The notes beneath the pieces are model-generated. The model was not told the origin of the DNA. It searched no databases and saw only the letters and a list, made by a program, of their open reading frames with translations. Below are positions 1 to 31,438 of a stretch of DNA of 31,438 nucleotides, piece by piece. How positions within the stretch are numbered: position 1 is the stretch's first letter; each line of letters begins with the position of its first letter. Origin of the DNA: a virus; IMG/VR virus record IMGVR_UViG_3300025120_000300, positions 1 through 31,438 of that record; one strand, written 5' to 3'. A program made the translations under genes and the position numbers.

Positions 1-1
1 T

Positions 2-229
2 ATGAGTGAAGAAATAAAAATACCTAAAGATTTTGATAAAGGACTAAAGAAAGGAGATTTAAAGCTAGGTAGTATTAGTCAAAATGTTAATGATAACATC
101 ACTAATGAACTATATGATGAACTTGTTAAAAAGGTTAATGAGCAATTTGCAGAAGAGCTAAACAAAGAGCATGACCTACCTACTGATGGCATTGATTTAA
201 ATACTCTTATTGATAATGACAATAACTAA
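2..229 (+). CDS. Hypothetical protein, 75 aa
   Basis: This is a small acidic, lysine-rich protein with no recognisable domain, membrane segment or cysteine. It begins at an ATG one base inside the window, so an upstream in-frame start outside the window cannot be excluded. Its 3' end overlaps the next ORF by 20 bases, as expected inside a tightly packed phage operon. It lies two genes upstream of the terminase large subunit, where a small terminase subunit is often found. It is short for that family and shows no helix-turn-helix, so I do not assign that function. Confidence 0.55.
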   Translation: MSEEIKIPKDFDKGLKKGDLKLGSISQNVNDNITNELYDELVKKVNEQFAEELNKEHDLPTDGIDLNTLIDNDNN

Positions 230-563
230 TTACCGATCATCATGTTCTGATGTTGTTTTTTTTAAAGAAAGAGAGCGTCTTGAAGTTAAAGCATCTTACC
301 CTGAATATTGCATATTTGGAATAGATTTTGACAAGGTTATTACTTATCAAATAAAAAAGACAGAGAAAAATGTCTTCCCTGCTATTGGAGTTTTTGTTAC
401 TTTAGAAGGAGAGGAAAAGTGTGTTCTTATGAGAAGTATGCCATCGCCTTGTTTAACAGCAGTTCTTAAAAAAATTCATGATAATAACCTTAAAATAAAA
501 GAAGTTTTTGATCTTTTAATATGTGATTTTGAGTTAGAATTTCAAGGATATTTTTTAATCTAA
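210..563 (+). CDS. Hypothetical protein, 117 aa
   Basis: The sequence looks like a compact alpha/beta protein of mixed hydrophobic and charged character, with no motif I recognise. Alternative in-frame ATGs exist at 210 and 216, both inside the 3' end of the preceding gene, which suggests translational coupling. It ends two bases before the terminase large subunit start. By position it could be a DNA-packaging accessory or the small terminase subunit, but nothing in the residues proves this. Confidence 0.6.
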   Translation: MIMTITNYRSSCSDVVFFKERERLEVKASYPEYCIFGIDFDKVITYQIKKTEKNVFPAIGVFVTLEGEEKCVLMRSMPSPCLTAVLKKIHDNNLKIKEVFDLLICDFELEFQGYFLI

Positions 564-565
564 AA

Positions 566-1921
566 ATGACTAAGTTAGTATTTAGACAATTCTCAAAGAT
601 AACAGGAAAGCAATTATACTGGAATCATCAATGGGAATTTATTAAAGATACTAAAACAAGAAATCTAGCCCTAGTTTGTGGCTTTGGAGCAGGAAAGACA
701 TATGCACTTCTGAAAAAAACATTATACCATCTTATTAACACTCCCACACAAGAGTCAATAGAAAAAGCAGAAAAGGGAATTATCCCTTATCCAGTATCAG
801 CAGGGTGGATTGTTTATCCTACATTAAAAGATGCAAAGACTATTTTTTTACCTGCTTTTCGTGAAATATTAGATGAAAAAGGAATACAAAATAAATTTGA
901 TGGAGAAATCTCTAGAATTATAACTGCTTATGGCACTATTGATTTAAAAACAATGGAAGAACCAGATAAATTGGTATCAGCCAACCTTTCCTATTGTGGG
1001 ATTGATGAATTTGATATTGTAAACACAGATAAAGCCCTCCTAGTATATCAGAAGCTACTAGGGAGGCTAAGAGCAAGGGAAGATTGTCAACTTTACATTA
1101 CAACCACTCCAGAAGGATTTAAAGCTACTTATCAAATCTTTGTTGAACAGGCAGAACGAGGCAGTAAAAAACTAATCAAAGGCAGAACACAAGACAATAA
1201 AGCCCTGCCATCATCATTTATTGATTCTCTAAAAGATTTATACGATGAAAAACAGCTACTAGCTTATATGAGCGGAGAGTTTGTTAATATGAAATATCAA
1301 TCTGCATATAGATTCTTTGACAGGGAAAAACATTTAGCAAAAAACAGGATTGATCTTAATATTTCTTTGAAAGTAAATCTTTGCTTTGACTTCAACGTTG
1401 AACCTTATTGTGTGGCTATTTGTCAAGATACTTCGGTTTTTAATCAAGAAAAGGAGCAAAATATTATTAAGCACGAAAAGAGTATTAAAGTAATTGATGA
1501 AATCATTTTAAAGGGTGTCAAATCTAATTCTTTTGATGTCGTGGCAGAAATAATTGGTAGAATACCTAAAGAAGCTAATATTGAGCTTTATGGTGATGCT
1601 TCTGGAAATTCACATAAAACATCAGCAATATCAACCGATTGGGAAATAATTGAGCAAGGATTAGAGCCTTATTTTAGAAGCGTTGAATCTGCAGTTGAAA
1701 GAAGCAATCCACCCATAGAACATAGAGTGAATACAGTCAATTATCATTTAAGAAAAAACCATATTGAAATAAATCCTCATTGTGAATTTTTGATTAATGA
1801 CCTTGAGCAAGTGAGCTATAAAGAAAATGGAAAGTTTGACACTTCTAATAGAATGCTAACTCATATTTCTGATGCTTTTGGTTATTATATTTATAAACTG
1901 TTTTCAATTTATAACAGGTAG
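566..1921 (+). CDS. terL: Terminase large subunit (ATPase and nuclease)
   Basis: This is the DNA-packaging motor that translocates DNA into the prohead through the portal and cuts it. The N-terminal ATPase half has a Walker A motif CGFGAGKT at residues 38-45. A hydrophobic strand ending in the Walker B acidic pair lies at 142-148 (D147, E148), followed by a coupling motif YITTTPEG at 177-184. The C-terminal RNase H-like nuclease half has acidic residues in three expected contexts: FDFN (D275), YGDASG (D344) and HISDAFGY (D436). The length of 451 aa is typical. The start follows the previous stop by two bases and has no clear Shine-Dalgarno. The portal gene lies downstream, as usual. Confidence 0.95.
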   Translation: MTKLVFRQFSKITGKQLYWNHQWEFIKDTKTRNLALVCGFGAGKTYALLKKTLYHLINTPTQESIEKAEKGIIPYPVSAGWIVYPTLKDAKTIFLPAFREILDEKGIQNKFDGEISRIITAYGTIDLKTMEEPDKLVSANLSYCGIDEFDIVNTDKALLVYQKLLGRLRAREDCQLYITTTPEGFKATYQIFVEQAERGSKKLIKGRTQDNKALPSSFIDSLKDLYDEKQLLAYMSGEFVNMKYQSAYRFFDREKHLAKNRIDLNISLKVNLCFDFNVEPYCVAICQDTSVFNQEKEQNIIKHEKSIKVIDEIILKGVKSNSFDVVAEIIGRIPKEANIELYGDASGNSHKTSAISTDWEIIEQGLEPYFRSVESAVERSNPPIEHRVNTVNYHLRKNHIEINPHCEFLINDLEQVSYKENGKFDTSNRMLTHISDAFGYYIYKLFSIYNR

Positions 1922-2024
1922 TATTGACATATAAAAACCTCTTTCTACTTTCCTCCTGCTTCTCTTTTTTCTTCAGCTACTAAAATTTCTTTGACAGTTC
2001 AGCTTTCAAATTAAATTATTTGAA
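1922..2024 (+). other. terL-portal intergenic spacer with pyrimidine tract and TTGACA boxes
   Basis: This 103-base gap is one of the few non-coding spacers in the late operon. Bases 1938-1974 are almost all pyrimidine (35 of 37). TTGACA hexamers occur at 1924-1929 and 1991-1996. The second has AATTAT 17 bases downstream, but transcription from it would begin at the portal ATG itself. No convincing promoter or terminator can be claimed. Confidence 0.4.
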
Positions 2025-3563
2025 ATGACATATATTGTTCAAGGACTACCTTATACTACTTACAACGCTCCTAGAAGGCAATCAATACCTACTGATGAAG
2101 CTAGAAGGAGAATAGCTACCAAGCTAATTGATACATTCAAAGGCAATCAAACAGCTTATTTGGAGGCTTTAATTAGAGATAGATACAGCGAGCCTACTTT
2201 TGCACATTTAAGGTCAAAATATTTAGCACCTTTGCCCATTTTAACAAAGCTAATCAAAAATATATCTAAAATCTACGACAGAACGCCTATCAGAAAATTT
2301 TTTATTGATGGTAAAGAAGTTGTTAGAGAATTAGATGACTTGATGGATTCTAGCAAATATGTTGATAATCCTGCCTTGTTAGACATTTTAGAGAAAAGAT
2401 TTTACAGCAATAAAAATGCCATAGCATTAAAAATGGCGGAGGAATATACAAACCTTTTAGGCGATACTGTTTGGAAAATTCAAACCGATGAGGAAGGTTG
2501 TTTAAAATTGGTATTTTTGCCAAATGATACCGTTGGGGCTTACAGTTTCCAAAGAAAAAACGCTGATTATCAAAACTCATCACAAGACCCTACCATTGCA
2601 GATGTGATTCACGTTTACGAAGATGAAGAAAGTAAAGATGATATATTTTACATAGAACCAACGCCAATAGAAAAATGGACTGTTAGTAACAAAAAAGTAA
2701 ACGATAATGAATCTGATAATGAAGCAAGCGAACAAGCTAGAGGATACTTCAATTTAGAAAAAGGTTATATTGGCTCTGCTTTTGCTCCATTCGTAGTATT
2801 TAGAAGTGAAGCACATTTTGGTTCATTTTGGAATTTTAAAAATACTGATACCTTACATTTTGTTGATGAGTTAAATTTAAAAATATCGCACAAAAACTAC
2901 TTAACACAAACTGATACAGATAATACGAAAGTATTGATTGATGGAAAAATAGAAGGAAACGCTTTTTCTGATCCATCTGTTATAAATACAATAAAATCAA
3001 CTACCGCAAAAAGAACTGACCCTAAACCTGAAAATCAAGCCAAACTTCAAGAGTTAAAAACAGCAGATTTAAAGAAGTTAGATGAGTCAATTATGCAAGA
3101 TATGAAAACCTTGTTTAAAATGTATGATTTACCATTTGACAGTTTATTGGCCACTAAGAATGTAATGAGTGCTGAAAATAAACAAGTAGAAAATGAGGCT
3201 TTATTTGCTTACATTAATTCTCAAATGGACATTTGGGCAGAAAACGAACAAAACCTATTCAAGACAATGATTGCAGTTTATAATAGGGATAATCAAGAGT
3301 TGCCAAAAAGTTTAACGCTAATGGTTAATTTTGAAAAAAGAGATGTGCAGAAAAAACTAGCTGAAGATTGGTTAGTTGAAATTCAAAATGGAGTATCTAA
3401 TATTTGTCAATGGATTATGGCAGAAAATCCCGATTTATCAAAAGATGAGGCTCAAAAGCTATATGAAAGCAATATAGCCACCAATGATAAAGAAACAAAT
3501 AATCTCTTTGAAGATGAAGAGGAAAACAAAAATATAGAAGAAAATGACCAAGAAAGACCCTAG
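2025..3563 (+). CDS. Portal protein
   Basis: The portal forms the dodecameric ring at the capsid vertex through which DNA is pumped, and it contacts terminase and the connectors. Support comes from position directly after the terminase, a length of 512 aa, and a composition typical of SPP1-like portals. An N-terminal segment has paired helices and aromatic residues, followed by a long mixed alpha/beta body. The C-terminal region (about 330-512) is strongly helical and charged and ends in a run of E, D, K and N. There is no single diagnostic motif, so the call rests on context and overall resemblance. The 3' end overlaps the next gene by 20 bases. No Shine-Dalgarno is visible before the ATG. 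Confidence 0.85.
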   Translation: MTYIVQGLPYTTYNAPRRQSIPTDEARRRIATKLIDTFKGNQTAYLEALIRDRYSEPTFAHLRSKYLAPLPILTKLIKNISKIYDRTPIRKFFIDGKEVVRELDDLMDSSKYVDNPALLDILEKRFYSNKNAIALKMAEEYTNLLGDTVWKIQTDEEGCLKLVFLPNDTVGAYSFQRKNADYQNSSQDPTIADVIHVYEDEESKDDIFYIEPTPIEKWTVSNKKVNDNESDNEASEQARGYFNLEKGYIGSAFAPFVVFRSEAHFGSFWNFKNTDTLHFVDELNLKISHKNYLTQTDTDNTKVLIDGKIEGNAFSDPSVINTIKSTTAKRTDPKPENQAKLQELKTADLKKLDESIMQDMKTLFKMYDLPFDSLLATKNVMSAENKQVENEALFAYINSQMDIWAENEQNLFKTMIAVYNRDNQELPKSLTLMVNFEKRDVQKKLAEDWLVEIQNGVSNICQWIMAENPDLSKDEAQKLYESNIATNDKETNNLFEDEEENKNIEENDQERP

Positions 3564-3825
3564 ATTATCAAGAACAGGAGTTAGTGGTTATAATAAACCT
3601 AAAAGAACGCCTAACCACCCTAAAAAAAGCCATGTTGTAGTTGCTAAGGAAGGTGATAAGATAAAAACTATCAGATTCGGACAGCAAGGAGTTAGTGGTG
3701 CAGGAGCTAATCCTAAGACAAAAAGCGAAAAGGCAAGGCAAAAGAGTTTCAAGGCTAGACACGCAGAGAATATCAAGAAAGGAAAGATGAGTGCTGCTTA
3801 TTGGGCGAATAAAGAAAAATGGTAA
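3544..3825 (+). CDS. Small basic conserved phage protein
   Basis: This 93-aa protein is very basic and rich in K, R, S and G. Three blocks recall a small conserved protein often seen beside portal or terminase genes in AT-rich and marine phages: KTIRFGQQG at 41-49, KSFKARHAENIKKGK in the middle, and MSAAYWANKEKW at the C-terminus. Its function is not established. The positive charge and position suggest nucleic-acid binding or an internal virion protein, which is inference. It overlaps the portal gene by 20 bases. Its TAA shares one base with the ATG of the following methyltransferase, so translation is probably coupled. Confidence 0.75.
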   Translation: MTKKDPRLSRTGVSGYNKPKRTPNHPKKSHVVVAKEGDKIKTIRFGQQGVSGAGANPKTKSEKARQKSFKARHAENIKKGKMSAAYWANKEKW

Positions 3826-5159
3826 TGAAAATAAAAGATTTAATTCTAAAAACTGAAAAAGTTAATTGGCAGGATTTAAAGGATTTGCAACCAGTCAATC
3901 TTAAAAACAATTATCATAGTGATAAAACTAAAAATAGCATTATTAAAAATGGATTCGCAAGGGCAATTTATGTATGGCAAGACAAGAAAGGCGATATATA
4001 TACTGTTGACGGACACCTAAGAGCCGATATATTGCGAGAATTAAAGAATGATGGTTATGATATACCAAATGAATTAAACTGCACCTTTCTTGACCTCCCT
4101 AATAAAAAAACTGCTATAAAATATCTACTACAAGTTTTTAATCAAAAAACTAACCCCATCAATCAAGAAAGTATGGAAATATGGCTTGATGATAATGAGA
4201 TTGTGCTTGAAGATACGGAGGTAGAGCTTGATGAGTTGCATATTGAATTAAATGATGAGGTAGAAGTTGAAGAAGAGCAAGAGGAAGTTAAAGAAGATGA
4301 AGTGCCAGAAGTAAAGCATAGCTTTGTTGTAAAAGGGGATTTGTTTGAATTGATAGATGAAGAGCAGGGGTTAAATCATAGGGTATTGTGTGGGGATTCA
4401 ACTATGATTGATGATGTTGAAAAGGTTATGAATGGGGAAAAGGCTGATTTAATGATTACAGATTTACCTTATGGAGTAAGTTATGCTGATAAAAACAATT
4501 TTCTTAACAATTTAGGCAAAGGTAATAAAATCCAAAAAGAAATAAAAAACGATCATATTGCACCAAATGAATTATATCATTTTGCAAAAAATATATATAT
4601 TCCAGCCTATTCAATAATGAATAAAAAAAATAGTTATTATGCTTTTATGCCTCAAGGTGGGGAACAGATGATGATGATGATGGCTTTAAAAGATAGTGGC
4701 TTTCAAGTTAAGCACGAATTAATATGGCTTAAAAACAATCATGTATTAGGAAGAGCTGATTATTGTTATAAGCACGAGCCTATATGTTATGGTTGGACTG
4801 ATAAAGGAACTCATGAATTTTATTCAAAAGATTTTAAAGTTAGCGTCTTGGAGTTTGATAAGACTGTTTCTAATGATTTGCACCCTACTATGAAGCCTAT
4901 ATCAATCTTGATGGAGCTTATAGCAAATAGCTCTAAACAGAAATTTATCATTTATGATCCTACCTTAGGCTCAGGTTCAACCCTCATTGCCTGCCAACAA
5001 ACTAAAAGAAAATGCTATGGTATAGAACTTGATGAGCATTATTGTGGAGTTGTAATAACTAGATGGAAAAACTATATGGAGAAAGAGGGTAAAAAATACT
5101 CAATCAAAAGAAACGGCGAACAATTTACTTTAACCAATGGAACCAGCAATATTATTTAG
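3825..5159 (+). CDS. ParB-like nuclease domain fused to DNA methyltransferase
   Basis: This is a two-domain protein. Residues about 10-115 form a ParB/sulfiredoxin-like domain with the signature VDGHLRADIL (61-70). A very acidic linker at about 120-163 follows. Residues about 165-444 form an N4-cytosine/N6-adenine methyltransferase: catalytic motif IV DLPYG at 213-217 comes before the SAM-binding motif I DPTLGSGST near 378, the order of the beta class. Such fusions are common in phages and are thought to modify phage DNA, perhaps against host restriction. Motif IV has L in place of the usual P (DLPYG for DPPYG). I choose the ATG at 3825, which overlaps the upstream TAA; an in-frame ATG at 3819 is the alternative. 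Confidence 0.92.
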   Translation: MKIKDLILKTEKVNWQDLKDLQPVNLKNNYHSDKTKNSIIKNGFARAIYVWQDKKGDIYTVDGHLRADILRELKNDGYDIPNELNCTFLDLPNKKTAIKYLLQVFNQKTNPINQESMEIWLDDNEIVLEDTEVELDELHIELNDEVEVEEEQEEVKEDEVPEVKHSFVVKGDLFELIDEEQGLNHRVLCGDSTMIDDVEKVMNGEKADLMITDLPYGVSYADKNNFLNNLGKGNKIQKEIKNDHIAPNELYHFAKNIYIPAYSIMNKKNSYYAFMPQGGEQMMMMMALKDSGFQVKHELIWLKNNHVLGRADYCYKHEPICYGWTDKGTHEFYSKDFKVSVLEFDKTVSNDLHPTMKPISILMELIANSSKQKFIIYDPTLGSGSTLIACQQTKRKCYGIELDEHYCGVVITRWKNYMEKEGKKYSIKRNGEQFTLTNGTSNII

Positions 5160-5196
5160 CCTAATAATGATTTTAGGCATAATTTCAACAATTTAA
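5137..5196 (+). CDS. Candidate 19-residue hydrophobic peptide
   Basis: A short reading frame overlaps the 3' end of the ParB-methyltransferase in another frame and encodes MEPAILFSLIMILGIISTI. It is almost wholly hydrophobic, like a single membrane helix. Its stop lies three bases before the ATG of the next small membrane ORF. It may be a real leader or micro-protein, or simply chance in T-rich DNA. There is no Shine-Dalgarno. Confidence 0.2.
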   Translation: MEPAILFSLIMILGIISTI

Positions 5197-5199
5197 CCT

Positions 5200-5367
5200 A
5201 TGCTAATACTAAAATACTACCTAATCCTATTTTCTCTTGTGATAATCCTAGTAGGAATCAACAAAGAATTTAAGAACAGCAAAAAAACAATCACTAGCTT
5301 TATTTCTATGCTAGTATTTATTGCATATCCTATTATCGTTTCTTGGGTTGCTTATGTCTTTATCTGA
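5200..5367 (+). CDS. Small two-helix membrane protein, 55 aa
   Basis: The ORF encodes two hydrophobic segments, residues about 1-20 and 33-55, separated by a charged turn NKEFKNSKKT (21-30). This predicts a hairpin membrane protein with the loop on the positively charged cytoplasmic side. It overlaps the start of the broken methyltransferase fragment at 5354 by 14 bases, an arrangement typical of real co-translated phage genes. Its function is unknown. It resembles a holin only in being small with two helices, and its position away from the lysis genes argues against that role. Confidence 0.45.
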   Translation: MLILKYYLILFSLVIILVGINKEFKNSKKTITSFISMLVFIAYPIIVSWVAYVFI

Positions 5368-5452
5368 TATAAAGCTATTTCAAGGAGATTGTCTTGAAGT
5401 AATGGGCAATCTTATTTCTCAAAATATCACAGTTGATGCTATTATTACTTGA
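5354..5452 (+). pseudogene. 5' fragment of a DNA methyltransferase (truncated)
   Basis: This frame encodes 32 residues ending in TVDAIIT, then TGA. The segment GDCLEVM...ISQNITVDAIIT closely matches residues 28-49 of the methyltransferase 5' end at 6086-6244 (19 of 22 residues identical from the shared glycine). The DNA differs mostly at third codon positions. In the second copy the next residues are the catalytic DPPYG, so this copy stops exactly before the active site. I read it as the left-hand remnant of a methyltransferase gene interrupted by the endonuclease cassette that follows. Confidence 0.8.
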
Positions 5453-5480
5453 CTCATTTAGATTAGTGTGATATTATAAT
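5449..5480 (+). promoter_or_regulatory. Candidate sigma70-type promoter for the HNH endonuclease
   Basis: TTGACT (5449-5454, 5 of 6 to consensus) is followed after 17 bases by TATTAT (5472-5477, 5 of 6). A perfect TATAAT overlaps it at 5475-5480 with a 20-base spacer. The predicted start lies about 25-30 bases before the endonuclease ATG at 5512. The -35 box begins at the point where homology to methyltransferase ends, consistent with a self-contained mobile cassette. Confidence 0.55.
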
Positions 5481-5511
5481 GTTTTATCATTAAAAATGGG
5501 ATAGTGAAAAA

Positions 5512-6093
5512 ATGGACGATAAAGTAATCGATAAAGTAATATGTTTGTACAGTAAAGGATTGTCAATGAGAAGTATTGCTTTGGAGTTTGGAACTAATCA
5601 CAAGTTAATATCAAGAATACTAAAAGGTAAAAATATTCAAACGAGAAAACCTAAAAATTTAAGAGGCAAGAAAAAGTTTGAGTGCGATAATGAAAGAATT
5701 TACAATAATATGGCTACTCACTTGAGATTTGATGTTGATTATAGGTGGTTAATGCAGTTCAAGGACTTCAAAAAACTTCAGCTACTAAATGATGTGATAA
5801 CAAATAGAAATGGAAGATGGGCAGTTGATACAGAGTGGTACAAAGGATATATAGTTAGATTTTACAGCGATAAGCAATTTAACGGTATATACCACAAATG
5901 GTGTCTAAGTGGATATGAAAAATACAAAAAACCATCAATAGACCACATAGTACCAACATCAAAAGGCGGGACTAACGATTTAAACAACTTGCAGTTTTTA
6001 TCTTGGTTTGAAAATAGATGTAAGAGTAATATGACTCAAGATGAGTGGAATACATTAAAATCAAACATAAAGGAGTATTTTACAAATGAATAA
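5512..6093 (+). CDS. HNH homing endonuclease with N-terminal HTH
   Basis: This 193-aa protein has a resolvase-type helix-turn-helix at about residues 5-40 (YSKGLSMRSIALEFGT...). A C-terminal HNH nuclease fold follows: D144-H145 in IDHIVPTSKGGTNDLNNL, N159, and N168 in FENRCKSNM. There are no zinc-binding CxxC pairs. Free-standing phage HNH enzymes of this kind cut a specific site in related phages and spread themselves with flanking DNA. The gene sits between two copies of a methyltransferase 5' end, has its own promoter, and overlaps the second copy's ATG (6086) by 8 bases. The HTH could set target specificity or act as a regulator. Confidence 0.92.
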   Translation: MDDKVIDKVICLYSKGLSMRSIALEFGTNHKLISRILKGKNIQTRKPKNLRGKKKFECDNERIYNNMATHLRFDVDYRWLMQFKDFKKLQLLNDVITNRNGRWAVDTEWYKGYIVRFYSDKQFNGIYHKWCLSGYEKYKKPSIDHIVPTSKGGTNDLNNLQFLSWFENRCKSNMTQDEWNTLKSNIKEYFTNE

Positions 6094-6244
6094 AGAAAAC
6101 CAACATAAGGAGGATTTGCCATACGGTGCGGTTTTTAATGGTGGTATCAGCTTATATAATGGAGAGTGCTTAGAAGTTATGGACTATCTAATATCACAAA
6201 ACATTACAGTTGATGCTATCATTACAGACCCACCGTATGGTTAG
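6086..6244 (+). pseudogene. Second methyltransferase 5' end, interrupted by in-frame TAG
   Basis: Translation from the ATG at 6086 gives 52 residues ending in TVDAIITDPPYG, the beta-class methyltransferase catalytic motif, followed at once by TAG (6242-6244). The same frame then continues LGTTACKWDS and on to the full C-terminal part. Known relatives read DPPYGTTACKWDS, so a 9-base insertion around ggttagctt would explain the break. The leader has a strong AAAGGAG (6069-6075) ten bases before the ATG, and a second AAGGAGG lies at 6107-6113. This is unlike most genes here and hints at foreign origin. Confidence 0.8.
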
Positions 6245-6292
6245 CTTGGAACAACAGCTTGTAAATGGGATTCAATAATTCCTTTTGATAAG

Positions 6293-6889
6293 ATGTGGCT
6301 AAGGTTAAATAAACTTATTAAACCTAATGGGGCAATAGTTTTATTTGGTAGTGAGCCTTTTAATAGTGCTTTAAGAATGAGTAATATTAAGAATTATAAG
6401 TATGATTGGATTTGGGATAAAAGATTTGGTGCTAATTTCGGAACAGCAAAAATACAACCAATGAAAAGACACGAAATTATAAGTGTGTTTGGAGAAAAGA
6501 AATCCCCTTTATACTATCCACAAATGATAAAAAGAGATACACCGATAAAAATAGGTAAGAACAGTTCAAATAAAAGCGACAGAGGTATGCTTACAAAAAA
6601 TGCTCTAAACAATCCAAATTATGACAATAAAGTATATGATGAAAAGTATCCAGAAAGCATACAGTTGTTTAATATTAGGGATGAGAAAAATAGAGTTCAT
6701 CCAACACAAAAACCAGTTGCATTAATGGAATATCTAATCAAGACCTACACAAATGAAAATGAAACAGTGTTAGACTTCACAATGGGAAGTGGAACTACTA
6801 TGTTAGCTTGTAAAAATACCAATAGAAAAGGTATAGGAATAGAACTTGATAAAAACTACTTTGAAATAGCAGAAAAAAGATGTCTTTAA
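6293..6889 (+). CDS. DNA methyltransferase, C-terminal part (N4/N6, beta class)
   Basis: The 198-aa ORF begins at the first ATG after the TAG at 6242, in the same frame as the 5' segment at 6086. It holds the middle and C-terminal blocks of a DNA methyltransferase: KPNGAIVLFGSEPFN (motif V region), VHPTQKPVALMEYLI, and the SAM-binding motif I LDFTMGSGTT with the following GIGIELDKNYFEIAEKR. It lacks the catalytic DPPY motif, so on its own it should be inactive. Activity would need TAG readthrough or assembly with the separately made N-terminal piece. It overlaps the next gene by 10 bases. I regard it as the 3' part of a broken gene. Confidence 0.88.
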   Translation: MWLRLNKLIKPNGAIVLFGSEPFNSALRMSNIKNYKYDWIWDKRFGANFGTAKIQPMKRHEIISVFGEKKSPLYYPQMIKRDTPIKIGKNSSNKSDRGMLTKNALNNPNYDNKVYDEKYPESIQLFNIRDEKNRVHPTQKPVALMEYLIKTYTNENETVLDFTMGSGTTMLACKNTNRKGIGIELDKNYFEIAEKRCL

Positions 6890-7617
6890 ATAATATAAAA
6901 AAGCAGGATAACAAAATAATTGATAATATCCGACAATTAGGAATAAAGAACGGAAAAGACGCAGAAAAGCTATATCAAGCTACTATTTCTTATATCATAG
7001 CCTACAACCTCAAGAAAACGCCTTATCAAGCCAATAGCTTAATACAAAGATCTATTGATAATAGGCTAAAAAGAATATTAAGAAACAATAAAAAAACCTT
7101 TGAGCAATTTACTAAGTCAACTCAAAGATACATGGCTAGAAATTTTTCAATAGATTTTACAGAAAAAGAACTAAAAAATATATCAAGCCAAACATCGCTT
7201 TTAAATAAAGATTTATTGGGAAAAACTGATGAACTAAAAAGAAGCGTTCAAGCCTTGCTTTTCTCGAACTTAGGCAAAGGGATTCCTGCTGAGCAATTAA
7301 TTACTCAATTAAAAAATCTAGCTCCTGATTACTCAAGATATGCTAGAACCAGAATTAATACAGGCCTGAAGTGGCAATATGTTGAAATTAACAACGAGAA
7401 ATTCAAACAAACTGATTTTAACTGGTACTTATACGCTGGACCAGATGATTCTTTAACAAGAGAAGAACCTTGTAAAAGATTAGTAAATAAAAAATTTCCT
7501 AAAGAAAAATTACAACAGCTAACTAATATCTTATTAGGAAATTATAATTGCAGGCATAATATACGCCCCCTCACTGATGAGCAGTCAAAGAACTATCAAG
7601 AAGGAACTATTAAATAA
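6880..7617 (+). CDS. Minor head protein (SPP1 gp7 / Mu gpF-like head morphogenesis)
   Basis: The protein of 245 aa is a minor capsid or head morphogenesis protein, thought to sit inside the head near the portal and to affect DNA exit. The N-terminal two thirds is helical and basic. The C-terminus carries the family hallmark: ARTRINTG near 157, then WYLYAGPDDSLTREEPCKRL, and finally GNYNCRHNIRPLTDEQ. The cysteine, histidine and arginine of NCRHNIRPL are the usual conserved residues. It starts inside the preceding methyltransferase gene. In many phages this gene directly follows the portal, so here the methyltransferase and endonuclease genes appear inserted between them. Confidence 0.85.
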   Translation: MSLNNIKKQDNKIIDNIRQLGIKNGKDAEKLYQATISYIIAYNLKKTPYQANSLIQRSIDNRLKRILRNNKKTFEQFTKSTQRYMARNFSIDFTEKELKNISSQTSLLNKDLLGKTDELKRSVQALLFSNLGKGIPAEQLITQLKNLAPDYSRYARTRINTGLKWQYVEINNEKFKQTDFNWYLYAGPDDSLTREEPCKRLVNKKFPKEKLQQLTNILLGNYNCRHNIRPLTDEQSKNYQEGTIK

Positions 7618-7718
7618 AAAAAAGACTTGACAATAAAATTAATTATGAAATTTGCAAAGTAACAGTTCTTAAAAAGTCTGGTTAAAACTTTTAAATTAAC
7701 TCAAAATAAGAGGTAAAA
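7618..7718 (+). promoter_or_regulatory. Spacer before scaffold gene with TTGACA box and weak hairpin
   Basis: This 101-base gap contains TTGACA at 7627-7632 but no good TATAAT at 16-18 bases. At 7647-7654 the sequence GAAATTTG is one base from the Bacteroidota-type -10 TAnnTTTG, with 17 bases between the TTG and it. A weak stem TTAAAAAGT / ACTTTTAA spans 7669-7694. A promoter for the abundant scaffold and capsid messages is plausible but not shown. Confidence 0.3.
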
Positions 7719-8288
7719 ATGCAAAACGAAGAAAGCAATTCAACTGGCGAGGAAAACTCGGTAGCTGAGGAAAAAAGAGAAACTTTGACACTTCCTAAAA
7801 AAGAAGGTGATAAAAAAGAAGCCACGCTAGAAGACTATAAGCTTGGTATGCACAAATATAAAGGGGAGAACAAAGAACTAAAAGAAAGAGTAGCTGAATT
7901 TGAAAGGCTACAAAATGAGGCTCAAAAGAAAAAGCTAGAGGAAGAAGGGAATTTTAAAAAACTTCTTGAACTAAAAGAAGAAGAGTTAGCCAATTTAAAT
8001 TCTAACATAGAGAAAGAAAGGGCAACTAGAAAAAAAGATAATCTTCTAAATACGATTAATCTAAAGGCTCAAGAAAAAGGGGCTATTGATTTTGAAGATA
8101 TAAAGAAATTCTTGGACGTTGATTTGTTAATTGATAGTGATGATGAAGCTATTAATGAAAAACTTAATCAATTACAAGAAAAAAAATCTTATCTTTTTGG
8201 AAGCAAAAAGAAAAGTGCTACTGATGAAAACAATATTGATTTCAGAGGTGGTGATAAAAAAAAGAAATTAATACCTTCTTTTATGTAA
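7719..8288 (+). CDS. Capsid scaffolding protein
   Basis: The protein is 189 aa, highly charged, and free of cysteine and tryptophan. A long predicted coiled coil covers about residues 40-115 (repeated E, K and L heptads), and there is a lysine-rich C-terminal region, as in GP20-type scaffolds that line the inside of the prohead and then leave. A glycine-containing C-terminal tail ends KKKKLIPSFM. It lies immediately before the major capsid gene, the normal place. AAGAGG six bases before the ATG is one of the better Shine-Dalgarno sequences in the window, fitting high expression. Confidence 0.85.
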   Translation: MQNEESNSTGEENSVAEEKRETLTLPKKEGDKKEATLEDYKLGMHKYKGENKELKERVAEFERLQNEAQKKKLEEEGNFKKLLELKEEELANLNSNIEKERATRKKDNLLNTINLKAQEKGAIDFEDIKKFLDVDLLIDSDDEAINEKLNQLQEKKSYLFGSKKKSATDENNIDFRGGDKKKKLIPSFM

Positions 8289-8291
8289 ACT

Positions 8292-8341
8292 CCCCCTTTT
8301 ATTATAAAAATTAGGGGGCTTAACCTTAATTTTTATAATAA
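8292..8341 (+). promoter_or_regulatory. Two mutually exclusive hairpins ending at the capsid start codon
   Basis: TTATTATAAAAATTA at 8299-8313 is a perfect 15-base inverted repeat of TAATTTTTATAATAA at 8327-8341, with a 13-base loop. The right arm ends at the base before the major capsid ATG (8342), where no Shine-Dalgarno exists. An alternative stem CCCCCT (8292-8297) with AGGGGG (8313-8318) would exclude the first. Runs of five C and five G are rare in this AT-rich DNA. The element could control message stability, translation or partial termination between scaffold and capsid. Confidence 0.6.
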
Positions 8342-9547
8342 ATGTCTGATTTTATTTTTTCTTCTATTACAGGAAGTTCATTCTCAAAGAGAAATGTTGA
8401 TGAGCTCTTATATCAAACAATTCAAAGTAGTCCAACTCTAATTGGCTTAATTCAAGGCAGAGAATTTAGTGCAGGAACAGGTATTAATGTTTTTAACCCA
8501 GTTTCTAACGCTGTAAATAGAGCAACTAATACTACTTTTGAGTGGTACGAAAGAATCCTAGCACCTAAAAAAGCGAGTTTAACTGCAGCAGCAGGCAATA
8601 CAACTACTTTTACAGTTGCAGATTCATCTATTTTTAAAGTTGATGATGTTTTGAGGCTTGAGAAGTCCGATGGAAAAGAAATTACTGAACAAGTAATCAT
8701 AACCGCTATTCCAACCGCAACCACTTTAACAGTGACTAGAAATTATAATGGTGTAGGGATTGCTAATTTGCAAAGTGGCAATGAAGTTATTTATTTGGTT
8801 TCTCCAAGACTAGAAGAAGGCTCTGGATCAGTTTCTAGTGAAAATGTCAATCCGACTCCCATTGTAAACTATACTCAAATTTTCAAGGAATCTGCAAGAA
8901 TTACTGAAACTGCCGCAGCAGTTAATCGTTATGCAATTAATGACATTATTTCAGATCAAATTTCACAATCATTTTTGAGATTATTAAGAAATATTGATAA
9001 CCAATTAATTTATGGTTATAAAAATAATTCCATAGCTAACAAACGTTTAACAGGGGGGATGCCTGAATTTATTGATAAAGTGGGTGGTGATAATGTAAAA
9101 GATGCTAACGATACTCAGATCACTCAAGCCATGTTTGATGATGTGTTTGAATCAATGATTAATAAAGGCTCATTACAAAAAGATTTAGCTATCATTTGCA
9201 GTCCTAAGCAGTCAAGACAGGTTTCCGCCTTGTCAATTAATGGCTCAAATCCAATAGTTTACAAATCCTACAAATCTGATTTAGAAGAAGGTCAAGCGGT
9301 TAGTAGAATAAATAGCTCAATATCTGATGGTACTTCTGGAAAAATCATTGTAAACAATGTTTTGCCCAAAAACAAAATTTATATAGTTGATACTTCGAAA
9401 GTCAAAGTGAAGCCGATGAGATATAAGCCTTATGAAGAAATTCCTAATGATAAAGATACTTATGAGGCTCAAATCACTGTTGAATTAGGTTTCCAAATTG
9501 AGCAAGGCGGCGTTTGCCATGGATTAATTAAAAATTTAGCAGTTTAG
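8342..9547 (+). CDS. Major capsid protein (SU10 / DUF5309 type)
   Basis: At 401 aa this matches the SU10-like HK97-fold major capsid family. The diagnostic region is NYTQIFKESARITETAAAV at 176-194, followed by the helix through ISDQISQSFLRLLRNIDNQLIYG (about 200-225). A beta-rich insertion at about 78-152 has repeated T-V-T strands and the typical TVTRNYNGV element. Position directly after a scaffold gene and before small connector genes agrees. The start has no Shine-Dalgarno but a hairpin right before it, odd for what should be the most abundant protein. There is no N-terminal protease-processed domain, consistent with a separate scaffold. Confidence 0.92.
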   Translation: MSDFIFSSITGSSFSKRNVDELLYQTIQSSPTLIGLIQGREFSAGTGINVFNPVSNAVNRATNTTFEWYERILAPKKASLTAAAGNTTTFTVADSSIFKVDDVLRLEKSDGKEITEQVIITAIPTATTLTVTRNYNGVGIANLQSGNEVIYLVSPRLEEGSGSVSSENVNPTPIVNYTQIFKESARITETAAAVNRYAINDIISDQISQSFLRLLRNIDNQLIYGYKNNSIANKRLTGGMPEFIDKVGGDNVKDANDTQITQAMFDDVFESMINKGSLQKDLAIICSPKQSRQVSALSINGSNPIVYKSYKSDLEEGQAVSRINSSISDGTSGKIIVNNVLPKNKIYIVDTSKVKVKPMRYKPYEEIPNDKDTYEAQITVELGFQIEQGGVCHGLIKNLAV

Positions 9548-9548
9548 C

Positions 9549-9710
9549 ATGTTTAAATTCAAGGAAAACTTCACAGGTTGGCTTGTTGTAGGAGATTTTC
9601 AGGTTGATCTAGTAAAAGGCGTTTATTCCACTGAAAATAAAGATATTATCAAAGCCCTAAAAGCCGATGATAGATTTATTGAGGAAAAAGTTAAGACTAA
9701 AAAAGACTAA
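9549..9710 (+). CDS. Small protein between capsid and connector, 53 aa
   Basis: The ORF starts two bases after the capsid stop and its TAA shares an A with the ATG of the next gene, strongly suggesting a real, coupled gene. It reads MFKFKENFTGWLVVGD..., a short beta-rich start followed by a lysine-rich helical tail. Small proteins of this shape often follow capsid genes as head-tail joining or head-stabilising factors, but no family can be named. A second protein of similar size and style lies at 11550-11777. Confidence 0.7.
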   Translation: MFKFKENFTGWLVVGDFQVDLVKGVYSTENKDIIKALKADDRFIEEKVKTKKD

Positions 9711-10330
9711 TGGCACTAACCACCCTTTTTGATAAATTTACAGGAAACTTCACTAGCTATGACAACTCAAAAATTGTCGTGGCTAGTGCTAGTTATAAAG
9801 TGAACTACTATAAAGGGTGGTTCTGCGTTATTGATGGCGTAGAATATGAAATAACTAGCAATTCTGCAACTGAAATTTTTTTTAATAACTCTTTAACTTC
9901 AACAGGAACTTTTGAAATAGTTTTTTTAGGTAGGGAGTTTTTAAAGAGAATTGACAGCGATTTTGAGGATATAGATAAAATCCCAAATAGTTTAATTAGT
10001 AATAAGTATTTAATGGCTTCAAACGCTATTCAAATAAGAATAGAAGAAAGTTTAAAATTACAAATTACTGATGATTTTAATCCGGTAGAAAATATTTTAA
10101 ATATTGGAAATTTACAATATGCTTTTTCTTATTACATAGCTCAATCAATTTTTATGGATTTGAACGGGAAATATGGCAGTAGTTTTTATAATGAAAAATC
10201 AGTTTATTTTGAAAGTATGTATAAAAACAATCTTGTCTTATCAACTCTAATAATTGATCGAGATGAAGACGGCAAGGTAGATGCGAAAGAAAGAAAAGAG
10301 AGTATTGGTATTTATCAATTCAAGAGATGA
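9710..10330 (+). CDS. Putative head-tail connector/adaptor with EF-hand-like loop
   Basis: This 206-aa protein occupies the adaptor slot (gp6/gp15-like) right after the capsid gene. The N-terminal third is beta-rich with several aromatics. The middle and C-terminal parts are helical, as in many adaptors, but homology is not obvious from sequence. Near the C-terminus, residues 183-194 read DRDEDGKVDAKE. This matches a canonical calcium-binding EF-hand loop at positions 1, 3, 5, 6, 8, 9 and 12. Such loops can stabilise virion proteins through calcium. The adaptor call is inference from gene order; the loop is seen directly. Confidence 0.6.
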   Translation: MALTTLFDKFTGNFTSYDNSKIVVASASYKVNYYKGWFCVIDGVEYEITSNSATEIFFNNSLTSTGTFEIVFLGREFLKRIDSDFEDIDKIPNSLISNKYLMASNAIQIRIEESLKLQITDDFNPVENILNIGNLQYAFSYYIAQSIFMDLNGKYGSSFYNEKSVYFESMYKNNLVLSTLIIDRDEDGKVDAKERKESIGIYQFKR

Positions 10331-10779
10331 TAAAAGGTAGTTTACAACCACTGATAAAGAGGCTAGAAAAAAAAGTTAAAGGTTTTGATAGTGATTTAAT
10401 GCTAAAAATAGGGCAAGGCATAAATAGCATTATACAGGAGCGAACCCAAGATCAAGGTAAAGGCTCAAATAGTGGAAAAATGCCTCTTTATAGTCGCTCT
10501 TATGCTAGATTAAGAAGAGATGGGCGGGTAGATAGAAAAACAGGAAGAAGAGTAGGAGGAGGAAGACTAATATCAAAAAGAGATTTAACATTTTCAAGTA
10601 AAATGTGGACTTCTTTGACTGCTACTAGAATTAGCAAAAAAAAAGTTAAGCTCCATTTTGCAGGAGCAGATGAAAATAATAAGGCTAGATATAATGATGA
10701 AAAAACCCCGTTTTTCTCACTAGGGAAAAGAGGCAGGGCTTATTTAAAAAACGAACTAAGTAAATTTAATAAAAAATGA
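10327..10779 (+). CDS. Neck / tail-completion protein (HK97 gp10 / virion morphogenesis-like)
   Basis: The 150-aa basic protein has a pattern seen in phage virion-morphogenesis and tail-completion proteins. An N-terminal helix is followed by MPLYSRSYARLRRDGR, then DLTFSSKMWTSLTATRI, then a beta strand KVKLHFAG. It ends with NNKARYNDEKTPFFSLGKRGRAYL and a C-terminal helix. Proteins of this type cap or extend the neck between head and tail. The ATG overlaps the previous gene by 4 bases and the end overlaps the next gene by 4 bases. Confidence 0.7.
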   Translation: MIKGSLQPLIKRLEKKVKGFDSDLMLKIGQGINSIIQERTQDQGKGSNSGKMPLYSRSYARLRRDGRVDRKTGRRVGGGRLISKRDLTFSSKMWTSLTATRISKKKVKLHFAGADENNKARYNDEKTPFFSLGKRGRAYLKNELSKFNKK

Positions 10780-11144
10780 GTATAGCTGATTTTCAAAATG
10801 GCGATGGAACTTTTACGGATCAAGACTTAACTAATTTTGATACTGACTATGAATTTGAAATCGATAAAGCCGAAACTAACAATCAAGTTGCATTATCTTT
10901 TTTCACAGGCTCAAGAACAGGACTTAATGATGGAGATTTAGGGACTAATGGCTCAATTAGCTTTTATGGTCACGTGAATGGCTATTGGCACAATATAGCT
11001 TTAAGCTTAGATATACAAATAGATTTTCCAACAAAAGTTATAAAAAACTATTCAATTTCTAAGTATAAAATAAAAATAAAAAAAGGCACAAACGCCGATT
11101 TTGTGATAACTGCAAAACCTGCTCAAAAATTAAGTGAAAGCTAA
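10776..11144 (+). CDS. Hypothetical structural protein in neck cluster, 122 aa
   Basis: This is an acidic, beta-rich protein with many D, N, T and G residues and a lysine-rich strand near the C-terminus (KYKIKIKKGTNADFVITAK). I recognise no family. Its place between the neck protein and the putative tail terminator, with ATGA-type and single-base overlaps on both sides, makes a minor virion or stopper role likely. The asparagine- and aspartate-rich N-terminal half also resembles small head-decoration or fiber-like beta domains. Confidence 0.6.
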   Translation: MSIADFQNGDGTFTDQDLTNFDTDYEFEIDKAETNNQVALSFFTGSRTGLNDGDLGTNGSISFYGHVNGYWHNIALSLDIQIDFPTKVIKNYSISKYKIKIKKGTNADFVITAKPAQKLSES

Positions 11145-11575
11145 TGAATTTAGATACTTTTTTAACTAAAATAGAAACAATAGCCTTGGCTAACAGCTTC
11201 AAAACTGTTAAAAGTAAGTTATTATTTGACGGAATGATTGCAAATACTGAATTACCTTCATTATTGATTGAGTTAAAAGGAGCAGAAAGAAAAGGTGAAG
11301 GGCTTAATGTGAATTATGAGCAAGATTTAGATTTTCATTTTTTAATCAATAGGACTTCTCAAAAACCTGCAATAGTTTTGTTAGATTTAATAAATACTTT
11401 GAATAATGCTATTTTAAATGATTATAAATTAAAAGGAAAAATTGAGAATGGTGAGTTGAATATTGGAGATATTGATTATTCAAACGAAATAGGTGGATTA
11501 GAAAAAAAATCTTTTTTTAGTGCAACTCAAAACATTAAACTTACAACCAATGGATACGGAAAAGGAAGTTGTTAA
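11144..11575 (+). CDS. Putative tail terminator protein, 143 aa
   Basis: The protein fits the tail-terminator slot (lambda gpU / SPP1 gp17-like) by length and order, lying just before the tail tube gene. It opens with an amphipathic helix (LDTFLTKIETIAL). It then alternates strands with a long loop and ends in a strand with the unusual tail NGYGKGSC. Terminators cap the growing tail tube and join it to the neck. No sequence signature is decisive, so this is mainly positional inference. Confidence 0.5.
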   Translation: MNLDTFLTKIETIALANSFKTVKSKLLFDGMIANTELPSLLIELKGAERKGEGLNVNYEQDLDFHFLINRTSQKPAIVLLDLINTLNNAILNDYKLKGKIENGELNIGDIDYSNEIGGLEKKSFFSATQNIKLTTNGYGKGSC

Positions 11576-11777
11576 AAAACAACCTAAAAAAAAATATTAT
11601 GCTATCACTAGCTTTTCAACAGTTATTGATGGTGTAAGTGTTAATTTTAAAAAGGGCGATGAGGTCAAGGCTTCTAAGTCTGTTTTAGAATTTTTTGTTA
11701 AAATAAATAAAATTAAATTATGTCAAACTCAAATTTTGGAGTTTCAAAACTCATATTCGCCTCAAGAGATCAAGTAG
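11550..11777 (+). CDS. Small basic protein overlapping tail-tube gene, 75 aa
   Basis: I choose the ATG at 11550, giving MDTEKEVVKKQPKKKYY...; an in-frame ATG at 11520 would add ten residues but lies deeper in the preceding gene. After the lysine-rich N-terminus comes a small beta domain (YYAITSFSTVIDGVSVNFKKGDEV). The last 19 codons overlap the next gene by 58 bases in another frame, an unusually long overlap for this operon. The role is unknown. The beta domain resembles small add-on domains of phage head or tail joining proteins. Confidence 0.5.
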   Translation: MDTEKEVVKKQPKKKYYAITSFSTVIDGVSVNFKKGDEVKASKSVLEFFVKINKIKLCQTQILEFQNSYSPQEIK

Positions 11778-12583
11778 GAAAAGTCGCAGAAATAACTTCT
11801 GTTGACTCAATAGATATGGCAGGTCTTCAATCTCCACTTATTCAACAAAAATCTGGAAATAATGAATTTCCAGTTGCTGTTGGTTTAGGGGAAGCCGAGG
11901 GAACAATAACCGCCACAATCCAGCAGTATAGCAAAGAGCTATTAGAAATCTTATCTCCAATAGATGCAATTATTACTTCTGATGCCTCAGGAACTCCTGC
12001 TGTAAGCTCAAGTAATGCGAAAGGTGTTTCCGTTTTAAATGCCACAACTGGTTTAATTTTTGGCTTTAAAGCAGGTGCTGAAGCTAGTTTAAAAGCAGGT
12101 GCTTTTATTGTAATTGCTCGTAGTACTTCAACCGTTGATGTTATAGCTACAACAAAAGACTTTAGAACTAATGCTCAAGGCGTTTTAAATGCAAGTCCAT
12201 TATCAATTTCCTCTGGGGCTTCTGTTGATGTTTTAGATCAAGACGGAAATGCAACAGGCTTAGAATTAACTGGTGGCTCTGGAACTGTCGCTTTTGTTGA
12301 GGGCGATTTTTCTAAGGCTGATGTTTCTAAGGGGTTAGTTGATTTTGATTTTAAATTAGATGCTAACGGTGGTTATTCCCCTAGAATATTTGATTTATAC
12401 GCAACCTCTTCAAGTTATACTTCCGATGAGGCTTGTAAATACAAACAAATCTATTTGCCAAAAGTTTCTGGTCTAATTAAACCATTTGGAGCATTAACAA
12501 AAAATGAATTTTCTCCTTTTGAGTTATCAATGGTTAAAATGGCAGGAAGTGAAAAAATGGAAGTTAGGCAATTCCAAAAATAA
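11720..12583 (+). CDS. Probable major tail tube protein
   Basis: The 287-aa protein is rich in A, S, G, T and V, with predicted beta strands throughout, as in tail tube subunits. Position supports this: after the terminator candidate and before the chaperone and tape measure genes. The first part (KLIFASRD... through EGTITATIQQY, residues about 9-75) resembles tube-protein beta-sandwich cores. The middle 90-190 is low-complexity and alanine/serine-rich, possibly a surface domain. The C-terminus (SPFELSMVKMAGSEKMEVRQF) returns to a charged strand pattern. It has no Shine-Dalgarno. The call is moderate because the family is highly diverse. Confidence 0.65.
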   Translation: MSNSNFGVSKLIFASRDQVGKVAEITSVDSIDMAGLQSPLIQQKSGNNEFPVAVGLGEAEGTITATIQQYSKELLEILSPIDAIITSDASGTPAVSSSNAKGVSVLNATTGLIFGFKAGAEASLKAGAFIVIARSTSTVDVIATTKDFRTNAQGVLNASPLSISSGASVDVLDQDGNATGLELTGGSGTVAFVEGDFSKADVSKGLVDFDFKLDANGGYSPRIFDLYATSSSYTSDEACKYKQIYLPKVSGLIKPFGALTKNEFSPFELSMVKMAGSEKMEVRQFQK

Positions 12584-12589
12584 TGACTT

Positions 12590-13366
12590 ATGGAAGTAAT
12601 TATCAATGACAAAACATTTACTTTACTGCCTTTAAATAAAGAGCGTAGGGATTTGTTTTGTCAGATAATTTGCAACCCTCCTAAAATAGACGAAAAAAAC
12701 CAAAAAAGATATATTTATGCCTTACAACAAAATGAAGAAAAAAACTGGTTTAAAAAAATCTTCCAACCCAAAACCTATGATAAAGAAAAAAGATGGCTTA
12801 AAAACTATATCAAAAGGAAAGAAGAAGAAATAGCAAAACCAATAAAAGAATATGCTCAAGGAGTTTTAAAAACTCTTTGGGCTTTTCTAAAAGCTGATGA
12901 TAAAAAAGAAATTGGCACAATAGCCAAGCTCAATATCAAAAATGAAGATTTAGAGAAGTGGCAAAAAGGAGTAGTAGCCGAAATAAAAAAGACAATCAAG
13001 TATTTTGCTGAAAAAAAAGAAAATATCGCAACCACCAATCAAAAAGACACAGTAGAAGCCTTTTTAGTAAGAAATGGCTATAATAGAGAAGAAGTAAGAA
13101 ATATGCACTCTATTGATCTATTTGAAGCTATTGATGGAGCTAGGTTAGAAAACGAAAGGGCAAGGGTAGAGGCGTTAAATGATAGGGCTTTAGCTAGTAC
13201 TTACGCAAAAGGCAATAGAGATAGCCTAAATGCTATTAGAAGAATCAATAACGACTTCAAGCAAAAATCAACTAAGCCTATAAAGATGACAAAAGAGCAA
13301 GAGCAAAACTTAAATGATGTAGCTTGGGATTTTTATTTAGAAAAAATAACAAAAGGACATGGCTAG
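12590..13366 (+). CDS. Putative tail assembly chaperone, 258 aa
   Basis: The protein is very rich in K, E, N and R and almost wholly helical, and it sits directly between tube and tape measure, where tail assembly chaperones are encoded. The N-terminus MEVIINDKTFTLLPL resembles chaperone starts (small beta hairpin). The C-terminal part is a long charged helix ending LNDVAWDFYLEKITKG. Many phages make two chaperone forms by ribosomal frameshifting. Here one uninterrupted frame spans the whole region, although a TTTAAAAAAA run occurs near 12750. It overlaps the tape measure gene by 8 bases. Confidence 0.55.
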   Translation: MEVIINDKTFTLLPLNKERRDLFCQIICNPPKIDEKNQKRYIYALQQNEEKNWFKKIFQPKTYDKEKRWLKNYIKRKEEEIAKPIKEYAQGVLKTLWAFLKADDKKEIGTIAKLNIKNEDLEKWQKGVVAEIKKTIKYFAEKKENIATTNQKDTVEAFLVRNGYNREEVRNMHSIDLFEAIDGARLENERARVEALNDRALASTYAKGNRDSLNAIRRINNDFKQKSTKPIKMTKEQEQNLNDVAWDFYLEKITKGHG

Positions 13367-15737
13367 CAAAGAAGAAATACAGATAATATTAGATGCACAG
13401 CTCAAAAATAGCAAAAAGACTATTGATGCAGTTAAAAAGCTAGAAAAAAATATCAAAGGTGCTGATAAATCTATAAAACAAGCCGAGAAATCAACTAAAT
13501 TCTTCTCAACTACTCTAGGAAAAATAGCAGGTGCAGTTGGTCTTGGCTATGCGATTAATAGCGTTAAAAACTTTACAGCCTCAATAATTAAGTCTAGGGG
13601 CGAAATGGAGCAATACGAGATAGCCTTTGAGGTTATGCTTGGTAGTGCAGAAAAAGCAGGAAAGTTATTAGAAGAAATAACAGAATTTGCAGAAAAAACT
13701 CCTTTTGAATTAAGCGGATTAGTAAAATCAAGTAAAGAACTTTTAGCTTTTGGCGTTGAAGCCGACAAAGTCATTCCTACCTTAGAAACTCTTGGTAATA
13801 TAGCAAGTGGAACTGGCGTTGATATTTCACGCCTTACCTTTGTTTTTGGTCAAGTCAAAACCGCAGGAAAGTTATTTGCACAAGATTTAAACCAATTTAC
13901 TCAAGCTGGTGTACCCCTTATATCTGCTTTAGCAAAAGAACTCAATATTGCCGAAGAGGAAGTTAAGCAATTTGGTAGTGAGGGGAAAATAGCTTTTGAA
14001 GATGTTGAAAGAGCTTTGACAACTTTAGGAAATACTAAGTTTGCCAATTTAATGGCAAGACAAAATAATACTGTTCTTGGTCAATTTAGCAACTTGCAAG
14101 ATGTTATAGGAAAATTCACAAGATCACTTGGAAAACCACTTGAGGGAGTAGTTAAAAAAACAACTCAATCTTTAATAGGTTTTTTTGAAAGATTAATTAA
14201 AATAGTAGAAGAAAACGAAGATGCAATAAAAGAATGGGTTGAAGGTTTTATTGGTGGTATATCAACAGCTTTTTCAGTAATAAAAGATTTTTCAAGTTTT
14301 TTTATTGAATTTTTTAGCAATAAATTCGTTCAATTAATTGGTGGTGCTGTAATAGCAATTAAGAGCCTTAGAGTAGCCTTAACATTACTTTCTAAGCACC
14401 CTTTTATATTAGGCTTAACAGCTTTAGCAACTGGTGTTTCTGTATTAAAAGATAAATTCGAAGGTCTAAATAATGCTGTAAGAAAAGTTGCCGATGGTTT
14501 AAATAAAATAGGTCAAAGTGCCTTTGATAAGTTATTTGGAAAAACTCCAGATAAAATAGAAGGAAAGATGACAATTCGCCCAGAATTGCAATCTGAAGCA
14601 TTACAAAGTTTGGGTATTCCTCAACAATCAAAACCAGTTAGGCAGACTTTAATTAGTGAAATTGAGGAAACTACTACAAAAAGTACAAAAAAAGAAAAAA
14701 CAGGAGAAGATAAAAAAGCAAAGGAAAAAAAGCTAAAAAATGACTTATTAGCGATTGATAAAGATTATAACACAAAAAGAGCAAATAGCAGGGCTAGTTT
14801 CAGAGAAAAAGAAAAAGAAATTAGGGAGGACGCATACGAAAATGAAAAGCTAGGAATTTTAAACCAAGAAGCATTTGAAATAGAAATAGCTCAAAATGAA
14901 CTAGATAGAATCAAGGAACAAAACAATTTAACTAATCAAGAAGAAGAAGAGAAGCTAACGAGATTAAGAGAAGTTAAAGGCGAAAATGATGCTTTAGTTT
15001 TAGAAATGGAGGCAGAACAAGCTGATAAAAAGCTAGAGCAAGATATTGAAATTGCAGATAAGCAAAACCAGTTAGATACCAAGAAAGAAGAAGCTAAATA
15101 TGGTGTTAATATTAAATATGCTAATTTAGAACTTATTAGAAAAAAAATTTACGATAACAAATTTTTTAAATTAGCCGATAAACAGGCTAATGAACTTGTT
15201 GGTTTAGAAAGGAATAAAAACTCAAAACTACGAGCAGTAGGAAAAGCGGCTACAGATTTTCAAAAAGTACAAGCAATTTTTCAAATTGGAGTTGAAACTC
15301 AAAAAGCTGCAATGTCAGCCTATGCTTCTTTAGCTCCTATTCCTTTTGTTGGTCCAGCTTTAGGTATTGCAGCCGCAGGTTTAGCAATAGCTTATGGTGT
15401 TCAAAGAGTTGAAGAGGTAAAAGGTAATAGCTTTGCAGTTGGCTCTCCAAACATTGAGCAAGATCAAGTGGCTAATATCCATAGAGGTGAGATAATCGTT
15501 CCCAAGGCTTTTTCAGATGGATTAAGAGATGGGGATTTGATGTTAGGAAATGCAAAATCACTTGACAATCAACAAACTGAAGAGCAAAGAGGAGGCTTAA
15601 CCATTATAAACAACTTTGAGGGTGCTAATTTTTATGGAGTTGCTGATAGAGATGAAATGGTAAAAGAAATAAGTGAGACTATTTCTGAAAATATAGCTGA
15701 TGGTATAATTCAACCCTTTCCAACTCAACAGATATGA
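13359..15737 (+). CDS. Tail tape measure protein
   Basis: At 792 aa this is among the largest proteins here, and it sets tail length and is ejected ahead of the DNA. Residues about 75-220 form the conserved tape-measure domain: GEMEQYEIAFEVMLGS, EFAEKTPFEL, DLNQFTQAGVPLISAL and the TLGNTKFANLM region. Hydrophobic segments near 325-365 and 660-690 (the latter A/G-rich) could be the membrane-penetrating parts. Residues about 430-600 are a charged coiled coil. The C-terminus ends with a beta-rich segment. By the usual rule of about 1.5 angstrom per residue the tail would be roughly 120 nm. An AAAGGA precedes the ATG. Confidence 0.93.
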   Translation: MASKEEIQIILDAQLKNSKKTIDAVKKLEKNIKGADKSIKQAEKSTKFFSTTLGKIAGAVGLGYAINSVKNFTASIIKSRGEMEQYEIAFEVMLGSAEKAGKLLEEITEFAEKTPFELSGLVKSSKELLAFGVEADKVIPTLETLGNIASGTGVDISRLTFVFGQVKTAGKLFAQDLNQFTQAGVPLISALAKELNIAEEEVKQFGSEGKIAFEDVERALTTLGNTKFANLMARQNNTVLGQFSNLQDVIGKFTRSLGKPLEGVVKKTTQSLIGFFERLIKIVEENEDAIKEWVEGFIGGISTAFSVIKDFSSFFIEFFSNKFVQLIGGAVIAIKSLRVALTLLSKHPFILGLTALATGVSVLKDKFEGLNNAVRKVADGLNKIGQSAFDKLFGKTPDKIEGKMTIRPELQSEALQSLGIPQQSKPVRQTLISEIEETTTKSTKKEKTGEDKKAKEKKLKNDLLAIDKDYNTKRANSRASFREKEKEIREDAYENEKLGILNQEAFEIEIAQNELDRIKEQNNLTNQEEEEKLTRLREVKGENDALVLEMEAEQADKKLEQDIEIADKQNQLDTKKEEAKYGVNIKYANLELIRKKIYDNKFFKLADKQANELVGLERNKNSKLRAVGKAATDFQKVQAIFQIGVETQKAAMSAYASLAPIPFVGPALGIAAAGLAIAYGVQRVEEVKGNSFAVGSPNIEQDQVANIHRGEIIVPKAFSDGLRDGDLMLGNAKSLDNQQTEEQRGGLTIINNFEGANFYGVADRDEMVKEISETISENIADGIIQPFPTQQI

Positions 15738-16519
15738 GAATTTTTGAAATTAGTGATTTTGACAGCAATTTTACAACCAACACTTGGACGCAATCAAGCG
15801 GTAATAGTAGTTATGCTTTTATCAACGACAATAAATATTATTGGGAGTCAGAGGGAGAAGCAACAGATGGTACTATTTCATTTTTACAAGCGAATCTACA
15901 GAATTTACAAACTAGCATTGTAGATAGTTTATTTATCCTAGAAAGCAATATAACTAATTTAGCTATTTATCTTGATACAGGATCAGGTTTAACCCTTTTT
16001 ACTGATTATGTAGTTGTAGATAGCGAAGACGGAAAAAGTCATTATTACAAATTTAATTCTGCTCAAACTATTATTGGCTTAAAAATACAAGGTTCAAATA
16101 CAAACCCTGCTAATTCAGAAAAAAGAATAAATAGAGTTTTAGCATTTAAGCAATTGGCAAGAATAGAAAATCCTGCTGAAATTAACCCTACTAAAAACCG
16201 AAATCAAAAAATTAATAAACTTCTTAATGGCAGAAATGATTTAATTAGCTTAGGCTCTTCCTTTGATATTGATGTAAAGCTAAAAAACCATTTAACGGAG
16301 CAAGACAATGATGCAATTCAATTTTTAAGCGATAGTGATTTTGAGTTTTGGGTATGGGTGCAGGACGAAAAAGAAGATAGATTTAAAAAATTTAAACAAG
16401 AACCCTTCAGGTTTCAAGACTTAAAAAAGATGGTCATAAAAGGAAAAACTAAACCTAATTATAAAAATGGTTATTGGTCAAGTTTAGATATTTCTTATAA
16501 ATTTATTGAAGTTAGCTGA
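15734..16519 (+). CDS. Putative distal tail / tail-tip protein, 261 aa
   Basis: The gene directly follows the tape measure, the normal place for a distal tail protein that forms the hub ring at the tail tip. The N-terminal half (to about 135) reads as a beta-sandwich, galactose-binding-like domain with W, Y, N and T residues. The C-terminal half has the pattern SLGSSFDIDVKLKNHLTEQDNDAIQFL and a strand-rich end with YWSSLDISYKFIEV, typical of tube-like domains. No catalytic motif is seen. Overlaps of 4 bases and 1 base with its neighbours support coupling. Confidence 0.55.
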   Translation: MRIFEISDFDSNFTTNTWTQSSGNSSYAFINDNKYYWESEGEATDGTISFLQANLQNLQTSIVDSLFILESNITNLAIYLDTGSGLTLFTDYVVVDSEDGKSHYYKFNSAQTIIGLKIQGSNTNPANSEKRINRVLAFKQLARIENPAEINPTKNRNQKINKLLNGRNDLISLGSSFDIDVKLKNHLTEQDNDAIQFLSDSDFEFWVWVQDEKEDRFKKFKQEPFRFQDLKKMVIKGKTKPNYKNGYWSSLDISYKFIEVS

Positions 16520-17739
16520 TGAGTTTAGTGGAAGTTTACAATCAATATTCAAGTCGAGAATTTATAAGAAAAGTTGAGATCAAAAGGAAATTGGCTACTG
16601 GTGGATATGAGAACGACTGGCAAGATGTAGTTGCTCTTTCTGGACTTCCTTTGCTAGATAAAACAGTTGGCTCAATATCTTTTAAATTGCCAAGCGATGG
16701 TTATAATTTTGGCTTAGTCACAGTTGGAAACTTAAAAATAAAACTTAATTCAAAACAAGGTCAATTTGATGATGAGGGCAACGGTAGCTCAGTCTTTTAT
16801 CCAAACTATCAAAGGCACGAAACGCTTATTCGCATTAATGATGGTTATATTAATAGAAAAACAGGTCAAGAATTGACTAAGCAAGTATTTTTTGGTTTTA
16901 TAGATGGAATTTCAAGGTCAACTAGGGTTGATAATGACAATATTACTCAAAATTTACAATGTGTTGACGCACTAAGTTTTTTGCTCAAAAAATATACAAT
17001 ATCAGATATGGGTAATTTAACAAATAATCCCTCGTTAAATGATTTTATTTTTGAAATAATGAATAGAGCAGAATTTACTAATTTTTTAAATATTAGCAGT
17101 TCTAACATTCAAGCAGGCTATGATATACAAAACATTCACTTAAATGAATATGAGGGTCAAACACAATTATTAACTATATTTCAAGACTTATCAATAGGAC
17201 ACAGTTTTTTCTTTTTAAATGAGCAAGATTTTTATTATAGAAAAGTGAATTTGCCATTAAATAGAGGCTTTAGTTTTGATGCAAAAAAAGACAAAATAAT
17301 TAAATTTTCAAACTATGATGAAGGATTAAGCCAAGTTTATGAGAAAATTTACTATCAAGATAATAACAATGTATCATTTATTGCTCCTATTATAAAATAC
17401 AATAAATCTAAAACCATAGAAGTTAAAGGTATTAAAAATAATACGGAAAGACAAAATATAGTCAATGCGGTTGGTGCAATTACTTCTTTAGCTAGAAAAA
17501 AAGTAATTATTGAACTACCTTATTTTCAAGACATTAATATTTTTGATGAAATAACAGTTCAAGAGCCTATTTTTCTCTTAAAAGATGCTTTTGTCTGGGA
17601 TTTGTCAAAATTTGATGATGGAAAGCGATTTGATGCTTTCTTTAGGGCAGATAATATTAATTTAGATCAAACTTGGCTGGTAATTGAAATTAACCATAGC
17701 AATTTTAAAACTAAAATTAAACTACAAGAAATAAGATGA
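16519..17739 (+). CDS. Putative tail-tip hub / tail protein, 406 aa
   Basis: The 406-residue protein is beta-rich, with segments of the tail-hub type: SISFKLPSDGYNFG near 55-70, LLDKTVG, VFFGFIDGISRSTRVD near 130, and a C-terminal part with LARKKVIIELPYFQDINIFDEITV. The last block recalls the hub domain in which a strand leads into a lysin-like OB region. In this operon order (tape measure, distal tail, hub, fibers) it is best read as the baseplate hub or tail-associated protein that opens the cell envelope. No peptidase signature is seen. Confidence 0.55.
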   Translation: MSLVEVYNQYSSREFIRKVEIKRKLATGGYENDWQDVVALSGLPLLDKTVGSISFKLPSDGYNFGLVTVGNLKIKLNSKQGQFDDEGNGSSVFYPNYQRHETLIRINDGYINRKTGQELTKQVFFGFIDGISRSTRVDNDNITQNLQCVDALSFLLKKYTISDMGNLTNNPSLNDFIFEIMNRAEFTNFLNISSSNIQAGYDIQNIHLNEYEGQTQLLTIFQDLSIGHSFFFLNEQDFYYRKVNLPLNRGFSFDAKKDKIIKFSNYDEGLSQVYEKIYYQDNNNVSFIAPIIKYNKSKTIEVKGIKNNTERQNIVNAVGAITSLARKKVIIELPYFQDINIFDEITVQEPIFLLKDAFVWDLSKFDDGKRFDAFFRADNINLDQTWLVIEINHSNFKTKIKLQEIR

Positions 17740-18791
17740 CTTATCCAAGTAAACCAAGTTCCGCCCCTGCTATTCCTTTTAACAGCGTTGGTAAAAGTAA
17801 AGTTTTAAATGATATAATTTCTGCTATTGGAGTTGAAAAACTTTTAGCTTTAAAAACTGATGGCACTTATGATGACAATTTTTCTATTGGCGACAATAGC
17901 TTAAATTCTTTAGTAAATGAAATTAACATAAGGCAAGGCTCAACTATAAAAGAATATGACAGCACAGGGGCTAACTTACTGAGAACTTTAACTTTAGGCT
18001 CTGCCACAAATTTAGTTCAAGGCTTTAGATATTTAGACGAGCCAATTAAAATATCTAACAATGCAACAAATCCATTAACTGAAATTGATATATCAGCAGG
18101 GATTATGAATTTTGATGATGGCACGGATCAAGTAAGATTGACAACAAGCCTCACAAAATCAACAGCTAACGACTTTGCTAATGGTGGATTATTGCCAAAT
18201 GGCACAGTCTTGCAGACTAATACAATGTATCATGTTTTTGCTATTTATTCTTCTTCTTCAAATTTAGTTAGTTTTTATGCAGACGCAAACTATTCAAATC
18301 CAACATTGCCACAAAGCCCTAATGTTTATGATAAAAAACAGCATATAGGTTATTTCTCTGTCAATTCATCTGGAAATATTATTGGATTTAACATTGTTAA
18401 TGGTTTTTATCAATATGAAGACCCTAAATTATTTTATTCTGCAAATATCCAAACTTCTAATGCTAGGACAATTAATCAAGCATTTACTCAAGGATTATTA
18501 CCTGCTAAAAAGGTAATGATAAGAGGCAATTTTTTATGGCGATCTGATGGCGGTAGTAGTGGTGGTATTTTATTTACTGATCCCAATTTAAATGATGTAT
18601 CTGCAAGCGACAATACAGGAGCTTTAAGTTCCTTGATGAATCAACAAACTCTTTCTAGCAATGTTAATGGAGGTCAATTTGAGGTTGTGATTAATAACGC
18701 AGGAGAGTTTAGAGCAAGAGCAACTTCTAGTGGATCTCATAACGAAAGAATGTCTTTAGTGGGTTTTTACGATAATATTTTTAAATATTAA
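17736..18791 (+). CDS. Tail fiber / receptor-binding-type protein, 351 aa
   Basis: The protein has features of a trimeric fiber: an N-terminal attachment region rich in P and S, then repeated short strands with T, N, S and D. A domain at about 120-215 has the pattern seen in many fibers: NNATNPLTEIDISAGIM, then LLPNGTVLQTNTMYHVFAIY. The C-terminal 100 residues form a jelly-roll-like beta domain with RGNFLWRSDGGSSGGILF and HNERMSLVGFYDN. There is no chaperone domain, unlike the two later fibers. It overlaps the upstream gene by 4 bases. Receptor specificity cannot be inferred. Confidence 0.65.
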   Translation: MTYPSKPSSAPAIPFNSVGKSKVLNDIISAIGVEKLLALKTDGTYDDNFSIGDNSLNSLVNEINIRQGSTIKEYDSTGANLLRTLTLGSATNLVQGFRYLDEPIKISNNATNPLTEIDISAGIMNFDDGTDQVRLTTSLTKSTANDFANGGLLPNGTVLQTNTMYHVFAIYSSSSNLVSFYADANYSNPTLPQSPNVYDKKQHIGYFSVNSSGNIIGFNIVNGFYQYEDPKLFYSANIQTSNARTINQAFTQGLLPAKKVMIRGNFLWRSDGGSSGGILFTDPNLNDVSASDNTGALSSLMNQQTLSSNVNGGQFEVVINNAGEFRARATSSGSHNERMSLVGFYDNIFKY

Positions 18792-18794
18792 ACT

Positions 18795-19454
18795 ATGATA
18801 TATATAAAAAACACAATAACAAATGAAATAGAGAAATTTTCACAAATTCCATTAAATTATTATGGAAGTGAAAAAGAAACCTTTATAAATGAAAATGGTA
18901 TTAATTGTCAAAGACCAAAGTTAAAAGATGAGTATGTTATTTTAACTGAAAGCGATTTAGAGGTTCAAGAAATTTTGCTAGAAGAAATAAAACAAAAACA
19001 AATTTCTTTGATTAAAAAAGCTAGAGATGAAGAAATGAACAAAGATCATATCATGTCAGAGGCTTTTGTTTTAAATTTAACAGAATCAAAATATTTAGAT
19101 TTTGCTATTGATAAAAAGGGAGAAAAAATAAAAAAGCAATTTAGATTTAGCTTAAAAAGTGGAAATTCAGCTATAAATCAACCTAATGTTATTATTATGA
19201 GAGTTTTATTAAAAACAACTATAGAACCTGATTATTATTTAAAATACAGTTGCATTTTCCTTGACAACAAGCAAGGCTATGTAGCTATTGACAAAAATGT
19301 TGCTAATTCTATATCAAATCACCTAGAAATTAGGGGGACTAATGCAGTTTTTTTAACCAATCAACACGAAAAAGAAATAAACTCTATTTTTATTTCAGAA
19401 GAAAAAAGTTTTGAGCAAGCAAAATCAAAAATAGAGGCTATTAATTTTATTTAA
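18795..19454 (+). CDS. Hypothetical protein in fiber cluster, 219 aa
   Basis: The start MIYIKNTITNEIEKFSQIPLNYYG resembles the N-termini of phage fiber-assembly or fiber-attachment proteins. A helical region (about 55-85, with EILLEEIKQKQISLIKKARDEEM) is followed by a beta-rich second half with no known motif. Position between a fiber and the S74 fibers suggests a fiber-assembly chaperone or fiber-linked accessory. I do not recognise a family with certainty. Confidence 0.5.
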   Translation: MIYIKNTITNEIEKFSQIPLNYYGSEKETFINENGINCQRPKLKDEYVILTESDLEVQEILLEEIKQKQISLIKKARDEEMNKDHIMSEAFVLNLTESKYLDFAIDKKGEKIKKQFRFSLKSGNSAINQPNVIIMRVLLKTTIEPDYYLKYSCIFLDNKQGYVAIDKNVANSISNHLEIRGTNAVFLTNQHEKEINSIFISEEKSFEQAKSKIEAINFI

Positions 19455-19469
19455 AATAATTAATTATTT

Positions 19470-19500
19470 ATGGAAAAAACAGGATTTTTTAATAACTCTA
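19470..19500 (+). repeat. 31-bp direct repeat shared by the two fiber genes (copy 1)
   Basis: Bases 19470-19500 are identical to 21949-21979. Both begin at the ATG of an S74 fiber and encode MEKTGFFNNS plus the start of the next codon. Sequences before and after differ. Recombination between the copies would remove 2479 bases and leave a single fiber gene. Confidence 0.9.
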
Positions 19501-21677
19501 GACAAGTTTTAAAAACTATAGAAGGTCAAACTCTGGAGGGGTTAGGAGATATTGACATCACAAAGGCAGATGTAGATTTATCTAATGTTGATAACACGAG
19601 CGATGCTGATAAACCAGTTTCAACAGCTCAACAGACTGCTTTAGATTTAAAAATTGATAAAGTTTCAAGCCCAACTAACAATGATGTAGCAAAAATAAAC
19701 TCCGATGGAGAAATTGAAAATAGCGGTATTCAACTAAGCAATATTGAATTAAATACCAATAAAGCTACTTCTTTTCAAAACACACCAAATGACAACAAGT
19801 ATCCTAGTGAAAAACTAGTAAAAGATAGCCTCGATTCAAAAGAGAATAGCTCAAATAAAGTAGCTTCTTTTCAAAACACACCAAATGACAACAAGTATCC
19901 TAGTGAAAAACTTGTTAAAGATAATTTAGATTTAAAATCTAACATTGATGATATTAAAGACAATTTAACGTCAAATAACGTAGATAAACCTTTATCAGCT
20001 AATCAAGGAAAAGTGTTGCAAAATGGCAAAGCTAATAAAATTACTGGAGGAACTGATGGTAATATAACTACTAGAGATGCTAACGGAGATATTCAAGATT
20101 CTGGAAATTCTATTGCAGACGTTAAAAATAGGACAAATCACACAGGAACTCAAGCAATAAGCACAGTAAGTGGTTTACAAACCGAATTGGATGCTAAAGC
20201 CGCAAGAGACACAGATGCGGTAACAAATAATGTTGTTATTTTTGATTCTAACGGAAACCCAGTAGATGGAGGGACGAATTTAGCTGATCTCAATGATGGG
20301 TGGGATGGAGAAGTAAATACTTTTGCTGTTTTACCTTCTGCAAGCTCTAATAATGGTAAAAAATATATTGTTAAAACTCCTACAGGAACAATTATTTTAG
20401 GGACGAAAAAATATGCAGGCACATATATTTCTGATGGAACAAATTGGAATATATTCGGATATAAACAGTCTAGTGTTATTAACCAATTACTAACAGGCTT
20501 TACTGCTCACGCTTCTGTTGTAGCTATTAGTTCTACCGATTCTATACTTGCTGGTTTTCAGAAATCACAAAAATATTTTAATGATTATTTAAGTAATTTT
20601 AATGGGGCAAATCAACTTACTAAACTTGATTCTTCGGGCAAAGTTCCATCATTAATCTATAATGAGATTGAAGCTAGTAATAAAATAAATTTAAATGATA
20701 ACCAAATTAACCTCAGAGGTACGACAAACAATAACAATAACGATCATTACATTAAATTTGTTGAATTTACTGTGGGTGGTGCTAATGGCGTAGAAATAAG
20801 GGGTCATTCGGGCGTTAAAATAGTCAATCAGCTAGAAGTGACAGATAAAATAAATTTAAATGATAACAAAATTAATTTCAGAGGTACGACAAATAATAAT
20901 GACAACAATCATTACATTAAATTTAATTCCTCAAATGATGGTATTCAAATTAAATCTAACGACACAACCTTAATTTCTGATTTTTGCAAATTTGAAGGAA
21001 ATAAATCACTGACTAAAAATTTTGGATATTTTAACTCTAGTGCAAATACAGGCACGGCTACTAATTATACAGGAAATTACAGTGCTGAATTTTCGCAAAG
21101 AATTTTAGCAGATGAGTTTAACGCTACCTCTGATGCGAGAATCAAAAATATTATATCTATTTCAGATGGTAAAAAAGATTTAGAAATTTTAGAAAAAATA
21201 GAAATCTGTGATTTTACTTATAAAGATAAAATTGCAAAAGGCAGTAGAATAAGAAAAAAAGTAATTGCTCAACAGGTGGAGAAAGTTTTCCCTCAATCAG
21301 TTTCAGAAGTTGAAAGCGTTATTCCTTCTGTATTCAAGGAATACGAAGTTGCAGAAAATAAAATTTTTATCGATACAGCAAGTTTTAATTTAAAAGTAAA
21401 TTCAAAATTACAAGTAATAACAGAAAACGAAAACGAAACGCAAAATCATAAAATAACAATTAAGGAAGTTAAAAGTAATTTTATTGTTGTTGATAAGTCA
21501 TTTGAAAAAAAGCGGATTTTCGTTTATGGAGAATTTGTTAAGGATTTTAAAGTTGTAGATTATGAGGAAATTGCTATGTTAGCGGTTTCTGTAATTCAGG
21601 AGCAGTCTAAGACTATAGAAAGAATTTCTAGGGATTTAGAGAAGCTTTCTCAAAATATAAAAAAGTTAAAACCTTAA
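19470..21677 (+). CDS. Tail fiber 1 with C-terminal S74 intramolecular chaperone
   Basis: A 735-aa trimeric fiber. Residues 1-10 (MEKTGFFNNS) match the second fiber exactly and are likely the virion anchor. Next come collar-type segments (DVDLSNVDNTSDADKP), a tandem 32-residue repeat, and 'RGTTNNN..HYIKF' beta repeats separated by 55 residues. The C-terminal S74 self-cleaving chaperone begins near 550 with TSDARIKNI (Ser and Lys of the dyad) and contains KVIAQQVEKVFPQSVSEV. After it come a beta domain, DYEEIAMLAVSVIQEQ, and a final coiled coil. In this family the chaperone trims itself off after trimerisation. The absence of a Shine-Dalgarno is typical of this operon. Confidence 0.9.
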   Translation: MEKTGFFNNSRQVLKTIEGQTLEGLGDIDITKADVDLSNVDNTSDADKPVSTAQQTALDLKIDKVSSPTNNDVAKINSDGEIENSGIQLSNIELNTNKATSFQNTPNDNKYPSEKLVKDSLDSKENSSNKVASFQNTPNDNKYPSEKLVKDNLDLKSNIDDIKDNLTSNNVDKPLSANQGKVLQNGKANKITGGTDGNITTRDANGDIQDSGNSIADVKNRTNHTGTQAISTVSGLQTELDAKAARDTDAVTNNVVIFDSNGNPVDGGTNLADLNDGWDGEVNTFAVLPSASSNNGKKYIVKTPTGTIILGTKKYAGTYISDGTNWNIFGYKQSSVINQLLTGFTAHASVVAISSTDSILAGFQKSQKYFNDYLSNFNGANQLTKLDSSGKVPSLIYNEIEASNKINLNDNQINLRGTTNNNNNDHYIKFVEFTVGGANGVEIRGHSGVKIVNQLEVTDKINLNDNKINFRGTTNNNDNNHYIKFNSSNDGIQIKSNDTTLISDFCKFEGNKSLTKNFGYFNSSANTGTATNYTGNYSAEFSQRILADEFNATSDARIKNIISISDGKKDLEILEKIEICDFTYKDKIAKGSRIRKKVIAQQVEKVFPQSVSEVESVIPSVFKEYEVAENKIFIDTASFNLKVNSKLQVITENENETQNHKITIKEVKSNFIVVDKSFEKKRIFVYGEFVKDFKVVDYEEIAMLAVSVIQEQSKTIERISRDLEKLSQNIKKLKP
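19768..19912 (+). repeat. Tandem 96-bp repeat inside fiber 1
   Basis: Forty-nine bases at 19768-19816 recur exactly at 19864-19912, a period of 96 bases or 32 codons. The encoded unit contains SFQNTPNDNKYPSEKLVKD twice. The units differ slightly after the identical core, so the repeat preserves frame and likely builds a repeated shaft module. It could expand or contract by slippage. Confidence 0.9.
20680..20925 (+). repeat. Imperfect 165-bp spaced repeat inside fiber 1
   Basis: Bases 20680-20760 and 20845-20925 are near-identical, with an offset of 165 bases (55 codons). They encode INLNDNQINLRGTTNN... and INLNDNKINFRGTTNN..., each leading to HYIKF. This is a beta-helix-like fiber module. 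Fiber 2 has weaker versions of the same motif (FRGSNGSDTNHFIKY). Confidence 0.8.
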
Positions 21678-21687
21678 TAAAAAAATA

Positions 21688-21945
21688 ATGCTAAAAGATA
21701 AAATTCTTTATAAAATAGATATTAAAGCAGGTCAATTAATTAATTCTAAGTTTCCTGTGCATTCACAAGTCAACCACTTATCAGATGCGTTGAATGACAA
21801 AAAACATCTTCCAAAATTTCAAAAATATTATGACTATACGTTAGAAATCAGAGAAAAATGTGACTCATTAAAGGAAAAAGTCAAACAAATGACAGATGCT
21901 GAGTTAAAGAATTTTGATGTCGAGGACAAAAATCACTGGCAATAA
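21688..21945 (+). CDS. Small helical protein between the two fibers, 85 aa
   Basis: A charged, mainly helical protein with KVKQMTDAELKNFDVEDKNHW at its C-terminus. It has no signal peptide or membrane helix and no cysteine pair. It lies between two paralogous fiber genes with only short gaps (10 and 3 bases), so it is probably co-translated with them. It could be a fiber-specific assembly factor, but no family is recognised. Confidence 0.6.
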   Translation: MLKDKILYKIDIKAGQLINSKFPVHSQVNHLSDALNDKKHLPKFQKYYDYTLEIREKCDSLKEKVKQMTDAELKNFDVEDKNHWQ

Positions 21946-21948
21946 AAA

Positions 21949-21979
21949 ATGGAAAAAACAGGATTTTTTAATAACTCTA
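21949..21979 (+). repeat. 31-bp direct repeat shared by the two fiber genes (copy 2)
   Basis: This copy is identical to 19470-19500 and is placed exactly at the start codon of fiber 2. See the first copy for its possible effect. Confidence 0.9.
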
Positions 21980-23592
21980 AAATAACTCAAATTTTAGATG
22001 GTTTTCAAAATTTTAGCGCAGGAGAAATTACAACAACAACTGTCGAATTAACTAGAAATGATAATGGTGGTTACTTTGGAAACATTTTTGGCAATATAGA
22101 TACTATTTTAATTCTAAAAAAGGACGACCCAAAAACACACATTTATAAAGCAGGCAGTATTTTAACGACTGCCTCAAATCAAGTAAGGATTATAGCTAAA
22201 AATGGCAACACTCTTACTTTATCAGCAGTACCAAAGAATAATGTTGAGATTAGAATATGGTATAAATATTCAGCTTCAAATATTCCATTAAATTATTTTC
22301 CTTTGCCTTTTTCCCTATCAGCAAAGGCGATACAAAGCTATACTACGCAATGGCTAGCTCTAGCTAGCTCTTCAAGTCCCACGACATTGACCCAATCTTT
22401 ATCGATGAATGATTTTCCCATGTACTTCAGGGGTTCTAATGGAAGCGATACAAACCACTTTATAAAATATAATAACTTTATTGATGGAGTAGAAATTAAG
22501 GGTTATGCAGGAATACTATTGTCAGGTAGTAGCGGAGTTGAGTTTGGAGGAAATATAAAACTAAATAATAAAAAAATAGAATTTACCAATACCATATTTG
22601 GAACTAGCAGTAATTATTATATGGGTTTTTTTTCTAATCCAAACAGGTTAGAAATTAAGGCATACAGTGACATAATTAGATTAAAGAACAGCACGGAGGT
22701 TGAAGGAAATCTAACTGCTTCTGGCACTGTTTCTGGCAATTTTTCTGGTAGTCTTTCGCTAAATTCAAACAAATTATATTTAAGAAGCTCAAATAATAAT
22801 GTTGATTATATTGAATATAGCAACAATAAAACCAATTTTTCGAGCAATTCAGAATTTAATTTTAATAAATTTATTGAAATTGCAGGGTCAAAGACTATAA
22901 CCGCCACTTCGGCAGGTGGAGCATATGATTTTGATTACTCTCAAGAAGAGGGCTATTCAGATCAAGAAAGCTATTCTTTAACAGCCTCATACTCCTTAAA
23001 AACTTCTGAAAGAGTTTTGGTAAAGGGAGTAACAATTACTTCTGACAAAAGGTTAAAAGAAAATATTGAAATATCTTCAAAACAAGAAAACTTAAAAGTA
23101 TTAGAAAAAATAAAAATAAGTGATTATAATTTAATAGGAAATAGCAATAAAGAAAAAAAAATTATTGCTCAAGACTTAGAAAAAGTCTTTCCCCAAGCTG
23201 TGTCAAAAATAGTAGATTTTATACCTAATATTAATAAACACGTTTTTATTAAAAATCTTGGAAAAGATAGTATAGAAATTGATTTAAATAATCATAATTT
23301 AGTTTCTGGGGATGAATTAAGATTTAAAATCTTTAAAAGAAACAATCAATATATTGACCAACAAAGTATTGATTTATTTGTCAAGAAAGTTGAAAAAGAG
23401 AAAATTTTTCTTGAATATTCTGATAATTGCAATTTGCAAGTTGGACAAAAAATTTACCTTTTTGGAAAAAAAGTCCAAGATGTAAGAATGATTGATTATC
23501 AAGAAGTTTTTTGCTTGAATGTTTCGGCAACTCAAGAACTACTAGAGCGAGTTAGAAAACTTGAAGATATTATTTTAAATTTAATAAAATGA
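21949..23592 (+). CDS. Tail fiber 2 with C-terminal S74 intramolecular chaperone
   Basis: A 547-aa paralogue of fiber 1. The first ten residues are the same (MEKTGFFNNS) and so are the first 31 bases. The middle is unrelated until repeats of the FRGSNG...HFIKY type. The S74 domain begins near residue 363 with TSDKRLKENIEIS (Ser/Lys dyad) and contains KIIAQDLEKVFPQAVSKI, followed by a beta domain and a terminal coiled coil with LNVSATQELLERVRKLED. Two fibers with one anchor and different shafts suggest two receptor specificities, or alternative fibers on the same tail. The end overlaps the next gene by 4 bases. Confidence 0.9.
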   Translation: MEKTGFFNNSKITQILDGFQNFSAGEITTTTVELTRNDNGGYFGNIFGNIDTILILKKDDPKTHIYKAGSILTTASNQVRIIAKNGNTLTLSAVPKNNVEIRIWYKYSASNIPLNYFPLPFSLSAKAIQSYTTQWLALASSSSPTTLTQSLSMNDFPMYFRGSNGSDTNHFIKYNNFIDGVEIKGYAGILLSGSSGVEFGGNIKLNNKKIEFTNTIFGTSSNYYMGFFSNPNRLEIKAYSDIIRLKNSTEVEGNLTASGTVSGNFSGSLSLNSNKLYLRSSNNNVDYIEYSNNKTNFSSNSEFNFNKFIEIAGSKTITATSAGGAYDFDYSQEEGYSDQESYSLTASYSLKTSERVLVKGVTITSDKRLKENIEISSKQENLKVLEKIKISDYNLIGNSNKEKKIIAQDLEKVFPQAVSKIVDFIPNINKHVFIKNLGKDSIEIDLNNHNLVSGDELRFKIFKRNNQYIDQQSIDLFVKKVEKEKIFLEYSDNCNLQVGQKIYLFGKKVQDVRMIDYQEVFCLNVSATQELLERVRKLEDIILNLIK

Positions 23593-24242
23593 TAAAAACG
23601 AATCAAGAAGATATTGAAAAATTAAAAAAAATAATTCCACAAGAACATTTGATCCTTTGTACCTCAAATTATAAAGGATTTAGAAATTTTTTAGGCTTTA
23701 TTGCTCAATATATTGTAAATGCGATTCAATGGTTTACAGGGGCTTTCTACGACAATTTGACAAAATATATTGCTCACGTTTTTCTTATTTTTTATAAAGA
23801 CGGAGAGCTTTATGTTGGAGAAATGGATAAAAAAACTGGATGGAGGATTATCCCTATAACAGAATCAAATACTTTTATAAAAATTACTAAAGGTCAAATT
23901 AGAATTTTTGATTTAGGGGCAATAAAAGATGAGGAAATTAAGCATTTTTGCCAATATGGAGAAAAGCAAAAATATTCTCTGCTAGAAGCTATAGCATCTT
24001 TAAAGTTATTTAGATTTTTAAATCTATTTATTTCATATAAAAAAAGGTTTAAAAGCAATAAATGTCATTGCGGTTCAATTTTTTTTAAATATCAACCCTT
24101 TCATAAATTTTTAAAAATAACTGGTAAAACTTTTTATAGAAAATATAAAACGAATCATCCAGAGGCAGTAGATCATTATTTAGTGGATAATTTTGATCTA
24201 AAAATTGTTGAAATTAAAAAGGAAAAAATAAGATGGAGTTAA
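23589..24242 (+). CDS. Candidate permuted NlpC/P60-like cysteine hydrolase
   Basis: The 217-aa protein has a layout that recalls YiiX/YaeF-type circularly permuted NlpC/P60 papain-fold enzymes. A strand with a histidine (H63 in IAHVFLIFYKDG) and an acidic residue (E78 in YVGEMDKKTGW) come first. A helical region 127-150 follows, then a cysteine strand KCHCGSIFF (C161 the likely nucleophile). Such enzymes cleave peptide or amide bonds in cell walls or lipids. Position after the fibers and before the small membrane proteins and spanins suggests an endolysin or envelope-entry hydrolase. No endolysin of a standard family is found elsewhere in the window. There is no signal peptide. The family call is by eye. 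Confidence 0.45.
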   Translation: MIKTNQEDIEKLKKIIPQEHLILCTSNYKGFRNFLGFIAQYIVNAIQWFTGAFYDNLTKYIAHVFLIFYKDGELYVGEMDKKTGWRIIPITESNTFIKITKGQIRIFDLGAIKDEEIKHFCQYGEKQKYSLLEAIASLKLFRFLNLFISYKKRFKSNKCHCGSIFFKYQPFHKFLKITGKTFYRKYKTNHPEAVDHYLVDNFDLKIVEIKKEKIRWS

Positions 24243-24982
24243 AATATATTTTTGAAATATTTAAATCTTTTTTTTTAAAAGGCATAATAAAAAAAATATT
24301 TTCTTTTAAATCAATAAGAGATAGTTTTGTTATTTTTGCTTGTATTTCATCAATAGCAATTTTCTATTATAGTTTTAAATTGCAGGAATACGCAAAAACA
24401 GGATCAGAACATTTTAGATATTCTGATTTTATTAGCTCTAAAATGAAGCCTAAAATAGACAGCGTTATTGATGAATTGTTTGAAACTTCCTCAAGAAACT
24501 CATATTTTTTTATTTCTTTAGTCGAAGTAAATTTTAATAATAATTATTGTCAATATAGATGGAAATATGTCAGAGGGTTTAATGAAGGAAGTAAACAATC
24601 ATTTGACGAAATACAAAAAAAAAATCCTAATTTCAGAGAAGATATGGCTTGGATGTGTAGTGAATGGGATACTAAAGAAAGATTAACAGACTTAGCAAAC
24701 TCAAGAATTAATATTGATGTAGAAAATTCCACAAAAAGCTTATTATTTACTCAAAAACAGTGGATTGATGAAGGAAAAACAAATTATAAAATTAATTATC
24801 TAACTTTTTTTATAAAAGCTTACACCTCAAATTCTGAATTTTATATAATTCAAGTTGCCTCAAAAAAACCACTAAAAAAGATTGTTCAAAGCAATATTTT
24901 TGATTACAAATTTCAATCGTTGATTGAAGAATTGCACAAAATAACCAAACCTATAAAATGGTATGACATATTTAATAGATAA
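24233..24982 (+). CDS. Membrane-anchored protein of unknown function, 249 aa
   Basis: A hydrophobic helix at about residues 32-48 (SFVIFACISSIAIFYYSF) follows a basic N-terminus, so the protein is likely held in the inner membrane with its 200-residue C-terminal domain outside or inside. That domain has several tyrosine, tryptophan and cysteine residues (NNYCQYRWKYV, AWMCSEWDTKERL) and looks like a folded alpha/beta domain. I know no family. It overlaps both neighbours and belongs to the lysis-region block, so an envelope or superinfection role is possible. Confidence 0.6.
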   Translation: MELKYIFEIFKSFFLKGIIKKIFSFKSIRDSFVIFACISSIAIFYYSFKLQEYAKTGSEHFRYSDFISSKMKPKIDSVIDELFETSSRNSYFFISLVEVNFNNNYCQYRWKYVRGFNEGSKQSFDEIQKKNPNFREDMAWMCSEWDTKERLTDLANSRINIDVENSTKSLLFTQKQWIDEGKTNYKINYLTFFIKAYTSNSEFYIIQVASKKPLKKIVQSNIFDYKFQSLIEELHKITKPIKWYDIFNR

Positions 24983-25184
24983 TATTTTCTTTATTTCCAC
25001 ATTATTAGTTTTAGTAATTCAATTATCTCACTGGATTGTGGATAAAATTAAAATTAAAAAAAATATTAAAGAGTTAGAAGAATCTCTTAAAAGATTAAGA
25101 AAAACAAATCACGAGATTAGAAACACGATTTTTGCTCTTAAAATAAAGTTAGAAAACAATGAAAACGCTAATAAAACTGATTGA
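24963..25184 (+). CDS. Small membrane protein with coiled coil, 73 aa
   Basis: A single membrane helix (about residues 5-24, IDNIFFISTLLVLVIQLSHW) is followed by a charged coiled coil (KNIKELEESLKRLRKTNHEIRNTI). This topology matches inner-membrane spanins, but a better spanin pair lies downstream, so the role is open. It overlaps the previous gene by 20 bases and the next by 26 bases. Confidence 0.6.
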   Translation: MTYLIDNIFFISTLLVLVIQLSHWIVDKIKIKKNIKELEESLKRLRKTNHEIRNTIFALKIKLENNENANKTD

Positions 25185-25329
25185 GGAGTGTGTAAATACT
25201 CCTAATAAAATTAGGGGCAGAATGTGTATATTTTGCGTTATTGTGTTTGTTGTAGGACTAATCTACACAGCTAATAATATTATTAGCAAACCTATAAATT
25301 TTGAAGGAAAAATGGAAAGAGCAAAATGA
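25159..25329 (+). CDS. Small single-helix membrane protein, 56 aa
   Basis: The ORF starts inside the previous gene and ends with the ATGA overlap at 25326, the pattern of translationally coupled genes. A basic N-terminal amphipathic segment precedes a membrane helix (MCIFCVIVFVVGLIYTA, residues about 22-38) and a short polar tail. It has the size of a holin or antiholin. No family is recognised. Confidence 0.6.
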   Translation: MKTLIKLIEECVNTPNKIRGRMCIFCVIVFVVGLIYTANNIISKPINFEGKMERAK

Positions 25330-25571
25330 TAAATCATAAAACAGATGAATTTTTAAGAGATTCTTTTGGCAATAAATCATCTAAAAGAATATGGGGTAGT
25401 ATTATTATTGGGCTTGGTGCTGTTGCAGGTATTTGCTTATTTATAATGTCTGTCTTTTTTGGAGGCACAGGAGATCCAGCAACAGCAATTTCAATTATTA
25501 ATAGCTTTCTGCTTTTTGGCGGCTCTCTTTTAGGTATTGGAGTAATAGAAAAATTTGCTATAAAAAAATGA
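25326..25571 (+). CDS. Holin candidate, two membrane helices, 81 aa
   Basis: A charged N-terminus with DSFGNKSSKRIWG is followed by a glycine-rich hydrophobic helix (SIIIGLGAVAGICLFIMSVFF), a short loop GGTGDPATA, and a second helix (FLLFGGSLLGIGVIEKF) with a short basic end. Small two-helix proteins with this organisation lie immediately upstream of spanin genes in many phages and are called holin-like. Holins open the inner membrane to release endolysin and trigger spanin action. The start overlaps the preceding stop (ATGA) and the end overlaps the i-spanin start by 4 bases. Confidence 0.6.
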   Translation: MINHKTDEFLRDSFGNKSSKRIWGSIIIGLGAVAGICLFIMSVFFGGTGDPATAISIINSFLLFGGSLLGIGVIEKFAIKK

Positions 25572-25768
25572 AAAATTTAATTTATAAAATATTGGGGGGA
25601 TTAGTGGTTTTATTTACTTTTTTTCGATTAGGAAAGATAAGTGGAAAGAATGATTTAAAAAATGAAATTAATAAAAAAACTTTAGAAGATGTTAAAAAAG
25701 CTAAAACTATTGATGAAGAAGTTGATAATATGTCTAACTCTGATCTTGACGACCTCTTGCGTAAATAA
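25568..25768 (+). CDS. Inner-membrane spanin candidate (i-spanin, Rz-like), 66 aa
   Basis: One N-terminal membrane helix (about residues 4-22) leads into a charged helical periplasmic part, KTLEDVKKAKTIDEEVDNMSNSDLDDLLRK. The NMSNSDLDDLLRK ending resembles the D-N-L-S-D-D-L pattern at the end of many small phage i-spanins. The o-spanin reading frame starts within it in the +1 frame, the classic nested spanin architecture. The pair bridges inner and outer membranes and fuses them at lysis. It is short for an i-spanin, fitting a compact lysis cassette. Confidence 0.7.
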   Translation: MKNLIYKILGGLVVLFTFFRLGKISGKNDLKNEINKKTLEDVKKAKTIDEEVDNMSNSDLDDLLRK

Positions 25769-25898
25769 ATATAGTGAAGCGTTTTGCTTGGAGTATGCTA
25801 TAATCAAATTTAATCAAAATGAACTTGATAATTTGTTAATAGATTCCAAAAGGAAAGTGGCTAAGAATAATCGTAAGTTTAAGGAGATGTGTAAATAA
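25713..25898 (+). CDS. Outer-membrane lipoprotein spanin (o-spanin, Rz1-like), 61 aa
   Basis: I take the ATG at 25713 (an earlier in-frame one is at 25689). It encodes MKKLIICLTLILTTSC, a lipoprotein signal with a cysteine at residue 16. The mature part has CVNKYSEAFCLEYAIIKF and ends IDSKRKVAKNNRKFKEMCK. The spacing from the lipobox cysteine to the C-terminal N-N-x-x-x-x-x-x-C is the pattern of a common phage o-spanin lipoprotein. The lipobox TTSC has a weak -3 residue. It overlaps the i-spanin by 56 bases in +1 frame. Its presence supports a Gram-negative host. Confidence 0.7.
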   Translation: MKKLIICLTLILTTSCVNKYSEAFCLEYAIIKFNQNELDNLLIDSKRKVAKNNRKFKEMCK

Positions 25899-25901
25899 AA
25901 C

Positions 25902-25939
25902 GATAACCTTTCCGCCGTTGAGAAGAAAGGCTATCTTTT
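25902..25939 (+). terminator. Bidirectional rho-independent terminator between convergent operons
   Basis: GATAACCTTTC (25902-25912) pairs with GAAAGGCTATC (25925-25935), 10 of 11 positions, with a 12-base loop. TTTT follows on the + strand and GTTTTATTT on the - strand. It lies directly after the late operon's last stop and is 80 bases beyond the end of the - strand operon. Confidence 0.8.
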
Positions 25940-25943
25940 CGAG

Positions 25944-26010
25944 TCAATCCTAAGAGATTGAGCTGATAAAATTTGGAAGGTTTATCAGTGCTGATAATAA
26001 ATTCTTATTA
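25944..26010. repeat. Cluster of three small inverted repeats in convergent gap
   Basis: Three perfect stems follow the terminator: TCAATC/GATTGA (25944-25961), CTGATAAA/TTTATCAG (25963-25988) and TAATAA/TTATTA (25995-26010). None is followed by a T-run. They may be extra terminators for the - strand operon, RNA-stabilising 3' structures, or part of a small RNA. Confidence 0.6.
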
Positions 26011-26018
26011 AATAATAG

Positions 26019-26501
26019 TCAAGCAATAGTTATCCGACCTATCACTTCATTTTGATCTGCCCTCCTAGTTTGTTTATTCTCCTCATCATTTAATAAAAAA
26101 TCATTTACAAACCAGTTGCAAGTATCTAGGCTTTCATTTATTATGATATCCTGACTTCCATATTCAAAATTCTCATCAAAGTTTTGACCCATTAACGGAC
26201 AACCTATAGTGTTTCTTAGATAACTTCCTGCGTGTATTTCTATGTTAAATCGCTTTGGAACATTCAAGATTTTAACCCATTGATGTTTTCCTGTAAAATC
26301 TGCTCCCAAAAAGTATTCTCCCATAGGTATTGCTACCTCTTGCCTTTCCAAGATATAAACAGGATTACCCATTCTCGATAATAATTCTAAGGGAGACTTA
26401 GATAAATTTATTTCTTTGTTTATTTGATATACTTTCGAACAATAAAAGCCTTGCCCCTCCTTAGTGCGTCTTAAAATCCTTTTGATATATATATCTTTCA
26501 T
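26019..26501 (-). CDS. DUF5675-family phage protein, 160 aa
   Basis: The family signature is visible: N-terminal GQGFYCSKVYQ, then VAIPMGEYFLG, HQWVKILNVPKRFNIEIHAG, and NTIGCPLMGQ. H90 and C101 in the IHAG...IGC pair resemble the His/Cys placement of L,D-transpeptidase-like enzymes, so an envelope-modifying or wall-degrading activity is possible but unproven. It is the last gene of the - strand operon, reading toward the lysis genes from the other side. Its position in the opposite operon is unusual if it is a lysin. It has no signal peptide. Confidence 0.75.
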   Translation of the reverse strand: MKDIYIKRILRRTKEGQGFYCSKVYQINKEINLSKSPLELLSRMGNPVYILERQEVAIPMGEYFLGADFTGKHQWVKILNVPKRFNIEIHAGSYLRNTIGCPLMGQNFDENFEYGSQDIIINESLDTCNWFVNDFLLNDEENKQTRRADQNEVIGRITIA

Positions 26502-26502
26502 T

Positions 26503-26820
26503 TTATCTTAATTTTAAACTTACCCCTTGCTCTACAACTTGCTCTACAAAGCGGTTTAGCCTATAATCGGGAACTGTTTTTGTTATTATTTCGCAAGTTT
26601 GAGCTAAAAACAGTATAAAATTATTTATTGTTTTAATTTTTTTTCTTTGTTTATACCTTTTGTTATATTTTCTAAAATATTCAGTTTTCTCTTTATTACT
26701 CATTTTTGCAAGCCAAACTTTTCTATATCCTGCCATTTTTTCCCTATTTTTTAAATTCCATCTTTTTGAACCCTCAATCTTTTTTTTTCTTTGATCTTCT
26801 GTTAAAATTATTTTTGGCAT
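26503..26820 (-). CDS. Basic helical hypothetical protein, 105 aa
   Basis: The protein is rich in K, R and aromatic residues with a repeated pattern RWNLKNREKMAGYRKVW...KTEYFRKYNKRYKQR in the first half. It reads like a DNA- or RNA-binding helical protein. The second half has a short hydrophobic stretch (INNFILFLAQ). Several phages have small proteins of this lysine/tyrosine-rich kind near VRR-NUC genes, but no function is known. It is tightly packed between its neighbours. Confidence 0.55.
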   Translation of the reverse strand: MPKIILTEDQRKKKIEGSKRWNLKNREKMAGYRKVWLAKMSNKEKTEYFRKYNKRYKQRKKIKTINNFILFLAQTCEIITKTVPDYRLNRFVEQVVEQGVSLKLR

Positions 26821-26823
26821 ATC

Positions 26824-27270
26824 TTAAATACGTCTTAAAATTTCATTTAATACTTTTTTAAAAACTTGATAATCATCTATAATATAGACATCAAAACCGC
26901 ATTTTGATATTTTTTTATGTGCTAATTTTTGATTGTCTGATATTCTTCCTGTTCTCATTCGTTTAAATTCAACAAAAAAACAATGACCTTCTATTAAAAG
27001 CATAGTATCTGGAAAGCCTGCAACTAAACCCATCTTTGTGTGCCTTTGATTGTTCTCATTACCAATCATTACAAACATTCCATCCCTACTATAAGCTAGC
27101 ATATTAGCCTCAAAGATAGCTTTACATTTCTTTTGTAAATCTTTTTCTTTAAAACTTCTTTCGGCTTGTCGGATCGTCTCTAACTGTTCTGTTGATAAGC
27201 AACCACCTGTATTATAAAGATTGTTAATCTCTTTTAAAACACTTTTATCAGTTTGTTTGTGATGAATCAT
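26824..27270 (-). CDS. VRR-NUC domain nuclease
   Basis: The VRR-NUC fold of PD-(D/E)xK nucleases is recognised by AGFPDTMLL (P87-D88), FVEFKRMRTGRIS (E101, K103) and DNQKLAHKKISKCGFDVYII (Q114). The N-terminal 40 residues are an extra helical extension. Phage VRR-NUC proteins act on branched or flap DNA and may resolve recombination intermediates, here together with the Sak/YqaJ system in the same operon. It is 148 aa, typical of stand-alone phage versions. Confidence 0.9.
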   Translation of the reverse strand: MIHHKQTDKSVLKEINNLYNTGGCLSTEQLETIRQAERSFKEKDLQKKCKAIFEANMLAYSRDGMFVMIGNENNQRHTKMGLVAGFPDTMLLIEGHCFFVEFKRMRTGRISDNQKLAHKKISKCGFDVYIIDDYQVFKKVLNEILRRI

Positions 27271-27273
27271 ATT

Positions 27274-27804
27274 TTAAAATTTAAACGCATAACTAAAATT
27301 AATTGCTCTCTTTAAATCAAAATCCTCATTCTTAAAAATATAGGTAGCAGTCAAGACACCCCCATTAAGAAGAATTTTACCAATAGATAATCCATAAAGC
27401 AACTCACTTTCTTTATTGTTGCCAATTTTTGTATTATTTAGATACAAATTAGATTTTTTTCTAGCATTTATAACATTACCACCAACTAGATATTTATTAA
27501 ACCTTCTAAAAAGCCCCACAGAGTCCGTAGTAAGCCTTGTTTTAGTTTTTATAGCTACTTGGTTATCTTTTCTTATTAAATAGCCCTCAGCCCTTAAAAA
27601 TTGGCTAGTTAGTCTGTTTGTTGATACTCCAACAAAATATTTTTTAGAAATGGGTTGATAATAGTTTAGATTTAACGATAAACCATTTTCTATTTTTTGT
27701 GTTTTATAATCTTTATAATCTTGAGTAAAGACTGTATTAGAAACCCCAATAAAAGCGTTTGCTGTTAATGGTAGCAGTAAAAATGTTATTATTTTTTTAA
27801 TCAT
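27274..27804 (-). CDS. Putative outer-membrane beta-barrel protein with signal peptide
   Basis: The 176-aa protein starts MIKKIITFLLLPLTANA, a clear Sec signal peptide with an ANA cleavage site (after residue 17). The rest alternates polar and hydrophobic residues in amphipathic strands, with short turns rich in N, K and D, and ends NFSYAFKF, a C-terminal aromatic beta-signal. These are hallmarks of a small outer-membrane barrel. No soluble enzyme motif is seen. Prophage-encoded outer-membrane proteins (such as lambda Lom) are known, and some exclude other phages. The setting inside the DNA-metabolism operon is unexpected. It overlaps the upstream gene by 8 bases. Confidence 0.65.
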   Translation of the reverse strand: MIKKIITFLLLPLTANAFIGVSNTVFTQDYKDYKTQKIENGLSLNLNYYQPISKKYFVGVSTNRLTSQFLRAEGYLIRKDNQVAIKTKTRLTTDSVGLFRRFNKYLVGGNVINARKKSNLYLNNTKIGNNKESELLYGLSIGKILLNGGVLTATYIFKNEDFDLKRAINFSYAFKF

Positions 27805-28075
27805 TGTTAGTATTTGTAGGGCTTATCAATTTATATTTTTTTTGACTCGTGCCAATTAATTTATTTTTATAAAATAGCTTTCTTATTACATTAATTAATT
27901 TTTCTTTCTCATAAAGATCAATTCTAAAGTTAAAGTCTCTAGGTTTTTCTTGTTCAATATTCTTTTTTAATGCCACATCTCCAATAAAATCTAAACTATC
28001 TTTATTGATTTTTAACGCTAAAGATTTCCCATATCTTTTTTGATTTTCTTGGTGGCTATGATGGTATTTATTCAC
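27797..28075 (-). CDS. Hypothetical protein, 92 aa
   Basis: I choose the GTG at 28075 because AAGGGAGAAAGG lies just before it and it overlaps the stop of the upstream 51-aa gene; a GTG at 28090 is the alternative. The protein is charged, with NKYHHSHQENQKRYGKSLAL at the N-terminus and ISPTNTNND at the end. It is probably a cytoplasmic helix-rich protein. No family is recognised. Because the 8-base overlap links it to the barrel gene, the two may be co-translated. Confidence 0.55.
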   Translation of the reverse strand: MNKYHHSHQENQKRYGKSLALKINKDSLDFIGDVALKKNIEQEKPRDFNFRIDLYEKEKLINVIRKLFYKNKLIGTSQKKYKLISPTNTNND

Positions 28076-28223
28076 CCTTTCTCCCTTCACTTTTTACTGG
28101 ATTCTTAATTTCTTCCAAATCATGCTCTAAAGATTGCATATTCATTTTAAAATCTATTCCCAATAATTCTCTTTCACAAGCTACCTCAAAAGCTTTTCTT
28201 ATTTTTTCCTCATTCTCTTTCAT
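28068..28223 (-). CDS. Small hypothetical protein, 51 aa
   Basis: The ORF encodes a charged, mainly helical peptide: MKENEEKIRKAFEVACEREL at the N-terminus and NPVKSEGRKGE at the end. Its start lies three bases after the SSB stop and its end overlaps the next gene. This fills an otherwise empty gap in a tight operon, so it is likely real. It has no domain I can name. Confidence 0.6.
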   Translation of the reverse strand: MKENEEKIRKAFEVACERELLGIDFKMNMQSLEHDLEEIKNPVKSEGRKGE

Positions 28224-28225
28224 GG

Positions 28226-28606
28226 TTATTTTTTAATTAAATTAGCTTCTTTATCTTCTTTTTCAACTCTATCTAATATTAGTAAACTAGAGTTAAAATT
28301 TTGCAAAACAATTTCTGTTATGTATTTATCAATTCCGTTGTTATCAGTCCATTTCCTAGTTTGTAGTTGACCTTCGATATATAGCTTACTACCCTTTTTA
28401 ACATAGTTTTTAACCACATTTACTAAGCCTTGATTAAAAACTACGATATTGTGCCACTCTGTTTTTTCTTTTCTTTCACCAGTGTTTTTGTCTTTCCAAC
28501 GCTCCGTAGTTGCAAGAGAAATATTGGCAATCTCTCTGCCATCTGGAGTTTGCCTAATATCTGGACTTTTCCCAAGATTTCCAATTAAGGTGACTTTATT
28601 TAGCAT
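28226..28606 (-). CDS. ssb: Single-stranded DNA-binding protein
   Basis: The OB-fold is clear: MLNKVTLIGNLGKSPDIR at the start, then REIANISLATTERW, EKTEWHNIVVFNQGLVNVVKNYVKKGSKLYIEGQLQTRKWTD. I choose the start at MLNKV (28606) because it matches the family; upstream ATG/GTG codons would add 16 unrelated residues. At 126 aa it is short. After the OB domain it ends KEANLIKK, lacking the acidic DDIPF-type tail that host SSBs use to bind partners. It likely protects phage ssDNA and assists the annealing protein. Confidence 0.92.
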   Translation of the reverse strand: MLNKVTLIGNLGKSPDIRQTPDGREIANISLATTERWKDKNTGERKEKTEWHNIVVFNQGLVNVVKNYVKKGSKLYIEGQLQTRKWTDNNGIDKYITEIVLQNFNSSLLILDRVEKEDKEANLIKK

Positions 28607-28634
28607 TTTTATTTTAATTAAATTAACAGCTAGT

Positions 28635-28835
28635 TCAAAAGCATATTTCAACACCTAACTTTTCAAAAGCATCTATAAGTTTGTTAGTATCCTTATCGTT
28701 TAGCTTGTTTTCATTTATTACATCTATTAAAAGACGAATCCTTTTAAATCCTTTTACAGACTTAAACTTAAGATTTTTTTCGTCATCCTGTGCAATGTTA
28801 TCCTGTGCAATTTTATTAATTTTATTTATATTCAT
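28635..28835 (-). CDS. Hypothetical protein, 66 aa
   Basis: A small, charged helical protein. An N-terminal segment repeats IAQDNIAQD, then comes KSVKGFKRIRLLIDVINENK and a C-terminal helix ending GVEICF. No known family. It is the first gene after the 109-base structured spacer in the - strand operon and lies 28 bases upstream of SSB, so it may share the spacer's regulation. Confidence 0.55.
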   Translation of the reverse strand: MNINKINKIAQDNIAQDDEKNLKFKSVKGFKRIRLLIDVINENKLNDKDTNKLIDAFEKLGVEICF

Positions 28836-28944
28836 AATATTTTAATTCAATTTAAAGGAGGGCTTTTACACCCTCCCCAACAACACCTCAAGGCAAAATG
28901 AAAGAAGCCTTCACTAGCAGGGTTTTTTAAGGGGGCTAGCACTC
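28836..28944 (-). promoter_or_regulatory. Structured non-coding spacer with three inverted repeats
   Basis: Read on the - strand the spacer holds GCTAG...CTAGC (28914-28939), an AAGGC/GCCTT stem (28890-28911), and GGAGGG/CCCTCC (28857-28876), which is followed by TTTAAATTG and the ATG of the 66-aa gene. It is G/C-rich for this genome. It could be an attenuator, processing site or leader for the SSB cluster. No known riboswitch was recognised. Confidence 0.45.
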
Positions 28945-29232
28945 CTATTCTTCTACTTTCTCATAAGTTTTGTGAAATATATCTGGTTTACAGGGGTAAA
29001 ATTCCCCATTAACACCTTTTATAATATAATCTCCCTCTGATACTAGCATTTCCCCCTCTAGGGTTTGTATTGTGATATTATCAAATCCAATGCCCTGCCC
29101 TACTTTGATAGAGTGGTTTGTGAATTTACTAATATCATTCATATATTCAATAAGATCATTTATATTGTCATAATCCTTAGAGGATTTATATTGAATAGCC
29201 TCTACAACTACTGGTTTTTTTCTATATTTCAT
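28945..29232 (-). CDS. PGDYG-type phage protein, 95 aa
   Basis: The sequence follows the pattern of a small phage protein found in many genomes: [15 protein letters not shown] at the start, [33 protein letters not shown] at the end. The [15 protein letters not shown] block is the family hallmark. Its biochemical function is unknown. The ATG overlaps the previous gene by 4 bases. Confidence 0.8.
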
Positions 29233-29690
29233 TTTTTATTACTATATTCTTGCTCTTTTAATTTTTCTAAAATCTGCTCCCAATTATGCTCAAAACTGTT
29301 TCCAAGAATTTCTAAATTTGAATAACTATTTATATCCGAATTGCAAACTCCACCCACAACTTCTCCACTAACCTTTAAAAATTCTATTTCAAAACAAAGA
29401 TCATTATAATTATAAATTACTTTACCAATATAATTAAAAACATCCTTAATAGTGTCATAAAAGGGGTATCCATAGCTAAAAATATAATCATATTCATATA
29501 TAAAATTTAAATCTACATCAATCATTCCTGTCGATTGCATAATTTTGACATCTTCACAAAAAGGTATAAATACGCCTTCTTGTTCAAGATCGGCAATTGC
29601 AAAAGGGGTTAAAGCATTGCAATCAATCATTGTTTTAACTTTTTTGTTAAAAGCTCTGAACTGAAATCTATTTCTTTCCTTTTTGTTCAT
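29229..29690 (-). CDS. YopX family protein, 153 aa
   Basis: YopX-family phage proteins are of unknown function and common in early operons. Support: the start [13 protein letters not shown], the block [22 protein letters not shown] (usually MQSTGLKDKNGKEIYEGDI), an EF-like strand region in the middle, and the end [16 protein letters not shown] (normally VIGNIYENPEL). The YEYDY stretch deviates from the usual YEGDI. It partly overlaps the PGDYG gene. Confidence 0.85.
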
Positions 29691-29696
29691 TTTATT

Positions 29697-29876
29697 TTAT
29701 TTATATTCTTTCTTGAGTCTGTTAATTTCCTTTTGTATATCTAAAGATATTGCAAAAAACCCTACTTTATCACTATTATATTGAATCGGCAAAGCTTTTT
29801 CGTCTAATAAATCATTTAAATACTCTAATTGAGTATTAATTAAACTTTTTATATTTTGTAATTTATCTACATTCAT
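29697..29876 (-). CDS. Small helical protein, 59 aa
   Basis: The frame encodes MNVDKLQNIKSLINTQLEYL, then a short middle with IQYNSDKVGFFAI, and ends in a charged helix (QKEINRLKKEYK). It fills the space between the YqaJ and YopX genes with one-base and six-base gaps, matching the tight operon pattern. The N-terminal helix could mediate dimerisation. It has no family I recognise. Confidence 0.6.
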   Translation of the reverse strand: MNVDKLQNIKSLINTQLEYLNDLLDEKALPIQYNSDKVGFFAISLDIQKEINRLKKEYK

Positions 29877-29877
29877 T

Positions 29878-30489
29878 TTATTTATGTTTTTTTAACTCTT
29901 CTACCCAATAATCCAAGACTACTTTTGCTTTTTCAATTTCCTCTTCGTTGCGATTATATCTATATACAATTAGTCTATCATCATCTTCAAAGTCTTCGTT
30001 ATAACTAATGCAATCGCACCATTTAATATTTGGCTTAGTTATCATTGGCAATAGTATTTGACCTTTGTATTTCTTTAACCACTCATCAAAACCAAAGACT
30101 TTACAATACATATGTTTTTTCTGACATTGTGTTTTTATTTCCATCATGCCATCTTCTCCCACTAATCCATCTGGAGAAAATCCATAATAACCACAACCAG
30201 ATTCAATAAAGCCAACTTCTTTGACTTCTGTTAGATATGTTTGTTGATATAGGCTTCTTGCTCTAGGCTCGCATTCTGTACCCCTTGCCATTGCAAAGGT
30301 TTGGAAATCATCAGAATTTTGAGTGCAAATTGCATTGCCAATAATTTCACACATTGCTTCTTTTGCTGTAATACTTTTAGCAATAGAAAGAGTTGGAGTA
30401 ATTAAACTTCCAAATTTACTAGCTGTAATTTTGCCCTTTCTTATTTCTTCCCATTCCTTAGAATTTTGATCAAAATTAAATGTTTTCAT
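29878..30489 (-). CDS. YqaJ-type phage exonuclease (lambda Exo-like)
   Basis: This PD-(D/E)xK exonuclease processes DNA ends to make 3' single strands for annealing. Visible motifs: WEEIRKGKITASKFG (13-27), ARGTECEPRARSLY (68-81), the metal-binding SPDGLVGEDGMMEIK (D107, E117, K119), and a C-terminal basic helix. At 203 aa it is typical. It lies next to the annealing protein gene with a 14-base overlap, which is the classic exonuclease/annealing pair of phage recombination (Red-like). Confidence 0.95.
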   Translation of the reverse strand: MKTFNFDQNSKEWEEIRKGKITASKFGSLITPTLSIAKSITAKEAMCEIIGNAICTQNSDDFQTFAMARGTECEPRARSLYQQTYLTEVKEVGFIESGCGYYGFSPDGLVGEDGMMEIKTQCQKKHMYCKVFGFDEWLKKYKGQILLPMITKPNIKWCDCISYNEDFEDDDRLIVYRYNRNEEEIEKAKVVLDYWVEELKKHK

Positions 30490-31195
30490 TTTCTTGATTG
30501 TTTTTTTGTTGAGCTTGTTTTTTTGCCTCCAATGATTCCTTCATTCTTTTAAATAAAGATACAGGTTCAATCGGAAGTTCTGCAATTTGATTAATTTTGT
30601 ATATTCTACACAGAGCCTCCTCATCGCTTTCTGTCTCTTCTATTAACTTTTGCAATTCTTCTTTTTGCTTAGAAGTAATGTAAATAGTGTTTATTTCTTG
30701 CCTTTCTTCGATAGAATAAATATCATCTTTCGCCCACAAAGACAAGCCAAATCCAAAAAGTGCTAAATTCTTTACTAAGCAACGCATTATAGCTTTATTA
30801 ATTGCTTGAATATCTATTGCTTCAACTTTTTTCTTAAATGGTTGACTAGGGTTTTGTTTATTTTTTACTTCATAAATATATGGTTGTTTTTTTAAAACCC
30901 TATTTGAATTATCAAGAACTGGCAACATTATTTCTTTTTCTTGATCTTCAATTTTTACTTTTGTTTTTACCCAATACCCTACAACATCATCATAAAAAAA
31001 GGGCTTACCCTCTTCATTTTCTAAAATTTTATAAGAAAACCCTTTAGGGTATTTTTTACTAACTTCTGCTACTGCATCAGCCCAAGAAACGTATTTATAA
31101 CTATTTTTTGTTTGTATTTTTTTTGAAACGTCAATTAAGCTCAAATTGTTAAATATGCTTTTTTTTGTTTTTAGCTTGTCTGATTCTCTGCTCAT
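30476..31195 (-). CDS. Sak/DUF1071-type single-strand annealing protein
   Basis: Support: YVSWADAVAEVSKKYPKGFSY at 35-55 (the family's Y-x-S-W-A-x-A), followed by DVVGYWVKTKV. A middle segment covers KKVEAIDIQAINKAIMRCLVKNLALFGFGLSLW (about 122-154), and the remainder is helical. This core is typical of Sak-like/Rad52-related annealing proteins that pair complementary single strands. A 14-base overlap with YqaJ supports a working pair. The 239-aa length fits the family. The C-terminus is rich in K, E, Q and N, as in other Sak proteins that bind SSB or nuclease. Confidence 0.8.
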   Translation of the reverse strand: MSRESDKLKTKKSIFNNLSLIDVSKKIQTKNSYKYVSWADAVAEVSKKYPKGFSYKILENEEGKPFFYDDVVGYWVKTKVKIEDQEKEIMLPVLDNSNRVLKKQPYIYEVKNKQNPSQPFKKKVEAIDIQAINKAIMRCLVKNLALFGFGLSLWAKDDIYSIEERQEINTIYITSKQKEELQKLIEETESDEEALCRIYKINQIAELPIEPVSLFKRMKESLEAKKQAQQKNNQENENI

Positions 31196-31218
31196 TTTTG
31201 TTTTTGTTTAAGTTGTTG

Positions 31219-31438
31219 TTAAATTAACCCTCTGTAATATGCTTCTTCAATATCTTTTTGACCCTGTGCCTCATCTCTTGATTCTTCTAAATATTCACTA
31301 ACTATATCTGCAACATCATCAGAAATATCAAACTCTAAATTGTCAGCTTTTACTATAACTTTTCCGTCTCCGTAAAATTCTTCTTGATCGTAAAAATAAT
31401 CAGCTATATCATGCTTAATACTACAAATTGTGAATATT
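31219..31438 (-). CDS. Hypothetical protein, partial (5' end beyond window)
   Basis: The frame stays open from the window edge to the TAA at 31219 and gives 72 residues of a tyrosine-, aspartate- and glutamate-rich protein. It contains YFYDQEEFYGDGKVIVKADN, then helical VADIVSEYLEES, and ends EEAYYRGLI. Charge and gene order (upstream of the Sak gene, with a 23-base gap) suggest a small early protein. The true start lies outside the window. Confidence 0.6.
   Translation of the reverse strand, partial: IFTICSIKHDIADYFYDQEEFYGDGKVIVKADNLEFDISDDVADIVSEYLEESRDEAQGQKDIEEAYYRGLI

Follow-up and report, generated by a model that had tools for sequence, protein, structure and literature searches.

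The window analysed here is a virus record of 31,438 bases with a G+C content of 30%, in which the genes follow the order terminase, methylases, head maturation protease-like protein, probable scaffold, SU10-type major capsid protein and tape measure. The capsid protein belongs to the SU10_MCP family, since it matches Pfam PF17236 across most of its length (residues 12-399, E 4.7e-41, 141.6 bits against a curated cut-off of 24.1), and it also matches PHROG 1328, a major head protein, at E 3.9e-33. The scaffold assignment is based on the slot directly upstream of the capsid gene, as in relatives; the match of this 189-aa protein to the Pfam Phage_scaffold profile is sub-threshold (E 0.017; 15.5 bits where 35 are required). 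The two genes are separated by a gap of 53 nt, and the features at this junction are as follows.

7719..8288, + strand: probable scaffolding protein gene, 189 aa, stop codon TAA at 8286-8288
8292..8297, + strand: CCCCCT, left strand of a 6-bp GC stem (from the sequence and a forced fold)
8298..8316, + strand: left arm of a 19-bp hairpin (16 perfect pairs plus a G-U and a further two G-C pairs)
8313..8318, + strand: AGGGGG, right strand of the GC stem and a Shine-Dalgarno-like run, with four of the six bases taking part in the long stem
8317..8323, + strand: hairpin loop GGCTTAA, 7 nt, from RNA folding
8324..8342, + strand: right arm of the hairpin, its last base being the A of the capsid ATG
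8342..9547, + strand: major capsid protein gene, SU10_MCP family, 401 aa (Pfam and PHROG profiles)

Several other features of the record may be mentioned. Directly downstream of the capsid gene an unlisted 53-codon ORF (9549-9710) fills the gap, its stop overlapping the next ATG. Two DNA methylase genes flank an HNH endonuclease gene at 3819-6889, in the part of the head module that precedes the head protease-like gene. The tail-fibre-like genes at 19470-21677 and 21949-23592 begin with the identical residues MEKTGFFNNS and each carry a Peptidase_S74 chaperone domain, so this pair is likely a duplication. The best matches of the single-strand binding protein in the plasmid collection are alphaproteobacterial (about 67% identity), a weak hint that the host may belong to the same class.

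The perfect arms of the hairpin are 8298-8313, TTTATTATAAAAATTA, and its exact reverse complement at 8327-8342, which form 16 pairs, and RNA folding adds G8314-U8326, G8315-C8325 and G8316-C8324, extending the stem to 19 bp, mostly A-U. The first-pass annotation had described a perfect 15-bp hairpin with the right arm ending one base before the ATG; the inverted repeat is present, but its length was understated, and the last paired base is the A of the ATG itself (8342). The folding energies that the annotation had proposed as a check bear out the long hairpin with its 19 pairs: a 121-nt RNA folds at -26.3 kcal/mol (z -3.84), with none of 200 shuffles equally stable, and a 57-nt RNA at -18.5 kcal/mol (z -3.49; 1 of 200). 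The hairpin ranks first among the 49 inverted-repeat pairs of the window and is the longest in the record. When the whole window was dinucleotide-shuffled, with loops of up to 40 allowed, a perfect repeat of at least 16 arose in 1 of 200 shuffles and one of at least 15 in 3 of 200, a count that does not take in the location within the 53-nt gap, exactly at a gene start. The hairpin is thereby confirmed as real and beyond chance; no second copy of it was found within the window.

It had been stated that the capsid gene has no Shine-Dalgarno (SD) sequence, which is true at normal spacing, the SD-like run AGGGGG lying 23 nt upstream of the ATG and partly within the stem. However, this is not a special feature of the capsid gene, because SD-like pairing throughout the virus is that of shuffled sequence: the mean predicted pairing to the 16S tail upstream of 39 starts is -1.09 kcal/mol versus -1.16 kcal/mol in shuffled upstream sequence, and -4.4 kcal/mol is reached at 4 of the 39 starts versus 7% of the shuffles. 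The virus uses no SD above these controls. What sets the capsid start apart is accessibility. Over positions -15 to +3 its unpaired probability is 0.10, the lowest of 40 starts (the next is 0.24), and its folding z of -3.9 is the most negative of the 40 (the next is -2.9). Since the start region is predicted to be closed, the earlier suggestion of translational control or a cleavage site remains a fair reading, though its attenuator and switch versions are not supported.

To see which RNAs would open the start, we folded molecules with varied 5' ends and scored the unpaired probability of the 18 nt from -15 to +3. It amounts to 0.09-0.10 in read-through RNA (0.10 for a 5' end at 8289) and rises to 0.20, 0.43, 0.54, 0.65 and 0.70 as the 5' end moves to 8304, 8308, 8310, 8313 and 8325, respectively, so that with a 5' end at about 8310 or later this region reaches the openness predicted for the remaining genes. 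The AUG triplet by itself barely changes, from 0.55-0.57 unpaired in read-through RNA to 0.63 once the left arm is gone, since it contributes no more than its A to the stem; this somewhat weakens the case for closure of the start. Masking the RNA up to 8297 or 8300 leaves the hairpin standing at -24.5 or -21.4 kcal/mol, and with the mask at 8300, which approximates the footprint of a ribosome on the scaffold stop, the start region stays at 0.19. Simple coupling of capsid to scaffold translation therefore fails to explain expression. Reinitiation after the scaffold stop is a weak candidate, given the 53 nt to be crossed and the hairpin still standing. A programmed bypass linking the scaffold ATG-TAA with the capsid ATG, faintly reminiscent of T4 gene 60, was dropped: in relatives the two genes are separate, and the capsid profile match starts at residue 12.

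The reading that we consider likeliest, though we hold it tentatively and at less than an even chance, is that the hairpin closes the capsid start in RNA reading through from the scaffold gene and that the start opens by means of a 5' end within the left arm or loop, created by a double-strand RNase or by internal initiation of transcription, a mechanism of a known type. The read-through RNA would hold both arms, with the 18 nt round the capsid start computed to be almost wholly paired. In the cell the left arm would be removed, most likely by an RNase III-type enzyme cutting the 19-bp stem; an internal transcription start may be an alternative source of RNA without the left arm. The long helix of 19 pairs is continuous, without a bulge, as would be expected of a leader processed by RNase III, an enzyme that acts on continuous helices. 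We rank cleavage above an internal promoter because the continuous helix suits this enzyme and because promoter-like sites in the gap are not above chance (four sites matching at 8/12 positions, 3.4 expected from shuffles). Removal of the left arm would leave an A/U-rich leader of the SD-free kind present at the other genes of the virus, which does not rely on SD. The capsid protein, of which large amounts are needed, would then be made from RNA without the left arm; processing would split the scaffold and capsid messages, and capsid synthesis would depend on it. Points against this reading are the mostly A-U make-up of the stem and the lack of a homologous leader, and with it of signs of selection on the pairing, among the relatives found.

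Both halves of this proposal have precedents. In Staphylococcus aureus, RNase III cuts an almost perfect 32-bp helix in the cspA leader, with higher stability and translation as the result (PMC3386247). The likeness lies in a long near-perfect helix upstream of the start, the cutting of which would free the start; however, the cspA helix has 32 bp and is accompanied by an SD, whereas here the stem has 19 bp and includes the start base, and cleavage is a proposal. In phage T4, according to PMC3014915, the starts of genes e, soc, 49 and I-TevI are hidden in RNA helices, and gene e is well translated from late RNA, supplied by late promoters, in which the 5' part of the helix is missing. As in these cases, a phage gene start is paired here with upstream RNA of read-through transcripts, although the closure is a prediction (0.10 over -15 to +3). 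For T4 gene e late promoters exist and the effect was measured (PMC3014915), whereas in the window no promoter stands out and the gene is that of the major capsid protein. The split ribosome-binding sites of T4 genes 38 and 25 (same source) are similar in having an SD-like run far from the ATG (23 nt here) with structure involved; there, however, the structure between SD and AUG shortens the distance, while here the run lies in the stem top and loop, the partner of the right arm is located upstream of the G-run, and the distance is unshortened.

Searches for other known elements gave nothing. Neither a T4-type late promoter nor a tRNA emerged; matches to a Bacteroidota-type promoter numbered 3 against 3.5 expected, and Rfam 15 gave 0 matches in the window at gathering score. 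Our literature search, in which subscription papers were thinly covered and from which we claim no absence in print, returned nothing to the point on hairpins or terminators at scaffold-capsid junctions, and for intercistronic RNase III sites at capsid genes its sole match concerns lambda replication. The accessible part of PMC12282133 deals with promoter motifs before a capsid gene and describes no such hairpin.

Relatives of the virus are remote. Searches with the capsid, terminase, portal and tape measure proteins turned up no relative whose capsid is more than 31% identical across a useful stretch; the capsid relatives lie at 20-31%, except for L045 with 40% over 60 residues, and the window occupies a long branch of the capsid tree. 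No homologous capsid leader was found among them. A search of viral_contigs for the exact right arm gave nothing; the pattern AATTAGGGGGCTTAAC matched once, at a terminator-like site in L046, and L046 has none of the ten window proteins tried. Like that of the window, the leaders of L012, L015 and L026 have no SD; they are A/T-rich, and their arms at the start measure only 5-6 bp. Arms of at least 6 bp that reach the capsid ATG occur in 5 of 32 relatives (8 bp in L021, 7 in L040 and L044, 6 in L014 and L015), none of them near 16 bp, versus 4 of 129 other SD-bearing starts at the same loci (one-sided Fisher p 0.016); this comparison is post hoc and slightly biased, the relatives are not independent, and the capsid set is unfiltered for SD while the control set is filtered. 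We treat the recurrence of hairpins abutting the ATG as only a lead.

In relatives the gap itself can carry a hairpin of a different kind. Of the 37 relatives supplied, 36 could be assessed, and in 13 of them (L007, L010, L016-L019, L021, L025, L027, L032, L042-L044) a terminator-like hairpin, inside the head operon, separates the upstream ORF from the capsid start; under stricter rules the count is 11 of 21 loci, several of which have such sites elsewhere in the locus too. Its most frequent form is AGTCGCC..GGCGGCTTTTTT, after which comes AGGGG(G) or a comparable SD, at 7-11 nt from the ATG; the hairpin could be a partial terminator or a stabiliser of the 5' end of the capsid RNA. The frequency of these hairpins, in the same gap and on the same strand, speaks for a role of the window hairpin as RNA punctuation, i.e., as their non-terminating counterpart that shields the 3' end of the scaffold RNA or the 5' end of the capsid RNA from exonucleases without controlling translation. 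We regard this as possible, though not probable. The hairpins of the relatives have a GC-rich stem with a T-run after it, lie upstream of a free SD and ATG, and share no sequence similarity with that of the window, which covers the start and has no T-run; moreover, their bearers are for the most part phages of the Bacillus type and include several near-duplicates. The palindrome may also be neutral or recent and do little: template switching would have placed one arm, a short inverted copy, between the ATG and an older SD-like block. Such an origin would fit the AGGGGG located 7-9 nt upstream of the capsid ATG in several relatives, where the right arm intervenes in the window. By eye the likeness of the leader block around AGGGGG to those of the relatives is striking, yet beyond the G-run the leader matches them no better than anchored shuffles do (best match p 0.20, mean p 0.11), and we do not count it as evidence. 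A palindrome blocking the start of the capsid gene should, moreover, be selected against unless the virus has a way of handling it. We consider this origin unlikely.

Rather unlikely, too, is a late transcription start of the T4 gene e type, with the -10 element in the left arm and RNA that begins at about 8314 without this arm. The sequence TATAAA at 8303-8308 does lie 17 nt after TTTATG (8280-8285), with a predicted start at 8314-8316, and a 5' end there opens the start region in the folds. However, this pair matches at 8 of 12 positions, and sites of this grade are no more numerous than in shuffles, while in the window TATAAAAA occurs 12 times against 9.2 expected, barely above, and TATAAATA 3 times against 3.8. 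Lower still we place a switch between the GC stem and the long hairpin that would determine the ratio of scaffold to capsid. The CCCCCT/AGGGGG stem exists as the first-pass annotation had stated, its C5 and G5 runs, 17 nt apart at the leader, are rare in the record (4 and 7 overlapping positions), and in prefix folds it forms first during RNA synthesis, to be displaced once about 8336 is transcribed. The claim that the two stems cannot form together is right for the whole structures and not pair by pair: they share only 8313-8316, the top four pairs of the long stem, while the lower 15 pairs sit in the loop of the GC stem. When forced, the GC stem reaches -10.6 kcal/mol versus -19.3 for the long hairpin, i.e., it is about 8.7 kcal/mol weaker, and at 10 C the values are -15.1 and -30.9; a ribosome terminating on the scaffold gene would cover CCCCCT without removing the long hairpin. 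Neither stem has a U-tract directly after it, the gap contains no terminator-like site (a GC-rich stem with a T-run at once after it), and the leader shows no conserved motif or Rfam match, so an attenuator or switch is not supported. Finally, a perfect palindrome is equally present in the DNA, where it might be an operator or other DNA signal, but the + strand RNA folds better than the - strand (-18.5 kcal/mol, z -3.5, against -13.2 kcal/mol, z -1.1, for stretches that differ by 3 nt), and the window contains no second copy; we consider such a role very unlikely.

Phages must balance the amounts and the timing of scaffold and capsid. If closure of the start by the hairpin is the correct reading, capsid output would hinge on RNA processing, a control step that can be tested, and the principle seen in T4 gene e and cspA would extend to a major structural gene in a virus that does not use SD; if the palindrome is neutral, it calls for caution in reading palindromes in A/T-rich genomes. 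One can further suggest, as a long shot, that in viruses with SU10-type capsids, such as this SD-less one, a start-codon hairpin gates capsid synthesis until the scaffold-capsid message is cut, weaker hairpins with the right arm reaching the ATG and an SD in the loop recurring in the unrelated L021, L040, L044 and L014.

Two minor observations concern other sites. At 25185-25329 of the window a hairpin, GGAGTGTGTAAATACTCC, is followed by AAAATTAGGGG 4 nt upstream of the ATG of an unlisted 35-codon ORF (25222-25329), and this 11-mer is also present in the capsid leader. Among the relatives, the capsid genes of L012 (from 4962), L026 (from 4881) and L030 (from 4890), which were read under codes 4, 11 and 15 only, contain in-frame TGA codons, many of them where relatives have glycine (for example, ..IGTG*VAT.. 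versus ..IGVGGIA..). Such a pattern would fit phages of Gracilibacteria or Absconditabacteria, bacteria with code 25, in which TGA is read as glycine.

Follow-up and report, generated by a model that had tools for sequence, protein, structure and literature searches.

The window, i.e., the whole analysed stretch of 31,438 nucleotides (IMG/VR record IMGVR_UViG_3300025120_000300), contains on its minus strand an open reading frame of 176 codons with an ATG at 27804 and a stop at 27274, which is predicted to encode a small outer-membrane barrel protein. The frame is located in a tightly packed minus-strand run of genes extending from about 31195 to 26019. The run begins with genes for a Sak annealing protein and a YqaJ exonuclease, followed by three small genes and a 109-base gap; after the gap come a small gene, the SSB gene, two small genes, and the barrel gene, and past the barrel gene lie a VRR-NUC-like nuclease gene, a small gene, and a DUF5675 gene. 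The features of the locus are as follows:

30476-31195, minus strand: gene for a Sak-type single-strand annealing protein (profile search)
29878-30489, minus strand: gene for a YqaJ-type exonuclease (profile search)
28226-28606, minus strand: SSB gene, same operon as the barrel gene (Pfam SSB, 6e-37)
27797-28090, minus strand: upstream partner gene, 97 aa as listed, no family assigned (L002 homologue 69% identical)
27797-27829, minus strand: barrel leader, 25 nt upstream plus the 8-nt overlap ATGATTAA (sequence comparison; kept in L002)
27274-27804, minus strand: gene for the predicted outer-membrane barrel protein, stop included (176-aa ORF, 87% identical L002 homologue, dN/dS, AF2)
27754-27804, minus strand: signal peptide, residues 1-17, MIKKIITFLLLPLTANA (sequence and alignments; AxA site of SPase I type)
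27277-27312, minus strand: last strand with the terminal beta-signal-like NFSYAFKF (alignment; predicted strand 167-173)
26824-27270, minus strand: gene for a VRR-NUC-like nuclease, directly downstream of the barrel gene (PHROG 824/93; Pfam VRR_NUC sub-threshold)
26019-26501, minus strand: DUF5675 gene, the last of the operon (Pfam; near the barrel gene also in L002 and L092)
25568-25768 and 25689-25898, plus strand: Rz/Rz1-like spanin genes, overlapping in different frames (PHROG matches)

The start of the barrel gene and the end of the upstream gene share 8 nt, which contain the barrel ATG and the upstream stop, and the VRR-NUC gene begins 3 nt past the barrel stop. An earlier reading of the window, made from its sequence alone (the sequence-only reading), had placed the gene in one operon with SSB, VRR-NUC, and recombination genes; this agrees with the tight packing, which takes in the YqaJ and Sak genes as well. 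The promoter scan gave 33 matches compared with 31.7 in shuffles, i.e., no excess, so membership of one early operon is inferred from the gene packing and the functions of the neighbours only. For the 97-aa upstream gene, a GTG start at 28075 is likelier.

A second copy of the gene was found in another phage contig, L002 (IMGVR_UViG_3300030090_006274). It is 87% identical and occupies the same place, with a homologue of the 97-aa gene before it and genes for a VRR-NUC-type nuclease and DUF5675 after it. The pair has a dN of 0.068 and a dS of 0.424 (dN/dS about 0.16), and the barrel gene is, on these values, under purifying selection. The amino acid changes between the two copies are not concentrated in the outer loops, and there is thus no sign of an arms race there. 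Judging from the L002 copy and the distant full-length relatives described below, the reading frame is not a chance one. The other genes shared by the window and L002 are 69-76% identical and more diverged than the barrel gene; their dS values reach 1.15 (SSB), 1.36 (DUF5675), 0.81 (a gene for a 217-aa protein), and 0.46 (the 97-aa gene). The bootstrap dS ranges were 0.30-0.61 for the barrel gene, 0.70 or more for SSB, 0.83 or more for DUF5675, and 0.58-1.20 for the 217-aa gene. From these values, exchange of the barrel gene, perhaps together with the 97-aa gene, may be more recent than that of the other shared genes. The upstream gene and barrel leader, compared between 27797-28090 of the window and 1625-2309 of L002, show modular exchange: the L002 barrel gene is immediately preceded by a 112-aa gene of different origin, yet the final bases before the barrel ATG, the 8-base overlap included, are nearly unchanged.

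The barrel protein starts with MIKKIITFLLLPLTANA, followed by FIG after the expected cut. The sequence reads as a short n-region with basic residues, then a hydrophobic core and a cleavage site of AxA type; cleavage is expected after ANA17, leaving 159 mature residues of about 18 kDa. The same make-up was read in every family member, and the AxA-type ends are kept in the alignments of the relatives, which bears out the clear signal peptide of the sequence-only reading. Cysteine is absent from the whole window protein and from the mature part of its relatives, and histidine is absent from the mature protein in the window and in four of the five relatives. The protein ends with NFSYAFKF. The terminal phenylalanine that had been taken as a mark of an outer-membrane protein is present in the window and L002 (FKF) and in L089 (YAF), but it is not kept across the family, the last residues being FYI in one clade (L105, L095, and L108); thus, two clades out of three end in an aromatic residue.

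No sequence relative of the window protein was detected in Pfam, PHROGs, NCBIfam, PADLOC, PDB, or 50,697 annotated phage records, just as the sequence-only reading had recognised no family. In Pfam, the window protein had no match at E values up to 1 and the five relatives none at E values up to 10. The scan of genome contigs with the window protein alone returned nothing; profile searches did reach relatives. A two-sequence profile gave a weak match (E 0.0018) in genome G255, which belongs to the order of Candidatus Arcanobacter lacustris. This match is a full-length frame with a signal peptide, adjoining DUF5675 and thermonuclease genes, and is 99% identical to a gene of L092, a free phage contig of 44 kb. 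With a three-sequence profile, two full-length relatives were found in genome G287 (E 1.2e-12 and 2.2e-11), both on contigs carrying phage early genes such as those for a dUTPase or a recombination-type ATPase, named by reading the frames by eye. A further phage contig, L108, has a copy 87% identical to the G287 relatives. The other clades share 21-28% identity with the window protein, and the profiles of two clades alone align with an E value of 1.3e-5 over 165 columns (hhalign). The columns kept in all members include TNR (62-64), D94, L98, K104, N113, L135, and G138. The barrel family is previously unlisted and, on these profile comparisons, recurs in at least six phage sequences; it may be filed as a new sequence family of a known kind, the phage-encoded small outer-membrane barrels. 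The profile matches L090, L096-L104, and L110-L122, in other genomes, were not counted, being weak and, where examined, short or in unrelated frames (e.g., L113). A 186-aa frame with a signal-peptide-like start was also observed in an alphaproteobacterial genome of 0.8 Mb (L124, 1501-2058, minus strand); it has a weak profile match (E 0.0012, positions 3-61) and may be a chromosomal surface barrel.

The gene is placed in the early operon in five of the six phage sequences, a placement similar to that in the window recurring in L002, L107, L106, and L108. In the sixth, the L092/L089 phage, it ends a plus-strand lysis unit, coming after spanin-like genes, DUF5675, and a thermonuclease gene. The sequence-only reading that the protein is made early is therefore consistent with most of the placements, but early expression does not hold for the family as a whole. 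The gene is found close to where the lysis and early units meet in the window, L002, L092, and L108. The genes directly before the barrel gene in L107 (5611-5985), L106 (3595-3792), and L108 (about 3237-3635) encode proteins that end with DEIPF, DEMPPF, or EDNIPF and resemble the acidic tip of SSB; the L107 copy, which was tested, had no Pfam or PHROG match. In three of the phages, DUF5675 is encoded close to the barrel gene, and the DUF5675 protein of L092 (5035-5538) has a weak match to a Tlde1 domain (E 0.0019, below the cut-off).

The fold was predicted using AF2, in line with the barrel prediction that the sequence-only reading had proposed as a check. Because the single window sequence gave a pLDDT of 39.7, only the model built on the seven-sequence family alignment was used. 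It reached a pLDDT of 69 and a pTM of 0.58 and consists of long antiparallel hairpins resembling an outer-membrane barrel, with strands at residues 30-40, 44-51, 56-66, 70-78, 83-102, 105-122, 125-144, 150-156, and 167-173. Residues 1-27, comprising the signal peptide and the first strand, are below pLDDT 50, and a closed eight-strand barrel is therefore not fully resolved. In the VIA-align comparison, the 13 best chains were all outer-membrane barrels (Z 8.9-11.3), mainly of the small OmpA/OmpX/Ail type: Ail (Z 11.3, rmsd 3.3, 130 residues aligned), OmpA (Z 11.0, rmsd 3.3, 133 aligned), OmpX (Z 10.8, rmsd 3.1, 130 aligned), NspA (Z 9.7), and CarO (Z 9.5), together with a Thermus outer-membrane protein and a Legionella porin. 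Below them came a heme-binding protein (8.7) and soluble barrels (7.3 and lower). Foldseek against PDB found the same kind of fold with a best E value of only 0.065, and its best viral match was an uncultured Caudovirales phage protein that bears the name "Outer membrane protein beta-barrel" (E 2e-5). Eight strand segments were recognised in the alignment by eye; the turns at about 51-55, 101-104, and 145-149 are short, and the remaining connections are longer. The amphipathic strands of the sequence-only reading were reproduced in part: the alternating-hydropathy score reached p = 0.01-0.04 in three of the five relatives, whereas that of the window sequence alone did not differ from shuffles (p = 0.31). 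According to the family-alignment model and the fold comparison, the window protein is very probably an outer-membrane barrel, as had been proposed, and the predicted barrel is most likely eight-stranded.

Among the known systems, the Ail/OmpX/PagC/Lom proteins (Pfam Ail_Lom) are similar in being small secreted outer-membrane barrels of comparable size (about 18 kDa for the window protein, 15-18 kDa for the Ail_Lom/OmpX proteins) with eight strand segments, counted here in the alignment; the first strand is not resolved in the model. In contrast to them, the window protein has no match to the sequence models of the family in Pfam and NCBIfam. Lambda Lom, which the sequence-only reading had named as a precedent, is likewise phage-encoded and would work in the same place, but its match to the barrel family profile has a probability of 0.2% (hhalign), its reported role is adhesion (PMC4198210, PMC3430580), and the barrel gene lies in an early recombination operon rather than a tail-fibre region, with no integrase, repressor, or other lysogeny gene found. 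By this comparison, Lom is a precedent for the fold only. The OmpA transmembrane domain and NspA share the small-barrel topology, whereas the identity is 5-13% and the window protein is phage-borne and has no periplasmic OmpA domain. Llp of T5 and Cor of phi80 and N15 are phage-made envelope proteins with the same proposed purpose (PMC9586334, PMC11436027); unlike the predicted barrel, with its SPase-I-type site, no mature cysteine, and no lipobox, they are small lipoproteins. Two BFVD entries from uncultured Caudovirales phages (A0A6J5LNL8 and A0A6J5LN35) are phage-encoded, 185-187 aa long, and match in predicted fold (E 2e-5 and 2e-4), with 18-19% identity over the structural alignment; they were compared by predicted structure alone.

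The best matches of the phage SSB (69-77%) are SSBs from Rickettsiales and from alphaproteobacterial genomes that are less closely named. Among 344 genomes from the order of Ca. Arcanobacter lacustris, which we take to be Rickettsiales, 2 had members of the barrel family; none of 385 genomes spread over the class did. From these matches, the phage probably infects Rickettsiales-like bacteria; the contigs are short and may have been misassigned in binning. The five phage records, one of which is 44 kb long, were searched for a tyrosine integrase, a serine recombinase, and an above-threshold HTH_3 repressor, and none was detected; the same searches were positive in 14, 11, and 14 of 14 control genomes, respectively. 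The records may be incomplete, so the phages may nevertheless be capable of lysogeny. Scans with the terminase, capsid, Sak, and 217-aa proteins returned no close phage relatives; one of these scans missed L002, although L002 has the gene in question, and empty scans of this kind therefore mean little.

Several other genes of the window, all on the plus strand, were also observed. The 217-aa protein (23589-24242) is 73% identical in L002 and has no family found; its conserved His and Cys residues (HVF, KCHCGS) suggest a cysteine-peptidase-like protein. The products of two successive tail-fibre-like genes (19470-21677 and 21949-23592) resemble each other at the C-terminus; a Peptidase_S74 chaperone domain was matched in the first, and the second looks similar by eye. 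Among the head genes are those for a DNA methyltransferase with an extra N-terminal part (3819-5159) and an HNH endonuclease (5512-6093), as well as a second methyltransferase-like frame (6293-6889).

From general knowledge of such proteins, the barrel protein would be exported by Sec, cleaved after ANA17, and inserted in the outer membrane by the host BAM complex, with the short turns facing the periplasm and the long hairpins (around residues 66-83 and 113-131) exposed outside. Once displayed on the infected cell, it might mask, bind, or compete with a host outer-membrane receptor and so make it harder for further phages to adsorb or to deliver their DNA, and the infected cell would not be lost to rival phages. 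This exclusion of superinfecting phages is the best of the readings considered, but a tentative one; the full chain, i.e., a small exported outer-membrane barrel that excludes further phages, is proposed with the same caution. Exclusion is favoured because early production of exclusion proteins is common among lytic phages, with T5 Llp, which acts on FhuA, as an example (PMC9586334). The recombination and SSB neighbours and the similar placement in L002, L107, L106, and L108 point to an early surface role, and the lack of detected lysogeny genes suits a role during infection. Against exclusion, early timing is not conserved in the L092/L089 phage, and the described exclusion proteins Llp and Cor are lipoproteins or receptor inactivators rather than barrels. 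Catalysis of the PagL, PagP, or OmpT kind is unlikely, since the mature protein has no His or Cys.

The protein might instead serve the fitness of an infected or lysogenic bacterium by giving it a new surface, e.g., for adhering to or surviving in a eukaryotic host cell. Two of the closest solved folds, Ail and OmpX, belong to a family with functions in adhesion and serum resistance (PMC4198210), Lom affects adhesion (PMC3430580), and the likely hosts live in eukaryotic cells, their placement resting on the largely Rickettsiales-type nearest SSBs and the 2/344 versus 0/385 distribution of relatives. However, function does not follow from similarity of fold, the family profile gives no match to Lom itself, and bins of short contigs may be wrong; with no integrase, serine recombinase, or above-threshold repressor in the five phage records, this lysogenic-conversion role is considered rather unlikely. 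Remodelling of the envelope for the infection itself, through outer-membrane permeability or stability, metabolite uptake, or progeny release, would fit the position of the gene at the end of the L092/L089 plus-strand unit with spanin-like genes, DUF5675, and thermonuclease, and near the meeting point of lysis and early units in the four phages named above. The early-operon placement in five of six sequences speaks against it, as does the pore size, since to our knowledge eight-strand barrels have no wide pore. Outer-membrane disruption is already supplied by the Rz/Rz1-like spanins of the window phage, and we regard remodelling as distinctly improbable. A spanin or outer-membrane lysis role for the barrel is disfavoured, the pair at 25568-25898 making it unneeded and the barrel having no PHROG match. 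Spanin-like pairs, similar by eye, were also seen in L002, L092, and L108.

A different secreted beta-rich fold, soluble or periplasmic, which AF2 drew as a barrel, is very improbable. The pLDDT of only 69, the amphipathicity of the window sequence within chance, and the presence of soluble barrels, avidin-like ones among them, further down the fold list would be in keeping with it, but the 13 best matches are all outer-membrane barrels (Z 8.9-11.3 against 7.3 for soluble ones), the window protein ends in a beta-signal-like stretch with an aromatic residue, and the short turns and long loops alternate in the manner of an outer-membrane barrel.

Lom and the other phage-coded outer-membrane barrels whose role is known are encoded by enterobacterial prophages. 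The family described here is, by sequence comparison, a separate and unlisted one in at least six phage sequences, mostly within the recombination operon, and the evidence places its hosts near the Rickettsiales, whose phages are little studied. That phages of intracellular Rickettsiales share unlisted barrels inserted early against rivals as a barrel type of exclusion, different from the known lipoprotein type, or acting at the interface between the bacterium and the eukaryotic cell, is a broader and unlikely proposal. If the barrel excludes other phages, it would be structurally a new type among exclusion proteins; if it alters the contact between the bacterium and the eukaryotic cell, phages would take a direct part in that symbiosis.
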